Assembly: GCA_001574975.1 (NCBI GenBank)
Contig: KQ965733.1
Span: 871,012 to 935,011, forward strand
DNA: 64,000 bases
From: Gonapodya prolifera JEL478
Taxonomy: Eukaryota > Monoblepharomycota > Monoblepharidomycetes > Monoblepharidales > Gonapodyaceae
Reading direction: 5' to 3'
Position 1 is the stretch's first letter; every line of letters begins with the position of its first letter. The notes beneath the pieces were generated by a model. The model was not told the DNA's origin. It searched no databases and saw only the letters and a program-made list of their open reading frames with translations. Made by a program: the position numbers and the translations under genes. Shown here piece by piece: positions 1 to 64,000 of the stretch.

Positions 1-573
1 CAGACCCTTCACCCGTCGCCCTTTTCCCTTATTGATCATGGATCGACCCACGGCACATTTCACCAAGGCGCTAGAATAAGTGGCCCAAAAGCAGCCTCGA
101 TTCCGGTGAGATTGTCCCACATGGACACAATCAGGGTCGGCACAAGTATATTCGTCGTGCATTGGCACGGATACGGGTATTCGGCGTCTGAAGGGTGTGC
201 GGAGTGCTGCGGTGACAACGTGGACGTCATTGAACCCGAAGATCCACCATTACGTTCGCTTAGACCTGATGGGTCTTCCAGGCGGCGAGTGCGATTGGAC
301 AAGTCCCGGCAGGCTTTTAAGCTTGCCAAAGAATCGTCGTCTCCCGCAAAGGACACATTCGGACAAAGACATAAGCAACGGCTCGCTTCCAACTATGTCG
401 ACCGAGCAGAAATGCGGAGGCAGCTTTATCCCGAGGATGCTGCTACAATGAAGCGTATAGAAGAAGAAAAGCAACGTTTGAGAGAAGCCGTAATGGGTAC
501 TGTGACGGACAATGTTAGACGGAATGATGAACGACAACCGCCGCAACGTGTCGGTTTGGGGTATGTTGTTTGA
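1..573 (+). CDS. FHA-domain protein, AGGF1-like, 5' end cut by the window
   Basis: Frame 1 is open from base 1 to the TGA at 571-573, so this is the 3' part of a gene starting upstream. The first 55 or so residues are the second half of a forkhead-associated (FHA) domain: a GSTHGTF core (the conserved GS..H phosphothreonine-binding turn) followed by strands ending DTIRVGTSIFVVHWHG. Next comes a C-x2-C pair (CAECC), then a basic linker with YVDRAEMRRQ, which resembles the Y.DRA..RR segment after the FHA domain in angiogenic factor AGGF1-type FHA/G-patch proteins. The protein ends GLGYVV, and no full G-patch is visible. FHA domains bind phosphothreonine peptides; an RNA-processing role is inference from the AGGF1 resemblance. 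A GTG at 106 looks like a splice donor, but reading straight through keeps the FHA fold continuous. Confidence 0.65.
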   Translation, partial: QTLHPSPFSLIDHGSTHGTFHQGARISGPKAASIPVRLSHMDTIRVGTSIFVVHWHGYGYSASEGCAECCGDNVDVIEPEDPPLRSLRPDGSSRRRVRLDKSRQAFKLAKESSSPAKDTFGQRHKQRLASNYVDRAEMRRQLYPEDAATMKRIEEEKQRLREAVMGTVTDNVRRNDERQPPQRVGLGYVV

Positions 574-644
574 GATGTGTTACTTGATATACGAATGAAT
601 CACTTGTAAAATTGAAAATAACATCGGACTAAACTCTGCAATAT

Positions 645-3201
645 TCAACCGAATGTACTAGGAGCATCGCCGACAACAGGTTTGTCCTTTTTGTGCTTGT
701 TTAAAAAGTCTTTTAGTGAGCTCGGCATATAATATGGCCTTTGAGGACTACCATCATTGCGCTCCGAATCTTCGCCTGTTATCAGAGGAGTTTAACACAT
801 AAAAGTGCCTCCAAGATTTTCCAGAGAGACTCACAGAAGCACACAAATAGTGTTTCCACTGTCATGTCAAATACACTGAAGAATCCCGATGCGATGATGA
901 ACGCAACTATGAAAATTATCTGATTTGATGCAGAGCGGATGTTGTTGACAGCAGAGGCAGACGTTTTACGTGCAAACTTACCAGCAATGGAACGGCGTAC
1001 ATATCGGTTTCTCCAACTCCATTTTTCACCAGAATCCAAAGACCAAACACTGTTGTCGAACTTGCAACTGCAATTTTACCGAGGAAAACTATGAATGACG
1101 TGATCCCATCGACAACCACCAAGCTAAGTGAATGGCACTGGTGAGGAGTGCGGAGGGCGTGTGAACGGGATATCACTCATACCGGAAGGCATTCCTCAGG
1201 ATTAAGTCCCAAGCTGCCTCTGCACTGACGCAGTAACTCTTCCCATATACCGCGATCTCAATGTACGCCCGCACATTAACCACCTTCACAATCTTTTCGA
1301 TAATTGCACAACAGCATTGAAGGCAACAAACCAAGTACTGGGCGAGCTTGTTGCCCGATTTCTTTGCATCAGCGTAAAGCTTCGCAAGAAGTACTCGGAC
1401 AAGTGACAAGAGAGCCAACACCAAGGACCCAATGGCAGCGGATCCCAGGGAATAGCGCACGCATCGGTACAGAGACTGGAGGACAGTGAACGTCGGAAGT
1501 TGGGACTTATCGCGAGTCCAGTACCACGTCGAAATAGCTCCTGCGACGGTGATCTGGCCAATGGCGAGTGCTGGTTGACAGCAACGTTTTTAACGGCGTT
1601 ATTGTAAGATGTGTACTTGCAATGACGTTCAGGCAACTTACCAAAGTACGTAAGCCAGAACATTCCTAAAATGTAGTATATTTCAAACCAGCGAAGGACT
1701 CTTTTGAAGAGAAACCATTAAGTGAACTGTCACCACGAGGAGTTTTTTGGTGATTGCTCACGTGCTCGGTTGAAACACTTTGGAGTACCCCTTTGTAGCA
1801 CCACTGGCAATATCTTGAGCACTCGCCGCAATAACGTCGCCCGAAGTTGCCAAAAGAGCGAATATCCAGATGCACCATGCGAAAATTCCCACAAGGAAAA
1901 TGTACTTGAAGATGGGCCAGACCAGGCACATGGGTACTGCTCGAAGTGCCCTGTAATTCGTTTAATACAGTGATGATAAAACTGTCGGTTGGTTTGAAGT
2001 CGTTGAAGAGGTCAACTCACTTCGCAGCTTCTTGGATGAGATGCACGGCGAGACCTATTCTTTTGCGCGCCCAGACGAGCAAAATAAACAAAACTAGGGC
2101 AACGACAGCACAAGCAATTGCTCCAGCCAAGAGAAGTCTTTGGTTGTAGAGGTTTGCTCGGACGAGATCCTGCATTTTGATAGACAGTCCTGTCGAAGGT
2201 CCGAGGATAGGCCAGGTCTGTCCTTTCGCGTAGACTGAATAATATGCCCAGCCGAGATATCCAGCAATTGCGGTAATGAGTCCTTGTCCTGCTATCACTG
2301 TGAGCCAAATGAATGCTGCTGTGAAAACTTGCATCACTATGAGCCATATGAACGAGATCCCAATCGCAACTCCCGAAGATCTGAAAGGGAGAGGTGACAT
2401 ACGTGATGGTCCGACACAGAAGGTGAGGGATGTTCTACGAACATGAGTATATACTTCCACGTGAGCTGAATATCTTGGAATATTATAGATGCTGTTTCCG
2501 CTGCGTTCATATCAACGAATACTGCTTGGTACAGCATATCGTTTGTCGAAGAAGTGGGGATTGAAATGTTCATGAATGAAAGGGCAGATACAATGGTAGA
2601 AATATCGGAGGGCACACAACGGTTTAGGACTGGCGAGGCGAGAGTGGTCAATATCGTGCGAAAAGATCCGCGCATGACATTGTGTACCTGATCGGGTACT
2701 GTACATAGGAAAGCAACTACCGTTGCTAACTTGTTGAAATCTTGCGGTATTGTCAGCCCCTGGAGCAATCCCATATTTGCATATCAAATTTGAAAGCCCA
2801 ATGGGTGAAATGCCGTCTTGACAGCTCTCCACACATTGTCGTGGCGTGGAAAGATTTGCAGGGTTCCAGTAGTAAATGTTGGGTCTGTTCGTCATATCTA
2901 CAGGACCGGAACTCGCCCCGCAAAGATTGCCGGAAGAATCATATGCGTATCTGAGTCTGGTTGTTGCGACGCGGCACAAACCATAGTGCTACGTGAGTAA
3001 TTTGAAACCATGCAATAGGTGCAAGAAAGTCAAGAACCTGTTCAAATCTCCCTTTTGAATCGCAACAATGCCGATCGCAGCCATCCCCCCGATGAATAGG
3101 ATGAAGAGAATCAACCAGAATAAGTCTTGACATCGTCTTCCCTTCCTCTGCACACCCGGATCCGTGTCGTACTGCGGCTTTTCGTCTCCAACTCGTGGCA
3201 T
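645..3201 (-). CDS. Choline transporter-like protein (CTL/SLC44, fungal Pns1 family)
   Basis: Multi-exon membrane protein read from ATG at 3201. It opens with the family signature after a short polar N-terminus: RRCQDLFWLILFILFIGGMA (TM1) and then KGDLNRLRYAYDSSGNLCG across an intron. Later exons give several further membrane segments, the loop NVRAYIEIAVYGKSYCVSA, and VVDGITSFIVFLGKIAVASS. The last intron (776-834, donor GTGAGT) restores the CTL ending CFCEDSERNDGSPQRPYYMP, which confirms both the family and the stop at 645-647. Family members are plasma-membrane or vacuolar proteins with about ten TM helices linked to choline or lipid-precursor transport; the substrate here is not provable. 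The start lies only 67 bp from the divergent DNAAF6 gene, so the two probably share a promoter. Confidence 0.9.
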
Positions 3202-3268
3202 GGTGCAAGATAATCAACTCATCAAGTTTGACAGGCGTGACCACAGCCGCTCCTCTTCGCAATTCGCG
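3202..3268. promoter_or_regulatory. Short bidirectional promoter between CTL and DNAAF6
   Basis: Only 67 bp separate the two divergent start codons (3201 on -, 3269 on +). Any promoter for both must lie here or inside the first exons. No TATA box is evident. Confidence 0.4.
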
Positions 3269-4063
3269 ATGAACTCGTTCGACACATTCGAGGCTCTGAA
3301 AACCCTTTTAGTGCCCGAGGAAAAGTCTCGCGACTCCGGAAACGGTCGACGGTCCGCAATCGTGGGTGTAGAGTTGCGGCGTAACGGCGTTCCTCTTTGG
3401 CCGCCTTCAGCTGACAAAATCGATTCAATCCATCATGTTTGATGTCACTTTTCACGTTTCCTAGAATTCGTACGCTACCCTCTCGCCTGCTTCTATTGGT
3501 TCAGCTTCCTCGACGAAGGAAACTCGAAATGAATCACATGCGGGGAAGAGGGGAAAGCTAGATATCAGAAAAGATAACAGCATCTGGGATGACGCAGAAA
3601 TTGAAGATGCTTCCGAGATCGCCCGGGAGGAAGTGCTGTTCGATCCACGAGAAAAGCCAAAGTTAGTCTGACAGCTTCCCTTGACCTGACATACATAACC
3701 TTTTCGCAAGGTATGACATACGGTTCCGACAAAACGTTGACTCCTCGGACGTCTTTCTCGGAATGTCTGGCAAAGCGAACTCGTCCATGCATGCTGACGA
3801 AATGGTGGTGGAAGTTGAACTCCCTGCAGTATGCAAAGTGAAAGAGCTCGATATTGAAGTGCAATCACAAATTGTGGACATTCGCTCACAGCGATAGTGA
3901 GTTGCCAGTTTTCGGTTTGTTCTGTTGCGTGGAATTCACACAATCCTCAAGTCGCCTGTACCTCCCACTTCCAAAGGAAGTGAACGAGAAGTCGGCGAAA
4001 GCCTCATGGGACTCTAACAAACACATGCTATCGATAGCGTTGCAAATCAAAATATTATTCTAA
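3269..4063 (+). CDS. DNAAF6: Dynein axonemal assembly factor 6 / PIH1D3-like protein
   Basis: Four exons. Exon 1 begins MNSFDTFEALKTLLVPEE, matching the start of animal PIH1D3 (an ALE.L..LL.PEE helix). A GTGGGT donor after RRSAI leads to a second exon ending in SIWDDAEIEDASEIAREEV. The third carries KYDIRFRQNVDSSDVFLGMS, the characteristic PIH1D3 block Y.I.FRQ.V...DVFLG. The last gives YRLYLPLPKEVNEKSAKASW and the stop TAA at 4061-4063. The C-terminal half is a CS/p23-like domain. In other organisms this protein works with Hsp90/R2TP-type chaperones in the cytoplasm to preassemble axonemal dynein arms, so it is direct evidence that the organism builds motile flagella. At about 190 residues it fits the family. 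It converges on XPA with only 26 bp between stop codons. Confidence 0.88.
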
Positions 4064-4089
4064 TATATGTACACAGAAAGAATCAGAAA

Positions 4090-5359
4090 CTAGAATACAA
4101 CCATCTCCACCGAAAGACCACATATAGAGCAGGCGCGCTTTCCACTACTTTCGTCTTCCTCGTACACATGCTCGTGCCTCGACGTGTCAGTGAGATTCTT
4201 CGCCCAGGTTGAAGTCCGAGTTTTCTTGCGGAGCTCTGTACACAAGAACAGCAAGTGCAATCGTCAATATTGCAGACACGGAGCACTTCAGTGGTGACAT
4301 ACCTTTCAACTTCTGCGAGAAAACTTGCTCCTTTTTTGCTTTCTTCTGGGATTCACGACGGGCGAACTCCCGATCCAGATTCTCTTCGCTGCCCCATTTC
4401 TCCCATGCAAAAGCTTCCACTTGCTCTCGCAGATAAAGGAACATATTGGACCACGTGTTCTTGCTTTAATTTCAGGGACGTTACTAAGGGTTGGACACGT
4501 CGATCCTGCATAAACTCACTGTGGGTTCGGTTTCTCCCAAGTTGGAAGCTTCTCAGCATCACGTAGTTCACCTGCAAGTGCACCACACGACGTTATAATG
4601 TTCGGGTTGAGTCAAACACCCTGCGGCCAACCCACTTTCAGTCAACAGGTAATCCTCTCGGCACTCGGTCTTGGTTAGCAAGCTGTACTTCTCGGGTTTG
4701 CTCTGCCTGCAGTTCCTACACACGTTCACGTGAAAGAACTTTTGAAATATCCTGTCCAGTTCCATCGAATCGCAATCCTTGCATCGCGGGTTTTCCGAAA
4801 GGGGGAACTGGACAGCTAGAGAGAGAGAACATGTCATCTTCTCACCTCACCCCCCTGAATAGAGTACCTGGCATAACTCACGTGGGTCCGAAACATGCTG
4901 TTTTTCCATGAGTTTTGCCCGCTTCGCAGCGTGTTGGGCTTCCACATCGTTGGTGATGTCTTCATTCGTCGTTTCAACCAAGAAACCACCTTTCGTGTCC
5001 ACCATCTCCGTGAAGTTATATTCGTAGTAGTTCATAAATCGCTTATTCCGACGAGTAGAGACATTTTGGCGCGGTGCAGAGGTGGCATCGGACGAACTTG
5101 ATGCTGGACCAGCCGTAGCAGAGCTCTGACCATTATGAGGAGGATTTGGAAGAGATGTGAGAGACGGTGGTTGAATCGCGGGACTCTCAGCCGTCGTGGA
5201 GTTGGATTGTCGGCCTCCGTTCTCGCGAGCTTTTTGAGCTCGCAATTCCAAAGCTCTCAGCCGGTTCCGCTCAATTATCGCCATCCGCTCTGCTGATATC
5301 AAAGATGATGAGACTGAGCGATCGTCATGTCGTTGTGCTCCTGTTGCTTCTGTGTCCAT
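4090..5359 (-). CDS. RAD14: DNA damage-recognition protein XPA/Rad14
   Basis: Nucleotide excision repair scaffold that binds damaged DNA and RPA in the nucleus. The start ATG at 5359 opens a polar N-terminus with a basic helix (AIIERNRLRALELRAQKARE). It is followed by YYEYNFTEMVDTKGGFL, the hallmark stretch just before the zinc finger. The next exon carries the C4 zinc finger C-KDC...C-RNC, then KPEKYSLLTKTECREDYLLT, exactly the XPA order. After an intron come the DNA-binding helices MFLYLREQVEAFAWEKWGS. The last intron (GTATGT...ACAG) joins to LRKKTRTSTWAKN and the C-terminal HEHVYEEDE...CSICG before TAG at 4090-4092. All zinc ligands are present. Exon boundaries between zinc finger and helices were not fully resolved. 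Confidence 0.92.
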
Positions 5360-5548
5360 AACTTATCCAAAATGCGAAGGCAGCAAAGCAGAGCAACGTT
5401 ACCAAACCCCTCTCTTCCCCTTCCCCCAAATCCTCCCTTACCCCAGCCCCTTTTGTAAAAGAGCCTTTAAAAATCAGTATGTGCGCGCCTTTATTACAAG
5501 GCAAATCTACAGCCAAGCGACCTATCCCCACAAACGCATAACACTCCC

Positions 5549-6444
5549 TCATGCTTTCAGAGCCTTGTGCACCGCCGCACGTTTCTAAATCACGCACCGG
5601 TGCAGACGTCAACAACAGAATTTGGAGGAAACACCGTGACTTAAAACCCACCTCCTTCCGGGCAATCAACACCTTGAACCGGTCAAAGTCGGACAAAGCA
5701 GCCCTCTTCTGACGCCTGACCAGCTTTTGAGCCCACGCGGTCTTTCCCCACTTCTCGTCAATGGTGTCCCGTTCCCAAGCCTTGACGACAGATGGGCTCC
5801 CCGCGCCACGAGCCAGCTTCGACAGGGTGAGGCCGGTGAGGGTAAGGCGTTTGAAGGCGAACTGTTGGCGCTTGACGCCAGTGGTAGGTCCATCAATGAG
5901 GGCCTAAAGAAATACAGGAACAGTCGAGGATGAGCACCACACGCCGGCGTCCATTTGATTATTCGGACTCACCCTGTTGTGGTCAATGATGTCCACAATG
6001 ACGGCGAGTTTGCCCGAGTCGGGACCGTAGTTCAGCAGGACAACTCGTCCAACCTCCACAAGACGCTTGAACAGCTGCGTATTCGACGGGAAGGAGCAAA
6101 AGAGTCCGGACGTTAGAGAGGAGAAATAACATCCTCAACGTTTAGAATGCCGCCACTAAGGCAAACAGGTTGACCCAGACGTGCTGGGGTTGTTGGATCC
6201 AGAACATCTCCAGACCGCGATTCCCCGGTATTTCTTTTGTCCACATATGTCGTCCTGTGAATGGCATAGTGGCTGCGTCTGCGTCCGTGGGCTGTTCCTT
6301 GAAGAACACTGTGCTGAACCTCTCCAACCAAAAGTGCGATCACATCCATCCATCCATCCATTCCACCCATCGTTCCATCCCGCCGCTTCCGCGTCCAGCA
6401 TGATTTCGCCGTTTGACGTTCCTGGTGGGGTGGGGGCTCACCAT
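5549..6444 (-). CDS. RPL14: 60S ribosomal protein eL14
   Basis: Structural protein of the large subunit. Spliced exons give [20 protein letters not shown], then [54 protein letters not shown] and [14 protein letters not shown], an end-to-end match to eL14. A GTGGGT intron then joins [11 protein letters not shown] before TGA (stop codon ends at 5549). The start appears to be a three-base coding exon: ATG at 6442-6444 is followed at once by donor GTGAGC, and the 367 bp intron (6075-6441) ends ACGCAG immediately before CTGTTC, giving MLFKR. No other in-frame ATG lies near the acceptor. An intron at or beside the start codon is common in fungal ribosomal protein genes; eS8 in this window has the same layout. 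Confidence 0.9.
6343..6361. repeat. CATC tetranucleotide repeat in the first intron of RPL14
   Basis: Four to five near-perfect CATC units. The same tetranucleotide recurs as ATGG/GGAT near 23100 and at 60781-60800. Confidence 0.9.
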
Positions 6445-7013
6445 TTCGAGTAGTTCGGGGAAGAGGGTGAATTGTGTGCAAAGTGGGGACTTTTTGCCGC
6501 GAAGTGAAGTAACAAAGACATTGGTGAAAACAAATTCACAAAAAATATCACCCCCACCAACGTCTTCTGCTTTCGACAAAACTTTTTTCATGTATGTGGG
6601 CACAGGCTGAAAGGCAATTGTGCCAACATGAAAATCGTAGAGATACACTTTTGTCTTTCATTGGATTGACGCAGCAAGAAAAGATTGTTGAAACTTACTT
6701 GGCTCGCTTTGAAAGTAGAATGGCGATCTTTCTAAAGAAATTTTGCCGCAAGCCCGTGACCACAATACAATGAAACGTAAGGAGAGCAGATCCTGCACCA
6801 TGGAAAAGCGAGGAGCGAAACTGGAGTGAGCTAGAGTTGGCGAAGCCGTATGACTTCTGGAGGAAGGTTGACTCAGCTGATGTTCAACAGCCGCCGTCCG
6901 GATTGGACCTTCCACGATCGAGCAAGCATTCCAACAAAGGGTTCAGAATCGTTGTGGATACGAAAAACGGGAGAATTTAAACGTAGAGTGTCTACGTTGC
7001 CTCTCCAACTGCA
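6445..7013. other. Divergent intergenic region between RPL14 and the CxxC gene
   Basis: About 570 bp upstream of both flanking genes. Short ORFs occur on both strands but none has recognisable protein features. An unseen first exon of the 7014 gene could lie here, because its paralogue at 29950-30815 has a Pro-rich leader exon. Confidence 0.4.
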
Positions 7014-7639
7014 ATGCGCCGACTAACGATGATGTCAAAGGATGATAAGAATCAGCCGCTCGTCTACAGAGAAGGAAAAGACGAGATACCATGCGCTCAA
7101 TGTCAGCGAGCGCTGTTATTTGATCCCATCAACTGGAAGCGAGACTGGATGGATGGACTGAAAGGGTCACCGAGCAGCGTGGCTCAAAGGGAGGCATTGA
7201 AGACATGTCGCTGCGTCGACTGCTTCCTCATCTCTCGTCAAGAAGCACCACTTTCTGAGGCATTGTTAGTTATCAGTTTGATTTCCAGAACAGTGAGCAA
7301 TGATGACGTTGATCCCGACACAGGTCGAAAGTCTGCTCAAACTGCCATCTTCGACTTCACAAGAGAGAGGTATGATTGCATGATTGCAAGAATTTTTCAT
7401 GTGATCTGAGTTCTTAGAGCGCTGTCCCAAACAGTTCTCTTCGCGCCAGTGGAAGGAAAAGTGAGGACTTCAAACTCTTGACTCTTAATCCCACTGACCC
7501 TTCGTCCTCAAGCGAGCAGCCCAGGTGCCAAGACTGTGTCGAATTGGACTGGTCCAACTATGTGATTTCGAAACTGGCTTCGAGAACACTCAAATTACTC
7601 CAATTAACAAGTGACCCATACGCCATTCATGACTATTGA
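7014..7639 (+). CDS. CxxC zinc-binding-type protein, member 1 of a two-locus family
   Basis: No known family recognised. The main exon has VYREGKDEIPCAQC, a helix of about 40 residues, then a second cysteine pair in CRCVDC. Donor GTATGA after TRER and acceptor TTCTTAG add ALSQTVLFAPVEGK. A last exon carries a third pair, RCQDCVELDWSN, and stops at TGA 7637-7639. Three C-x2-C pairs suggest one or two zinc-ribbon or treble-clef modules. The protein at 29950-30815 has the same start (VYREHKDKIHCIKC), spacing and second pair (KCNDC), so the two are paralogues. The ATG at 7014 has two further in-frame ATGs within 12 bases, and an upstream leader exon is possible. Function unknown; the small size and cysteine pairs suit a nucleic-acid or protein-binding adaptor. 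Confidence 0.5.
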
Positions 7640-7750
7640 CGAATAAGAGGAAATCCGGGATAAAGAAAATTTCATTCATACTCTTTGTGAACCTGCAATT
7701 CTGTGAACATCAATAATACTATATATTCCCTCTCATTGTTGCTTACAGGA

Positions 7751-10700
7751 ATGGAGAACAACTTTCTTCACCCCGGATATGCACTTCGTACTTCTAGTAT
7801 CGGATCGACCCTCCCAAAATTATCAGCCCTGTGCTCTCTTGCCGTGGACAACGATGTAGATGGCATCAGAACGTGCTTGACGTCGTGCGGACAGGATTAC
7901 GACCCCGCATCCGCCATCAATACCTGCCAAGTCCTGTGGAGCGTCAAAAATCGATGCCCTTCCAATACACTGGCCAGCTGTGACGCCGCAGAAACGCGAA
8001 ACGGGAGTGGATATGTTGATCTTTGGTCAACGTCTTCAGTGGGTAGCCTGACGCGTTCGAGCTCTGCGTTGATGGATAAAGATGCAGGTGAGGATGGCGC
8101 TCAGATTATTCTTTAATTTTGGAAATTGATGGAGTGTCCACAGAAACACAACCATCGCAAATGCAGGCGAATGATGAAGAATACATTGCGAGGCCACTTC
8201 ATCTCGCTGCAATCTATGGTCACGTAGAAGTTGTGCGGGAGCTGCTTGAGTTTGGAGCAGATCCGTTGCTGCAAGATGGTCGTGGTCGGTGAGCGGCTTC
8301 TTTAGGGGGGAATGAGGAAGGGAGGGTTTTAATTTTCACACTTAAGAACACCCCTCGCATGTGCGATCTTTGGTCCACTCGATTCAACTACCATTCCAAA
8401 TGGGCCAAACCTGGAGTTGATAACAGGAAGGTCCAACAATCACCTAAGGATTACACAGTTGCTGATTCGGGCAACTGCGAAGAGGATTGGTCATTATTCG
8501 TTCCTTGATCGCCCTCTTGCAAGCTTCAGCTACATCACACCACTCTCTCTTGCTGCGTATTTGGGAAAATCGGACTTGGCTAACCTTCTTCTCAGAAGTG
8601 GTGCTGATCCGGACGCAAGAGATCTGACATTACATCGCGGTGACTCCTCCGACTTTGGAGGATCAACGCCTCTAATGTATGCTTGTCGCGACGGTCATGT
8701 GGATGTCGTTACGAAGCTTCTTGGGGTTCCGAATGAGCCTGTTGGTGCGGAGTGGTTGTGGTGCGCAAATCCCTACTTGCAGGACAGGTCTGGTCTAAAT
8801 GCATTTGACTACGCCGACCAGTGTCCCAATGAATGCTCAAAACGGAGGTGTGTTTCTTTGCTGGAATCTTGGAATCAATGGAACCAAAGAAAAGTGGGTT
8901 CTTCATTCATCGCTCTCTGAATGAGGGGACTCACAAAGTTCATTCCCACTTTTTGGGATACTCATCATTTCTCTTGAAATGTTATTCCTTCGCTACCCTC
9001 AGACTGACCTAGGTCCAAAGCTGTCAGAAGTACTCTCGAACCTGTCTCAAGTTTCTGCGCTCATACATCGCTGCGAGATTTTTGAGAGCGTGGACGACGC
9101 TGTCTCGCGATGCATAGATACCCAGATGCTACTATTGGAGGCAAAGAACTGGCAGTCCATGCACTTTGAGCCTTTCGAATACTCACCAGAAGCTCCAGGG
9201 TGCGGCATCGACATGGTTTTTGATAATTCCATTGCGATTCTAGAAGAAGATATTGCAACCCTCGAAACAGAAGCAGTCCAGATCCCTGACCATGGGACTC
9301 GATTTCCATCCAACTATCCTCCCAGAAAGACAGCATCAGACACGACATTGTTGGGTGATCAATTGGACAATCCGGATTCAGGGAGCTCACCCACGCCACC
9401 CATGCACAAAACTTTCCATGTAGCGACTGATTTGGAAGACGACGGCCAGTATACGAAGCAAATTCGACGACTTTCCACCTATATTACGGTACTCGATCGC
9501 GAGAACGATGAATTATCTATGTCATTGGAAGAAGTCACAATTGCTCGTGAGATGGCGTGCATGGAGCGGGAAAAGGAAGTTCGTGATCTTCGAACAAAGC
9601 TCGAGATCCGTGACCACGAGATAGAGGAGCTCCGAGTTTTTTCTGAACGAACAACCGACGAGAAAGTTGAAATGGATCGCACAATTCGAACGTTGCAGTC
9701 TAAAGTCGCGTCTCTGGAGGATTTACTGCGACAAACTCGAGGGTCGTCAACTCGAGGGTCGTCTAATGAACGCACGGAACACATGTCCCATATAGATACT
9801 GTACTGCTCGACAAAGTTACCGCTCTCCAGACGAGACTGGTTTCTCACCAAGTTACCTTGGCCAAATATGAAACGCAGCTGTTAGACAAAGATGTTGCCC
9901 TTGACTTGGCAAGGGAAGAGCTCCAACGACTGAAACAAGAACTGAGCGAGGCGAATGCCCGGAACCTAGAGCGAGAGAATGAAATATTAGAGTGGGAAAG
10001 GAGGTGGGAGCAACAGGTCGAGAGGAAGAAAATGGAAATGTCCCTGGAAATCAAGCCTTTTGGTGCGCTATATGAGGACTACAAAAGACTCGACAGTGAG
10101 CTTATCCAAGCAAAATATGAAATAAAGTTGACAAAGGAGCAAGCGGAGAGTGCACTGGCCCTAATGAGAACCAGAATTGAAGACCTGGAGCGCATTGTCA
10201 AAGAAAGAGACCTTGAAGTCAAAAGAACAATTGTCATTCAAGAGGATCTTCGGGAAAGCGCGGAGAGAAAAATTGAAACGCTTGTAAAGGAACTCAAGGA
10301 AACAGAAGCAAATCTTGAGGATACTCGGGATAAGCTTGCGTTGATGGAGCGAATGACCACCTTCCTGGATGCGCCAATCGCGCGAGCAAGAACGTACTCT
10401 GAAATTTCTTCTTCGAACAGTGTCGAACGAATTGCATCGGACGACTTGGAGGTCACACATTCAAGCGATCTACATGAGGAAAACGACAAATCAGACGGAG
10501 AAGATATACACAACATCATTCATGATGCTAGGAAAAGAATAATGGCTCTCCACCGAAGTGTCATTGCAGAGATGCGGGTGGCCGATGCGTCACAAACTCT
10601 TGAGCCAAGGGACCAAGACATGGAGGTCGAGCGAAGGGTTATGAACGTTGTTAGCGTCCTCACTGTCAAGGTTGGAGAGTGCATTGACCTACTTGTCAGT

Positions 10701-11357
10701 GCGCAACCTCAGGAGCTTTTGGACATTGATAACGAAGACGCGAGGATCAATGCGCGAATAGCGCCAGTGATTCCGCTCTTGAATTATGTTCTGTCCGCAA
10801 TCGATCCACAGCTTCCTTCGATCCCTCTTCTTCCTGCGAAAAGCGATTTAGAAAGCGATGTGGAGACTCTTCAAGATATGTTGAAAGCAATGAAAGACAC
10901 GTTATGGGCGACTGTCAATGTCATCGATTGCAACGAGAAAAAGGAAAACGTTCTCTTGCACGTGCCCACTGACTTCGAGTCGCACCTGCAAACAATGCAA
11001 CTCCCCCCTTCTTCCGCTCACGTCACTCCTAATTTGGCTCGGAATCGATTGCCATCTTGGGTATCATCGAATTCTGATGCTCATTTGTCTCGAGAAGGGA
11101 GTTCTGTGACAACTCCCGTGTTACAAACAACGAGACTCCCGGACACATTTCTGCCACCAGTCTTGATGTCAAGACGAGCATTTAGTCTTGGTAAATCACA
11201 GCTCGATCGTGGGAACGTTGCCACAAAAGCCCGAAGTTTCAGTGGGTGCGTTACTCGCCGAGAAGCGAACGTGACCCCAGATCCAGACGAGTTGCTAAAA
11301 AGCTTGCGTCAAATTAATGTGGAAATGGAGTCGCTGCAGAAGGCACTAAGGGTATAG
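7751..11357 (+). CDS. Ankyrin-repeat protein with long C-terminal coiled coil
   Basis: Four exons. Exon 1 (ATG 7751) begins MENNFLHPGY and holds a degenerate first ankyrin unit. After a GTGAGG intron comes a classic repeat, RPLHLAAIYGHVEVVRELLE followed by FGADPLLQDGRGR. After a second intron come TPLSLAAYLGKSDLANLLLR and STPLMYACRDGHVDVVTKLL repeats. A GTGGGT donor at about 8893 and acceptor CCCTCAG at 8998 lead into a 2.3 kb exon that is almost wholly heptad-type coiled coil (Glu/Lys/Arg/Leu-rich, about residues 400-750), ending in a Ser-rich tail and TAG at 11355-11357. Total length is roughly 1,100 residues. The architecture suggests a cytoskeletal or membrane-tethering scaffold, but no orthologue could be named. 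It converges on the oxysterol-binding protein gene with 78 bp between them. Confidence 0.7.
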
Positions 11358-11435
11358 TTATGTATATATTTTTTCCTCGAATGAGAACAAATCACAAATT
11401 GCATTCAATTGAGCGTTATTTTCGCCACAACGTCC

Positions 11436-14400
11436 TCATTTCGTAGATGTCTGCAGTCCATACTTCTCCGCAACCTCATCTGGAATGACGAACGGATCGA
11501 TCATATATGATGGCCATGTTCCCCCATTGCTTGCCTCTTGTCGATGTCTCCAATACTGTCCCGTAAAAAGCCAGTGCTCTTCTCCCGTGTCCGGTTCAAT
11601 TGTCCTTTGAAACCACCGTGGGCGCCAGTAGGGTTCACCGATAGATTTGGGTTCCATTTCTCGACCAGGAGGTGCATTGACAATGAAACTGGTCTCAAAG
11701 TCCTTGATCCTTCACCCCGACAGGAACATTAAGGTGTTTGGAATCGTCGGTTACTCCCAGGGAAGATGTATGACTTACCATTGGTGCCTACGAAAGCGCT
11801 GTGCATTTTCCATAATGTCTTTCCAAACAGTGGAGTCATCCCATTCACCCCGTTCCATCCGCAGCTGGTCGGGCCTAAACCTGCAGTCCGATTTCGGTAG
11901 ATACTCGGCAAGGGTCTTTGGAAGGTCGTTCAATTCGATCGCAAACTTGGTGAAATTGAAAAAATTGGCCTTTGTAGGATCGGGTGGATAGGGAAACTTT
12001 TTGAACACAGTGACAGGTCCTCGCAAAAATGCCTCGCTTTTGAGCATAACGACGGGGCTTGCATCGAGTTGGCCATCCCAGCGACCTCTCAAAACAAACC
12101 CGAGTCTACCATCGCCAGTTTTTGCTTCACCAGTGAGCTCACAGTTGCCTGGAAGCTTTTCCGATATCTTGGAGCTGCTCTTGTTTGGCTTGAATGTGAT
12201 CGTACACTCGTCTCCAGTGCGATGGTTATGAACAGTTAAATCCCCTGTGTGGTCAATCCACAGTGAGCCGTAGATTCTAAAAACAAAAATGCCGTTTGTA
12301 GTAACATTGTACACAGGAGTCGAAGATCATACGCACAAATTGTGAACGCAACTTGAAACTTTTCTCCAACTAAGAAGCATTTTGAAGATTAGTCCTTGGA
12401 AAGAGAAACGCGAAAGCCAGCTGTACCTGTAGTGTTCGGAGTCCACGACAGGTAGCGAAGTGTCTTTCTCACTCGTTGGTTTGCCATAGACAGGTAGCCG
12501 AGCATGACAGAAACCTAACGGATGAATTTCGAGGCTCGTGCCCCAAAAGCGGCTCTTCACATTGACCTGCGAAGACAAAAAACCAAGATTTCAGTATGAA
12601 GAGGCAGGGTCAGTTCTGACAGCATCTACCTCGGTCCAAAAACAGTAGTCTGTACTATCGCAGTAGCAGGCCGAGATCGGCGGGTGATGGCAAACCTGTT
12701 CGGCAATGTACCGCATGCCCAGGTCCTGTCGGACGACTTCAAACGTCTCTCCTAGTAACGGATTGAACGGTTTCCCGACGCGGCCCACAGTCGACGAATA
12801 CGACGACATTCCGAATCCACCAACGAGCATTACTCGTAAAAGGCGGGCCTCCTCACCCTCCAAGCGTTCGAGCTCGGCCATTTTTAGTCCTAAAAACGCC
12901 GCCATCTTTTCAGCAGGATCATTCGGGTCCCTCGGGTTAGGGTTGGGCGCACAACCTGCACATCGACCAATTCTACCTGCGACCGCAAGAAGCTGGGTGT
13001 ACTCTAGGTCCTCGCTAAGTCTCTGAAGGAGAGACAATGGCTCGTTGAAGAAGACAGGAAGTGTCACTTTGGTGAGGTCTTTGCCTATTGCGCTCTTGAT
13101 AAAGCTCCAGACATTCAATGTCGGTTTTGGTTTTGTAGGATCCAAGGGAAGACGTTTTCGGTACATTGAAGGGTCTGGGTATCCAATAGAAGACTCTCTG
13201 AGCTCCTCTTCTTTCACAAATGGGAGTGTAGTCACAACCGAGCTGTTCCCATTTTGGATAACAGGAACAACGCCCTCGGAGAGTTGGCTTGCTGGCCGGG
13301 TGGCTTCCCTGGGAAAAGATGATCGCCCGAGTCTTTTCGAGGTAGACTGAGAAGTCGTGGAGGAACGACCCTTCAGGTCTGCTTCGCTCATTTTTGAGAA
13401 CCCCATGATTGTTTCGATGACAGCGTTCGACCTAGATCCCCGTGTGACGTCTCGCTGATTCTGAGGAGTAATTATGCACTGTTTATGCTGAGAGCGTAGT
13501 TCCACTCACCCCTTCCTCGGCATCGAAAAATTCTTCCTCATTGTCCGAATCATCCATCCGGTCGTCTTCCCAGGAACTCCTGCCCTTCACATCTGCATCC
13601 GAGGAGCCCTTTGTATTCACAGATGACGCAACGACGGTTGTATTCTCGGAGGTAGAAGAGGCATCAATTGCGCCTCCGCTTGATGATGCATTCGGCACCC
13701 GCAGTTGAATACCAGCATCGGCTGAGGGCTGTTCTCGTTCAGATTCAGTGCCTCCTTCCTCGTGCGTCATCCCACCAACAATGTTGCTCACAACCTCCTC
13801 CCAGCGTTTGCGGCTTTCCCGCTCCATCTTCCACTTTTTCCTGTATGTGAAAAAAAATTCATGAGAATAAAGCGCCGAACACAATCCAGAATCTTCCATG
13901 AACCAACCTCCATATCTTTTCCCGTTCCTCCGCCTTTCTCGCCATTGTCCCTGCTACATGTCTCACTGCTGCCAAACTATCTTCCGCCATCCCTTGCATG
14001 TCCTCCCTCTCCGCCTCAGAAATTTTGGCGAGTATGGACTCTATTAATCGAGCGTGAACATCTAGATGGAGACTGAGGCTTGACAAGAACGCCGCGTAGT
14101 CGTCTGGGTGATGAGAAGGATGCCGATCCAGCATATTATCTTGGCGGGGTGAGGGTGTTAACCCGCTTGCGACGGACATCTGAGAGCCAGAGCGCGCCCC
14201 GAGCCCAACTGATGGAGCAGACAGCTGTTCCTGTAACTCCTTAGTTGATGCTACGGGTGAACCTGCCGGCGACAACTGGCGACTGTTCGTTGTCTCTCCT
14301 TCACCACCTCCTGAGAAAGATAACCTTGGATTCGCCTCCCCATCATCTCTTTCGCTCTTCTCCGCACTATCAATACTTCCCAAGCTTGCCGAAAGTCCGT

Positions 14401-16560
14401 GTCGCTTTACCCCCATCCCAACCAGAGTCTCTCCGGCCCTCTCAAGCTCCTTCTCCAATTCTTCTTCCGCAAGATCATCGGCATCTCCGTCTGTGGCCGA
14501 CACCGCGGTATTCCGTAGATTTGAGTGTTCAAGTGAGTCACGGGATGCTTGGGTATCGAGGGCCCAGCGCTTAGCTTGCATCACTAGACCGGAAGGGGTT
14601 ACAGATATTCAGTGCAAAACTGGCTGTGGGGCGTCGCTTACGTGTCCAAACCCACTTCTTGGCCTCAACTTCACTCCTCGCTCTGCCAGAAAAAAATGCA
14701 ATGAGCCAGGCGACTAACGCTATGACCGCTCAGATAGTCTTGAAACAATGACCCACCTCATGTGATACCCCCCTCCTCCCTTCCCTTTAACCACACACCA
14801 AAATCGACAGCGATCTCCCCCAGTGTCCACCCCTATATCCGTGGATGACAGCTCGACGCTTCCCCTGCAGCTCACAGGGTACTGTTCCATATCATGCAAA
14901 ACAACGGGTAAGCGAAGATGATGTCAACGGTCAAAATATCGAACCTCTTGCGCTGTCCTGTAGTAGCTCAAAATGCCCCTCTCCACAACAAAGTAACGGG
15001 GTTTGTACCCTTGGGCGACATTGGTGTACTTAGATAGCGTGCCCCTCATCGTCGGGCCGGTACCACCGGGAGCCGGGGCAGGGGTGGTAAAAAGTGCGGC
15101 TGGGAGGTTGTTAAGGATGGGGGTGGGTGTTGGCATAGGTGCAGGATTTCGTGGCGGAGACGTCGGACGACTTTGGGCAGGAGTGGAATGGGAAGAGGGT
15201 CGGGAGGCACGAGAAATAAGGCCAGTTGGAAGAAGAGATTGAGCGAGAGGTTTCTCTGGTGCTTAAAGAAAGTAAAGTTCAAGGCGAAGAAAATTCGTGC
15301 GTGTTCATTGTATTATTCACCTGGCGGCAGCACCTTCTTGCACCTTCCTCCCTTGGGCACCAAGTCAGCGGGTCTGCGCCGCTTGCGATCGCGAACTCCG
15401 GGGTCGCCGCCAGAGGCGAGAACCCATTCGACGAGAAGAAGGTCGTCACGCTTGGCTGCGAGGTGGAGCTTTTGCGGTAAGAGTAGGGCAGGTGAGGATA
15501 AAGACACGAAAACAGCTGCAATAGAATCAGCAACAGGGCACAAGATGTCGGCGCTCGTGGATCTTCACGACAACGCAAAGTCTCTGACCTTCCCAACCAA
15601 TTGGACTCCCATTCGTTCTCTGCCAACGACATATTTACAACCACTCAACGACAGCGCACTCACCACAGTTTCCTCTCCTCCACCATCCAGAACTCCATTC
15701 ACATCAACCCATCCTCGCTCAATGTATCCTGACCCCCTTCCTTTGGCAAACAAAGCCAGAATTCCAGGAGTGTTGCCCGAGCGTGCGTAGCGGTGCAATG
15801 TGGACGTGAGAAGAGCGGCGTGAGCGGTCCTGTGCGCTGAGAAAGGGTTGGAGTTGACACAGGTGAAGATAAGATAAGAGGCAAGATTCGAACGTTCGAT
15901 TGGTTCCGCCGACGCGGGCATCAACTCTCTCCAAAGTTCCAAAAGTCAACAGTTTCATTAGATTCATCTTCGGATGGTGAGGCGCGTTCGTGCCACACGT
16001 TCGCGTCTTCCACAAATTCGACCTCGATCCCCACCTTGAAAGACGGCCCTAACCTCCTCCCCTCTTGCTACTTCCTCCGCCCAGCGGCCTTTTGCGTCAG
16101 CTTGCGTGTCATCTATCTCTGGGCATCTGAAGAGCGCGTCAACTGCAGAATGGAGCCCCAATCTAGATGCGACATGAAGAGGTGACTCCTGAGACGGTTG
16201 TGAGAGAGTAGCTGGCCAAAGGTGTCCTAAAGGAGGCTGGATAGAAGGGGAATGCGAGAGCACGTGCGTTGTAATAACGTGGTTCAAAACCTGGAAAGGA
16301 TGTGTAAGGTGATGATTGGGGGTGGAAGCAGGAAGAGAGAAGCGGTTCGACAACAGACTGCAGGAGAAGAAATCGGTATAGTGAGATGAAGAGGTGATCC
16401 GAAATGGTAAGTCGGCGTTGGTTTGCCGGGCGGGTAAAGCTGGCCGATGATTGCGTCGATGGCATCAAGTTGAGATTTAAGGTCTGCAGGAGATGACCCG
16501 GTCGCAGAGAGTGGTGCGAGAGCTTCCAAAAGCTTCAGCGTAAAATGAATTTCGGAGGAT
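11436..16560 (-). CDS. Oxysterol-binding protein, Osh1/Osh2 type (ankyrin + PH + ORD)
   Basis: Lipid-transfer protein of membrane contact sites. Read from the 3' side of the + strand, it starts with an Osh1/2-like leader (FTLKLLEALAPLSATG). Ankyrin-like segments follow (SPLHVASRLGLHSAVDALFR; KLHLAAKRDDLLLVEWVLAS). A PH domain spans several exons (TMRGTLSKYTNVAQGYKPRY, then WVWTLMQAKRWA). Next come an acidic Ser-rich linker and the ORD, with KPFNPLLGETFEV and the lipid-headgroup motif EQVCHHPPISA, ending WRHRQEASNG...GLQTSTK. The ORD carries an extra stretch of about 35 residues (NPNPRDPNDPAEKMAAFLGL and more) between LLAVAGRIGRC and the GFGMSSYSSTVGR strand, where typical members are short. 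No ATG lies in frame upstream of the leader before a stop near 16580, so a short upstream exon probably holds the start; the 5' coordinate is approximate. Confidence 0.85.
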
Positions 16561-17745
16561 GTGACGACCGATGCCGCAGCTTAATACGCAAAGCCCAAGG
16601 CGAAAACCGTTTCGGAGTCAATGCGAAGTCAAACCGCGGTAGGTCATTTCGTTTCGATTTCATGTCACACGGGAGCAGTGGGGATTTGATTTTTCTCTGA
16701 GTTCGACCGTTGATGGCTCGTTCGTGAGAATGAACCCACATGTGTGACCAATGGGCCGATCGCCCGGTCTTGACGCGGCATGGCTTGAATCTTGCATCGT
16801 CCGCAATTAGGGCACCTGTAGAGCTGGGTCTGTGCCCCAAGCGGCGGTGCGCTCTATGAAATGAATCGGGTGAACCTTCCGTTAGACTTTCAATTGTGCA
16901 GATTTAATTGATTTACATGCGAACTGCACACGCAAAATTCCACCCAGAGTGTTCTTTGCTTGAAGATTGTAAATGCACATGACAAAAAAAGACATGTGCT
17001 CGAGACCTTTGCATTGATTTACCACATATTCGTCCTTGTGGGAACCATGCAGCTACTCTGTTCCGAATCCTAAGCTACCGTAAAACAATCACTGGCTATT
17101 GTCCGATCACATCTCGCGACAGCAAAGCCAGTTCGTGTGCGCGCTCTGCACCGTGCATCGGTAGTCCTTCAGTGGTGACCAAAGCAGAGTCTGTCACAAC
17201 ACATCCCCTGCCCGCGGTGACGGTTTTTGCTTCAGGGGGCGTCACGACGAGGTGAGCAAAGAGAGCGCGTGGGCTGCTGCGGGGGGGAGCGAAAGCACGG
17301 AAACGCCAGTGGTGGCAACGATTGGAGGTGCGAAATCGTTTGTTGGACGCTCAGGCTTGTATTCCCGTGTTCGGATAATGGCGGTCAATGAGCGTGCGTT
17401 GGTGGGCCTGAGTATGGTAATGTGCAATTCTTTACGTGTCGAAATTGCAACGAGCAAAGAAGAGCCCAGGAAACAAGTTGCACCGTCTTTCGCGCGATTC
17501 TTGGTTATTTATGAAAATGCGAGAAGTTTTTGAGGACAGAAGAGAGCTACTCGTCGAGGCTTATTGCATTCGTTGAGGAAGGTGGCCATGGGAGCGAAGA
17601 TACTTGACGCGTGATACTTTCACAGGCGTGAAAGGACTTCACTTCCCGCGTGACTTCCCCCTCTCCCCTGTCCCCATCTCTGCTTCTCGGCGTCTTTACT
17701 CTTCTGCCACCAAACCGCTTTCCCCCTCCACCCATCCCTCCGTTC
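16561..17745. other. Intergenic region with an unresolved open stretch
   Basis: About 1.2 kb between divergent genes. The first 500 bases show nothing clear. From about 17100 to 17530 both strands stay open: on - a stretch starting PPEAKTVTAGRGCVVTDSAL stops at about 17104 and could follow a C-rich acceptor near 17270; on + the same bases are also open toward a GTGAGC at about 17252. There is no ATG in frame on either strand, so no gene is called. Confidence 0.35.
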
Positions 17746-20700
17746 ATGGCACCTGAGCTCGCCTCGACCTCAGGACCTTTCGCAACTCTCCCCATCTCAC
17801 AATCGCCCTCGCCCCAACCACTGAAGCGCTTTGTTCACAAAGACTCTCCGCCGTCTTCCCACTTCGTCAATGGTGACGCGCCAGCGTCTCCCTCTGATTC
17901 ACCTGCACCGACACCAAACCCCACCCTTGAAGACGCAGAGATGGAGGAGGGTGAGATTGACGCAATCTCTGATGCCGAGCCGACCTCTACACATGCACCG
18001 ACCTCTACTCCGGGAAAGTCTCCCCGTACTTTAACGAACGGCAGGCGACATCCTCAAAACGGACAGGCTCTTCCTAAACCGAGGGACAGGGACAGAGATA
18101 GAGAAAGAGACCGTGATCGAGAACGTGATGGGAGGGACAGGGACAGAGATCGAGATAGGGATAGAGACCGCGACAGGGACAGAGATAGGCTGCGTGGAGT
18201 CCCAGGTGGACGTGACGGTGAGTATGAGCGCTCCACTGCAACACCAATGGTGTGCGGTGCTGTCCCCACCGTGGAAATAGGATGAGTTTGGCTGACTGAA
18301 CGGAAAACATGATGTGATGGTTGGGGCCAGTTTGGTCCGCACTGGACCTACATGCTCGTTGCCGCTTCTTGAAATTGTGTGCCTGCCATCTGCTCTGCGT
18401 ACTATGAGAGTGTCGCTATGCGGAAATGTGTCAGGGACGCACAGCCAGAAGGAAAGCACCACAAAATGGAACGAGCGACTTAACGATTGTCTGCCACCTC
18501 CCAACCATTTGCTAGGTCCTTCCCATCGCTTCACCCCCCCTCCTCGTCGAGCCTATGCGCAGAATCCCCTCCCACAACCTCTCCCACCACCTCCACCTCC
18601 CTCCGCCGCCCCACCACCCGATGACACACGTCGCGGACCTCGCCCTCTTGCTCGCACCGACCGCGCCTTCCCGGACCGCTCCGAACGCCCGCGCCGCCGC
18701 TCCCCAACACGCTCACCACCACCCACAAGCCCCTCACGTGACCGCCGACCCGCACCTCTCGCACCCATCTCGTTCTACATGCCTGCCCGTCCTACATCCC
18801 CAATTTCTCGCCTTCGACGCGATCGCGCACCTAACCCACTCGCGCTGGATGATCCCAGCACTCCTGTAACTCCTTCCGCACTGGCCATACCAGTTGGGTC
18901 GGTGCATGGAGCTCCAGGCACCCCGCTGGGAACCTCCTCCAGTGTCACGTCTCCTGCCGTGGGTACCGGAGTGAAACGAACTCGTGCGTCAGGGGGATCT
19001 GGGAGTATAAGTGGGAGTGGGAGTGGGAGTGGGAGCGAAGGAACCGGCACCGGGTCGGAAGCGGCTGCTGGGAGGCGGGCAAGGAGGAAGAAGAGGGGGA
19101 GTAGGAGTGCATCGAGGAGTTCATCAGGGAGTGCAATGAGTGCAAAGAGTGGAAAGAAAGGGGAGGTAAGAGAGAAGGTTTCGGGGAAGCGAGAGAAGGA
19201 CAAGGACCGAGAGAGGGAACGGTCGCCCCGCGAACGCAGCAAGAGCCCGAGTAAAGAGAGAGAACGCGAACGCGAACGCGAACGCGAACGAGAACGAGAA
19301 CGAGAACGAGAACGAGAACGAGAACGAGAACGAGAGCGAGACCGCCGGCGCCGGGAGCGGGATCGGGACCGGCGGGACCGCCCTCGATCCCGCGAACCGC
19401 CGGCTCGAAGTCGAAGCAGGGACCGGTGCGTTGATGTCCAGGCGACGCCTCTTTGGCTTACTCGCGAGTCACTGACCTCGACACTGACTTGCTAGGGACC
19501 GCCGTCTGCCGGACCCATACGCTCACATGTGGGATAGGTATCGCTCGTCGCCCGCGGTTCCCCCGCACCCGCACGCGCACCCCAGGGACGTTGAGGATTA
19601 TTATAGGAGGGCTTGGGGGGACTATTATGCCAGGTTTTATGGGGTTGGGGGACCGGGGGTTAGGGATGGACGAGATCCGCGAGACGTTCGGGACCCGAGG
19701 GACCAACGGGATATGCGGGACCTTCGGGAACCATATCCTCCGCCTCCTTACCTTGCGCCTGGATCGCCTAGTGTTGGACCACCTGTCCCACCGGACGACC
19801 GAGGCCCGGTTGGATATCGCTGGCCCCCTCCGCCTGGTCCGGCTCCCCCTGGAGGCTTTGCAGACCGTCCCTTACCTGGCGGGTTTTACGATGGAGTTAG
19901 GGAGCGCGAGTGGGAGCGTGAGCGTGGCTGGGATAGGTCAAGAATGGAGAGGGACCGGGTATGGGACCGGTTGGGAGGCCCGTTAGGACCGGATGGGGAC
20001 AGGGACAGAGACCGAGAATGGGCACGGAGAGCTCCTGGGGACATTGCAACATTACCCCCTCCGCCATCTGGGGGTCAGCACATGAGGCATCCGCCTCCTG
20101 CAATGCCGCCACCGCCCGATGAGGGCTTCCGTCATCCGATGGATGGGATGCTGCCACCCCCGCCGCATGGGGTGCTCAAAGGGGACTCAAAGAAACCCGG
20201 CTCCACCCATAGTCTTCCGAGTGCACCATCCTCTGCCCCTCCACCCATGGCATCTGTGTCAACAGTACCGGTATCGCCGTTCGATGACTACGAGTACCCT
20301 GCGGAGCTTGAAAATTGGCCCGCGCCGTCGATGGGAAACGGCGGATCTGGGTCAGTGTCGGGAGCAGGAAAGCGAGAAAGAGACCGGGGTAGTGGGGGAG
20401 TTGGCGGCACAAATGCTGTCCCGATGACGAACAACTCGCTTGCAGCTAAACCTCCACCACCGGTGCCTCCGCCGCCGCAAGTTTACTCACAGGTCACGTT
20501 GGGGGGTTCCAGTCCAGCGGGAGGTCCCGGTTCAAGAGCGCACCCTCACAACGATCGTTCAGAGCTCCCCCACAGTTTCAATAGGGAGCGGGAAACTCCT
20601 GGAGATCGACTGAGGGGCCTGCAGGGTGGAACTATGGACATGAGGGACAGTGAGCTTAACACACGTTCACCACGAGGACAGGAAAGGTATCCCACCTCCG

Positions 20701-21601
20701 GACAGCCGGACCGACAGAGCAGCATTGCTGCTCCCGCCCCTCCCCGACGGAGCTCCCAAGGGTTTAGCACGAGCGGGTTGTTTGCGATCCCGGACAGCCC
20801 TGGAACTATGTCGATATACAGTCGCCTTGAAAACCTCCCCAGCCCCGCTACACCAAAGGATGACTACCCACGGTTCAGTCCCGCCACCCCACCTTCTGTT
20901 CACCCATCAACACTCACCAGGTCTCAATCTGGTACCATGCACCATCATAATTTGCCACCTCCTCCATCCGCCCCTCACACGCACGCGCATCAACTTTCAG
21001 ACAGTCGAGGGAGGTCACCCATGACGCCTGTGACGCCGCAGACTCGATTGGACTCCCCGTTCTCGAGAGGAAACGTCTCCTTTGACGGGCGGTCTCCGTT
21101 TGGAGCACATCTCGGAGATGCGCGGTATGACCGGGGAGCAGAGCCTAGTCCAAGACCAGGGACCGAGACGCCCGGTCATGCTGGAGCGGGGGCACACTCT
21201 GCAATGCGGACACCTCCGGATGGTCGGCGGCATATGGGGACTCCTGCCCAAACAACATCCACAGATCTGGCGCCTCCACCGCCGGCAGTCAATTACGACG
21301 CCCTTCGGTCTCCTTGGTCTGAGAGAGCGGAGATTGAGGTGGGTTGCTTTGCATTCGCGCATTTTTTTTCTCAATAATTTTCCAACACTATGACGATCAG
21401 GTGGAGCGTCTGCGCGCACATCGTGAGAAACTCATTGCCAATGAGGAGCAGTTGTTCGCGGACCTCCGAAAAGCCGAGTTCGATCTGGAAATGGCCACGT
21501 ATGAGGTGGAGAAACACGAGAATCACGTGCGCTTGTTGGAAGACGAATTGATGGGCCTAGAGGCGGGCTACGGTGGCTGGATGATTGGCCGAACAGTGTA
21601 G
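17746..21601 (+). CDS. Large RS/RD/RE-rich, proline-rich protein with C-terminal coiled coil
   Basis: No family assigned. ATG at 17746 starts MAPELASTSGPFATL. An acidic EDAEMEEGEIDAISD patch leads into Arg-Asp dipeptide repeats. A GTGAGT intron (from about 18218) and acceptor TTGCTAG near 18516 open exon 2, which is Pro/Ser/Arg-rich with a nuclear-type basic run (RRARRKKRGSRS) and about 20 Arg-Glu repeats. An intron near 19424-19496 precedes exon 3 (RRLPDPYAHMWDRYRSSP...), rich in Pro, Gly, Asp and Arg. A last intron at about 21335-21400 adds a clean coiled coil (VERLRAHREKLIANEEQLFA), ending WMIGRTV. Nuclear RNA-processing or transcription-related proteins often look like this, which is inference from composition only. 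Total is about 1,200 residues. Confidence 0.65.
19258..19342 (+). repeat. In-frame hexanucleotide repeat coding Arg-Glu
   Basis: Uninterrupted CGCGAA units change to CGAGAA units, all coding Glu-Arg dipeptides. The shift between two homogenised blocks suggests recent slippage. The Arg-Asp block near 18090-18190 is more diverged. Confidence 0.95.
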
Positions 21602-21717
21602 GGTGCATGTAGTATATACAATTGTGTGTCGATAGCAGAGTTTGCTGCATCAATATCATGGTATGGATATGGAGCAAAACCAAAGAAAAAAAAGTTGCCC
21701 CGCGCAGACATGCAGGT

Positions 21718-22629
21718 TCAAATCGCCTCTCGAACGACAAACACTCCACTTTGTGCTGTTATCAGAAATTGTCCGACGCCAGAACTGGGGTCGGCATAAT
21801 CCACCGACGTGGATACATTGTATAAGTCGAACACAAGGACAGAAGCAAGGAATATGTAACGTCCCGGGTACATGGGGAGTGGAGCAGTATCTCTGCGTGA
21901 AGGAACACGCCACGAAATGTAGTTGACTAATGGAGCGGCTGGAGGTGAGTCAACAAAGGTTGTCCAGTCCATCAGAACCGGGGTCTGCATATATTGGTTT
22001 GCTCCGGCGTTTCCCTTGGAGTTTTCGTCCTCTGAGCCTACAAATGTAGGAACGGCGGTGATGTTACATGTGCCAAAGGCGTACCGAGTTGAATTGTCGG
22101 GCGAGTAGGTGAAGTTGAGTAGGATGTTGTATACCTCGCCAGTGTATAATCTACCAAAAGCGAGCAGAGTGTCATCCTTCATCGCTGTGACATTGAACAG
22201 CAATGGAAACGTACACCGGTTCTGGAGCCTGTTGGGACCCCCACAGAGGAACGCTTGGGAATTGGAAGACAACAGAAGGTGGAACGTTGGCTGCTCGGGT
22301 CACAAAGTTTGAGATGCTGGATTGTGTATTCTCGGCGTTGGAGGGATTCGGAGCGAGTACTTCTTGAGCATGCACCTTGACCGCGCTCCGGATATGGCGG
22401 GACGATAACGACGGCAGAGGGTTCGCCAGAGGAGCTTGATGAGAGGTGAAGCGATCCGTGTTAAATTGCGGGCACCCGTGAAGCTCTGTGGCGGATCGCA
22501 CGTTGACACGGTGGGAAGGAAGATCAACGGACCTGAATGGGATTTGGACGCCAGGACAGCGATCGCAGCGTAGACGAGTGGCCAGATTCGAGAGAGACAA
22601 CGCGATCGGGCAAAAGTGGGAATGCACAT
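21718..22629 (-). CDS. Probable secreted, N-glycosylated protein; exon structure unresolved
   Basis: No family recognised. The 3' exon (about 22272-21718) encodes AFLCGGPNRLQNRCTFPLLF followed by a beta-strand-like region with five N-x-S/T sequons (NVT, NFT, NST, NIT, NVS), ending SGVFVVREAI. Upstream, ATG at 22629 opens MCIPTFARSRCLSRIWPLVY AAIAVLAS, a basic stretch plus hydrophobic core that looks like a signal peptide, then a Cys-containing segment. These two parts are in different frames, and the stretch between is open in a third frame, so at least one intron or frameshift must separate them; I could not place it. The protein is likely extracellular or cell-surface. It converges on the RS-rich gene, with 116 bp between stop codons. 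Confidence 0.45.
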
Positions 22630-23003
22630 ATTGAATTCTTCGTTGGGAACGAGAATCGTCGCTCGGAAAGTTGATACCTGCAGGCCACAGCCGGACTACA
22701 TGCTGCGAATATGAATAGTAGCCTCTGGGTTTCAATTTGTCTTCCAGCATCGCCCTTTAGCATAGAATTTACTTTGGCACGTCATGAGCGGAAAATTTTG
22801 TTCCAGCCTGAACTCAAGCACTTGAAATCACTCATTATGTCGTGGCGACTCATTACTGATAAATACTTGCAAATTTTGCCTTCGAAAGAATGGGGTGGGG
22901 GGGGGGAGGAGGAATTGTGTACAATATATGTGGCATTTTTGCGTCCGCAGAGCAAGCCGGTGTCAAGTTCCGTCAGGGCAAGCCTTTCGCGGACCAAACC
23001 AAC
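22630..23003. other. Intergenic region upstream of eS8
   Basis: Divergent spacer holding a GGGGTGGGGGGGGG tract at about 22892-22906. No gene seen. Confidence 0.5.
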
Positions 23004-24230
23004 ATGGGTGAGCAACGCGCCTTGACGATTTCAAGCGCGGATGCAGACACGGACTATAGGAACGGGTGGACGGGGGCCTAGTGGCCATTGAAAGTCGGAT
23101 TGGATGGATGGATGCGCTTGAAGTGGAGGGGTTTTGAGGTTGTGAGGTCTCGGACGGCAGTACAGGACGGAGAGAAACAAAGCGGTTACTAATACGTGCA
23201 TGGAGTGCGATTGGAGAGTCAAACGCCCTCGTACTTCGTTTGCTGGTCCTCCTCGTCCTCGTCCTCACTGTCGATTGTGTCGTATTCCCCACTTCCAGGC
23301 ATTTCCCGAGACTCGCGCCACAAGCGCTCCCACACGGGTGCTCAGCGCCCTCAGTACCGCAAGAAGCGGAAGTTCGAACTCGGTCGCCAACCTGCCCAGA
23401 CCAAGCTCGGCCAGAAGTCCATCCACCCCATCAAGACCCGTGGTGGTAACTTCAAGTTCCGCGCTCTGAGGCTCGACACTGGTGAGTTTTATGCAGGATT
23501 GCTTGAAGTGAGGGCGTCCCGCGACTTTTTGTCTGTCGTGAGGGTGTTTGTGAATCACACAAGGAAACTCTTTACAGAGTCCAAACTGGATCAATCTTTG
23601 GTTATTGAGGCATGTTGCAAACGGATTGTACACCTCTAATTTTATTGCATCATCGTGTAGGTAACTTCTCCTGGGGCTCCGAGTCCGTCACCCGCAAGAC
23701 CCGTATTGTGGATGTCGTCTATAACGCTTCCAACAACGAGCTTGTGCGAACCCAGACGCTCGTGAAAGGTGCCATCATCCAGATCGACGCTGCGCCGTTC
23801 AGGCAATGGTACGAGAGGCACTACGGCTTGCCCCTGGGAAAGAAGGGAAAGAAGGTTTGTTGTGATTTGCATGTCAAAATGAGCCGCCCCCATAATCTAA
23901 CCATCCCAAAATTGAAAGGCCCAAGATGCTTCTGCTGCCGCCTCCGAAGAGCTGTCCAAGAAGAAATCCAACCACCTTCAGCGCAAGATTGACGGGCGCA
24001 AGAAGGATGCCAAGATTGAGCAGGCTTTGGACGACCAGTTCGGTTCGGGAAGGTTGTACGGTGAGTTGAATGAATCTCTCAACTTCAGATCTTTCGGGAC
24101 ACTTCTCAATCAAATTCAACTGTCAGCCCGCATTGCGTCCCGCCCCGGCCAGTCCGGACGTTGCGACGGGTACATCCTTGAGGGCAAGGAGCTCGAGTTC
24201 TACGTGCGCAAGATCAGGACCAAGAAATAA
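23004..24230 (+). CDS. RPS8: 40S ribosomal protein eS8
   Basis: Small-subunit ribosomal protein. Exon 1 is only ATGG (23004-23007), followed by donor GTGAGC. After a 291 bp intron (23008-23298) the next exon begins GC ATT TCC, giving [20 protein letters not shown], the conserved N-terminus. Following exons give [34 protein letters not shown] and [20 protein letters not shown]. Then come [17 protein letters not shown] and [20 protein letters not shown], and finally [20 protein letters not shown] with [13 protein letters not shown] and TAA at 24228-24230. Every expected eS8 segment is present in order. Confidence 0.96.
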
Positions 24231-24476
24231 GCGTGCGGTGTTTGGTGTCGGTGGAGGAGTGGTTAGCCTGCAATCGCAGCTTCGCTATAGTTGTGGTTGC
24301 TATGTAGTCGGATGTAGATGGTGGAAGAAATGCACATATTCTTTGACGTCCGTTGTTAGTTTTGTCTCGCCTTAAAATCAATGATGTCCAGACAAGCTAG
24401 CGGCCAGCTTCGATAATTTGAAGGAGAAAAGTACTTACACTGCCAAAATTTATTTCACGACCACCAAAATGCTGAC

Positions 24477-26623
24477 ATGCCCCAGCCGCCTACGTACCTT
24501 ACCCAACTTCATATCTCTCATGCCCGATCCCTGCTCGTTCGCGCCCTCTCGACGGGCGATGTCGATTTTGCGGTGCGAGCGGCCGAAGTAACTTTGAGAA
24601 GACCCCTGTCGAGCAGGGCTGATGAGGAGACGAGGGGAAAGGAGGTGGAGGAAGTGTGGAAGGTGGGAAGGATCGTCGGAATCGGGATGAATTAGGAACC
24701 CGAGTTGAGTTTAACGTGGTTCGTTGGTTGTACTCCACAGCTCGGCGTACAAGTTCTCAGGTTACTCCCAGATGGAGAAGAGAGATGCATTCGATTCGTG
24801 CAGAGACTTTTTGCTCTCAACACACCTTTGGTGAGTGTTATGAGGACGTGTTGCTGTTGATGGGACTCCAACATCAGAGTGCAGAAAGAAGAACTCCTTC
24901 TTGAGCTCGGCCAACTTCTCGCCAATGCTGGTCGGACCGAGGATGCATATGATCGGATCGAAGCGTAAGCATTTTCGTTCGTGCCATCTGTGACCCCCCG
25001 CTAAAGAAATTTCGATATCTCCCATCAAGCTCCATCTCGCTCCACCCCTTCTCATCTAATCCCCACCTGCATGGCCTTGTAGGTACCATATCCCGTGACC
25101 TTTGGCTTGGCGAGGTCCGGGCTGGTCCTCCGCGTGCCTTGGCGGCGAGAGAGAGTGACTTCAGGTCCAGCCAGGTGTGGGATGGAGCTGGAGCACACGA
25201 CTGGGCGCCGCTGTCGCAAGACCCGTATTCACGACATGCACGAGCCTCTCAAGACCCATACGCGAGGCTTGCATCATCGTCTCAAGACCCGTATGCACGG
25301 ATCGCGTCCCAGCCTAGGTCATCGCAGGGTTGGAACTCTGAGGAGAGAGCTTTCGAGCAGCGTGTCTGGAAAATGGACGACGTGTCCTTTAGCGACACTC
25401 CACTGACCCAGGATGAGGCTGTCCGCATGAAATCTGAGCATATCAGTGCGCAGAGGACCAATTTCGTACCCCTCGAATCAGCTTTGGCGCGGACACGTCG
25501 CTTGCGTTGTGAAGATCATTTGAAACGAGCGGTTGAACTGGCAGATGAGAAAGGAGTGGCAAGTGGCGCTTGGGTGGAGACGCTCATTGAGGTGAGGAAA
25601 GGGTGCAACTTTTCCAGCTGTGGTTGCAGCAGCCTGTGCGCAGGCCAGTAGATGGATATTGGATGCTCTTGGAAATTCAACTGCGAGGGATGTTGGAACA
25701 ATCGCATAATGAATGACGCGGCTTCCCCTGTGTGGAAGGTATATTACCTCACTGACCGACCAGAAGATGCAATGACATTGCTTGAGGCGCGCCATGCGCG
25801 ATTTTCACACGACCCTCTTATCTTGAGGTGAATCCAATTCCGAGTCGAGCCTAGTTCTTGCTACTGACTCGACCCTTGCCAGGCTTCTTCTTCGCCACCA
25901 TGAAGATTATCCCTCTGAAACTCCCGTCTCTTCAGACCGTCTCATCTCTCTTTCAACGTTCCTTTCTGTGGTTGATCCACTTGCGCCTTCATCCCTCTCG
26001 ATACGACTCGCAGTGCGCCTGACAAAAGAACGTCTGCCAAATGGCCCACCGAGTTCGAGAGCTGCAGCTCTCGTAGAAATCGCGCACCGCATTGCTGCGT
26101 TTCTGGATGTGTGTCGAGGCGGAGGATATGAGGAGGGTACGGCGGAGTGGGCGTGGCGAGAATTGGGTGAAGTGTCTGGAGAAGCGCGGTATGTCTTTCA
26201 CGAGCTTTCGACTCTAGCGAATGGAATCTCTGAGCTGTATCGTTTGTTTGAATTTGATGGTGTAGATCCCTGGTAGAAGGAGCAGACTCTGGTCTCTGGA
26301 CTTCACGGGAGGCATGGTGGCCACATTATCACTTGACCCCATTGCTGGCGGCACAAGAAAAGTTACCAGCCCTAGTTCAGTGTGCACTCGTGCACGCCAT
26401 GGCGTTTCCGTCGGCTTACGCTCGCATGACGCCCGTGCACGCTGCGGTGTCAGCTGCAGTGGCGTCTGGCGAGATCGATGAAGTGGAGGTCGAGCTGGGC
26501 ATTGAGCGATGTGGTGTGACGGTGGCTGCGTTGTTTGGGGAATCGCAAGGGCGGAAGAAGGAACGGTATTGGAGAAGGAAGAAGTTCAGGACCGAGTTTT
26601 CTGTGGGGGATTTTCGGGAGTAA
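24477..26623 (+). CDS. RNA polymerase I core-factor subunit, TAF1A/Rrn11-like
   Basis: Helical, TPR-like protein in about seven exons. ATG at 24477 gives MPQPPTYLTQLHISHARSLL and then EVEEVWKVGRIVG, similar to the PE.IWKLG region of vertebrate TAF1A. Later exons give QLGVQVLRLLPDGEERCIRF, EELLLELGQLLANAGRTEDA, a Gln/Ser/Pro-rich loop with three repeats of SQDPYAR, and several TPR-like helices (DRPEDAMTLLEARHARFSHD). The C-terminal part has LWTSREAWWPHYHL, close to the TAF1A motif SRKNWWPGFHF, and then MAFPSAYARMTPVHAAVSAA. TAF1A (SL1) and yeast Rrn11 are subunits of the factor that recruits Pol I to rDNA promoters. The assignment rests on motif order, spacing and the WWP signature recalled by eye, so it is moderate. 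Stop TAA at 26621-26623. Confidence 0.55.
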
Positions 26624-26741
26624 CTTTGTTCAATGTTGAAGGATGGATTCTGGCACTGTTGTGTGGTTTTGGGCGTGAATCTTACACTGCTGTCTTTTGT
26701 ACAGTGTTGGGCGTGGATACCATTTAGTATTACGTCTTCAT

Positions 26742-27653
26742 TTATGTGAGCTTGTAGGCATCGTATATGACGACCTTTCCAGTCCTGATGGCCGATGCCA
26801 CAATAACCAAGTTGTTGAGCCAAAAGTAGCGGGGGTCTCCAGTTTCCAGAAATACGTGCAGACTGTGGCAAAGGCTTGGCATTTTGAGAAGATAGTGAAA
26901 TTGTGCTTGCGGCACTAACCGAAAATAATACTCCTTTGGGTCCACGTCGGCATCCGGCGAGAGAACCCTGCAATGAAACGTTATGTGGTATCGATACCAA
27001 TACCCAAAAGAATAGGGTGGATAACATACTTCTGAAGCACGTCTTTCTCTGCGTGTCGCACTCCCTTGGTCTGAACATAGATGAGTGCCCCATCATCTGT
27101 TCGCAGATTATATCGTGTATCCAGATACGCAGTCTGTGTGTTTGGATCGACCAACATCCCTGAAAACGGCAGATATGGGCGATTTCAAAAGTGTCCGTTT
27201 GTAGTTGTCGTTCTGGGTTGACTTGAAAACCCACAGTCGCCACCACCCGATATGACAGTGCCCTTCAGGCCATTTATACCGTGAAATGTTCCCCCAGCGA
27301 GCATGACCGTCCTGTATACACCGAGGAAGTGCCATGTGAAAATGATCTGTCTCCCGTTGAAACCACCGCGATTCTGTCCCACCTTCGATATCCCAGCGGG
27401 CCTCGACCCATTTCCAGCGGCGGCATGAGCTCTGCCTCGACGTGCATCAGGAATTCCAACTGGTGGGCGGGGCAGGGTGAACCGAGATGATGAAAGATGT
27501 TGAACGCATCAGTCGTCTGCCGACACCGCCCCGGCCCACGATGGCAGTTGCCCTACATTTGGAACGACCGGCGTCAAGTGCACCGCGGGCGGCTTGTCCT
27601 GTGATGCCATTGCAAACGATTGCGAGCAATCCGGAACCAAACACGGCCCGCAT
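26742..27653 (-). CDS. DUF3237 family protein with possible signal peptide
   Basis: Single-domain beta-barrel family of unknown biochemical role. From ATG 27653, MRAVFGSGLLAIVCNGITGQ looks like a short signal peptide. Introns then join LEFLMHVEAELMPPLEMGRG, PLGYRRTVMLAGGTFHGING, LKGTVISGGGDCGFS and MLVDPNTQTAYLDTRYNLRT, then DDGALIYVQTKGVRHAEKDV, SPDADVDPKEYYFR and ETGDPRYFWLNNLVIVASAI, ending VIYDAYKLT. These are the DUF3237 hallmarks in order: GGTF.G..LKG.V.GGGD, a D.RY.LRTDDGALIYV core, and ETGDPRY.WLN. Four of the splice junctions restore frame exactly. The gene is divergent from the PRISE-type reductase with a 179 bp spacer, suggesting co-regulation. An in-frame ATG at 27695 is an alternative start. 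Confidence 0.85.
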
Positions 27654-27832
27654 GTGGACCACCTTCCAAAGCGAATCAGAGACCCTGCATCCCAAATCTG
27701 GAAGAGACGTAGACTATCATAATAAGAAAAAGTTCAACATTACTTCGAAATAAATTAAATTGCAATTGTTGTCCCTGCTGTCGGATTAATCTTACACAAA
27801 TACCCACTGGCGGGCAGGGCTCAAGACAGATT
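27654..27832. promoter_or_regulatory. Shared promoter region, DUF3237 gene and PRISE reductase
   Basis: 179 bp between divergent ATGs. It is AT-rich around 27715-27780, unlike the flanking coding DNA. No operator motif identified. Confidence 0.4.
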
Positions 27833-29602
27833 ATGAAAGTCGCCCTCATTGCGGGTGCCAACGGCATCACAGGTAAGTTTCCAGTGCCATCCCGCCATAA
27901 ATATTTGTTCGAGAAATCGATCGCTCAATAATGGGCAGGCAGCTATCTGATCGAACACCTTCTGTCATCCGGGGAATGGACCATCATCGCGATTTCACGT
28001 CGAGAACCGAATTCCGAATGGATCGCAAAGGATCTCCCACCTAATGCTCTCGGATCAGGCAGACTTCGGTGGATCGCTGCTGATCTCTATAGAGCGGGGG
28101 AGCACGGGTTGGTGGAACTTTTCGAAAAGAACGGCGTCGCGGACGTCGAGCACTTGTTTTGGGCAGCATACGCGGTTGCCGACGGTAAGTGACGTCGCGA
28201 CGATGGTTCGTTCCAATCGGCAAGACCTCTCGGTCTGGTCCATATTTACATCCCCGTCGACAAATCCAATTCAGGATGGGGAACCGACTCTGAGCTGGAG
28301 ATGAACACGAAAATGTTTCAGAATTGCTTGAGGGCAGTTTCTCACGTCGCCGGACCTCGACTTAAACGAGTCCTTCTTCAGTGAGTATGTGCACTCATGC
28401 GCACCCAGCATCCTCGCTTTGAAGCGATCCAACAGTTGTTGATGTTGCTTTTTTTCTAGACTTGGTGGTAAATGGCGTATGTACCACAAACCAAATGCCG
28501 CGCTCACCACTGAATTAACGTGATCCTAAACAAAAGACATTCGAAAACCTGCACCAAAGCTGCCATTCCGGGAGAGCGCCGAACCCCCGAATCTCCCCAT
28601 TGCAGGGTTTTACACAGCCCAGCATAAAGTTTTGCTCGAGGAGCACGCTCGTAAAACTGGGAACTGGGACTGGGTCGTAGTTTTACCAAATGCAATTCTC
28701 GGTCACACACGCCAAGCGCAAATGACTCTTGCAACAACGATAGCAATTTGGGTGAGTCGGAACTCTTGAACTTTAAGCCACGATACGTTTGGAAAAACGT
28801 ATACGTCACCCCCCACCGGTAGGCGACTGTGAAAGCGACACTTGGACAGCCGCTCAACTTTCCAGGCACACTGCAGGCATACGAAGCCCATGGCAACGAG
28901 ACATCAGCCGACCTCCTAGCGGAATTTCTGGCCTGGGCAGCGACAAAACCCGAGTGCGCTTTGCAGGTTATCAACTGCGTCAATGGAGGTTCGTCAGGTC
29001 GACTCCTTTCAAACGACCACCATACAAACAACGTAAAATGACACGTTAGATGTTCACCCTTGGTCGACGACGTGGCCACTGATCGCGGCTTATTTTGGAT
29101 GCGCGCCACCTGACCAAAATGCACTTCGAAGCTCTTCCGTCGATTCGTCAAAGCCAAGCTTCGCTGCGGAGGGTGACATCGATGACGCTAGTGCCGAAAA
29201 AACCTGGCGAATGGTTTGCGACAGGGACAAACGCCTTGACGTAGATGCTTGGAAATACGGTTTTCAGGGACTTTGGTTCGTCTTCGTTTTACTTTCACAT
29301 GTCAATTTCCTTTTATCGCTTTTCCTGTACCTCTCCCATTTGGCAGGTTTCTAGACGTGGTCATGTCCGGGCAAACATCGTCATACTGGTCGATGTCCAA
29401 GGCAAGACAACTCGGATTCGCGGGATATCGAGACACCGAGGTGAATTTGAACGTTTTGCGTTCACGTGCATTTGCCACTGACTTGCCCCCAAAGGAGTCA
29501 TTGTGGACTATTTTCGATAGAATGGCCAAAGACGGGTCACTCCCCAATGATTTGCCAGGTCGTGAGGGGGTAAAGAGGGTTTTGAGTGATGTTACATTGT
29601 AA
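27833..29602 (+). CDS. PRISE-family short-chain reductase (progesterone 5-beta-reductase/iridoid synthase-like)
   Basis: NAD(P)H-dependent SDR of the PRISE group, which reduces enones and related substrates. MKVALIAGANGITGSYLIEH contains the Rossmann glycine motif in the GANGITG form typical of this group. It is followed by a basic cofactor-binding stretch (IAISRREPN), HLFWAAYAV, and the conserved TFENLHQSC... segment, which is less typical. Then come GNWDWVVVLPNAILGHTRQA, the FPG loop (LNFPGTLQAYEAHGN), ALQVINCVNG and DVHPWSTTWPLIAAYFGC, all in PRISE order. The final exon (SSYWSMSKARQLGFAGYRDT) matches the family C-terminus. The catalytic Tyr of PRISE enzymes should lie near KWYGMYH or GFYTAQHK; the latter fits the FYY..D/E region. 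There are about six introns. Stop TAA at 29600-29602. Confidence 0.82.
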
Positions 29603-29949
29603 TTTGGTTCCCACACTGTTTTTAATATTGTACCCGACGTTCCTGCCACACATTCGTTGTATTTCACGTGTACTCTCAGGTGTACGCAGGGCCTGATCCG
29701 ATACGGTGAGACGAGAGTTCTAAACTGATATCATTTTGTACCTACCAAGAATTGCGACACCGACATCAGCGTCCATTTGAACACACATTTCACAGCGTGG
29801 CTGCTCCTTTTCTCTCCACTGCCGTGCGGAGAACTGGTAAATGGTGGGTGACTTAGTGCCTGTCTCTGGGGCACACTACTGGACCTCCCACCTCCTTCTT
29901 CCCCTGTAGATAAAATGAAAAATGAGAATAATTGAAGTAGCAATTTCAA
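29603..29949. other. 3' intergenic region
   Basis: About 350 bp between the reductase and the CxxC gene, which converge. No gene seen. Confidence 0.5.
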
Positions 29950-30815
29950 TCAACGGGTACGAACCAAGCGCATTTGGCATGTGTGGCAAATTTTTGAAAG
30001 TGGATCGCGAGGATCTGCCTGGGTGCTGAAACGATAACGATGACCTTGGGAACGACAAGAGCAAAAACACGCCGACTCACCGAGATCTGTTGGAAGCGGA
30101 TTTCCAAGGAAGTACGAGCAGGGTGTAAGTAAACAAGTCCTTCGAAATCCCCCCTCGTTACCCACTTAAGAACGCAGTCGTTGCACTTCCAACGCGTGAT
30201 GATCAGACGGTGATTGAAAATGAAGTGATATTCACTTACCTTGACCCCTCGTAAGATCTCCTTTTGTTCCTCGATAGTGGTCGCATTGCGGAGGCGATCG
30301 ATCACAGCATTTTTGCGGAAGTTCGACAGAGAAAAGACCAGGTCCTTCTCGCATTTTATGCAGTGAATTTTGTCCTTGTGCTCCCGATAAACATGAGGCT
30401 TGTCAGCAGGAGGCTGGTTTGAGAGAAAAGTGATCACGTCATTTCATCGCGATCAGAAAACCAAGGAGCCAAGAGCACAGACCTTGCTGCAATCAATAAT
30501 TATTGTAAATACTCCACGATTGACATCTTGTTTGGCATCCGCGATGGCTCCTTCTCCTGTGGGCTGACCCTTTGTTCTCCCAACTCCCACAATGGGCGAG
30601 GCGACCTCTCTGCTGGGAGCGGGAGCTCCGCGTGGAGGAAGTCTGGTAGAAATAGGGGGACTGGCTTGATCTCCACCCCACTGTGGTCTTCCCCATGGAT
30701 CTGCAGCGGTTGGTGGTGCTGAATAGGTTGGAACAATCCGAACAGGCAGAGCGCCTTGGATTGAGGTCTGGGTTGGAGGGGGCTTGCTGGCAATCATGGA
30801 CCAACTGGCTGACAT
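29950..30815 (-). CDS. CxxC zinc-binding-type protein, member 2
   Basis: Paralogue of the 7014 gene. ATG at 30815 opens a Pro-rich exon (MSASWSMIASKPPPTQTSIQ) ending DCSK, then donor GTCTGT. A short intron ends TCAAACCAG and joins PPADKPHVYREHKDKIHCIK, giving the first C-x2-C. A GTAAGT intron after EILRGVK leads to CNDCVLK, aligning with the CRCVDC pair of member 1. The last exon contains KICHTCQMRLVRTR and a TGA, giving a third C-x2-C pair; the exon joining it to CNDCVLK is not fully resolved (two frames are open between 30165 and 30060). Conserved parts are the V-YRE-KD-I-C-C start and the spacing of the second cysteine pair. Function unknown. Confidence 0.5.
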
Positions 30816-30923
30816 TTGCGATGTTGCGTCGTGAGATTTGGGGGACGGCTGTGGTCGCTTTACACTTTACTAAACAATAATTACATTATTTAAAATATTT
30901 ACAAAATCACCTCCACATTGACG

Positions 30924-33900
30924 CTACTCCCCAGTCCCTGATACGACACCCATTATGGAAGCCAAGAGTCGTTGGTTCTCTTGCTCGAGATTTCGCCTCC
31001 TTTCCGCGGCATCTGCGGCCGCTTTACTAAGTGGAGGCCGTATTGATTTTAAATTGGAGCCCAACGATCTTTTCGGGGAAGATTTTTGAGAAGAGCGAGC
31101 GCTCGACTCTGCCGCAGGTTCGTCGGGGTGTGGGAGGGCCTGGTTAGTCTCCAGTGGCTCTCGAGAGATCCCTCGGAGTGGTTCTATTTGCAATCATGTA
31201 AGAGTTGGCATTCGATTCAAAAACCGTGGCGTCTCCCATACCGTCACTCTGATCTGAGACGTCACTTCCTGCTCCAGGAATTTCGGTGGACTCCAAAGTA
31301 TTTGATCGTGACATTTGGGCGATCTTTTGCTGTCATAGTCAACCTGATCTTCAACAATAAACTCCAAGAGAGCAAATCAGAGGCGCTCACCTCGTACACT
31401 TGCAACTGTTCCTTTGTCTGGACGAGCTCATCAAGGATTCTTCGCTCAACCTCGGTCTTGGCAAGGGAGGTTCCAGAATTCGGATCAGCCTGGTCCTGTA
31501 CCACCACAAAAACGTTGGTTCAGGATCATTGCAGAATTGATGAACGTCACCTACTTTAGAAGGAGGTGCCAGTATAATTTCTTCTATAATTCTTTCTTTC
31601 TGCTGAAGTCTTTCGTGCAAATCGGAAATCCTGTGCTTGGATTTCGCTAGCTCTTCTCGAACCAAGCCTAGTGCTGAGCAATATGGAAACTGATCAATTT
31701 TCGAGACACAAAATGGATCGCGGCTCGAAGGAACACCTTCTTTTTCTGCCGACAGGGCTGATTCTAAAGATTTCACTTTGCCGGCTAAACTGAGATTCTC
31801 AGCCTGTGCTGCTCTTAATTCTTTCGTAATTGCGGCAAGGCTCATGCTCTGTTGTTTGTTAAGAGCGTTCAACTTCTCAGCGAGATTCTCCTGCGAATTC
31901 TCGGTTTCCTACAAAATCCCAGCAATGAATCATCGCCCACTACAAGACGCTGTCATCCAGCTTACCTTTGATGTCTTCTCGTTGTGAAACTGCCGAGTTC
32001 TTTCCACAGCGATCAAGTGCTCCATCCTCTCGCTTTTCAGCCGCTATCGAATTTCGTTTTGAGTAGAAAAATTACACCGGGGAACTTTGATTTGCGTCAA
32101 CACGAACCTCGGATCTCACTTCATTGGACAGGGCATCATTGTCTATCTCGAGGTTTCGGACTTTCGCTTTTAAACTGTCGATTTCAATCTGCAGGTTTGT
32201 CATTTGCTTGTGTGCATCATCCTTGGTGCGGTCCACGGAGAGAGCAAAGTCACGGGAAGCTGCAATGTCACGGAGGAGTTTGGCTCTCTCAGTCTGAGAG
32301 CGAAATCGCGATCGGTAATTAAGATAACGTGAACGAAGGCAGTCGCACCCACTTCCAGCTGTCTCATATCCTTTTCTGCGCCTGACAAAGATCTCGCCAT
32401 ATCTGTCCCAGACATAAGCTTTTGTAAATACCAGCGAAGGATGCGATCCAAGCAACTTACTAGTAGTTTGTTTCTCATACGCGACCAAGTCAATCTTGAG
32501 CTGCTTGATCTCGATAGAGGCTTCTTCCAGAGCCTTTTGTAGACTCTGCACTTTCTTATCTCGGAGGAGAACTTCCATTCTATCATCAAAATTTGGTTCA
32601 ACCCCCCACCAATAAAAAAAGGCACGCAATGAGTTTGGGCACCCACCGAGCATTGCTCATATCGTAACTGGAGTCTTTAATGATACTTTCTAAGCGATCA
32701 TGGTCGTTGACAAGCTTCTTGTAGGACGTCATCAGTTGCTCGCTTTCGAGATCTTTTGAGCGTACGAGCTCATCCAGATAGCGTAGCTGTTTGTCCGCAT
32801 CCTCGAGGTCCTTCTGAATGCGATCTCGCTCGCGAACAACCTGATCACAGAACGTTATCTCAGGCAAGCACAGGGAAGATTGAAGCCGGTGATCTCACCT
32901 CAGAGAGTTCTGTGTTCAGAAGTTGATTTTCTCGAGCCATTGTCGCCAAGTCTGCACTTATATTTCGTACTTCTTCCGTACTTTGCTGTCAAAATTCCGA
33001 ATACACATGAGCAAATTGAACGACCCCGAACATAGCGAGAAGATGCCGACTCACTCTCGCTTCAGTAGCGAAATGATCCCTGTCTCGGGATAAAATGGTG
33101 ACTTGACGCTGTAGACTAGCGACCTCTTGTTCACTCTCGCGAATTTGATGAGTTGATGTATCGAATTTGTCGCGTAGAACGTCAATTTCACGTTGTGAGT
33201 TGATCATATCTGTTCTAATCCGCTGTAGATGTGCTTTGGAAGTTTCCCGTCAGTCTCAAAATCTCCCCTCAGCTGCTCGACGGGTTTACCTTGTAATTCT
33301 GCAATGTTTTCTGCCTTTTGATCCGCATCCGCGCGTATAATGTCTCTGTCCTGATCAAGCTCAGCCAATGTGTGTCGTTGCTGGTCCAGCTGTAGAGCTT
33401 GTTGCTCATACTCATATCGAACCCTCTGCAACTCAGCTTCGGTGCGTTCCAGTTTGCTTTCAACGTCGTTAAGATGAGTTCGAAGTGTCCCTTTGGTTTC
33501 TGCCTAAGTAAAAATACTTCATTGGACCGGAACTGACGAATATTTGTTAGACTTGCTTCCCACCTCCTTCGACTTCTCTGCTTGTAAATTGAGCCCCTGA
33601 GCCCTCAATTCACTTATCATCCTATCCCTGTCCCCAATTTCGGCTCGGAGTTGGTTCACAGCTGGTTCGACTTGTCGGAGTGCCCGGATATTCTGCTCAG
33701 CTTCGTCAAGTTGCCTGCGCAATCTGCACGGGGATGACAGATCAGAAGAAAAAAAATTTCGAAAGAGGAAATCCATGGAAACTTATCGTACCCGTCACGT
33801 TGAATCTCCAGCTCCTTTATCCTTCCATTCAAACTCGCTTCAAGTACCAAACTCTTCTCCTTTTCCTTTCTTAGGAGGTCCGCTAAATCTCTACTTTTTG

Positions 33901-36622
33901 TCATCGCTTCGTCGGTTTGGCGCACGAGCTCCTTTTCTCGATCTCCAGGAAGCATAGCTCGCAGTGACGATAAAGTCATGCCAGCATCCCCGACCGTCGG
34001 AGGGGAAGGTTCCCTTTTCGAACGTTCCTTTTCGAGCTTCCCCTGCAATTCTGCTATTCTTTCAGCAGCCTGATAGCACATTAAAGAATATGAAAGACGC
34101 CACAAAACTTGCGAGTAGTCACCTCTTCGAACTTTTGGGCAAAGTTGTCACGATCACTTGATATCTCCTCAGCATGCGTATGAAGTTCGGTTATTTGACC
34201 TTCGAACCTCTGCAGAGCGGCAAGCATATCGTCACGCTCCCTGTGACAAAGACGATAACGAGAAGTTCGGCAAATTTAAAGTTCTAAAGAGCCACAAACC
34301 TTCGGATGACAAGGAGTTCTTCTTGTAGTTTTTGTGCATCAAAGTTCGCCTTGACCAATGTGGAGTAATGGGCACGGATGATCGAATGTTGCGAACTGTT
34401 GAAGCTTACATTGGACTCGCCCCGCTCCCGTCTCTGGACTTCCTCCTGTAAACGCCTTATCCTGCCCTCTTGTTCCGCTACTGTATTCTCGAGTGATCGC
34501 ACTGCCGCTGATCGAGCTTCCAGTTCCACTCGAAGAAGGTCCGCAGATGCCACCTGTACCAGAGTAGCTTCGCGTCACGAGGACTCAGACTCACAGCAGC
34601 CAAGGTAAACCAACCTGTGACTTCATTCTTTCAAGCTCCTCCTCGGTTCTGCGTAGCTGCTCTTCTGCAGCTCTGCGGATGTCGCGTGATTCCCCGTCAC
34701 CGGAAACAGCAGCTGCCCTCTCCTGCAGCAATCGGCTCATCTCAATATTGGTTTGGGCAAGCGCCGTTTGGAGGCGGAGGAGGTCCCGATCTTTGGCTAG
34801 CACGACAGGTGCATGTCAGTATCAATCAAAAACAAGCAAACACAGAGACGAAACCTTCTGTCACTCCTTTCATCTGCTCCATGTGCTTTTGAGCTTCTAG
34901 TAAGTCCTTCTCCAGTTGCTTGATCTTCTTCTCCAGTTCCTTTATCTTTGCGGCGGGACTCTGATTCGTAGAAGTTCGAAACAAAATTTAGCACGTCAAA
35001 GGAGAGCAACACTCACTTTATCCAAGGTCCCCACGGGACTTTGTTTCACCGGCATTTTTTGTTTGGGCTTTTGTGTCGGTCTCTTCCCGTCCACAGGTTG
35101 CAATCCTTGCATTTCATTCACCATGCCCTCGAGCCGATTGAGATTCTTCAGCAGAGCTCCGGTGCGCTCCCGCTCTCGTGCAAGGTCCTCCTCCAGTTCC
35201 GCCGTTCGGGCTTGAGCTGCAGACAGGGACGCAAGTCGGGACTGTGACAACGTGGACAACTCCTATTTGCACCAAGTTGATAATCGCTTCGACCACATAC
35301 TGCGACAACCAGGCTATCTCACCTTTTCTAAGTCTTCCACGTGCTCCTGCAAGTACTCCACTTGAGTCTCAAGCTGAGCTACTCGCCTCCTTGCCGCGGG
35401 AAGCTCCAAAGTAGTGTCCGTTGACATTTCGACCTCCGTCTTCGTTCCTGATGGGGGTCCCGGTGACCTGGCGCGAGAGACTGGGTGCACCAACTGCTGG
35501 CTCTGTGCGACCTCAAGTTGCGCCCCCAGACGTTGGATTTCTTGGTCACGGCCAGACAGTTGCGAATGGAGAGTTTCTACCTGAGGGGCCACATCGAATT
35601 CAACGGTGGGAGCAGGTAGTCAAAAAGAAAATGACTTCATACCTCGCTTTCCAAATCTTCGTTTCGCATCCGTACGTCGCGTAGGTCCTTCTCCAGCGCC
35701 TCCACACGAGCCTCGTGCATTGCAACAATATCGGCCGACACTGGCTCCGGCTGGGTCAACGGCCCAGTCCCTGGCTTCATAGGTTCTGTGGGCGAGAAGA
35801 TTAGTTTAGCTTTCATTCATGACAGAACCGTGGAGCAGCATTCTCACCGAGTCCTGTCTCCAGGTCGATATTCTGCAACCTCTGGAATATCTTCTCCCGT
35901 TTAGCCGGAACCCGAACGGGGCCTTTCGCATCTGGTCGCTCAAAGTACCCCATTTTTGCCAGCAGTTCTTCGACTTTGGTTCGTTCCCGGTCCGCCCTCT
36001 GCTGTTCAACAGATATCTTCTGGAGGTATTGGGTGTTCATAAACCGCGCGTCCGCAAGCTCCGTCTCCAGTTTCCGAACCAGCTTGAGTGTTTCTTTTTC
36101 TCGCAGGTCACGGGTATCCGCGGACTTGATGAGCTCGACATGGAGCCGATTGTTCTCCCCCGTCATTCTTGCAATCTCCTGTCGTAGAGGCTCAAGCTGC
36201 TCATCCGACTGGCGTTTATCCTTTTCCAGTCGATCACGGTCCGTTTTCGCTCGCCGCAGCGACTCGGTCGTCTTCACCAAGTCCGCAAGGAGCTTTGAAA
36301 TGAGAGGTAGGGACGCCACGTCGAAATCATCCCTGTACTCAAGGAGATCGAGTCTATGCCGAATTAAGCGAAATGTTTGATCCAAAGAGTATGTTCCAGT
36401 TCCAGTTGGAGGTGGGTTGAGGGCAGAAAGGGCAGGGTCGTGGGGAGCAAGATTTGTCCGTACCGGAGAGGCAACGCGGGCGCGAGCTGGGGGGGACGAA
36501 TGGCCTCTAATGGGCGATGCTCCCGTGGCCCTAACGGGGCTTAAAGAGGCCATGGACGTGTGAGCCGAATCAACTCCGCTTTGTGTCGATTGAGTGTGTT
36601 CCTCTGGAACTTTGGTATCCAC
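30924..36622 (-). CDS. CEP135: Centriolar cartwheel protein CEP135/BLD10-like
   Basis: Long coiled-coil protein in about 15 exons. From ATG 36622 a Ser/Pro-rich leader precedes LIRHRLDLLEYRDDFDVASL and LLADLVKTTESLRRAKTDRD, then GENNRLHVELIKSADTRDLR and DARFMNTQYLQKISVEQQRA. This is the conserved N-terminal block of animal CEP135 and algal BLD10 (..RLD.LGYR......LPL..KL..DLV.TTESLR..K). The rest is continuous heptad-repeat sequence through to AERRRNLEQENQRLLASIMG and TAG at 30924-30926. The protein builds the cartwheel/pinhead of centrioles and basal bodies, so its presence, with DNAAF6, shows that the organism assembles basal bodies. Most internal exons are short (150-300 bp) with GTGAGT-like donors. 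The exact splice pattern in the coiled coil is not given here. Confidence 0.88.
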
Positions 36623-36821
36623 TACACGGCCGTTGATTATAATATATGTTTATCAGGAATGATTTGTAACACTAGTAGCAAAATGAGAAATGGGGGTTGA
36701 TGATGCCTGCTGGGAACGTACCTCCCTCCCTGTATATTTGGACACCGAGCACATCCACGATACGACCGACATGCTCAGTGTTGCATTGAAAAATTACGAG
36801 TCTATATTGCATCTATGTACT
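36623..36821. other. Spacer between CEP135 and the DUF2009 gene
   Basis: About 200 bp between tandem minus-strand genes: 3' UTR of the DUF2009 gene and promoter of CEP135. A short + ORF at 36690-36890 is antisense to the last DUF2009 exon and is not called. Confidence 0.6.
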
Positions 36822-39800
36822 TTAGAAACCCTCCTTGCCATCAAAACCCAAGAAACCGGTGAGCAAGAACACGGGGAAATCTGCACATAGGAGAGTCGGT
36901 TCAAAGGTCTCAGATACCACCAATTTCATCTCAAAAATGCGAGGCATCTCCACTCACAAGACTTCTTTTCAGTTTTAGAACACCAATTCCAGGCACTGGC
37001 AATAAGCAAATTGCCGTTCATTCTCTGCCGCGAGAGCACGTGTAAAACGAACCCTCTTACCTCGTTAATCGCCCGTCAATACACGACCCGGCGTCCTACA
37101 GTCGCGACGCAAAGGAGGGAACCCATCAGTGCTGTTTCATCAAAGCATTCGGCCCCAACCCGAGCAATCGCTTTCAACTCACAAAGAAATTATCCGCGCC
37201 TGATCCGTCAAACGCGTGTCGGAAGAAGTCCAGCAATACGTCTTTGCGCAGCTTCTCGACGCCACCGAACGACCCGTCGATGTACGCCCTTACGCCGCTG
37301 TCCTGCGAGATGCGGTCCAACTGTTCCAGGCATAGACACAGAGGGCCTAGGATACGGGCAACCTACCAAGGGGGAGGGGAGGGTGAGGATACGCGCATGT
37401 GAGGACGTCATAGACAGGGATCCTCACCTGAGTGTACTTGTCAATAAACATGAACGCGTTGGGTACACTGATCCCCCACAACATCGCAGTGTCATATAAT
37501 CACATACTCGGGGGAAGATCCACAGATGCACTCACTTATGATCCCCCAAATGCACCACGGAGCTCCCCACCCAGTACCCCAACTTTCTTTGAGCCCTATT
37601 CAAAATCCCCTGCATGGCCCTGCTGACGCGTGGCGCCGGCTGGACGCGGTTCAGCCCCTGCCCCGTGTCGCGGAGGCGGTACATGTTGCCATCCGAAAGC
37701 AGGTCCTGCTCGGCGAGGTACCACAGCTGGAACATGTCGTGCGCGATCTCACGCCACAGTGAGAGCGACTGGCTGACGTAGTGGAATTGGCGGTGATGGT
37801 CGTGCGACAGACGTGCGCCGGCACGGCCCATGTGGATTGCGAGGGAGTAGCCGGGCTCGGCGGCGTCCGGGGAGAAGTACTGGGGGAAGACGGCGTGATC
37901 CACACCGAATGACCGGTAACGTGGGTGATGGCACAATTAAACCAATGTGGCTCACTCCCCACACGAAACAACCCACACCGCACCTTATTCAACCACTCGA
38001 GCATCTTTTCGCACGGGTCCCTGTTATATCTCAGGTAGGCGTGGTTGTCCCCGATGGAATACAAGCACTGTCGGATGGCCTCCTGGCTCATAGCGGCCGT
38101 CGCATAGCGGCCGGCAAGGACCTCAATGGCTCGTTCCTGGGTAGTAGAACACGGCGTCAGTGTTGTGCCGTGTCGTGTCGGCTTCCCCCATCGTCCACCT
38201 ACCTTCTTCCTGATCTCTTGCTGCACAGCCCAGCGCTCCTTTCCCTCTGCCTTGATCTCCATAGTCGCCGTCTCGACCAACGGGTCTTTCAGCACCCCCA
38301 GAGCACCTCCATCCTCAAGTGCAGCATGGACAGTCTTGAGGGGGCCAACGCACGCGAATCCGAGTTGCTCCTTGACCTCCGGTGCCTGGGCATCCATGAG
38401 GACGTACACGAGCTTGCCGTATGTGCCACGCATCTTCTCCGGGTTTTGGATCTTGTGCCGCCGGCCTAACTCGAAGATGGACCGGTAGAAGGTTTCGTTG
38501 GCGGCAAAGTCGCGGTCGGCGAACTATGTGCCGGGGTGAGTGGAGGTGTGTCAGAGAGCGCACGATGGACGTATTCCCCTGCCTCTCTTCGTGCCCCGGA
38601 CGCCCAGATACATAAGCGACGCTCCAACAAAAGTCCCTTCAATGAATCGCTCTTCTCTCAACACCTCTTTCGATCGATATATGGTTCCTCATTCCGTCTC
38701 CGTTCATACCCCAAACTCCCTGCTCCCCCTTGCGTCCCACCACGTCCCCAAAGCCCCATCCGGCATATAGCACTTACCAACTTCTGTCCCAGCCCATAAT
38801 CAGCCGCCACGACGAGTCCCGATATAATCGAGCACAGCTCCTTGATCTGCCCGACTGCGCGCTTGGTGCGGGAGGTGTAGGTCAGCACGTCCACTTTGTC
38901 GGTGTATTCCGAGACCAGGAGGGCGGCTTCGAGAAGGCGGACTGGGTGGGGTTGGTGGTAGGTGACGATGGTGAGTGGAGGGAAACGGGAAACGGGCAGG
39001 GGGTGAGGGAACAAGAGGATGAAACCATCACCAAAGGGGAAATGGCCCATGACGGGAAAACTCACGGTACTTTCGTTCCTCGAGCGACAGTCGAAGCGGG
39101 ATGTACTTTGCGCGTTCTAGTGACAAGGACATTGAAACGGTTTGGCTAGTAACTTGATTCCTTCTCGTTTCGCTTCCCTTCCACTGTTGATTTTTCCCGA
39201 ACCTCCTTTGCTTTTCCCCTTCCACAGTCAGTTGCACAACCACCGGTCTCCTCCCACTCCATCACCCCCGCCATTCGCCTTTCCCCCATTCTCATTCCCT
39301 ATTCTGCCCCAGGCTCCACCTCTGTCCGAACAACTCACCAACAAACCACTCCCCAACCCCCTGCTCCTCCCCCTGTTCCTCTCCCGCCTCCTCGCCCTCA
39401 TCCTCCTCAGGCTCCCACGCCTCGACGCCCGGAATGGCGTCGCGAACTTCGGGGGCGGGTTCGGGCTTCCCCTGGCCCCCACCGGTACCGGTGCCAGACG
39501 CGGCTGCGGTGGTGGTGCTGTTCGGTGGGCGAACGCGGGTGGTGCGGTGGAGGGCGCGTTTGCCTTTTCTAGGGGGGGTGACGACGGTGTGCGGGAACGA
39601 TGGGAAAAGATGGATGAGGACAGGAGAAAAGGGAAGGTACAGTGCAGGACAACGCACCGGTGCTGTGAGACAAAACACACATCGCAGTAGAGGTCGTCAC
39701 AGTCTGTGCAGTGCAGGTCCGCGGGGTGGTCTAGCGTGTGGAGGGCGGGAAGTTACAGTGAGTGAAATGGGAAGAGTTGTACAGTCCGACTGGACATCGT

Positions 39801-40734
39801 GGGGGGATAAATGCAGGCACTAAGGAGTGTCCCGGTAGCTGGCGTGCCCATGACGGGACTTCCAGGGTGTTGGACTGTACCCGTTCCGCCCAGACGTTCT
39901 TGTGGCGTGCCACCAAGTTCCACAGCCCACGAACGCTCCTTAGCCCCACATCCGCCGAATATTTTGCAAAAGAGAAGAAAAAACCCCCGCTATAATCACG
40001 TTCAGACAGGCGAGGCGCGTTCTAGTATGCCAATGGCGGGACTCCAACACCAAACGATTCTCGTGGCGTGATTGAACGCTCTACACTCCCCCCGAACGTT
40101 CCTTGGCGTCGTATCCACCGGATATTTCGAAGCAGAGGTATGTAGCGTTATACTCGTCCCCGTTCACACAGGCGAGGCACCGTCTATGGCTCGGTTGGGT
40201 TGATGCCCACCCTACGCGAGTCCTTAACAAGGCGGCCACCTCAAGAAACCACCGGCCACCGAAGGCTCTGTACTTCCACACCGCACCTTTGCTCCACCTC
40301 CTCGCGTTTCCAGTATCTCCCTGGCTTGTTCTGTGAGGAAACCGTTCCGTCGACACATCCCAACCGCTTCCGCGTCCCGTCGCACCTGTCTTCCACAACG
40401 CTGCGCCCGAGTCGCGGCTTCCACACACCCCTTGCGCATTTCCGGCGGCGCACGCTGCTGCTCATTGTCCCACCCCTGACAACGCACCTTCGCACTCGGC
40501 GCAGTTGGTCCGTGGCCCGCTCGCCTCTGCCTGCGACATGTCCATCCTGTCGCCGTCCGTGTCCGCGTCTGTCATGCCGGACGTGGCATCGCCATCGCGC
40601 GACGAGTCCTCCTCCTCCGATGACAGGTCGGACACGCGGCCGTCGAGAATGTCTGCGAGTGTCGGCTGCGGGTGGTGGTTTGCGTCGGGTGCAGCATGTG
40701 GCGTGGTGTCGGGTGGCGAAGACGGGTCGGTCAT
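36822..40734 (-). CDS. B-box zinc-finger protein with DUF2009 domain
   Basis: Conserved eukaryotic protein of unknown molecular function. ATG at 40734 opens an acidic Ser-rich leader (MTDPSSPPDTTPHAAPDANH). CAECE is joined by a 757 bp intron (39731-40487) to DHPADLHCTDCDDLYCDVCF, then VSQHRKGKRALHRTT: a complete B-box-type set of Cys/His ligands. An acidic linker is followed by the DUF2009 domain: ERAKYIPLRLSLEERKYLRL, LRLLEAALLVSEYTDKVDVL, FADRDFAANETFYRSIFELG and RGTYGKLVYVLMDAQAPEVK. The 3' exons spliced by eye give NAFMFIDKYTQV, LDFFRHAFDGSGADNFF, AGSCIDGRLTSAWNWC and PVFLLTGFLGFDGKEGF, ending TAA at 36822-36824. All family blocks are present, so the copy looks functional. The position of the FADRDF block exon is inferred from the family order. 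Confidence 0.88.
39852..40182. repeat. Diverged tandem duplication inside intron 1 of the DUF2009 gene
   Basis: Two similar units: 39852-40020 and 40035-40182. Shared landmarks in the same order are a GCGGGACT/GACGGGACT start, TCTTGTGGCGTG/TCTCGTGGCGTG, CGAACGCTCCTTAGC/CGAACGTTCCTTGGC, CCGCCGAATATTT/CCACCGGATATTT, TATAATCACGTTCAGACAGG/TATACTCGTCCCCGTTCACA and CAGGCGAGGC. Identity is partial, so the duplication is old. Confidence 0.7.
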
Positions 40735-41217
40735 GGCAGACGCGTGCGTGAATGAATGGAACGCGAAATGCGATCTTTTTTTTGGTTCACATTTCTGGAT
40801 ACACAAATAATAAATGTGATACCACTTGTTTGGTGGAGGATGTCGGCGAGCCCTTGAGGGGCAAAGCCCACCACCAATTTTGCACTATTTTGTGTCCGCG
40901 CATCACAACCAACCCCCGCGTACTCTGCGAAGTCAATGTATCTGTCTGTTGACTCCCAGAACCCGTCCCACCCCAAACCATATCAGTTCCATGTTTCGTT
41001 TCGCACGGCATCCAAGTAGGGATTGGGCTTTCAGAGATGTTGAGGTTGGTCGGCATGTAAGGGACAAAAAATTAAGTCTCAGATGAAGGAGCAATAAAAA
41101 CACCGAGAGCGTGGAAAAGCGTTGCAGGTAGGTTGGCTGAGAAGAGATGTGGCTTGTTAAAGGTCTTTGTAATGTTTGTGCACTATGTTCGAGTCACTCA
41201 CATTCTTCCACGGAGCT
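40735..41217. other. Spacer between the DUF2009 promoter and the Fanzor 3' end
   Basis: About 480 bp. It holds the DUF2009 promoter and the region 3' of the Fanzor ORF, where a guide (omega) RNA would be expected in an intact element. No terminal inverted repeat was found by eye. Confidence 0.4.
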
Positions 41218-42642
41218 CTACCATGACCGCTCCGATTTGGGAGGAGGTCTATACCCTGGGGGACGGTGTCCAGTCGCTTGTTTGTACATGTAGACAAACA
41301 GAATATTCTGGACAACATTATGGTCCCTATTCCATGTTATGCATTCGTATGGACAGAACTTGAACCCCCAGGGACAAAGGGCTTTCTGCTTTGTGTTGGA
41401 CCCAACATTATTTGTGACCACTTTGGGGACGAGAAATCTGTGGCAAGAGCTGCAGAGCGCTGACGTATGGTACTCTTCAACTTCGTCGCACTGAAAAGGG
41501 ACTCGTTTGAAGAGAATTTTGTCGTTGTGGTTTGCAGTCACGCTCTTGTTATGTCCAGATTGTCCAATACAAGCAATCACATCTTTCATCTTCTTCATTG
41601 TTTCACGAAACTTTTTGTGGTGGCTAGCAGCGTAGCCACGTGTCGCTACACCGAACCGCGTGTTCCCAAAATGAACGTGAATTTTCGACAACTTTTGTTG
41701 AAAGTTATGTGGATTATCTGAGGTAAACTTGGCAAACAGGTCTCGGATGATCTCTTGGTGTTGTTTCTGCGCTCTCATGTAGGAGCGGAATCGCAGCTGA
41801 TGAAAAAAGTCTGCGTCGTAAAAATCAAGCAGGTTCTCAAACTCGGGCCCAATTGCTTTAAGGTATATTTTGAATTTTCCCAAAGAGGAGGTTTTCTTTG
41901 ACGGTAGAGTGGATTCAAATTGTGCCACCGTCTGCTTTGCATTAGGATTGTTTTGTTCACCAGCAAGACATGGCTTCGTAGGTGAAAGATCTCCTCACTC
42001 AATCTGTTGAACCCAACGATCCATGCGCAGCGGATTCCCCAGTTCAACATTTGTCTGAAGAGCATTGATATTCCATCACTTCAGGTTATAGCCGCAGCAT
42101 TGATACACTTCCTTTGTGGTGATTGAGATGACCACTTCTGCATTCTCATGAGAAACTTGCTTGCCACGCTCATTGACGTAGCACCAGTCTGCTCGAATGC
42201 TGTCACTCCGTGTCTCCTTCTTGGATGACACAGAAGTTGATGTACCCTGTGAGTACGATTTGCTCCTCTGTCCAAGACGCTCTTTGCAGATCCTGTCTGT
42301 GATATCCTTTTCTTTGCCAGAAAGTAGTTTAACCTGTATGTTTGGCTTCAGGGACATGGCCACAATTGGTCTTCCCTTATTTGGGTCCACATAAAATTGA
42401 TGAACACCTGTCTCATTGAAAGACTCTGCCAAGATGTTGTGTCTACGATCAAAAGCCCGCTTGTGTTGACTTGATTTCTCACAAATGTTGGGCATGCAGA
42501 ATGCTGACTGTGGGGATGCTTGACTTGGAAAATCAAATGATGGCTTTACAACAAGGGTTGAGGGAAGAGTTGGAGTAGCAGAAATCATGCCACTGCCTCC
42601 TGCCACTAAGGTTGGAAGAGATGATCTTAGATACAAAACCAA
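41218..42642 (-). CDS. Fanzor (TnpB-like RuvC nuclease) ORF with two in-frame TGA codons
   Basis: Two open segments, 42642-42076 and 41928-41218, lie in the same reading frame, and the 147 bases between them stay in that frame except for TGA codons at 42076-42078 and 41995-41997. RuvC-I: VHQFYVDPNKGRPIVAM, with the catalytic Asp in VDP. Middle block: STLPSKKTSSLGKFKIYLKA, typical of Fanzors. RuvC-II region: IHVHFGNTRFGVATRGY. Zinc ribbon and RuvC-III: DEVEEYHTSALCSSCHRF, then GFKFCPYECITWNRDHNVVQ, with all four Cys and the final Asp of the WNRD.N...NI motif. Tail: GHRPPGYRPPP. The family in TnpB-derived eukaryotic elements acts as an RNA-guided DNA nuclease. The N-terminal half is missing or in unseen exons: the frame is open up to a CCCAGTAG at about 42698, which could be a 3' splice site. 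The copy may be a decaying element. Confidence 0.82.
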
Positions 42643-42699
42643 CAGATACTGGAAGATTAAGTTTCTACCTCCACCTGGTTGATTTTGCTACTGGGAAAA

Positions 42700-43470
42700 G
42701 GATTTAAGAAGTGAAGAAGCAATGAACAATCAAAGCAGCCACCAGGTTTTTACGTTCACATCTTGACAATGTATATTAGAGTGCCGAATTTATCATTGAC
42801 CTTAACCTCATCTCTTGGACAATTGTGGTGCAAAGAAGTTAGACGATACACAGATCCTCGTTCTCATGGTGGCGCGATTTTCTTCCTCCGCTTCCTCCGC
42901 CTCTGGACTCGGATACGCTCGAGTGGTGAACCGCGGAAAGGCTGGTCAGGCGACCTTTTTCTGGCGAAGCAGGGGTCAACAGAAAAAAAAAGGGGCAGTG
43001 ATGTAAATGGTGAAATGGTGTGCTTGATTCCAGACGAACGGTACCCCAATGCAGTAAAAGAAAATGGATTGCCGCTCGGCTCTACCAGAGAGCTTCATTT
43101 CCGCTCGCTCCTTGAAAGTTGAAACCTCATCATGCTCGAACGAATCTCAAACCATACATTTAATTGTTCTCTGCTTTGCAATCGCTGAAGTACTTCCTGG
43201 GCCAAACCAATTGCATGATGTACCACACCTCCTAAGCGGCGACGGTTGTACGAATATCTTTGTTTTTTCTTTTATTCGTCTTGTTGGCTGGGTTCTTCGT
43301 TCCCCGCTTATCGAGACTCGTGAGACAAAAGAGATGCAGCGGGAAACAAAGAATTTTCTTCTTCTGAGCTGCGGACGTTTGCATTCGAATACAGCATACA
43401 CAGCGGCCGCCTAACCTCTAAGATCTTCTTCCGAGCCCGTACGCACCATGCACCGTCATACACCACACTC
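42700..43470. other. Region upstream of the Fanzor ORF, no assigned gene
   Basis: Small ORFs on + (from about 42770 MYIRVPNLSLTLTSSLGQLW; from 42815 MDNCGAKKLDDTQ) and on - have no recognised features. Missing 5' exons of the Fanzor or an adjacent transposon end could lie here. Confidence 0.35.
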
Positions 43471-44995
43471 CTACTTTTTCCGGCCCCTATATCCTGCTCC
43501 TGCACCCGCCGCCTTCTTCTTCCCAACCTAAAACCAACCACACTCGTTCAGCTCCACTCTCACCCTCCAAAAAACCCAAGGCGCGGCGCATCACATCCCC
43601 GTGCTCACCTCGTTCGGCTTTCTCTTCTTGCGGGGTCTCGCCGACTCCTCCTCCTGCTCTTCCTCTTCATGCTCATCCTCCTCTTCCTCGTCTTGCTTGT
43701 CATCTTCCTCTTCGTCACCCTCCGCCTCCCCGTCCTCTTCACGTCCGCGACCTCCCTTGCGACCAGGCCTTGAAGCCCCGAGCTGCGTCGCGGCCTTGAG
43801 CGTCCCTATGCGTAGGTGGGTGGGTGTGGTGCGGTATGGTGCGGTGTGGTGCGGTGTGGTTCATGTGAGGTCCCAACCGCTCAAGCTCATGCGCCGACTC
43901 GCCGACTCGCCAACTCGAGGGTCAAGACAACAAAAAAACAAACTCACGGGTCACAACACTGCCAACCTCCTTCTCAAACGCCACGTCGGCCTTCTTCAGC
44001 TCACTGCAGAGCCGGGAGAGCTCTGCCACGAGGGTGTCGTGCTGCGTCTGGTGCCCGTCGGGTTCGGGTTCGGGTTCGGGTTCGGGGTCGGGGTCGGGGT
44101 CGTGAGGCGAGAGAGGGGGGAACGGGACGCGGACGTGTGTATAAGTTCACATTCTGCACTCGCACTCTCGCCTGGCACCAGCACCAGCACTAGCGGCGGA
44201 GTCACGCACCTTGTACTTTGCCTGATCCGCAGCGAGTCTCTTCCCGATGGCCGCTCTGTAAACACCGAGACACCGAACCCCCGTGCCAGGTGCCAGTTGC
44301 CAATAAAGGGCTGACGTCACGACCTTGCTCACACACGCACGGACTCGACTGGGGATGCTTACCGTTCTTCCAAGCACTCCTCGCACTAATCATCGGGCAG
44401 ATTTGTTGGGTAGCGTTAGAGCCACCATCCCGCTGCGTGCAGAGTGGAACCGTGCAAACCGAACCCACCTTCTTCCACTGCCCGCCCACCAAACTCTCCA
44501 GCTCGGCTTTGTGCCCCGCCAGAAGCTCCACGACGGCCGCGTCGTAATTTACGAGCATTTCTGGTCCGGGGTTTTTCCCAGGCGAAACGGAACGGGCGAG
44601 ACGGATGATGATTATGTCAGCCTCCAAGTCTGCACTGTCATTCGCGCTTCGCGCAGGATCATTTGCCTCCGGCGGACTCCTCGATTCCGGCGGAAGAATG
44701 CGCTACGCATGTGACATTCGCGCTTCGCGAAAGGATCACTCGCCCCTGCACGAACCGTCACACTCCTCCTGCACGCGGCGCACACGGCCAGCTTCCTGCC
44801 TCTGCACGCGGGTCTGCAGCGCGGCGAGGATCCCAGTGACGTCTTGGGAGTCGCTGTGGGTGGCGGGATGGCAGCGTGGAGAGGGTCGGGTGGGAAGGGG
44901 CAGGACGAAAAAGAGGCGGGGTTGGATGATGGTGAGGAGGGAGGACGAAGGCGAGGACGTGGGACGGAGGGGAGACGGACGTACCCTCGGTCCAT
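43471..44995 (-). CDS. Coiled-coil protein with acidic and basic nuclear-type tail
   Basis: Not recognised. Splicing by eye from ATG 44995: MDRGDSQDVTGILAALQTRV, QRQEAGRVRRVQEECDDLEA, DIIIIRLARSVSPGKN, then GHKAELESLVGGQWKK. These join CEECLEER, AAIGKRLAADQAKYK and DTLVAELSRLCSELKKADVA, then FEKE. A long acidic run (EEDEHEEEEQEEE) with basic PRKKRKPNE follows, and a last intron adds VGKKKAAGAGAGYRGRKK and TAG at 43471-43473. About seven exons are small and each junction used keeps frame. A predicted coiled coil plus an acidic patch and two basic clusters suggests a nuclear structural or chromatin-associated factor; that is inference. Several introns contain simple repeats. Confidence 0.6.
43824..43862. 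repeat. GGTGC/GGTGT simple repeat in an intron
   Basis: Alternating GTGGTGCG and TATGGTGCG-type units in the intron after the KEG exon of the acidic coiled-coil gene. Confidence 0.85.
44059..44102. repeat. GGGTTC/GGGGTC hexanucleotide repeat in an intron
   Basis: Four GGGTTC units then three GGGGTC units in the intron preceding the DTLVAELS exon. Such blocks of one unit followed by a variant suggest slippage. Confidence 0.9.
44639..44737. repeat. Direct repeat of about 23 bp within an intron
   Basis: CATTCGCGCTTCGCG followed by CAGGATCA at 44639-44660 recurs as CATTCGCGCTTCGCG followed by AAAGGATCA at 44715-44737. The core TTCGCGCTTCGCG is near-palindromic. The copies flank a GC-rich stretch that itself has a CCGGCGGA duplication. 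Confidence 0.8.
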
Positions 44996-45590
44996 GGTGT
45001 GTGTGGTATGTGTGGTGTTTGAATGACGACTTGGTTTGGTTTTGGGGTGACTGAGTGCGTGCGCAAAACAACATTACTTTATGCCGCATGCATATTCGCC
45101 AACCTGAATATTTTTGTTCAAGAAACAAGCAAAATGTTGTACGAGTATTTGCTCTGTATTCAACCAGTGTTAGTGTCGCAAGATAGACAGCGGTCTGGTA
45201 TTGATATTGGGAGTCTCGGGACTGGAACCTCAATCACGGACTAGGAGGAGAGCACAGGACGGTGTTAGAGACAAGGCATGGAAGTGGATGTTCGGACTCT
45301 GATACATATGCTCCACCCCAGCCTCACTGTTTGGCAATTGGGCTGCCGGTCTGGCATTGGTTATTGGGTGTCTGGGACAGGGACGGAGCACCGTCGTGAC
45401 CGTCCTCCTCATGGGGTGCTCTGGGCAGCGTCACTGTTTTGTGTCGTCGGCGAACGGGTCACGTTAGTTAGGCGGCGGCAGAGGAAGAAGTGTAGATGGC
45501 AAAACACTGATGTTCTCCACACTCGTTACCATTCACTTTGAGCGTCTGACACATGACAAAGAAGAAAGAAGGAAGGTAACAATAATTGGC
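44996..45590. other. Intergenic region, no gene seen
   Basis: About 600 bp. Only short ORFs with no features. It contains the promoter of the acidic coiled-coil gene. Confidence 0.5.
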
Positions 45591-45596
45591 AGTTAT

Positions 45597-46250
45597 TCAT
45601 TGCTTTCTGCCTCTCCGCTCAATGTGCTCATGTAAATCATGCTCAACACCGACTCGAAGAGTGTACCAACGGCAGCACGGCAAGGGAAAGTCAGTCTTGC
45701 CTTTCTCCATGATGCATTTACTTGTCTCGTATTCAAAAATGATTCTTTCACTTCTCCGCCATATCATATAGGACAATTTTACACCCGGCGACAACCTTTG
45801 TTACTTCAGCCGAAGATTTCGAGTTCCTCGAAGCATCCACGGGAGCTTCTCATCAGCAACTATTCATAGCTAATAGGGCGGAACCCGACGGACTTTATCT
45901 GAAAACAAGTACTTTCACCGGTGCTCCACCAATGTGACGTTGAATGAATTAAACTTGGATGCCATCGTCATCTTATCAAATCAGCTGCCCGACTGGTTTG
46001 TGCGCAACACCACTATACTTTTATTATGCCGCACCGAATATTCATTTCATTCAAGAACCAAGCATACCGTTGGAAAGATGGCCATTCTGTACCCAAACAT
46101 TTGTAGTTCACGTCGCGCAGATGGCCAGCGTCGTCGGTTCCCATGCCGAGTACATGCGCGAATAATGAATTCAATTCTATTCTGAGCGAGTTCATTTGTG
46201 GGATCAATAATTGTTGGATTCGCTCATCACGAGTTTCGGGAAGTGACCGC
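45597..46250 (-). CDS. Unidentified exon pair, possible orphan or element-derived gene
   Basis: Two unusually protein-like minus-strand stretches. The upstream one (about 46250-46065) reads RDERIQQLLIPQMNSLRIEL, NSLFAHVLGMGTDDAGHLRD and VNYKCLGTEWPSFQR, then a GTATGC donor. The downstream one (about 45780-45597) reads LSYMIWRRSERIIFEYETSK, CIMEKGKTDFPLPCCRWYTL and RVGVEHDLHEHIERRGRKQ, then TGA. The intron between is about 290 bp and its acceptor was not fixed. No family comes to mind. Base composition (about half AT) differs sharply from the GC-rich Arf-GEF exon next door. Where the gene starts is unclear; upstream frames run into the antisense of the Arf-GEF. It could be a truncated gene or a transposon remnant. 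Confidence 0.35.
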
Positions 46251-46371
46251 AGCCGATCGACCAGGCAACGACGCGCATCGCGGACACGGGCGGGAGCAGC
46301 AGACGCCGACGCAGCGACGACGGCAGATCGCAGGTGGGAGACAGCAGACGGGAGACAGCGAGCGACGAGCG

Positions 46372-48314
46372 ATGGACGGCGACGGCGACAGATGGGAATG
46401 CGAGCGGGGAGAGCGAGCGGGAGCGGAGACGGAGACGGAGACGATGGGCGTGGACGGCGAGGCGGAGAGGGCAGGGGGAGCGGGCGGTGAGGGCGTGGAG
46501 GGGGGAGGGGTGGGAGGAGAGGACGGCGGTGGGGGAGAGGGCAGCGTGGGAACGGGAGTGGGAGCGGAGAGTGCTGTGGGCGCGGACACGGGAGGGCAGA
46601 GGGCGGACGCGGGCGAGTGCGACGACGTGCGAGGGCACGGCAGCAGCAGCGTGGACGCGGACACTCCATCCCACGACACGCACCCCATACCCCATCCCGA
46701 CACCCACACCGCTGTCCACTCGGACACCGCACCCTCCTCCGCCCCCGCCCCTTCACTCTCACTCCCTCTCTCCCCGCCACCCGCACCTCTCGTCCGCCGC
46801 AAGTCCGCCTCCACGCCCACAGTCGCGCTCATCCACGCCTTACTCAACGCTTCCGAATCCGCCTCCTCCAACTCCTCCTCCGACTCCCCCGCGCACACAC
46901 TCCCCACCGCGCCCTCCTCGTCAGACATCCTCGCAGACCTTCCCTTCCAATTCCCGCTCGCGCTCGCGTCGCCTTCCTCCGCACCGCTCGCGAACGTATC
47001 GGTGTCGGCTGCGGGAGCACCGTCCCGCGCATCATCCCGCGCACGCACACGTTCCATTTCATCCCACTCCACATCATCCGCTCTCGCTCCCGCCTCTTCC
47101 TCTTCAACCACCCCTTCTCCTGCGCTGCCACAACCCCGCAGATCGGCCTCGCTCAGATCACACCGCATCTCAACCCGTCCGTCCATCTCCGCCGTCACCC
47201 CCGTCACTCCCGAAGACCCATGCCAACACCCCACCACCACCACCTCCACTGGCACCTCCACCACCACCACCACCACCGCCGCCACTGTCGCGCACGCACT
47301 CCCATCAACAACCGAAGACGAACCCCTCGCGCCGCTCCCGGACCCTGCAGCCCCGCCCCGGCAGCGCAGACGTAGCCAGACAGTGTCTATCGGCTCGCTC
47401 GCGTGGGCGTCGGCGCGGTCGGCGCAGGGCGGAGGGAGTGGTGGGGGACAGGGACAGGGCGGGATGGGTGGCCAAACGATTGTGGAGGGACAGGGAGAAG
47501 GAAAGGACCATGCCCCGGCACAGGCACAGTCGCAAGCGGACGGGAAGCAGGAGCAGACGGAGAACGCGCACCCGCAAGCAGATGTCAGGTGAGTTTTACC
47601 AGTGGGCGGGCGTGGGAGGGGGTGGTGGTAGTCGGGTGCCAGGGCATTTGGGCGGACTGGGATGTTTGGGCAGAGTCGGCAAGAGTGTGGGAGTTTGGAA
47701 TGTCGTGATGCGAAGTGGCATGTTTGGGATGTCGTAGATAATTGGGCGGAATGGGAATGGGCGCGTTTCGGGCAGAGTTGGCGCGTGGACAGCTGCCGAC
47801 GCCGACGCCGACGCCGACGTGGACGTGGACGTGCGCCCTTGTAGACGGATCTGAATGCGTGCCGCGCCACACGATGGCGTGGCGACCATACGGGCGCCGA
47901 ACACCGAACGCCGAACGCCGCGAGTGCGCATGGGATGGTGGGGTGGGGATGGGTCCACGCTTGCGGGGTTTGATGGAGTGGATCCATGTGCGCTGCGCCC
48001 GCGTGCGCCTCCGTGTACAGGCGCAGCTGGAGAAACGAGAACCGAGCAAGAGGAGCAGGAGTGACAGTGGGAGTGGGCGTAGGAGCGAATGCACGTGTCT
48101 GTGCGAGCGGGGTATTGGGACCACGCGGGACGACGTGGTGGTCTTGTTTTTTGGGGCGTGGTGTGGTGGGATGGTTGTGTTTTCGCACGAGCTATGCGCT
48201 TCGTTTTTTGGATCTGACCGTTTCTGGTTCATTCTGACCTGGTCTCTCTTTCTCTCCTCGATGCCACATTCCACCGGGATTCCCCCCCCCCCCCCCCGTC
48301 CACTTCGTCCACCT

Positions 48315-48355
<41 letters not shown>

Positions 48356-51300
48356 CACCCAGTCTCTCCAAACTCTCCTTCCTCAAGAAATCGTTCAGCT
48401 TCTTCAAGCAGGACAGGTACGTTTGCCTCCCTCTCCCCCGGTCTCCTCATACCGACGTGCTAACCTCTGCTCCCACTCTCACCACCCCAGCGACGCCCCC
48501 CTCCCAACCCCGCACCCCCGCCCACGCACGCGCTCGGCCACCATATCCTCGCCGCCCACACTGCCCAGCACCGCCACCACCGCCGTCCTCCCCGCGGCTC
48601 CCCTTGCCGCAACACCACGCCCATCCACCGCACCTGCACCCGACATCGACGCCATCCTCGCGACGTCCCCGACTCACCCCGCGCCCACGCCTCACACTGA
48701 CGCGCCCAGGGCGGGGGCGGGGAGACGTAGGGGGTCGTTTTTGGAGGCCGTGGGGAGACTGTGGGCGCCTGCACCTGCACCTACCGCCACCGCTAGCGCC
48801 GCGGGTGTGTCGGCGCCGGGCGGGAAGGGTGGCGCGGATGGACAAGCGCAGACGCTGGGGCAGGGGCAGGTGGAAGCCGGGGATGCTGGTGTGCCCCGAG
48901 TGCGGGCGGCGACGGCACAGCCCGCGTCTGGAGGTGTCGGCGGCGACAGTGCGGGAGCGAGCGGGGCAACAGCCACGCCGGCAGGGGGAGGCGTTCCCGG
49001 AGGCCCTGCAAAGGAAGGATGGTCGTTTGGATCGTTCGGGCGGGCTACCGGGGGGAGGTTGAAGGCTGCGCGGTCGGATAGTAATTTGGCAGGTAGGAGG
49101 GGAGCGGGCGGGGATGCGGTCATTGATAAAGCCGCTGTCGGAGGGTTGGGTGGCGTGGTTACGGTGGGGAAGGAGGGAAAGGAGGGGTGAGTTTTTGTGG
49201 TGGTGATGGGTGGAGAAATGAGGTGCTCACACGCCCCGCTGCCACCGCTGNCCCCCCCCCCCCCCCCCCCCCCCACCCCGTTCCCCCAACAGTTCGACTC
49301 GCCCCACTCCCATATCTGACGCGGCCCGCGAGCTGCACGACACGCTCCTCGCGGGCCGGCGCAAGTTCGCCATCAACCCCAAGCAGGGGCTCAAATACCT
49401 CGCCGAGCGCGGGGTGTTCCCGATGGAGGCCACAGCTGTCGCGCGGTTCTTGTACGAGGAGGGGCGAGGCGGGTGGGGCGCGGCGGGGAAGAAGGAGGCT
49501 GGCAAGGAGGGCAAGGAAGGGAAGGAGGCGGGAAAGGCAGAGGGAAAGGACGTGAAGGACGTGAAGGAGGGAAGGGAGGCGAAGGAAGGCGCAAGTGGCG
49601 CCGGGAAGCTGAGTAAAGTCGGGATTGGGGAGTATTTGGGTGATTAGTGAGTTTGCGTTGCCGTGCGCTCTGTGCAATCACCCCCCAACTACCCGACCTC
49701 GCGACTAGCAATCCGTTCAATATTGAGGTGCTGGGAGAGTACGCGAGACTGTATGATTTCTCGGGGTTGCAGTTTGACGCGGCCTTGCGGTAGGTCGATC
49801 AGACAGTTTACACGGAGTTGGAAGCCCTTTCACACCACACACCCACCCGCCAGTGCCTTTTTGGACGGCTTCCGTCTCCCCGGCGAGGCGCAGAAGATCG
49901 ACCGTATGATGCAACGCTTCGCCCAGCGGTATCACGACTGCAACGCGGGCAGGTTTGGCAGCGCGGATACGGCGTACGTTTTGGCGTTCTCGATCATCAT
50001 GCGTGAGTTTCCCCGGGTGATGGTGCTGGTGGTGTGGTGGTGATTTGGTGACAAAATGATGTTTGGGGCATGTTTTTAGTGAACACGGACCTCCACAATC
50101 CGGCCATCAAAAGGAAGATGACCAAGCAGGGGTTCGTGAATAATAATAGAGGGATTGATAATGGGAAGGACGTACCCATGGAGTTCTTACACGTGAGTGA
50201 AGAATTGGAGGGGAGCTGAGATGGAGCACATAATGTAATACCCACCGCAATCTCCTGTCCACCCTCTCGCTTCCTGCTATAGCAAATATACGACAGCATT
50301 CTCACGAATGAAATCAAGATCAAGGACGAGACGTCCGGCAAGAACCACCGCAAGACCCACTCGGGCCATTTCGAGGCCGTCTCGGACATTCTCAACGACA
50401 CGTCGTACACGTTCGCGAACGCCATCAAGCAGGGATGGCTCGTTAAGGAGAGCGGAGAGGACGGCGCGATACGCACATGGGGGAAGAGGTGGTGCTTGCT
50501 TGTCAACGGGTGCTTGTATTACTTCAAGGATCCCAAGGTGGGTACAAGATGTGGGCATAAGAAAGTCTGGACTCATACAATGTCGTGGTACCACTTCAGG
50601 ACAAGAAGCCTCGTGGAATCATCCCTCTCGACGGGCTTCACGTTGAAGAGTTCCTGCCCAACGACCGAGACTCCAAAGACTGGCTTTCCACCGTCTATGT
50701 CCCCTTCGGACGCTCGTTTTCCTCCCGACACCGCTACTTTATCATCACAAACGACCCCGAGCAGCAACAAGCCGCCGCGGCCGTCATGCGGCCTGCTCCA
50801 CGCCAGACGGGTGACTCACCTGGATCTTCGATGGCGGCAGCGTCCGTGGGGTACGGTTCCGCATCGGTCGTATCGCTGGCAAAATCTTTGCCGCCTCTTC
50901 CCGTTGCATCAACAACATCGCAGGGAAAGTCAACAGGAGCGACGGGGACGTCACCACCAAAAGCCGGCACGTCGCCGTTGGCTGTGGGAATGAACAAGGT
51001 CGACGAAGATAGTGCGCCAGGAGTAGTAAGCGATGGAGCGTCGTCGCCGTCTGCAACACTGTTTCGCCCGTCACCGACCCACATGGGGAATAAAGAAGGG
51101 GGCTACCCCACTGCCAATGAAGCCTCGGCAGATAGTGGGCTCCAGAGTGTGTCGCCGCTGCCCGTTCCAGACGACAAGACACTCACAGGAGCAAGCACAT
51201 CGCCCGCGCGGTCCATTATCAGCAACCCTGGGACCTCCAATGGTGCTACAGGAACATCTCCGCCCTCGTCTCCCACATCAGGCACCACAATCGTACCCAC

Positions 51301-51751
51301 AGCGAGCTCATTCCCTCCCTCGTTGGGAATTATCAAGGCTTGCAAGCTGGCCTCGGACGGGCGGATGGAGGTGGCTCGGCGGACATACTACCTGTTTCAA
51401 TGTCCCACGGAGGCCGACTGCGCAGACTGGATCTTTGCTCTACGGAGCGCTATTGATGGGAGCCCTTTCCACGCTCTGTACGTGCAGCGCAAAAAGGCCA
51501 TGATGGAGCAGCAGCAGATGACGTCGAGCCAAGCTTCCCTGACGTCGGGGAAACAGTTCACTGACACGCTGAGGAGCGCAGTAGATTTCGCAAAGGGTGC
51601 CATGGGAGCCGGCGCCAGGTCTACTAGGTCATTGACATCTGGCAAGTCGTCGAGCGAGGGGAGTGTAGATAAAGTGACCATCGCGAGTAGTGGGGAAGGG
51701 AGCCGGAGAACGTCGACTAGAAGCTTGGGAGCGGCGTCGGGGCAACGATAG
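46372..51751 (+). CDS. Arf guanine-nucleotide exchange factor, cytohesin-like (Sec7 + PH)
   Basis: Activates Arf GTPases on membranes. A long low-complexity N-terminal exon (Gly/Glu, then Pro/Ser/Thr-rich) starts at an ATG at 46372; an ATG at 46444 is also possible. A 770 bp intron follows (47590-48359), then a basic amphipathic stretch ([17 protein letters not shown]) and another low-complexity exon. The Sec7 domain starts at about 49291: [20 protein letters not shown], then a 50-residue Lys/Glu/Gly insert before [48 protein letters not shown] (catalytic Glu in LPGE) and [22 protein letters not shown] domain begins [14 protein letters not shown]...WGKRWCLL and finishes [20 protein letters not shown], split by about 180 low-complexity residues (50770-51325). 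Stop TAG at 51749-51751. The N at 49251 lies in an intron. Confidence 0.88.
47797..47832. repeat. GACGCC/GACGTG repeat in the first intron of the Arf-GEF
   Basis: Tandem GCCGAC units changing to GTGGAC units, a simple repeat in the 770 bp intron. Confidence 0.8.
48282..48353. repeat. Two poly-C tracts before a 3' splice site
   Basis: Runs of 16 C (48282-48297) and 38 C (48316-48353) separated by 18 bases. The second run ends 7 bases before the acceptor AACACCCAG, acting as its polypyrimidine tract. Run length is likely unstable and may be misassembled. Confidence 0.95.
49251..49274. repeat. Poly-C tract with an ambiguous base before a 3' splice site
   Basis: An N followed by 23 C, then ACCCCGTTCCCCCAACAG at the acceptor opening the Sec7 exon. 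The N shows that the assembly could not settle this tract. Confidence 0.95.
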
Positions 51752-51759
51752 CGTGCACT

Positions 51760-53460
51760 GTGGTGATGTTCATAAGGATGTTCACGATGTGTAATGGCAA
51801 GTGTATGGTCTTGTTGTGTAAACAGACTCAAAAGAAAAGTACAACATCAAGTCTATTCGCTGCTGAAATGAATTTCCGACTGACTGTTCAGTCACAGACA
51901 ATGTGCTTGACTCCCATGGAGAACAGGCCGCTGTTGAGAACAGACGAGGGTCAGGAAAACGGTCTGGGCGAGCCAAGTGGACCAAGGACCAGTTAGCATA
52001 CCTTTTGATTGAGCACCGTTGCCGCTAATGACTGTGATTGGTCTGGGTAGTGTTAGCGCCAGGTGAGTCACTGAACGCTGAAAGCTGTTTAAAAAAACGG
52101 ACCAGAACGCGACTGCCTGCACCCCCCGAACATCGCGGCGCATCCGCAAGCGAGCAGGCGACTCCCCCTCGAACTTGCCGTGACGCTGCAGTCTCCGTGA
52201 GTGGAGCCGCGTTCTCTTTCTGCAACACCCATCGCTCACTTACCTCCCCGTTCGTAAGCCGCAGCTTGGAGAACCGCGCAGCGAAGCCACAGGGAGCATT
52301 TAAGGTGAGTGTGGTCGTCTTTCTGCGCTCGCGCCGTTCGTGCTTGTCCTCCCGGAGGGAGTGGGTTGTTTCGACAGCTTTTCTAGAACCTCTTTTACCC
52401 CCTTGTCTTGGCTTCCGTATCGAGAGTTGTGATGGAGAGAAGAGAGGAGACAGAGAGAGAAGACCCTTGCGTACAAAATTATCGTCTGGTGAGTCTGATA
52501 CCTCCCTTGACCCTGGTACCTTCCAGCGTGTATCTCATGTCCCTCCATTCGCCACAGTGAAGCCGCCCCTCTCCGTTGAGCCCTGACAGGCCCCCGACCG
52601 GGTGGCTTTTATTCGCCATTCCGGGTGAGTCTTGGTCGACGCCGTGGGGAACCCGCAAGCTAAGATTCGGAGAGACCGGGAGGTGGAGCATTCGAAGGGA
52701 GGTGCAGGTGCGACGCTGCATTTTCACTGTGAGTATTCTTGCATTTGCACTTACAACGTCGAGCGAGTCTTGACTGACGCATCGCGGTTCTTTTTTGTTG
52801 ACGTTCCTCCGATGTTCCCCGGCATTACTTCCCCCTACAGACGTTGCGGATCCCAATCCCTTACTCTTTCCCACGGGCGTTAGATACTATGTTCTTTTTG
52901 TACGCAGAGCTTCTCTCCAGAGCGTCGCCGGGGGAGGTTGTGCGGGCCAACACACCTCCCAAAGGGAACTTCCCCGGTCAACCGGCGCCTGGAGTAATAC
53001 AACAACCCGCACAACCTCCTTTTGTTCGCGCTTCTGTGATTTGTCCATTTTGGGGTTCTTGGGGGTTGTGGTTGGGTGGCGCGCTTTGAAAAAAGCAGAC
53101 GTGTTTCAATTCCTCTTCCCGTCTCGTCATCTCGCTGGTACAAAATGTGGTCGTAATGCGAATATCTTTGCCCTGGTTTGCTACTCTCTGGTAGTAAATA
53201 AAGTTTCGTGCGGCAGTGAGGGCGAGAATTATATCATACAAAGATCCAAACGTGTATTTCATTGCTCGGAAGAAAACACTAGATACAAATTCAAATACGT
53301 TTTTGCTGCATATCTTGGTATGTACACTCTCGAAAACGACCACATGGAAAGTTCACTTCAGTAGTACTTAGTAAGTGTTCATGTCAAAACCTCCTGCGAA
53401 AATCTACAGATACCGCAGAAGAGTGTTAGTCATATCCGAGCAAGTACAGCGCCCCCACAG
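51760..53460. other. No recognisable protein gene; possible spliced non-coding transcript
   Basis: 1.7 kb with several strong + strand donors (GTGAGT at about 52062, 52304, 52493, 52623, 52731) and matching pyrimidine-AG acceptors (for example GCCACAG near 52558), but no open frame that continues across them. The longest ORF (52038-52586, +) begins MVWVVLAPGESLNAESC and resembles nothing. The donor pattern is that of exons in a spliced transcript, so a non-coding RNA or 5' leader is possible; no snoRNA or snRNA box was found by eye. Confidence 0.35.
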
Positions 53461-53461
53461 C

Positions 53462-54027
53462 TCAACCACACACCTTCTTCCCCATGGGTGTTATCGGTCT
53501 CCCGCCGTGCTTCTCCTCCTCCCCTTTGAGCGAAGTGTCGACCGCAAGCTTCGTCAAGTCTGATTTAGGCTCCTGCTCGCCGAGTTTGGATGAAAGGATG
53601 CCCCGTATGGAGGCCAAGGGAGTTTTGGGGGGTGAATGCAGCGCGAGGATGTGTGGAGGCGGAGCGGGCTGGGGGGGTGCTGATGGACCCGAGAGGGAAA
53701 GAAGTATAAGAGCGAGGTCCACGATTGGTGCGTTTTCGCCAGGCAAGCTAATGTCTCACCGGGGATTGGTGCGGGAGCTTGGCTGAACGGATTCCTCACG
53801 AACAAGCCGGCCAGAGGCGACGAGCTCAGCTGAATCCATCAGTCGGGGGTACATCGGGGGCAAGAAGTAACAAGGCGTCGGAAACAAGCCGGTTACAATC
53901 AAAGGATGGAAGGGGTCCCACAACATTGAGAGCTCACCAGCGACGGCCTTCGGCCCAACGTTTCCCCTTCTGAGCCGGTGGACGACACGGAGTTAGAGCG
54001 TGTAGTGCGTGATGAATCGGAGGCCAT
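53462..54027 (-). CDS. Small Ser/Pro-rich hypothetical protein
   Basis: ATG at 54027 begins MASDSSRTTRSNSVSSTGSE and GETLGRRPSL, then donor GTGAGC. A second exon reads LSSSPLAGLFVRNPFSQAPA. The last segment, in another frame, reads PGENAPIVDLALILLSLSGP, then SAPPQPAPPPHILALHSPPK and PITPMGKKVCG before TGA. The junction near 53750 is unresolved: a GTGAGA lies there but no acceptor fits with a normal intron length. No family recognised. The Ser-rich start with RRPSL looks like a kinase-site region. Confidence 0.35.
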
Positions 54028-54431
54028 CGTATGATTGCGCGAGATTGCGTTTGTTGACCTTTTTGAACCGGCAGAGGATGAATGCCTGCGGCCACTCAAA
54101 TCAATCCGCCGTTGAACACCTTCGCCCTTTCCTTTCTCCTGATTGTTAAGCTGAACAGAAGCTTCATAGCTCCCCGTTACATGATTAGCCCTCAAGAACT
54201 TCGAGCATGCACTACGCACTTCTCAAGGATATGTATTTCGAGCAAAAAGAGCACTAGGAAGTTGTGGGTGGCACGTGGGCACTTTCGAACTTTCGTTACC
54301 TGGACACTGAACGGCAGTCACGGGCAGCTAGGAACTTCTTCAACTATAACTCTGGATAGTACATAAGCTGCGGTCACTTTTTCTGCGGCGGGCCGATCAA
54401 CTCATTTTTCTCCCTTTCCAACTCAACCGCG

Positions 54432-55779
54432 ATGGCAGCCGAAGGATCGCAGTTCGTGCTGAAGGCAACCGAGGATCCCACGGAGGTCGGATGGACAAAC
54501 CACGCGTCCTGTACGTTTGTTTCGCATTCCCCAATGTGACTGCCACTCAACCTACACTCCCCCAGATACTGCATTTGGGAAAAAGCTGTCGCTGGACCAG
54601 TACGTGCGGCGAGAACAGGCTCTCTACAACCACCCCTTCTCCCGGGATGGGTACACATACTTGCTGCAACGTCCTCCGAACGATCCCTACTTGTGTTCAT
54701 GCGAGAACTTCAAGCGGCCTTTGTATTTCACAGACGAGCTTCCGGATGGCTCAGTTGTCGTGCGAGAAGGCCTTATTGGGTCAATCGCGACGGTGTTCAC
54801 TCCGGAGAAGAACCGGAAGAAGGGCTACGCGAGCGAATTGATGCAGCGTGTCATAGATGATTGCAGAGGTAGACTTGGCCTGGTAAGTGCTCTTCAAAAG
54901 TTCAAGGCTGCAGATCCACCATCTAAAATTTGAGTTCCAAAGACATGCTCGTCACTTTACTCAGACATTGGACCTCGTTTCTACGAGACGTTTGGGTGGC
55001 GAACGTACCCATCTCGCGAATTGCTGCTCGATATTTCAACCGTGGAGGCGAAGGCGACCGTCCAGCCATCGAAATATGTCACTCGGTTGCTGACACTCGA
55101 GGAATCCCTTAACCTCATTCCGCTCGACAACCACCTCCTCAAGTCAAAAGACCTACCCGCCGCCCACGCTCGTCTTCGCGCCAGCACCCCATCCCCGACA
55201 AAAGTTCGCGCGGCCGCTGTCGGCGTCACCAAGAATGCACACGACTGGTTCGCTGTACGCGGCAACTTCTATGCTCGCGAAGTCCGACACATGAGCGACG
55301 AACAGGTCGGGCAGATGGCGTACGGCATATCTGTGGGGACAGTACCAACAACACTTGACTCCCCTCAAACGTCCCCGTACGCTTTCGGTCTCCTGTTCCT
55401 CGACGTGAAGTTCCCCGAGGCGTTCATCACCCGACTTCGCATCGAACCAGGACCTGAAGGCGATGCTTCCGATCCTGCCGAACGCGCGGCCACTGCCGCT
55501 GCGCTCTCCTTGGACGTTCTTCGCGCCGTCGCCAATGAATGCCGTCGCCTAGGGATCTCAAAGCTTCACATTTGGGATCCGGAAGCCCAGCCGGGATTGG
55601 TAGAGGGTGCAGCGCTCCTCAAGAAAGAGGACGCATCGATTGATGTCAAAGTGGACGACAGACACGACGAGCTTTCGTGTTTCTCGTGGTTTGGACAGGA
55701 CGGCGCAGATCTGAAAGACTGGGAGGATGGAAACATGGTGGTCCAATGGGTGGCGAACGAAAAGTACACATGGTGTTAA
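54432..55779 (+). CDS. LYC1: N-acetyltransferase of the LYC1 (lysine acetyltransferase) family
   Basis: GNAT-fold enzyme; in yeasts with LYC1 it acetylates lysine to N6-acetyl-lysine as the first step of lysine catabolism. ATG at 54432 starts MAAEGSQFVLKATEDPTEVG. Next exon: FGKKLSLDQYVRREQALYNH, then CSCENFKRPLYFTDELPDGS (strand with CE.FRR-like). After that come GLIGSIATVFTPEKNRKKGY and ASELMQRVIDD, giving the acetyl-CoA-binding motif R/K-x2-GYA in place of R-x2-GRGYA. The exon after a short intron has YSDIGPRFYETFGWRTYPS, the LYC1 signature, and a long C-terminal domain ending VVQWVANEKYTWC and TAA at 55777-55779. Length of about 400 residues fits. The enzyme's substrate here is inferred from family membership. 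Confidence 0.82.
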
Positions 55780-55852
55780 CTGTTAACCGGTTATCAAGAA
55801 TAGATGAAGAACTAATCTTATTAATAATATGAGCACAGAAAATAAAGCACTC

Positions 55853-58058
55853 TCAAATCGCGCGAAGTTTAAAGTCCACAGCTCCACGAAGCCCAAGTGT
55901 GACTGTCTCGTCATACCGTCCTTGCCTCTTGCTTGGATCTGGGTGGTAGACTCCTATAGAAAATTTGGCAAAAAGTGAGCGGACATTTCGGGTCGCAACA
56001 CAGCGCTACCTACCCCATTTGCTCGGATCGTCTTCGTTCACCAACTCAAAGTCGAATCTTCGAATGAGCGTCGAAAGAAACACTGTTCCCTCTTGCTGAG
56101 CAAAGTTCATGCCCTGAAAGTACAAGGACATCAAGCACAATACATCAAGTTCTTCACACCGGGCTGATTCTCACCAGACAGATTCGAGGTCCGCCGTTGA
56201 ACACAAAGTGGCGTTTCGTGTTCTGCTTCATGACGCTCTTCCCCTGCTCCACTAACCACCGCTCCGGACGAAACTCGGCATAATCCTCTCCCCAAAGGTC
56301 AGGAGAGTAGCCCTGGAATTTGATTTTGTCTGCACATGAGATGCGAAACTTCTCGGGTTTGTGGCAAAGCTTACCATAGCGAAAGAGCTCCAGATCACAA
56401 TGTTCTTCTTATACACTGGAATTCGAGAACCTGGAAGAATGGTGTCCTGGGTCACTGTCTTTCCAGTCATGGGTACATTTGCGTGGAGGCGAAGAACCTT
56501 TCAACGAGAAGATGTTTCATTCAACTGAAAAACTTCACAGAACTGCACTGTGTCCGATCCTCACCTCGTTGAACACGGCGAGAGTGTACGGAAGCTGCCG
56601 CAACATGTCATACGTGCACTTTCCGTCTTTACCCATTGCCTGCATCGCCTCCTCGCGGAGCTTTCTTGCCACTTCAGGCCGCTTTGAAACTTCCATGAAT
56701 GCCCACGTGAGCGTTTGGGCGGTGGTGTCTCGGCCTGCGAGAAGGAAGTTGAGGACGTGGTCCCGAAGGGCCTTGTCTGACAGCGGTTCGTCGTCGTCCG
56801 TCGTGGACTGAAGTGCACAGTAAATCAGGGTCGTCAAACAGTGTCAGACATCGACGCTGACTTGCCTTGAGCAAATGGTCCAGGAGGTCGTATCTTTCGT
56901 CATCTTCCGACTTGCCCAGTCCTTGCGCAATCAGCTTGCGCTTCTCAACAAGTACATCGGCGGCAAAATTGTCGATGATCTCCATTGCCTCTTTCAACTG
57001 CTTCCCCGTTCCGTCCAGACGCTCGAATATCCACCACAGTGGTTTGGCTCCCCTTTGAAACGAAATTTTCATCGCAGTGTCGAAGGCGTTGGCGAAGGCG
57101 TTGGGTTCCATCACCATCCGACCGTTTTTCGCCGCCCACTTCATGGACAAGGCCCCCGCGTCCTTTCCGTACGCGAGACGGGTGAACGAGTCCATGGTGC
57201 ATCGCAAAAGGAGGTCTTGTATATCGACAACGAGGCCTTGGTTTGAAGCAGTTGTGAGAATCTCGGAGAGGTGGTCGCATGTGTCTATGAAGTCTCTGGA
57301 AAACTGGTCGAGTGTGACGGCGGGTAAGCATGTGGTGACGGCAAATTTAGTCACTCAAACCTACAAAGTCACGAAAACCTCGAATGGTGAAGAGATTCGC
57401 CGCCAGCTTTCGCGCAGACTTCCTGTGATGCAACCAGCGAGAAAACGCCAGCGAACGTCAGTATGGCGATGATACATGATGGAAGAAATTCCCGAACGCA
57501 CCACTGGTCTCCATCAGACATGAATATGCCATCCCCCAACACTTCGTCGAATGTGTTGTCGCTTTTGGAATCTTTTATGAATGTGTAGGGATCCTTCAAG
57601 ACAGCCTCGACGTCCCTAGTGGACGCATTGCAAGTAAAGAAGTGGCTTAGAGGGATCGTGGAAGTACATTTAACTCACAATGGATTGTTGGTGAAGATGA
57701 GATCGAGGGGTTTGTCGACAATCGGCCAAATCGTCACCCTCCTTAAAGGCCCATACTTCTTAATCAAGTCGATGTGATTGTCCCTGCGAAGGCAATGTCA
57801 TTTCTACATTATTAGCCGATCGTTACGAATAGCCACTCACAATCGACGAGCTCTGTTTTTCCCTTTCAAAGCCATGAAAAAGTGTCCCACAATGGGAACT
57901 GCGCCTTCTTCCATGGGCACATCGGACCTCGCACGTGTGAATATGGCACGGTCGGGGTACAAGAACACGAGTAGCGCGATGACAGCGACCACGCCTGTCA
58001 ACACGCTGACCGCGGGCGATGCGAGGAGATCGGCGAGCGAGAAGGCGAGAATGGCCAT
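55853..58058 (-). CDS. Cytochrome P450, CYP52/CYP86-like
   Basis: ER-anchored mono-oxygenase. ATG at 58058 opens MAILAFSLADLLASPAVSVL and TGVVAVIALLVFLYPDRAIF, a membrane anchor. Exons then give IWPIVDKPLDLIFTNNPLDV, TFIKDSKSDNTFDEVLGDGI (the F.D.LGDGIF region of the fatty-acid hydroxylase clan), DIQDLLLRCTMDSFTRLAYG, and I-helix FLLAGRDTTAQTLTWAF. The ExxR motif is restored by splicing (FNEVLRLHANVP). PERW lies in EFRPERW, and the heme loop is FVFNGGPRICLG with the cysteine ligand. The last exon ends VTLGLRGAVDFKLRAI and TGA at 55853-55855. The GDGIF, AGRDTT and omega-hydroxylase-like context suggest a fatty acid or alkane hydroxylase, which is inference. It is about 74 bp from the LYC1 stop codon, and the two genes converge. 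Confidence 0.9.
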
Positions 58059-58272
58059 GGAGTGCAGCGAAGTGTGGGCAGCGTGTGCAGGTTGGGCGGT
58101 GTTGCGTGGTGTTGCGTGGTGTGTATGTGTGGTGTCGGAATCTCCGGCCCGCTTTGCCGTGGTTTTACCGGGTCAACCGTACGCCACCGAGTTGGGAGGC
58201 AAGGCAGGACAAAATACATTCTCTTGTACACGTCATAGACATATTAACGAATGAAATCAACGAATCAATTTA

Positions 58273-60305
58273 TCATTTCCCTCCCTTACTCGCCAACTTG
58301 TCTTTCAACTCGCCCATCACGCCTTTCCCTCCCTTCATATTCGTCCAAGTTCCAACCAAACTCTTGAACCGCCTCACCTTCCCCAGCGGCTTCGCTTCGA
58401 CCTCTCCCGCCGCGGCAGGGCCACCAGGGCGCTTCTTGGTAGAACGCCGCACGCGCCGCGCCTCTCCAGGCCGCGCCACCTTGAACCGCGCAGGAGGGTT
58501 GCCCACGGACGGAAGCGAGGGCACAGGTGAAGCGGATCGAGACGTTCCCGGTGAGGTGGCTGTCGACCACGACGCCTGTGACCCAAACGAACGCGAGCTG
58601 GCGAGCGACGTGGCGTGGTCGTCGGCTTCAAGGTGCATGAGGACAGTAGGCTGACGGGAGCGGAGTCGGGGCGGAGGAGGGGGTGGAGAGCGTGGGCGGT
58701 ATTCCAAGACTGGAACAATTTCGACGGATATCTGGGGAGGTACTGGTGCTCGGGGTTGCGCTGCGATTCCCACATTGACGTTGACAGGACGCGCCCCGTC
58801 ATCGTTTCCCTCTTTCCTGTCAACCTTGGGTGTATCTTCATCCACCCATCCTTCCATCAACTCGTCCATCACATCTGTCAACGTCACCTCCGCAACCTCG
58901 GCGCTTTGGCCCCACCCATGCTCATGCGTCTGAGCCTGCCCGAAACTCTCCGAGCCGAGCATCACAGAAAACACGGGGACTTCCCGAACGTGGACTTCCG
59001 TGCCTGTTCGAGGCGGAGGTTCGTGCTGCGAGGAAGTTCGTGTGGGTATTGAAGGGAGGGGTTTGGCAGCTCGGCGCTTGACTGCGCGACGGGAGGCTTT
59101 TTTGGACCGGGAACGGATGGAGTGGCGTGGGAAGGAGGAGGATGGGTGGGAGGGGTGACGCGCGGGTGCCGGGTAAGCAGCGGGGTTCGAGGTGGAAGGA
59201 GCTCCGGAAGTCGAGCCACTATGGTCGTCAAGAGAAAAACTTTCGGTGGATGCGCGTTTTTCCGAGGTCACTCTTTTGCCGCGAAGTGCATGCCGAGATG
59301 ACCGACGTGGGGGCACAGAAGCGAGGGTAGGCAGAGATTTCGTGGGTGGTGTGGGGAAAGAAGCGGGTTTTACGATATCAGAGTGGATAGGATGTTTCGG
59401 TTGTCGCTCATGTTCATGTTTCATCGACTCCGTACTCGATGGTGGCAGCGCGTCCGGCAGGGCGAACCCGCGCTGCTTGGATCCTGATCCCGATCCCGCA
59501 CTCACTGAAGTGTGTGATTGTTCGGGGGCTGGAGGCGGTGGCCCCATTGGAGTGAGAGGAACAGGAGCCGGCGGAGAGAGGGGTGTGGTTGATGTGAATG
59601 TCGGCTTGACGCTCATGGTCGGCGGAGAGAGCGGTGTGGTTGATGTCAACGTCGGCTTAACGCTCATCGTCTCAGCGGGCTTAGACATAGTCACAGCACT
59701 GATAGTAGTCGGTGCTGCAGAGGCGCGGCGAAGTAGCGCAGCAGCCGGGGATAGAGACATGGCCGATTTGGATCCTGGTATGACGCTTGTAATGTCCGCG
59801 TATACTGAAGTGATACCGCTGCTGCCCAACATTTGTCCCACTTCCGGTCCGATGGACACTGGCCGCTGTAGTCCGAAGGCGTCCACGCCCGCCCTTCGAC
59901 GCAGCTCGTCGGCCTCTGTTCGATGAATTTCCAACAGGAATTGGGCGATTTTGGCTTCGAGGTCCCGGCTGACGAGACGGGAGGTGGGGCTCGTCGAGTG
60001 TTCTCGGGCCTGTGCGATAAGGTCGGGTAAAAGGACGGATCTGCCCAATTCGATCAGTAACGTGGGTGTGGAGATGAGGAGGTTAAGGAAAAGAGAACGC
60101 ACTTGCGCTTTAGGTCTTCATCTGAGAGGGTGGATGTTGAGTACGTGGATTGGGTGCGTAGGGGTACGGGTGAGCCCGGGTGTTGAGATGGATAGTTGGT
60201 ACGAGCTTTCAGGAAGTCTGGTGTGGTTTGGGCGGTCGTTCCTGTCGTCTTCGGTGATGGTTGGCTGGAACCGGAAACATGGTGGGGGTTGCGCCACGAG
60301 AGCAT
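58273..60305 (-). CDS. Pro/Ser-rich hypothetical protein with basic C-terminus
   Basis: Two exons. ATG at 60305: MLSWRNPHHVSGSSQPSPKT, a Ser/Thr-rich leader to DEDLKRK, a short intron (near 60045-60112), then a 1.8 kb exon starting LIELGRSVLLPDLIAQAREH and a helical region DLEAKIAQFLLEIHRTEADE. The remainder is low complexity: Thr/Pro repeats, a run of Arg/Ser near SRHALRGKRVTSEKRAS, and acidic then basic stretches, ending FKSLVGTWTNMKGGKG, LKDKLASKGGK and TGA at 58273. Helices near residues 70-120 are the only ordered part seen. No family recognised; a scaffold or regulator is possible. Confidence 0.6.
59575..59655. repeat. Coding tandem duplication in the Pro/Ser-rich gene
   Basis: Two copies of a unit of about 54 bp coding TTPLSPPTMSVKPTFTS-like peptide sit in tandem on the minus strand, nearly identical in DNA. 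Confidence 0.85.
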
Positions 60306-60648
60306 TCCCCGAAACGAGCCAGCGTCCGCACTCGGAGGACGCGTCGCGCTCGTCAGCTTTTTTTCGATTCTGGCGGCAGCTGAATGGGTGAACCTTTTGG
60401 GGCGGTGTATCTGTTCGTAGTTGTGGCCGCAGCCTACTTGTACAATTCATTGGTGAGAAGACTGAAATCAAGCGAATGTAAGAATAATATATGTAATGTC
60501 TTGAATATTTTTCAAATGTGATCCGCACTGGCGAATTTTCGTGGAGGTGACCGCAGGCAGTGGCAGGGACAGCTGGAAATTCATCCTTGGCACAATGGGC
60601 GTCACGGCGCGGTGGAGAACGCTGCACACATCCGAATCCCACCCATCA

Positions 60649-61939
60649 TGGCAAGCACGGACACCTTTTCACTATATGACAACATGGTCCAGCTGCAAAC
60701 TCACGAAGGATTCGAGCTCGCGGTCCAAGTCTACACCAACGCGATCGTACTTTCAAGGTTTGTCTTTCCGACACGCGCCGATGGATGGATGGATGGATGG
60801 CGCTCAACTCCAAATCAGTGTTGTCGCGCAGATTGTCGTACTCCTCACTTTCGCGCAAGACTTCACGCAGTACCCCCTGACCGTGCGCGTATTGAGCCTC
60901 ACAACCTTGACGTGTTCCATTATTTCTCCTACGGTGGTTTTTATCTCCTTCAGCACTGCTTGCCATCCGGGGATAGCGTGAGCTCTTTCATGTTGCTTTG
61001 CAGAGAACCTGTTTCAACGAATCACCAAGACAGAATCAGCTGCCACTTCTATTTTGCTGGGATCGCTGCAAAATGGTGCACATATGTACTACGTTTATGG
61101 GCTCTTTCCAACAAAAGCGTCGCAGTCGCAGTTTCTATGACGTCTTTTGTTGTCCTCTCCTCAACTTCGTTCGAAGGGTGAGAGAATCAGTTCACAAGAT
61201 CGGAAAACATCTTTCTTTACCAGCTTACACTAGGTACTGCTTCAACACCGTCGGAGTACGACCACTGCCAATCTTGTGCGCTCCCTCTCTTACGCCCCAA
61301 GGGAGCGTTTTCGCGCCCCTATCGCAGGCGCTGATCGTGACACAGCTTCTCGTCTTTATTGCTCTGCACGTACGCTACCTGTACAAATTCTCGGCCACAA
61401 CGCGCCTTCTGCGAGCCGGCGCACGCATTTCAAGGTCGAGTTCGATAGCTCCCAGCACGAGGCTGCATGTCACGATACGCCTGTTCGGAAAATCCACCGT
61501 ACTGATGCTCGTAGATGCTTCGCAGTTCGCCCTTCGGTCCGTGGTGAGTCAACCTTTGGTACGCATCTCTTTGCGATGTCCCCTTTTCAAAAGTTTCTCG
61601 TCAGGTTGAATCCCGCGTAACTTACTTTTTCACCCTCGTGTACGGAGCCCAGATCATCCACGACCTGATATACTGTGAGTGCTCGGATACTTCTGTTCCG
61701 TCCAACCTTAAACAACACTTACACATGAATTACATCAAGGCTCCTACATGCGGGCATTCGCCAACGACCTTCGACAACTTGGCGATGAAGAGCAAGATCA
61801 AAACGAACCTGAGGTGGTGATAGAAGCAGGGAACCCTCCTCCACTCCCTCCCACTGCGATGCGAAATACAATGAAGCTTCCCGAACAAGCTCATATCAGT
61901 AGATCTCATCCGAATCCTGGAGCAGGAGCAATAGTTTAG
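60649..61939 (+). CDS. Multi-pass membrane protein, possible 7TM-type
   Basis: Several exons. ATG at 60649 gives MASTDTFSLYDNMVQLQTHE, then FELAVQVYTNAIVLS. After an intron holding an ATGG repeat come IVVLLTFAQDFTQYPLTVRV and LSLTTLTCSIISPTVVFISF, then FYFAGIAAKWCTYVLRLWAL and VAVAVSMTSFVVLSSTSF. Later: YCFNTVGVRPLPILCAPSL, ALIVTQLLVFIALHVRYLYK and GKSTVLMLVDASQFALRSV. The end is VESRVTYFFTLVYGAQIIHD, then SYMRAFANDLRQLGDEEQDQ and a Pro-rich cytoplasmic tail ending GAGAIV. Roughly six to seven hydrophobic segments are seen. This resembles fungal receptor-like membrane proteins of uncertain function, but no family signature was found. Exon joins after TACHPG and SSTSF are approximate. Confidence 0.5.
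60781..60800. repeat. ATGG tetranucleotide repeat in an intron
   Basis: Five units of ATGG in the first intron of the multi-pass membrane gene. Confidence 0.9.
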
Positions 61940-62012
61940 TGTTCAATTTGATGTCGGACAATACCACATCAACGTTAGGTTTCGTTGCACAGTGTTGGAC
62001 AAACTGCCAAAC

Positions 62013-64000
62013 ATGACCGACAAGACCGAAGAGACCACGATCCCGACGTTCTTATCATGGCTACGATCGCATGGTACTACCAGACTGGAAAATGTCGCCT
62101 GGAAGACGGAGGATGGGTCCAACGAGCGTCCATCCTGTTTCGCCGCTCAATCCATCCCGCCCCATTCGCCGATCATGTCGATTCCGTCGTCGCTCGTCCT
62201 CACGGAGTTTGATGCTGCCATGTCGCCTCCAGGCCGCGCCGTGATGGCGTTCCTCGAGTCCAGGGAACACGTGAACGACCCGCTCCCCGTGCCATCGCGC
62301 CGCCGGATCTTGATTTTGCCCTTCCTGGTATATGAGCGTTTCGTGCGTCCACCGGGGGAGTCGCGGTTCTGGCACTATCTGGATTTGCTTCCTCCAAAGT
62401 ATGAGGATCCGTTGTGGTGGACGGAGGAGGAACGGAAGCGGGAACTGTCAGGGACGAATGTGCTCGCCTATGCGGAGAGCAGAGAGGAGCTTTTGAAAAA
62501 GGACTGGGAGGTTGCGCGGCGAGTGTGTAGTGATGCGTTTGGGAAAGATGGACTGACGTGGTAAGTTGAGGGCAGTCTCGATGTTTGGCTGCCCGCAAAG
62601 AGAAACAAAGGAGTAGTCTTGCAGAAACGTTGGTTACTTTTGGCATGCTGACACCGTGAGCTTGCTCCTCCTAGGCACAATTTTCTATGGGCACACTCGG
62701 CACTCTATTCTCGATGCTTTCCATCTCTCCACTCCCCTTTGACGACAGGAGACACTCCTCCATTCACCATACCGTTTGATACCGTACCAACTTTTGACCT
62801 TGCTGACCTTTCTAGGGTGTCATCATGCGGGATGGCACTTCTTCCCGGTTTGGACATGTTGAACCATGGAGTGGGTGTCGAGGTAGTGTGGAAAACAACT
62901 CAAGGAGACGATGGCAACGACAACAGCCACAACGCAGACATTCCTCGTGACGTTCCGTGCGTCTCTTTCTTCACCTCATCCCAACCCGTCGATGAAGGAG
63001 TCCCACTCCTCAACAATTATGGTCCGAAGGGCAATGAAGAACTCCTCATGGGCTATGGATTTGTAGTAGAGTCTAGTCCGGACGACTACGTGCGAGTCAG
63101 GATGGCCGTGCGGGGCTTGGCAGACACCTCTGCCGGTGTCACAAACGAGATACTCAGAAGACGTTTGCGGGTCCTTCATTTGCTCGACCCACCACGTGAT
63201 GGTGACGGTACGGTTGTCACCGCGCCGCAAGTACCGTCTTCAGGTGTGGAGCTGCTTGATAGTTCCTCGTCGCGCCCGACATTTCTGCATCACCTGCGAG
63301 CCAGGGACCCGGTGCCTCGTTCGCTCATGGTGCAAGCTTCCGTGTTCACTGCGACTGAATCCGAGCTGTCGTTGCTTGAGCGTCGAGGTGGTGGCGAAGG
63401 GGAATGGGATCCGACCAGAGAGCCCGTCACGAAACGCAATGTGCTAGCTTCATTGGCTCAAGTACGGACACTGCTCAACGGCAAGCATGCAGCACTTTGG
63501 ACGGTGCATGATCAAGCCCGGGCGTGGTGGGAGCATGCAAACAGTGAACGGGCTCATGACCGGGATTGGGTCGGAAAGCTTGGCAGGGACCTGAGAGCAG
63601 GTGAGTAGAGTTCGCCTTCATGCATCTCGTAATAGCATCGCGCCGTCTTACGAGATCGCATCTTGAGAGGCCAACTGTTCATCCTCGAAGAAGCCTTGTC
63701 TCGGTGTACGACCCTCGCTCGGGAATTCTTGAGCACAGAAGTGCATGGAAATGCACCTTTGTGCATTACTTTATCCACTGCCTTGTCAGACCCTCGGTTC
63801 ACCAAATCTGTGAACAGAGCGTCACGCTCGGGAGTAGAACTGGACGAAACAGCCACGCTCGCCGGATACCTGGCTGCTACGCCGGAACTACGAGCCCGAT
63901 TGAGGGCACTGCATTCGGATGGGTTGGGGAGTGATGCTCTGGATGAAGAGGAGCAGGGGCTCGCGAAAGAGTCCTGGACCAACGTGTGGAGCCCAGTCTT
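62013..64000 (+). CDS. SET-domain methyltransferase, RuBisCO-LSMT/SETD3-6 type, 3' end cut by the window
   Basis: Protein lysine (or histidine) N-methyltransferase. ATG at 62013 gives MTDKTEETTIPTFLSWLRSH, then IPPHSPIMSIPSSLVLTEFD, matching the SET N-terminal I-strand region. LILPFLVYERFVRPPGESRF...WHYLDLLPPKYEDPLWWTEE is the conserved insert (Y...LP...PL.W) of this class. After a short intron come WAHSALYSRCFP, LLPGLDMLNHGVG (D.LNH motif that binds AdoMet/substrate) and PLLNNYGPKGNEELLMGYGF (SET C-terminal NYG...EELL..YGF). A GTGAGT intron then leads to HRAVLRDRILRGQLFILEEA and a helical substrate-binding domain that runs off the window end. Substrate unknown. Confidence 0.85.

Follow-up and report, generated by a model that had tools for sequence, protein, structure and literature searches.

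A 5′-truncated, CpG-decayed Fanzor1 copy with two in-frame TGA codons in Gonapodya prolifera JEL478, very probably a dead relic

The DNA analysed here is a 64,000-nucleotide stretch of the Gonapodya prolifera JEL478 genome (the window), and it carries on its minus strand a Fanzor1-type frame interrupted by two TGA codons. We conclude that this copy is very probably a dead relic, truncated at its 5′ end and decayed at its CpG sites, of a Fanzor1 subfamily that proliferated in the genome in the past. The family is already known and the copy is an ordinary one. Its interest lies in illustrating one way for Fanzor copies to die where a genome is under CpG mutation pressure, and it carries a warning that runs of in-frame TGA in CpG-decayed relics mimic recoding.

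The frame occupies 41218–42687 of the minus strand and comprises 489 codons from stop to stop, with its first ATG at 42588. Direct reading places it between an upstream TAG (42690–42688) and a terminal TAG (41220–41218), and confirms a preliminary description of this DNA, which had proposed a single minus-strand frame broken only by two TGAs and by no frameshift. The TGAs lie at residue 204 (42076–42078, minus strand) and residue 231 (41995–41997, minus strand). The family blocks named in that description are present in order, with no frameshift between them: DPNK from D101 (42387), LPSKKT (41907), HFGN (41673), CSSC from C412 (41454) and NRDHN with D455 (41325). The RuvC-I Asp, D101 in DPNK (42385–42387), is also Asp in the related loci L002 and L007 and is lost in the relics L003 and L004. 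The displaced RuvC-II Glu, E405 (41473–41475), stands six residues ahead of the first zinc Cys, and the RuvC-III Asp is D455 in NRDHN (41323–41325), all on the minus strand. With D101-P-N103, E405-x6-C412 and R454-D455 in frame, the catalytic set is present; a failure of the catalytic Asp and Glu positions to align had been named in advance as grounds for rejecting the assignment, and all three are in place. The zinc-ribbon region (41341–41454, minus strand) had been described as an intact C4 ribbon, and here the description has to be corrected. C412 and C415 are followed by a second pair, C445-PYE-C449, that is CxxxC and thus one residue wider than CxxC. The fourth Cys is also absent from most copies: in ten other copies of the subfamily its position is filled by Glu or Lys in seven (L001–L006 and L008), by His in L010 and by Cys in L007 and L009. 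A CxxC second pair is kept in the last two, and in L008 the Cys falls, as in the window, one position later. A single-sequence structure prediction from the first ATG was meaningless (pLDDT 32).

The frame had been called Fanzor-type, and the displaced Glu, at least ten paralogous loci and a profile built from this genome all support that assignment and narrow it to Fanzor1. The search against Fanzor/TnpB profiles that had been suggested succeeded with the genome's own sequences and fell short with the public family. A profile of Fanzor1-like frames (L018, L021, L016 and the minus-strand frame of L011) scored 53.0 bits against the C-terminal part of the window frame (E=1.2e-17 in a set of ten proteins). 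PF07282 (Cas12f1-like TNB) stayed below its cut-off, both for the C-terminal part (E=0.0012, 19.4 of the required 26.3 bits) and for the whole frame (E=0.0073, with a restriction-enzyme family also at E=0.03), and the window copy is absent from the 20 genome matches to PF07282. A profile of the IS607-linked Fanzor2-like frames of L011 and L012 gave −3.2 bits against the C-terminal part. In the reverse direction, a profile of the window subfamily scored 23–34 bits on these four Fanzor1-like frames and 1.1 and −3.7 bits on the two Fanzor2-like ones. By these profiles, which were built within this genome only and for which loci were labelled Fanzor1 or Fanzor2 from motifs and the resolvase, the window frame appears closer to Fanzor1 than to IS607-linked Fanzor2.

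Among PDB sequences, at E up to 0.1, the sole match of the C-terminal part was SpuFz1, with E=0.004 for the whole sequence; the match consists of two stretches, the ES.LPS.KT block and EYxTSxxC, that are singly non-significant (E 1.9 and 77). A CD4 fragment that appears at E up to 1 (E=0.21 with the window C-terminus) was taken as chance. L018 had no match among PDB sequences at E up to 0.01, and no matches were found in phage records with the window C-terminus or L021, or when the window C-terminus was scanned against viral contigs. SpuFz1 is reported to bind Mg through D383, N385, E541 and D606 (PMC10432273), and the RuvC-II Glu of Fanzors is described as sitting six residues ahead of the zinc finger (Ealt; PMC10711439). 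The window frame has this arrangement in E405-x6-C412, and the SpuFz1 chain aligns here through its DEYKTSSVC block, whose Glu we infer to be E541 given the length of the fusion. The window copy resembles SpuFz1 (Spizellomyces punctatus, PDB 8gkh) in its displaced Glu, its D-x-N at RuvC-I and its ES.LPS.KT and EYxTSxxC blocks, but differs in its missing N-terminal half, its long insertions in the RuvC region, its non-canonical second zinc pair and its two stops. It likewise shares the RuvC, ExxTSxxCxxC and WNRD blocks with the Fanzor1-like L018, L021 and L016 of the same genome, whereas those three carry N-terminal CxxC..H..C knuckles and canonical CxxC pairs.

Two published signatures further define the copy. 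The Fanzor/TnpB motif D-X(125,275)-[TS]-[TS]-X-X-[C4 zinc finger]-X(5,50)-RD (PMC3627910) is matched in block order (D101, T408 S409, C412xxC415, R454 D455) but not in full, as 306 residues separate D101 from the TS pair, more than the limit of 275, and the second zinc pair has the form CxxxC. On this spacing and zinc pair we class the copy not as a working member of the family but as a degenerate relic, related to it by common descent. A DPG at RuvC-I, described as near exclusive to Fanzors (PMC10711439), is replaced by DPN in the window. Because L018 and L021 likewise have DPN, and SpuFz1 uses D383 and N385, the missing DPG alone is no ground for exclusion from Fanzor1.

The read-through frame matches at least ten other loci in the genome (L001–L010) in at least 20 matched stretches, with 25–66% identity outside its own match. 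At the DNA level only L008 (C8), among the matches listed, is a close copy, 90% identical over 589 aligned columns (window 41380–40796). In-frame stops, mostly TGA, occur in eight of the ten other copies. Counting the window copy, the stretches of the subfamily that match contain 27 TGA, 6 TAG and 5 TAA in 9 of 11 loci; this tally includes segments of L003, L006 and L008 that are inserted or not in frame, and an L009 TGA situated in an apparent intron. L003, with 15 stops within its match, is itself a relic. L007 (C12:462549–463636) and L009 (C7:219406–220526) are related to the window family, and both have normal CpG and high GC. By eye each has one apparent frameshift and L009 seems to hold several short GT..AG introns; the two may be host-adapted Fanzor genes or later pseudogenes.

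A search with the window protein left L018 and L021 (Fanzor1-like) and L011 and L012 (Fanzor2-like) all unmatched; these four loci are among the 20 genome matches to PF07282. The proposal to look for intact copies elsewhere nevertheless proved fruitful among distant relatives. L018:1743–3182 and L021:1482–2858 (minus) are stop-free Fanzor1-like frames of 480 and 459 amino acids with N-terminal zinc-knuckle sequence upstream, and they are better candidates for active enzymes than the window copy.

Relative to its paralogs, the window copy is truncated at its 5′ end. The N-terminal half of a Fanzor contains the WED and REC regions, which serve the guide RNA and the target DNA. Only about 100 residues precede the first catalytic Asp in the window copy, versus 382 in SpuFz1, an absence that was overlooked in the first reading of the sequence. 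L002 and L003 have an upstream block in common (33% identity over 79 residues) with a weak counterpart in L009 (E 0.013 and 0.005), and this block has no match at E 0.001 in window 42401–46000. When three paralog N-terminal blocks were compared in three frames with window 42640–43400, all nine comparisons gave P between 0.14 and 0.88, and the best score was 31, against 56–139 among the blocks themselves. When the L002 block is compared with the entire window, its best match (E=0.031) falls not upstream but on the zinc-ribbon stretch, 41370–41266. The N-terminal zinc knuckle of L016, L018 and L021 is absent from window 40000–46000; a loose form of the pattern also matches L002, L007 and L025, which was taken as chance. 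With no WED/REC half found upstream of the frame, we class the copy as a truncated relic and not as a full Fanzor1, and the loss would make function as a guide-RNA nuclease unlikely even on that ground alone.

The frame is also depleted in CpG. It has 44 CpGs where 74 are expected (observed/expected 0.59) and a TpG/CpA ratio of 1.36, against a background CpG ratio of 0.89–1.05 in all 16 of the 4-kb tiles of the window. The core regions of eight of the ten paralogs have ratios of 0.10–0.75, and those of L007 and L009 have 1.04 and 1.16. Transitions are 5–12 times commoner at CpG sites in each of the five near pairs chosen. Between the window copy and L008 they affect 20 of 44 CpG sites versus 21 of 533 sites elsewhere (P=4e-14), and the same holds for L002/L001 (43/98 versus 45/942), L004/L003 (30/99 versus 85/1338), L005/L003 (24/75 versus 28/639) and L005/L006 (18/64 versus 22/519). 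Over 53 codons the window copy and L008 differ by 4 synonymous and 16 nonsynonymous or nonsense steps (pN/pS 1.01), and they are 88% identical in coding sequence (143/163) and 91% in 3′ noncoding sequence (385/422). Change within this nearest pair is thus neutral. At all 17 places where one of the two has CG and the other TG/CA, it is the window copy that carries CG, so the neutral ratio may reflect mostly the L008 branch.

Methylation followed by deamination is a plausible cause of the CpG loss. The genome has a C5 DNA-methylase gene at C14 (L027) with two BAH matches below cut-off, and BAH-bearing DNMT1/Masc2 enzymes have been tied to CG methylation in fungi (PMC7862722). CpG depletion is not special to Fanzor, since L013 and L017, where Ty3/Gypsy-like integrase frames (which we take to be of Gypsy type) lie beside PF07282 matches, are CpG-poor overall as well (0.44 and 0.47). 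No Fanzor title or abstract opening among those listed deals with CpG decay of such copies, though this does not prove that no such work exists.

The identity of the stops is consistent with this route. CpG transitions from the sense codons of the frame can reach a stop in four ways, all of them TGA; all single changes from the same codons include 210 that make a stop, 56 of them TGA. At residue 204 the paralogs have AGG (L003, L004 and L009), CAG (L002) and GCG (L007), with the AGG of L003 resting on its DNA alignment with L004, where the tblastn output gives TGT. At residue 231 they have CGC (L009), CAT (L002 and L004), TGC (L003) and TCT (L007). Eight of these ten facing codons, from five paralogs and two places, are Arg or CpG products of Arg and one is Cys; as residues they read four Arg, one Cys, then Gln, His, His, Ala and Ser. 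Residue 231 fits the CpG route well because CGC, CAT and TGC are products of Arg CGN under CpG decay. The fit at residue 204 is less strict: three of the five paralogs have AGG opposite the TGA, and a plain CGA-to-TGA change starting from the commonest relative does not account for this stop. Among near copies, the codon facing another copy's TGA is most often CGA (7 pairings), then GGA (6), with AGA, TGG and others also seen, which indicates that stops have other sources besides CpG change, although the latter is the main one. Some TGAs are common to copies, at residue 389 in L001 and L002 and at residue 315 in L003, L005 and L006; these could stem from an ancestral copy that was already broken, or from the same CpG being hit more than once. 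For contrast, 41 Cpn60/TCP1 matches contain 9 TGA, 12 TAG and 5 TAA, versus 29 TGA, 6 TAG and 2 TAA in the Fanzor search, a rough comparison in which the Cpn60/TCP1 stops are assumed to lie in introns.

The history of the copy may be sketched as follows. A full-length ancestral Fanzor1, with the N-terminal block, a RuvC domain with the alternative Glu, a zinc ribbon and a conserved GHRPPGYRPPP tail, would have given rise to the copies, and the one in the window would have come to lack the N-terminal half. After insertion it would have lost CpG, most likely through deamination of 5-methylcytosine, and conversion of Arg CGN-type codons to TGA by deamination would be the likeliest source of both stops. 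The copy presumably yields no protein. Nonsense decay had been one of three options offered for the frame, and it is the one that truncation, CpG deficit and CpG-biased transitions favour. Against it counts the preservation of the copy, which, with only two stops, no frameshift in 489 codons and an intact D-E-D triad, is superior to that of the other CpG-poor copies.

In Spizellomyces, ghost loci that make a working omega RNA have been reported (PMC10432273), and the 3′ noncoding part of the window element (40796–41217, minus strand), where similarity to L008 ends at 40796, might similarly supply omega RNA in trans to intact Fanzor1 proteins, with CpG-mutated copies acting as guide donors. We regard this as very unlikely. 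Stop-free Fanzor1-like frames do exist to be supplied, in L018 and L021, but these are distant, the C-terminal alignment showing 20 and 21% identity. Folding is better than in shuffled sequence for the last 100 nt (z −2.53, 1/200) and for 90 nt across the element end (z −2.03, 5/200), yet the L008 equivalent of the last 100 nt is not clear (z −1.14), stretches of 150 nt give z −0.85 and −0.64, and the preceding 150 nt give z +1.30. Moreover, the 3′ identity of 91% with L008 is hardly above the 88% of the coding part, and L008 is the only other copy of the 3′ part at the DNA level among the matches listed. The Spizellomyces partial copies and ghost elements described in PMC10432273 are alike in that degraded copies stand beside full ones in one genome; in the window, by contrast, no terminal inverted repeats were found and the omega RNA is only a candidate from folding. 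The suggested look for transposon ends gave no convincing inverted terminal pair in 40500–43500 and a direct repeat at chance level. The latter is an 8-base repeat, ATGTGAAC, around 40793–42753 (candidate 5′ flank 42754–42761 and 3′ flank 40785–40792, minus strand, both weak); it occurs at 3 places in the 64-kb window versus 2.68 expected by chance, so that a target-site duplication is possible but weak. In three other copies tried, L001, L005 and L008, there is no target-site duplication of at least 8 identical bases.

It is extremely unlikely that the TGAs are decoded, by selenocysteine insertion or by stop-codon readthrough, to give a full protein. The organism probably does decode UGA as selenocysteine, given two tRNA-Sec genes with anticodon TCA (L029:109–195, C24, and L030:106–192, C49; 74 and 72.9 bits). 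Mariotti et al. 2019, as recounted in PMC7988114, found Sec machinery in nine fungal species including Gonapodya prolifera; PMC7988114 itself reports no Sec in fungal proteomes. The frame stays open with its catalytic residues, some TGAs recur at the same place in other copies or nearly so (that of L004 at residue 205 adjoins the window's 204), and a Cys (TGC) faces residue 231 in L003. However, Cys accounts for only one of the ten codons facing the TGAs, and that in a relic, which is not the UGA–Cys pairing of selenoproteins. Furthermore, TGA terminates the intact ORFs of L011 and L021, residue 315, a TGA in three copies, is CGA in the window, and TAG and TAA occur among the copies too. No SECIS was found in 40300–43600, a weak point as the best score genome-wide was 28 of 35 bits and none reached the cut-off. 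The N-terminal half is missing however TGA is read. Readthrough, another of the three options, is thus opposed by TGAs that end intact ORFs, face mostly Arg-type codons and go with the CpG-decay signature.

The remaining option, an in-frame intron at about 42110–41940 that splices out both TGAs, is exceedingly improbable: its length is a multiple of three, related L009 seems by eye to have short GT..AG introns and L004 likewise has a TGA within the stretch (residue 205), but the stretch (41940–42110, minus strand, residues 193–249) is conserved as coding in four paralogs and so is not an intron. Codon by codon, identical residues number 24/57 in L002, 15/56 in L004, 13/57 in L009 and 11/57 in L007, with differences that favour the third codon position in the first three and not clearly in L007. 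Splicing would delete a family-conserved block, TTKEVYQxxG, related to EYYHxxG in L018, L021, L011 and L024. L002, L007 and L009 read through the stretch, leaving the L004 TGA as the exception among the four, and in L009 it forms one open exon with apparent GT..AG introns on both sides.

The stop-free Fanzor1-like L018 and L021, together with L011 and L012, are useful leads elsewhere in the genome. In the latter two, Fanzor2-like frames (L011:2833–5109 and L012:1326–3230; 759 and 635 amino acids, PF07282 above cut-off) overlap frames for an IS607-type MerR-resolvase, TnpA (L011:2880–3614 and L012:1262–1987), with no stops in either overlapping frame. Dual coding of TnpA and Fanzor2 received no clear support, with 0 stops in the alternate frame versus 1.2 and 2.2 in synonymous shuffles (P 0.21 and 0.047). 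L011 and L012 are apparently intact IS607-type elements in a eukaryote. Finally, a MITE-like 240-bp repeat, present in both orientations, is found within or close to three Fanzor copies, at L003:1703–1942, L006:1607–1848 and 2367–2611, and L008:1840–2071 and 2319–2558 (coordinates turned to the Fanzor strand).
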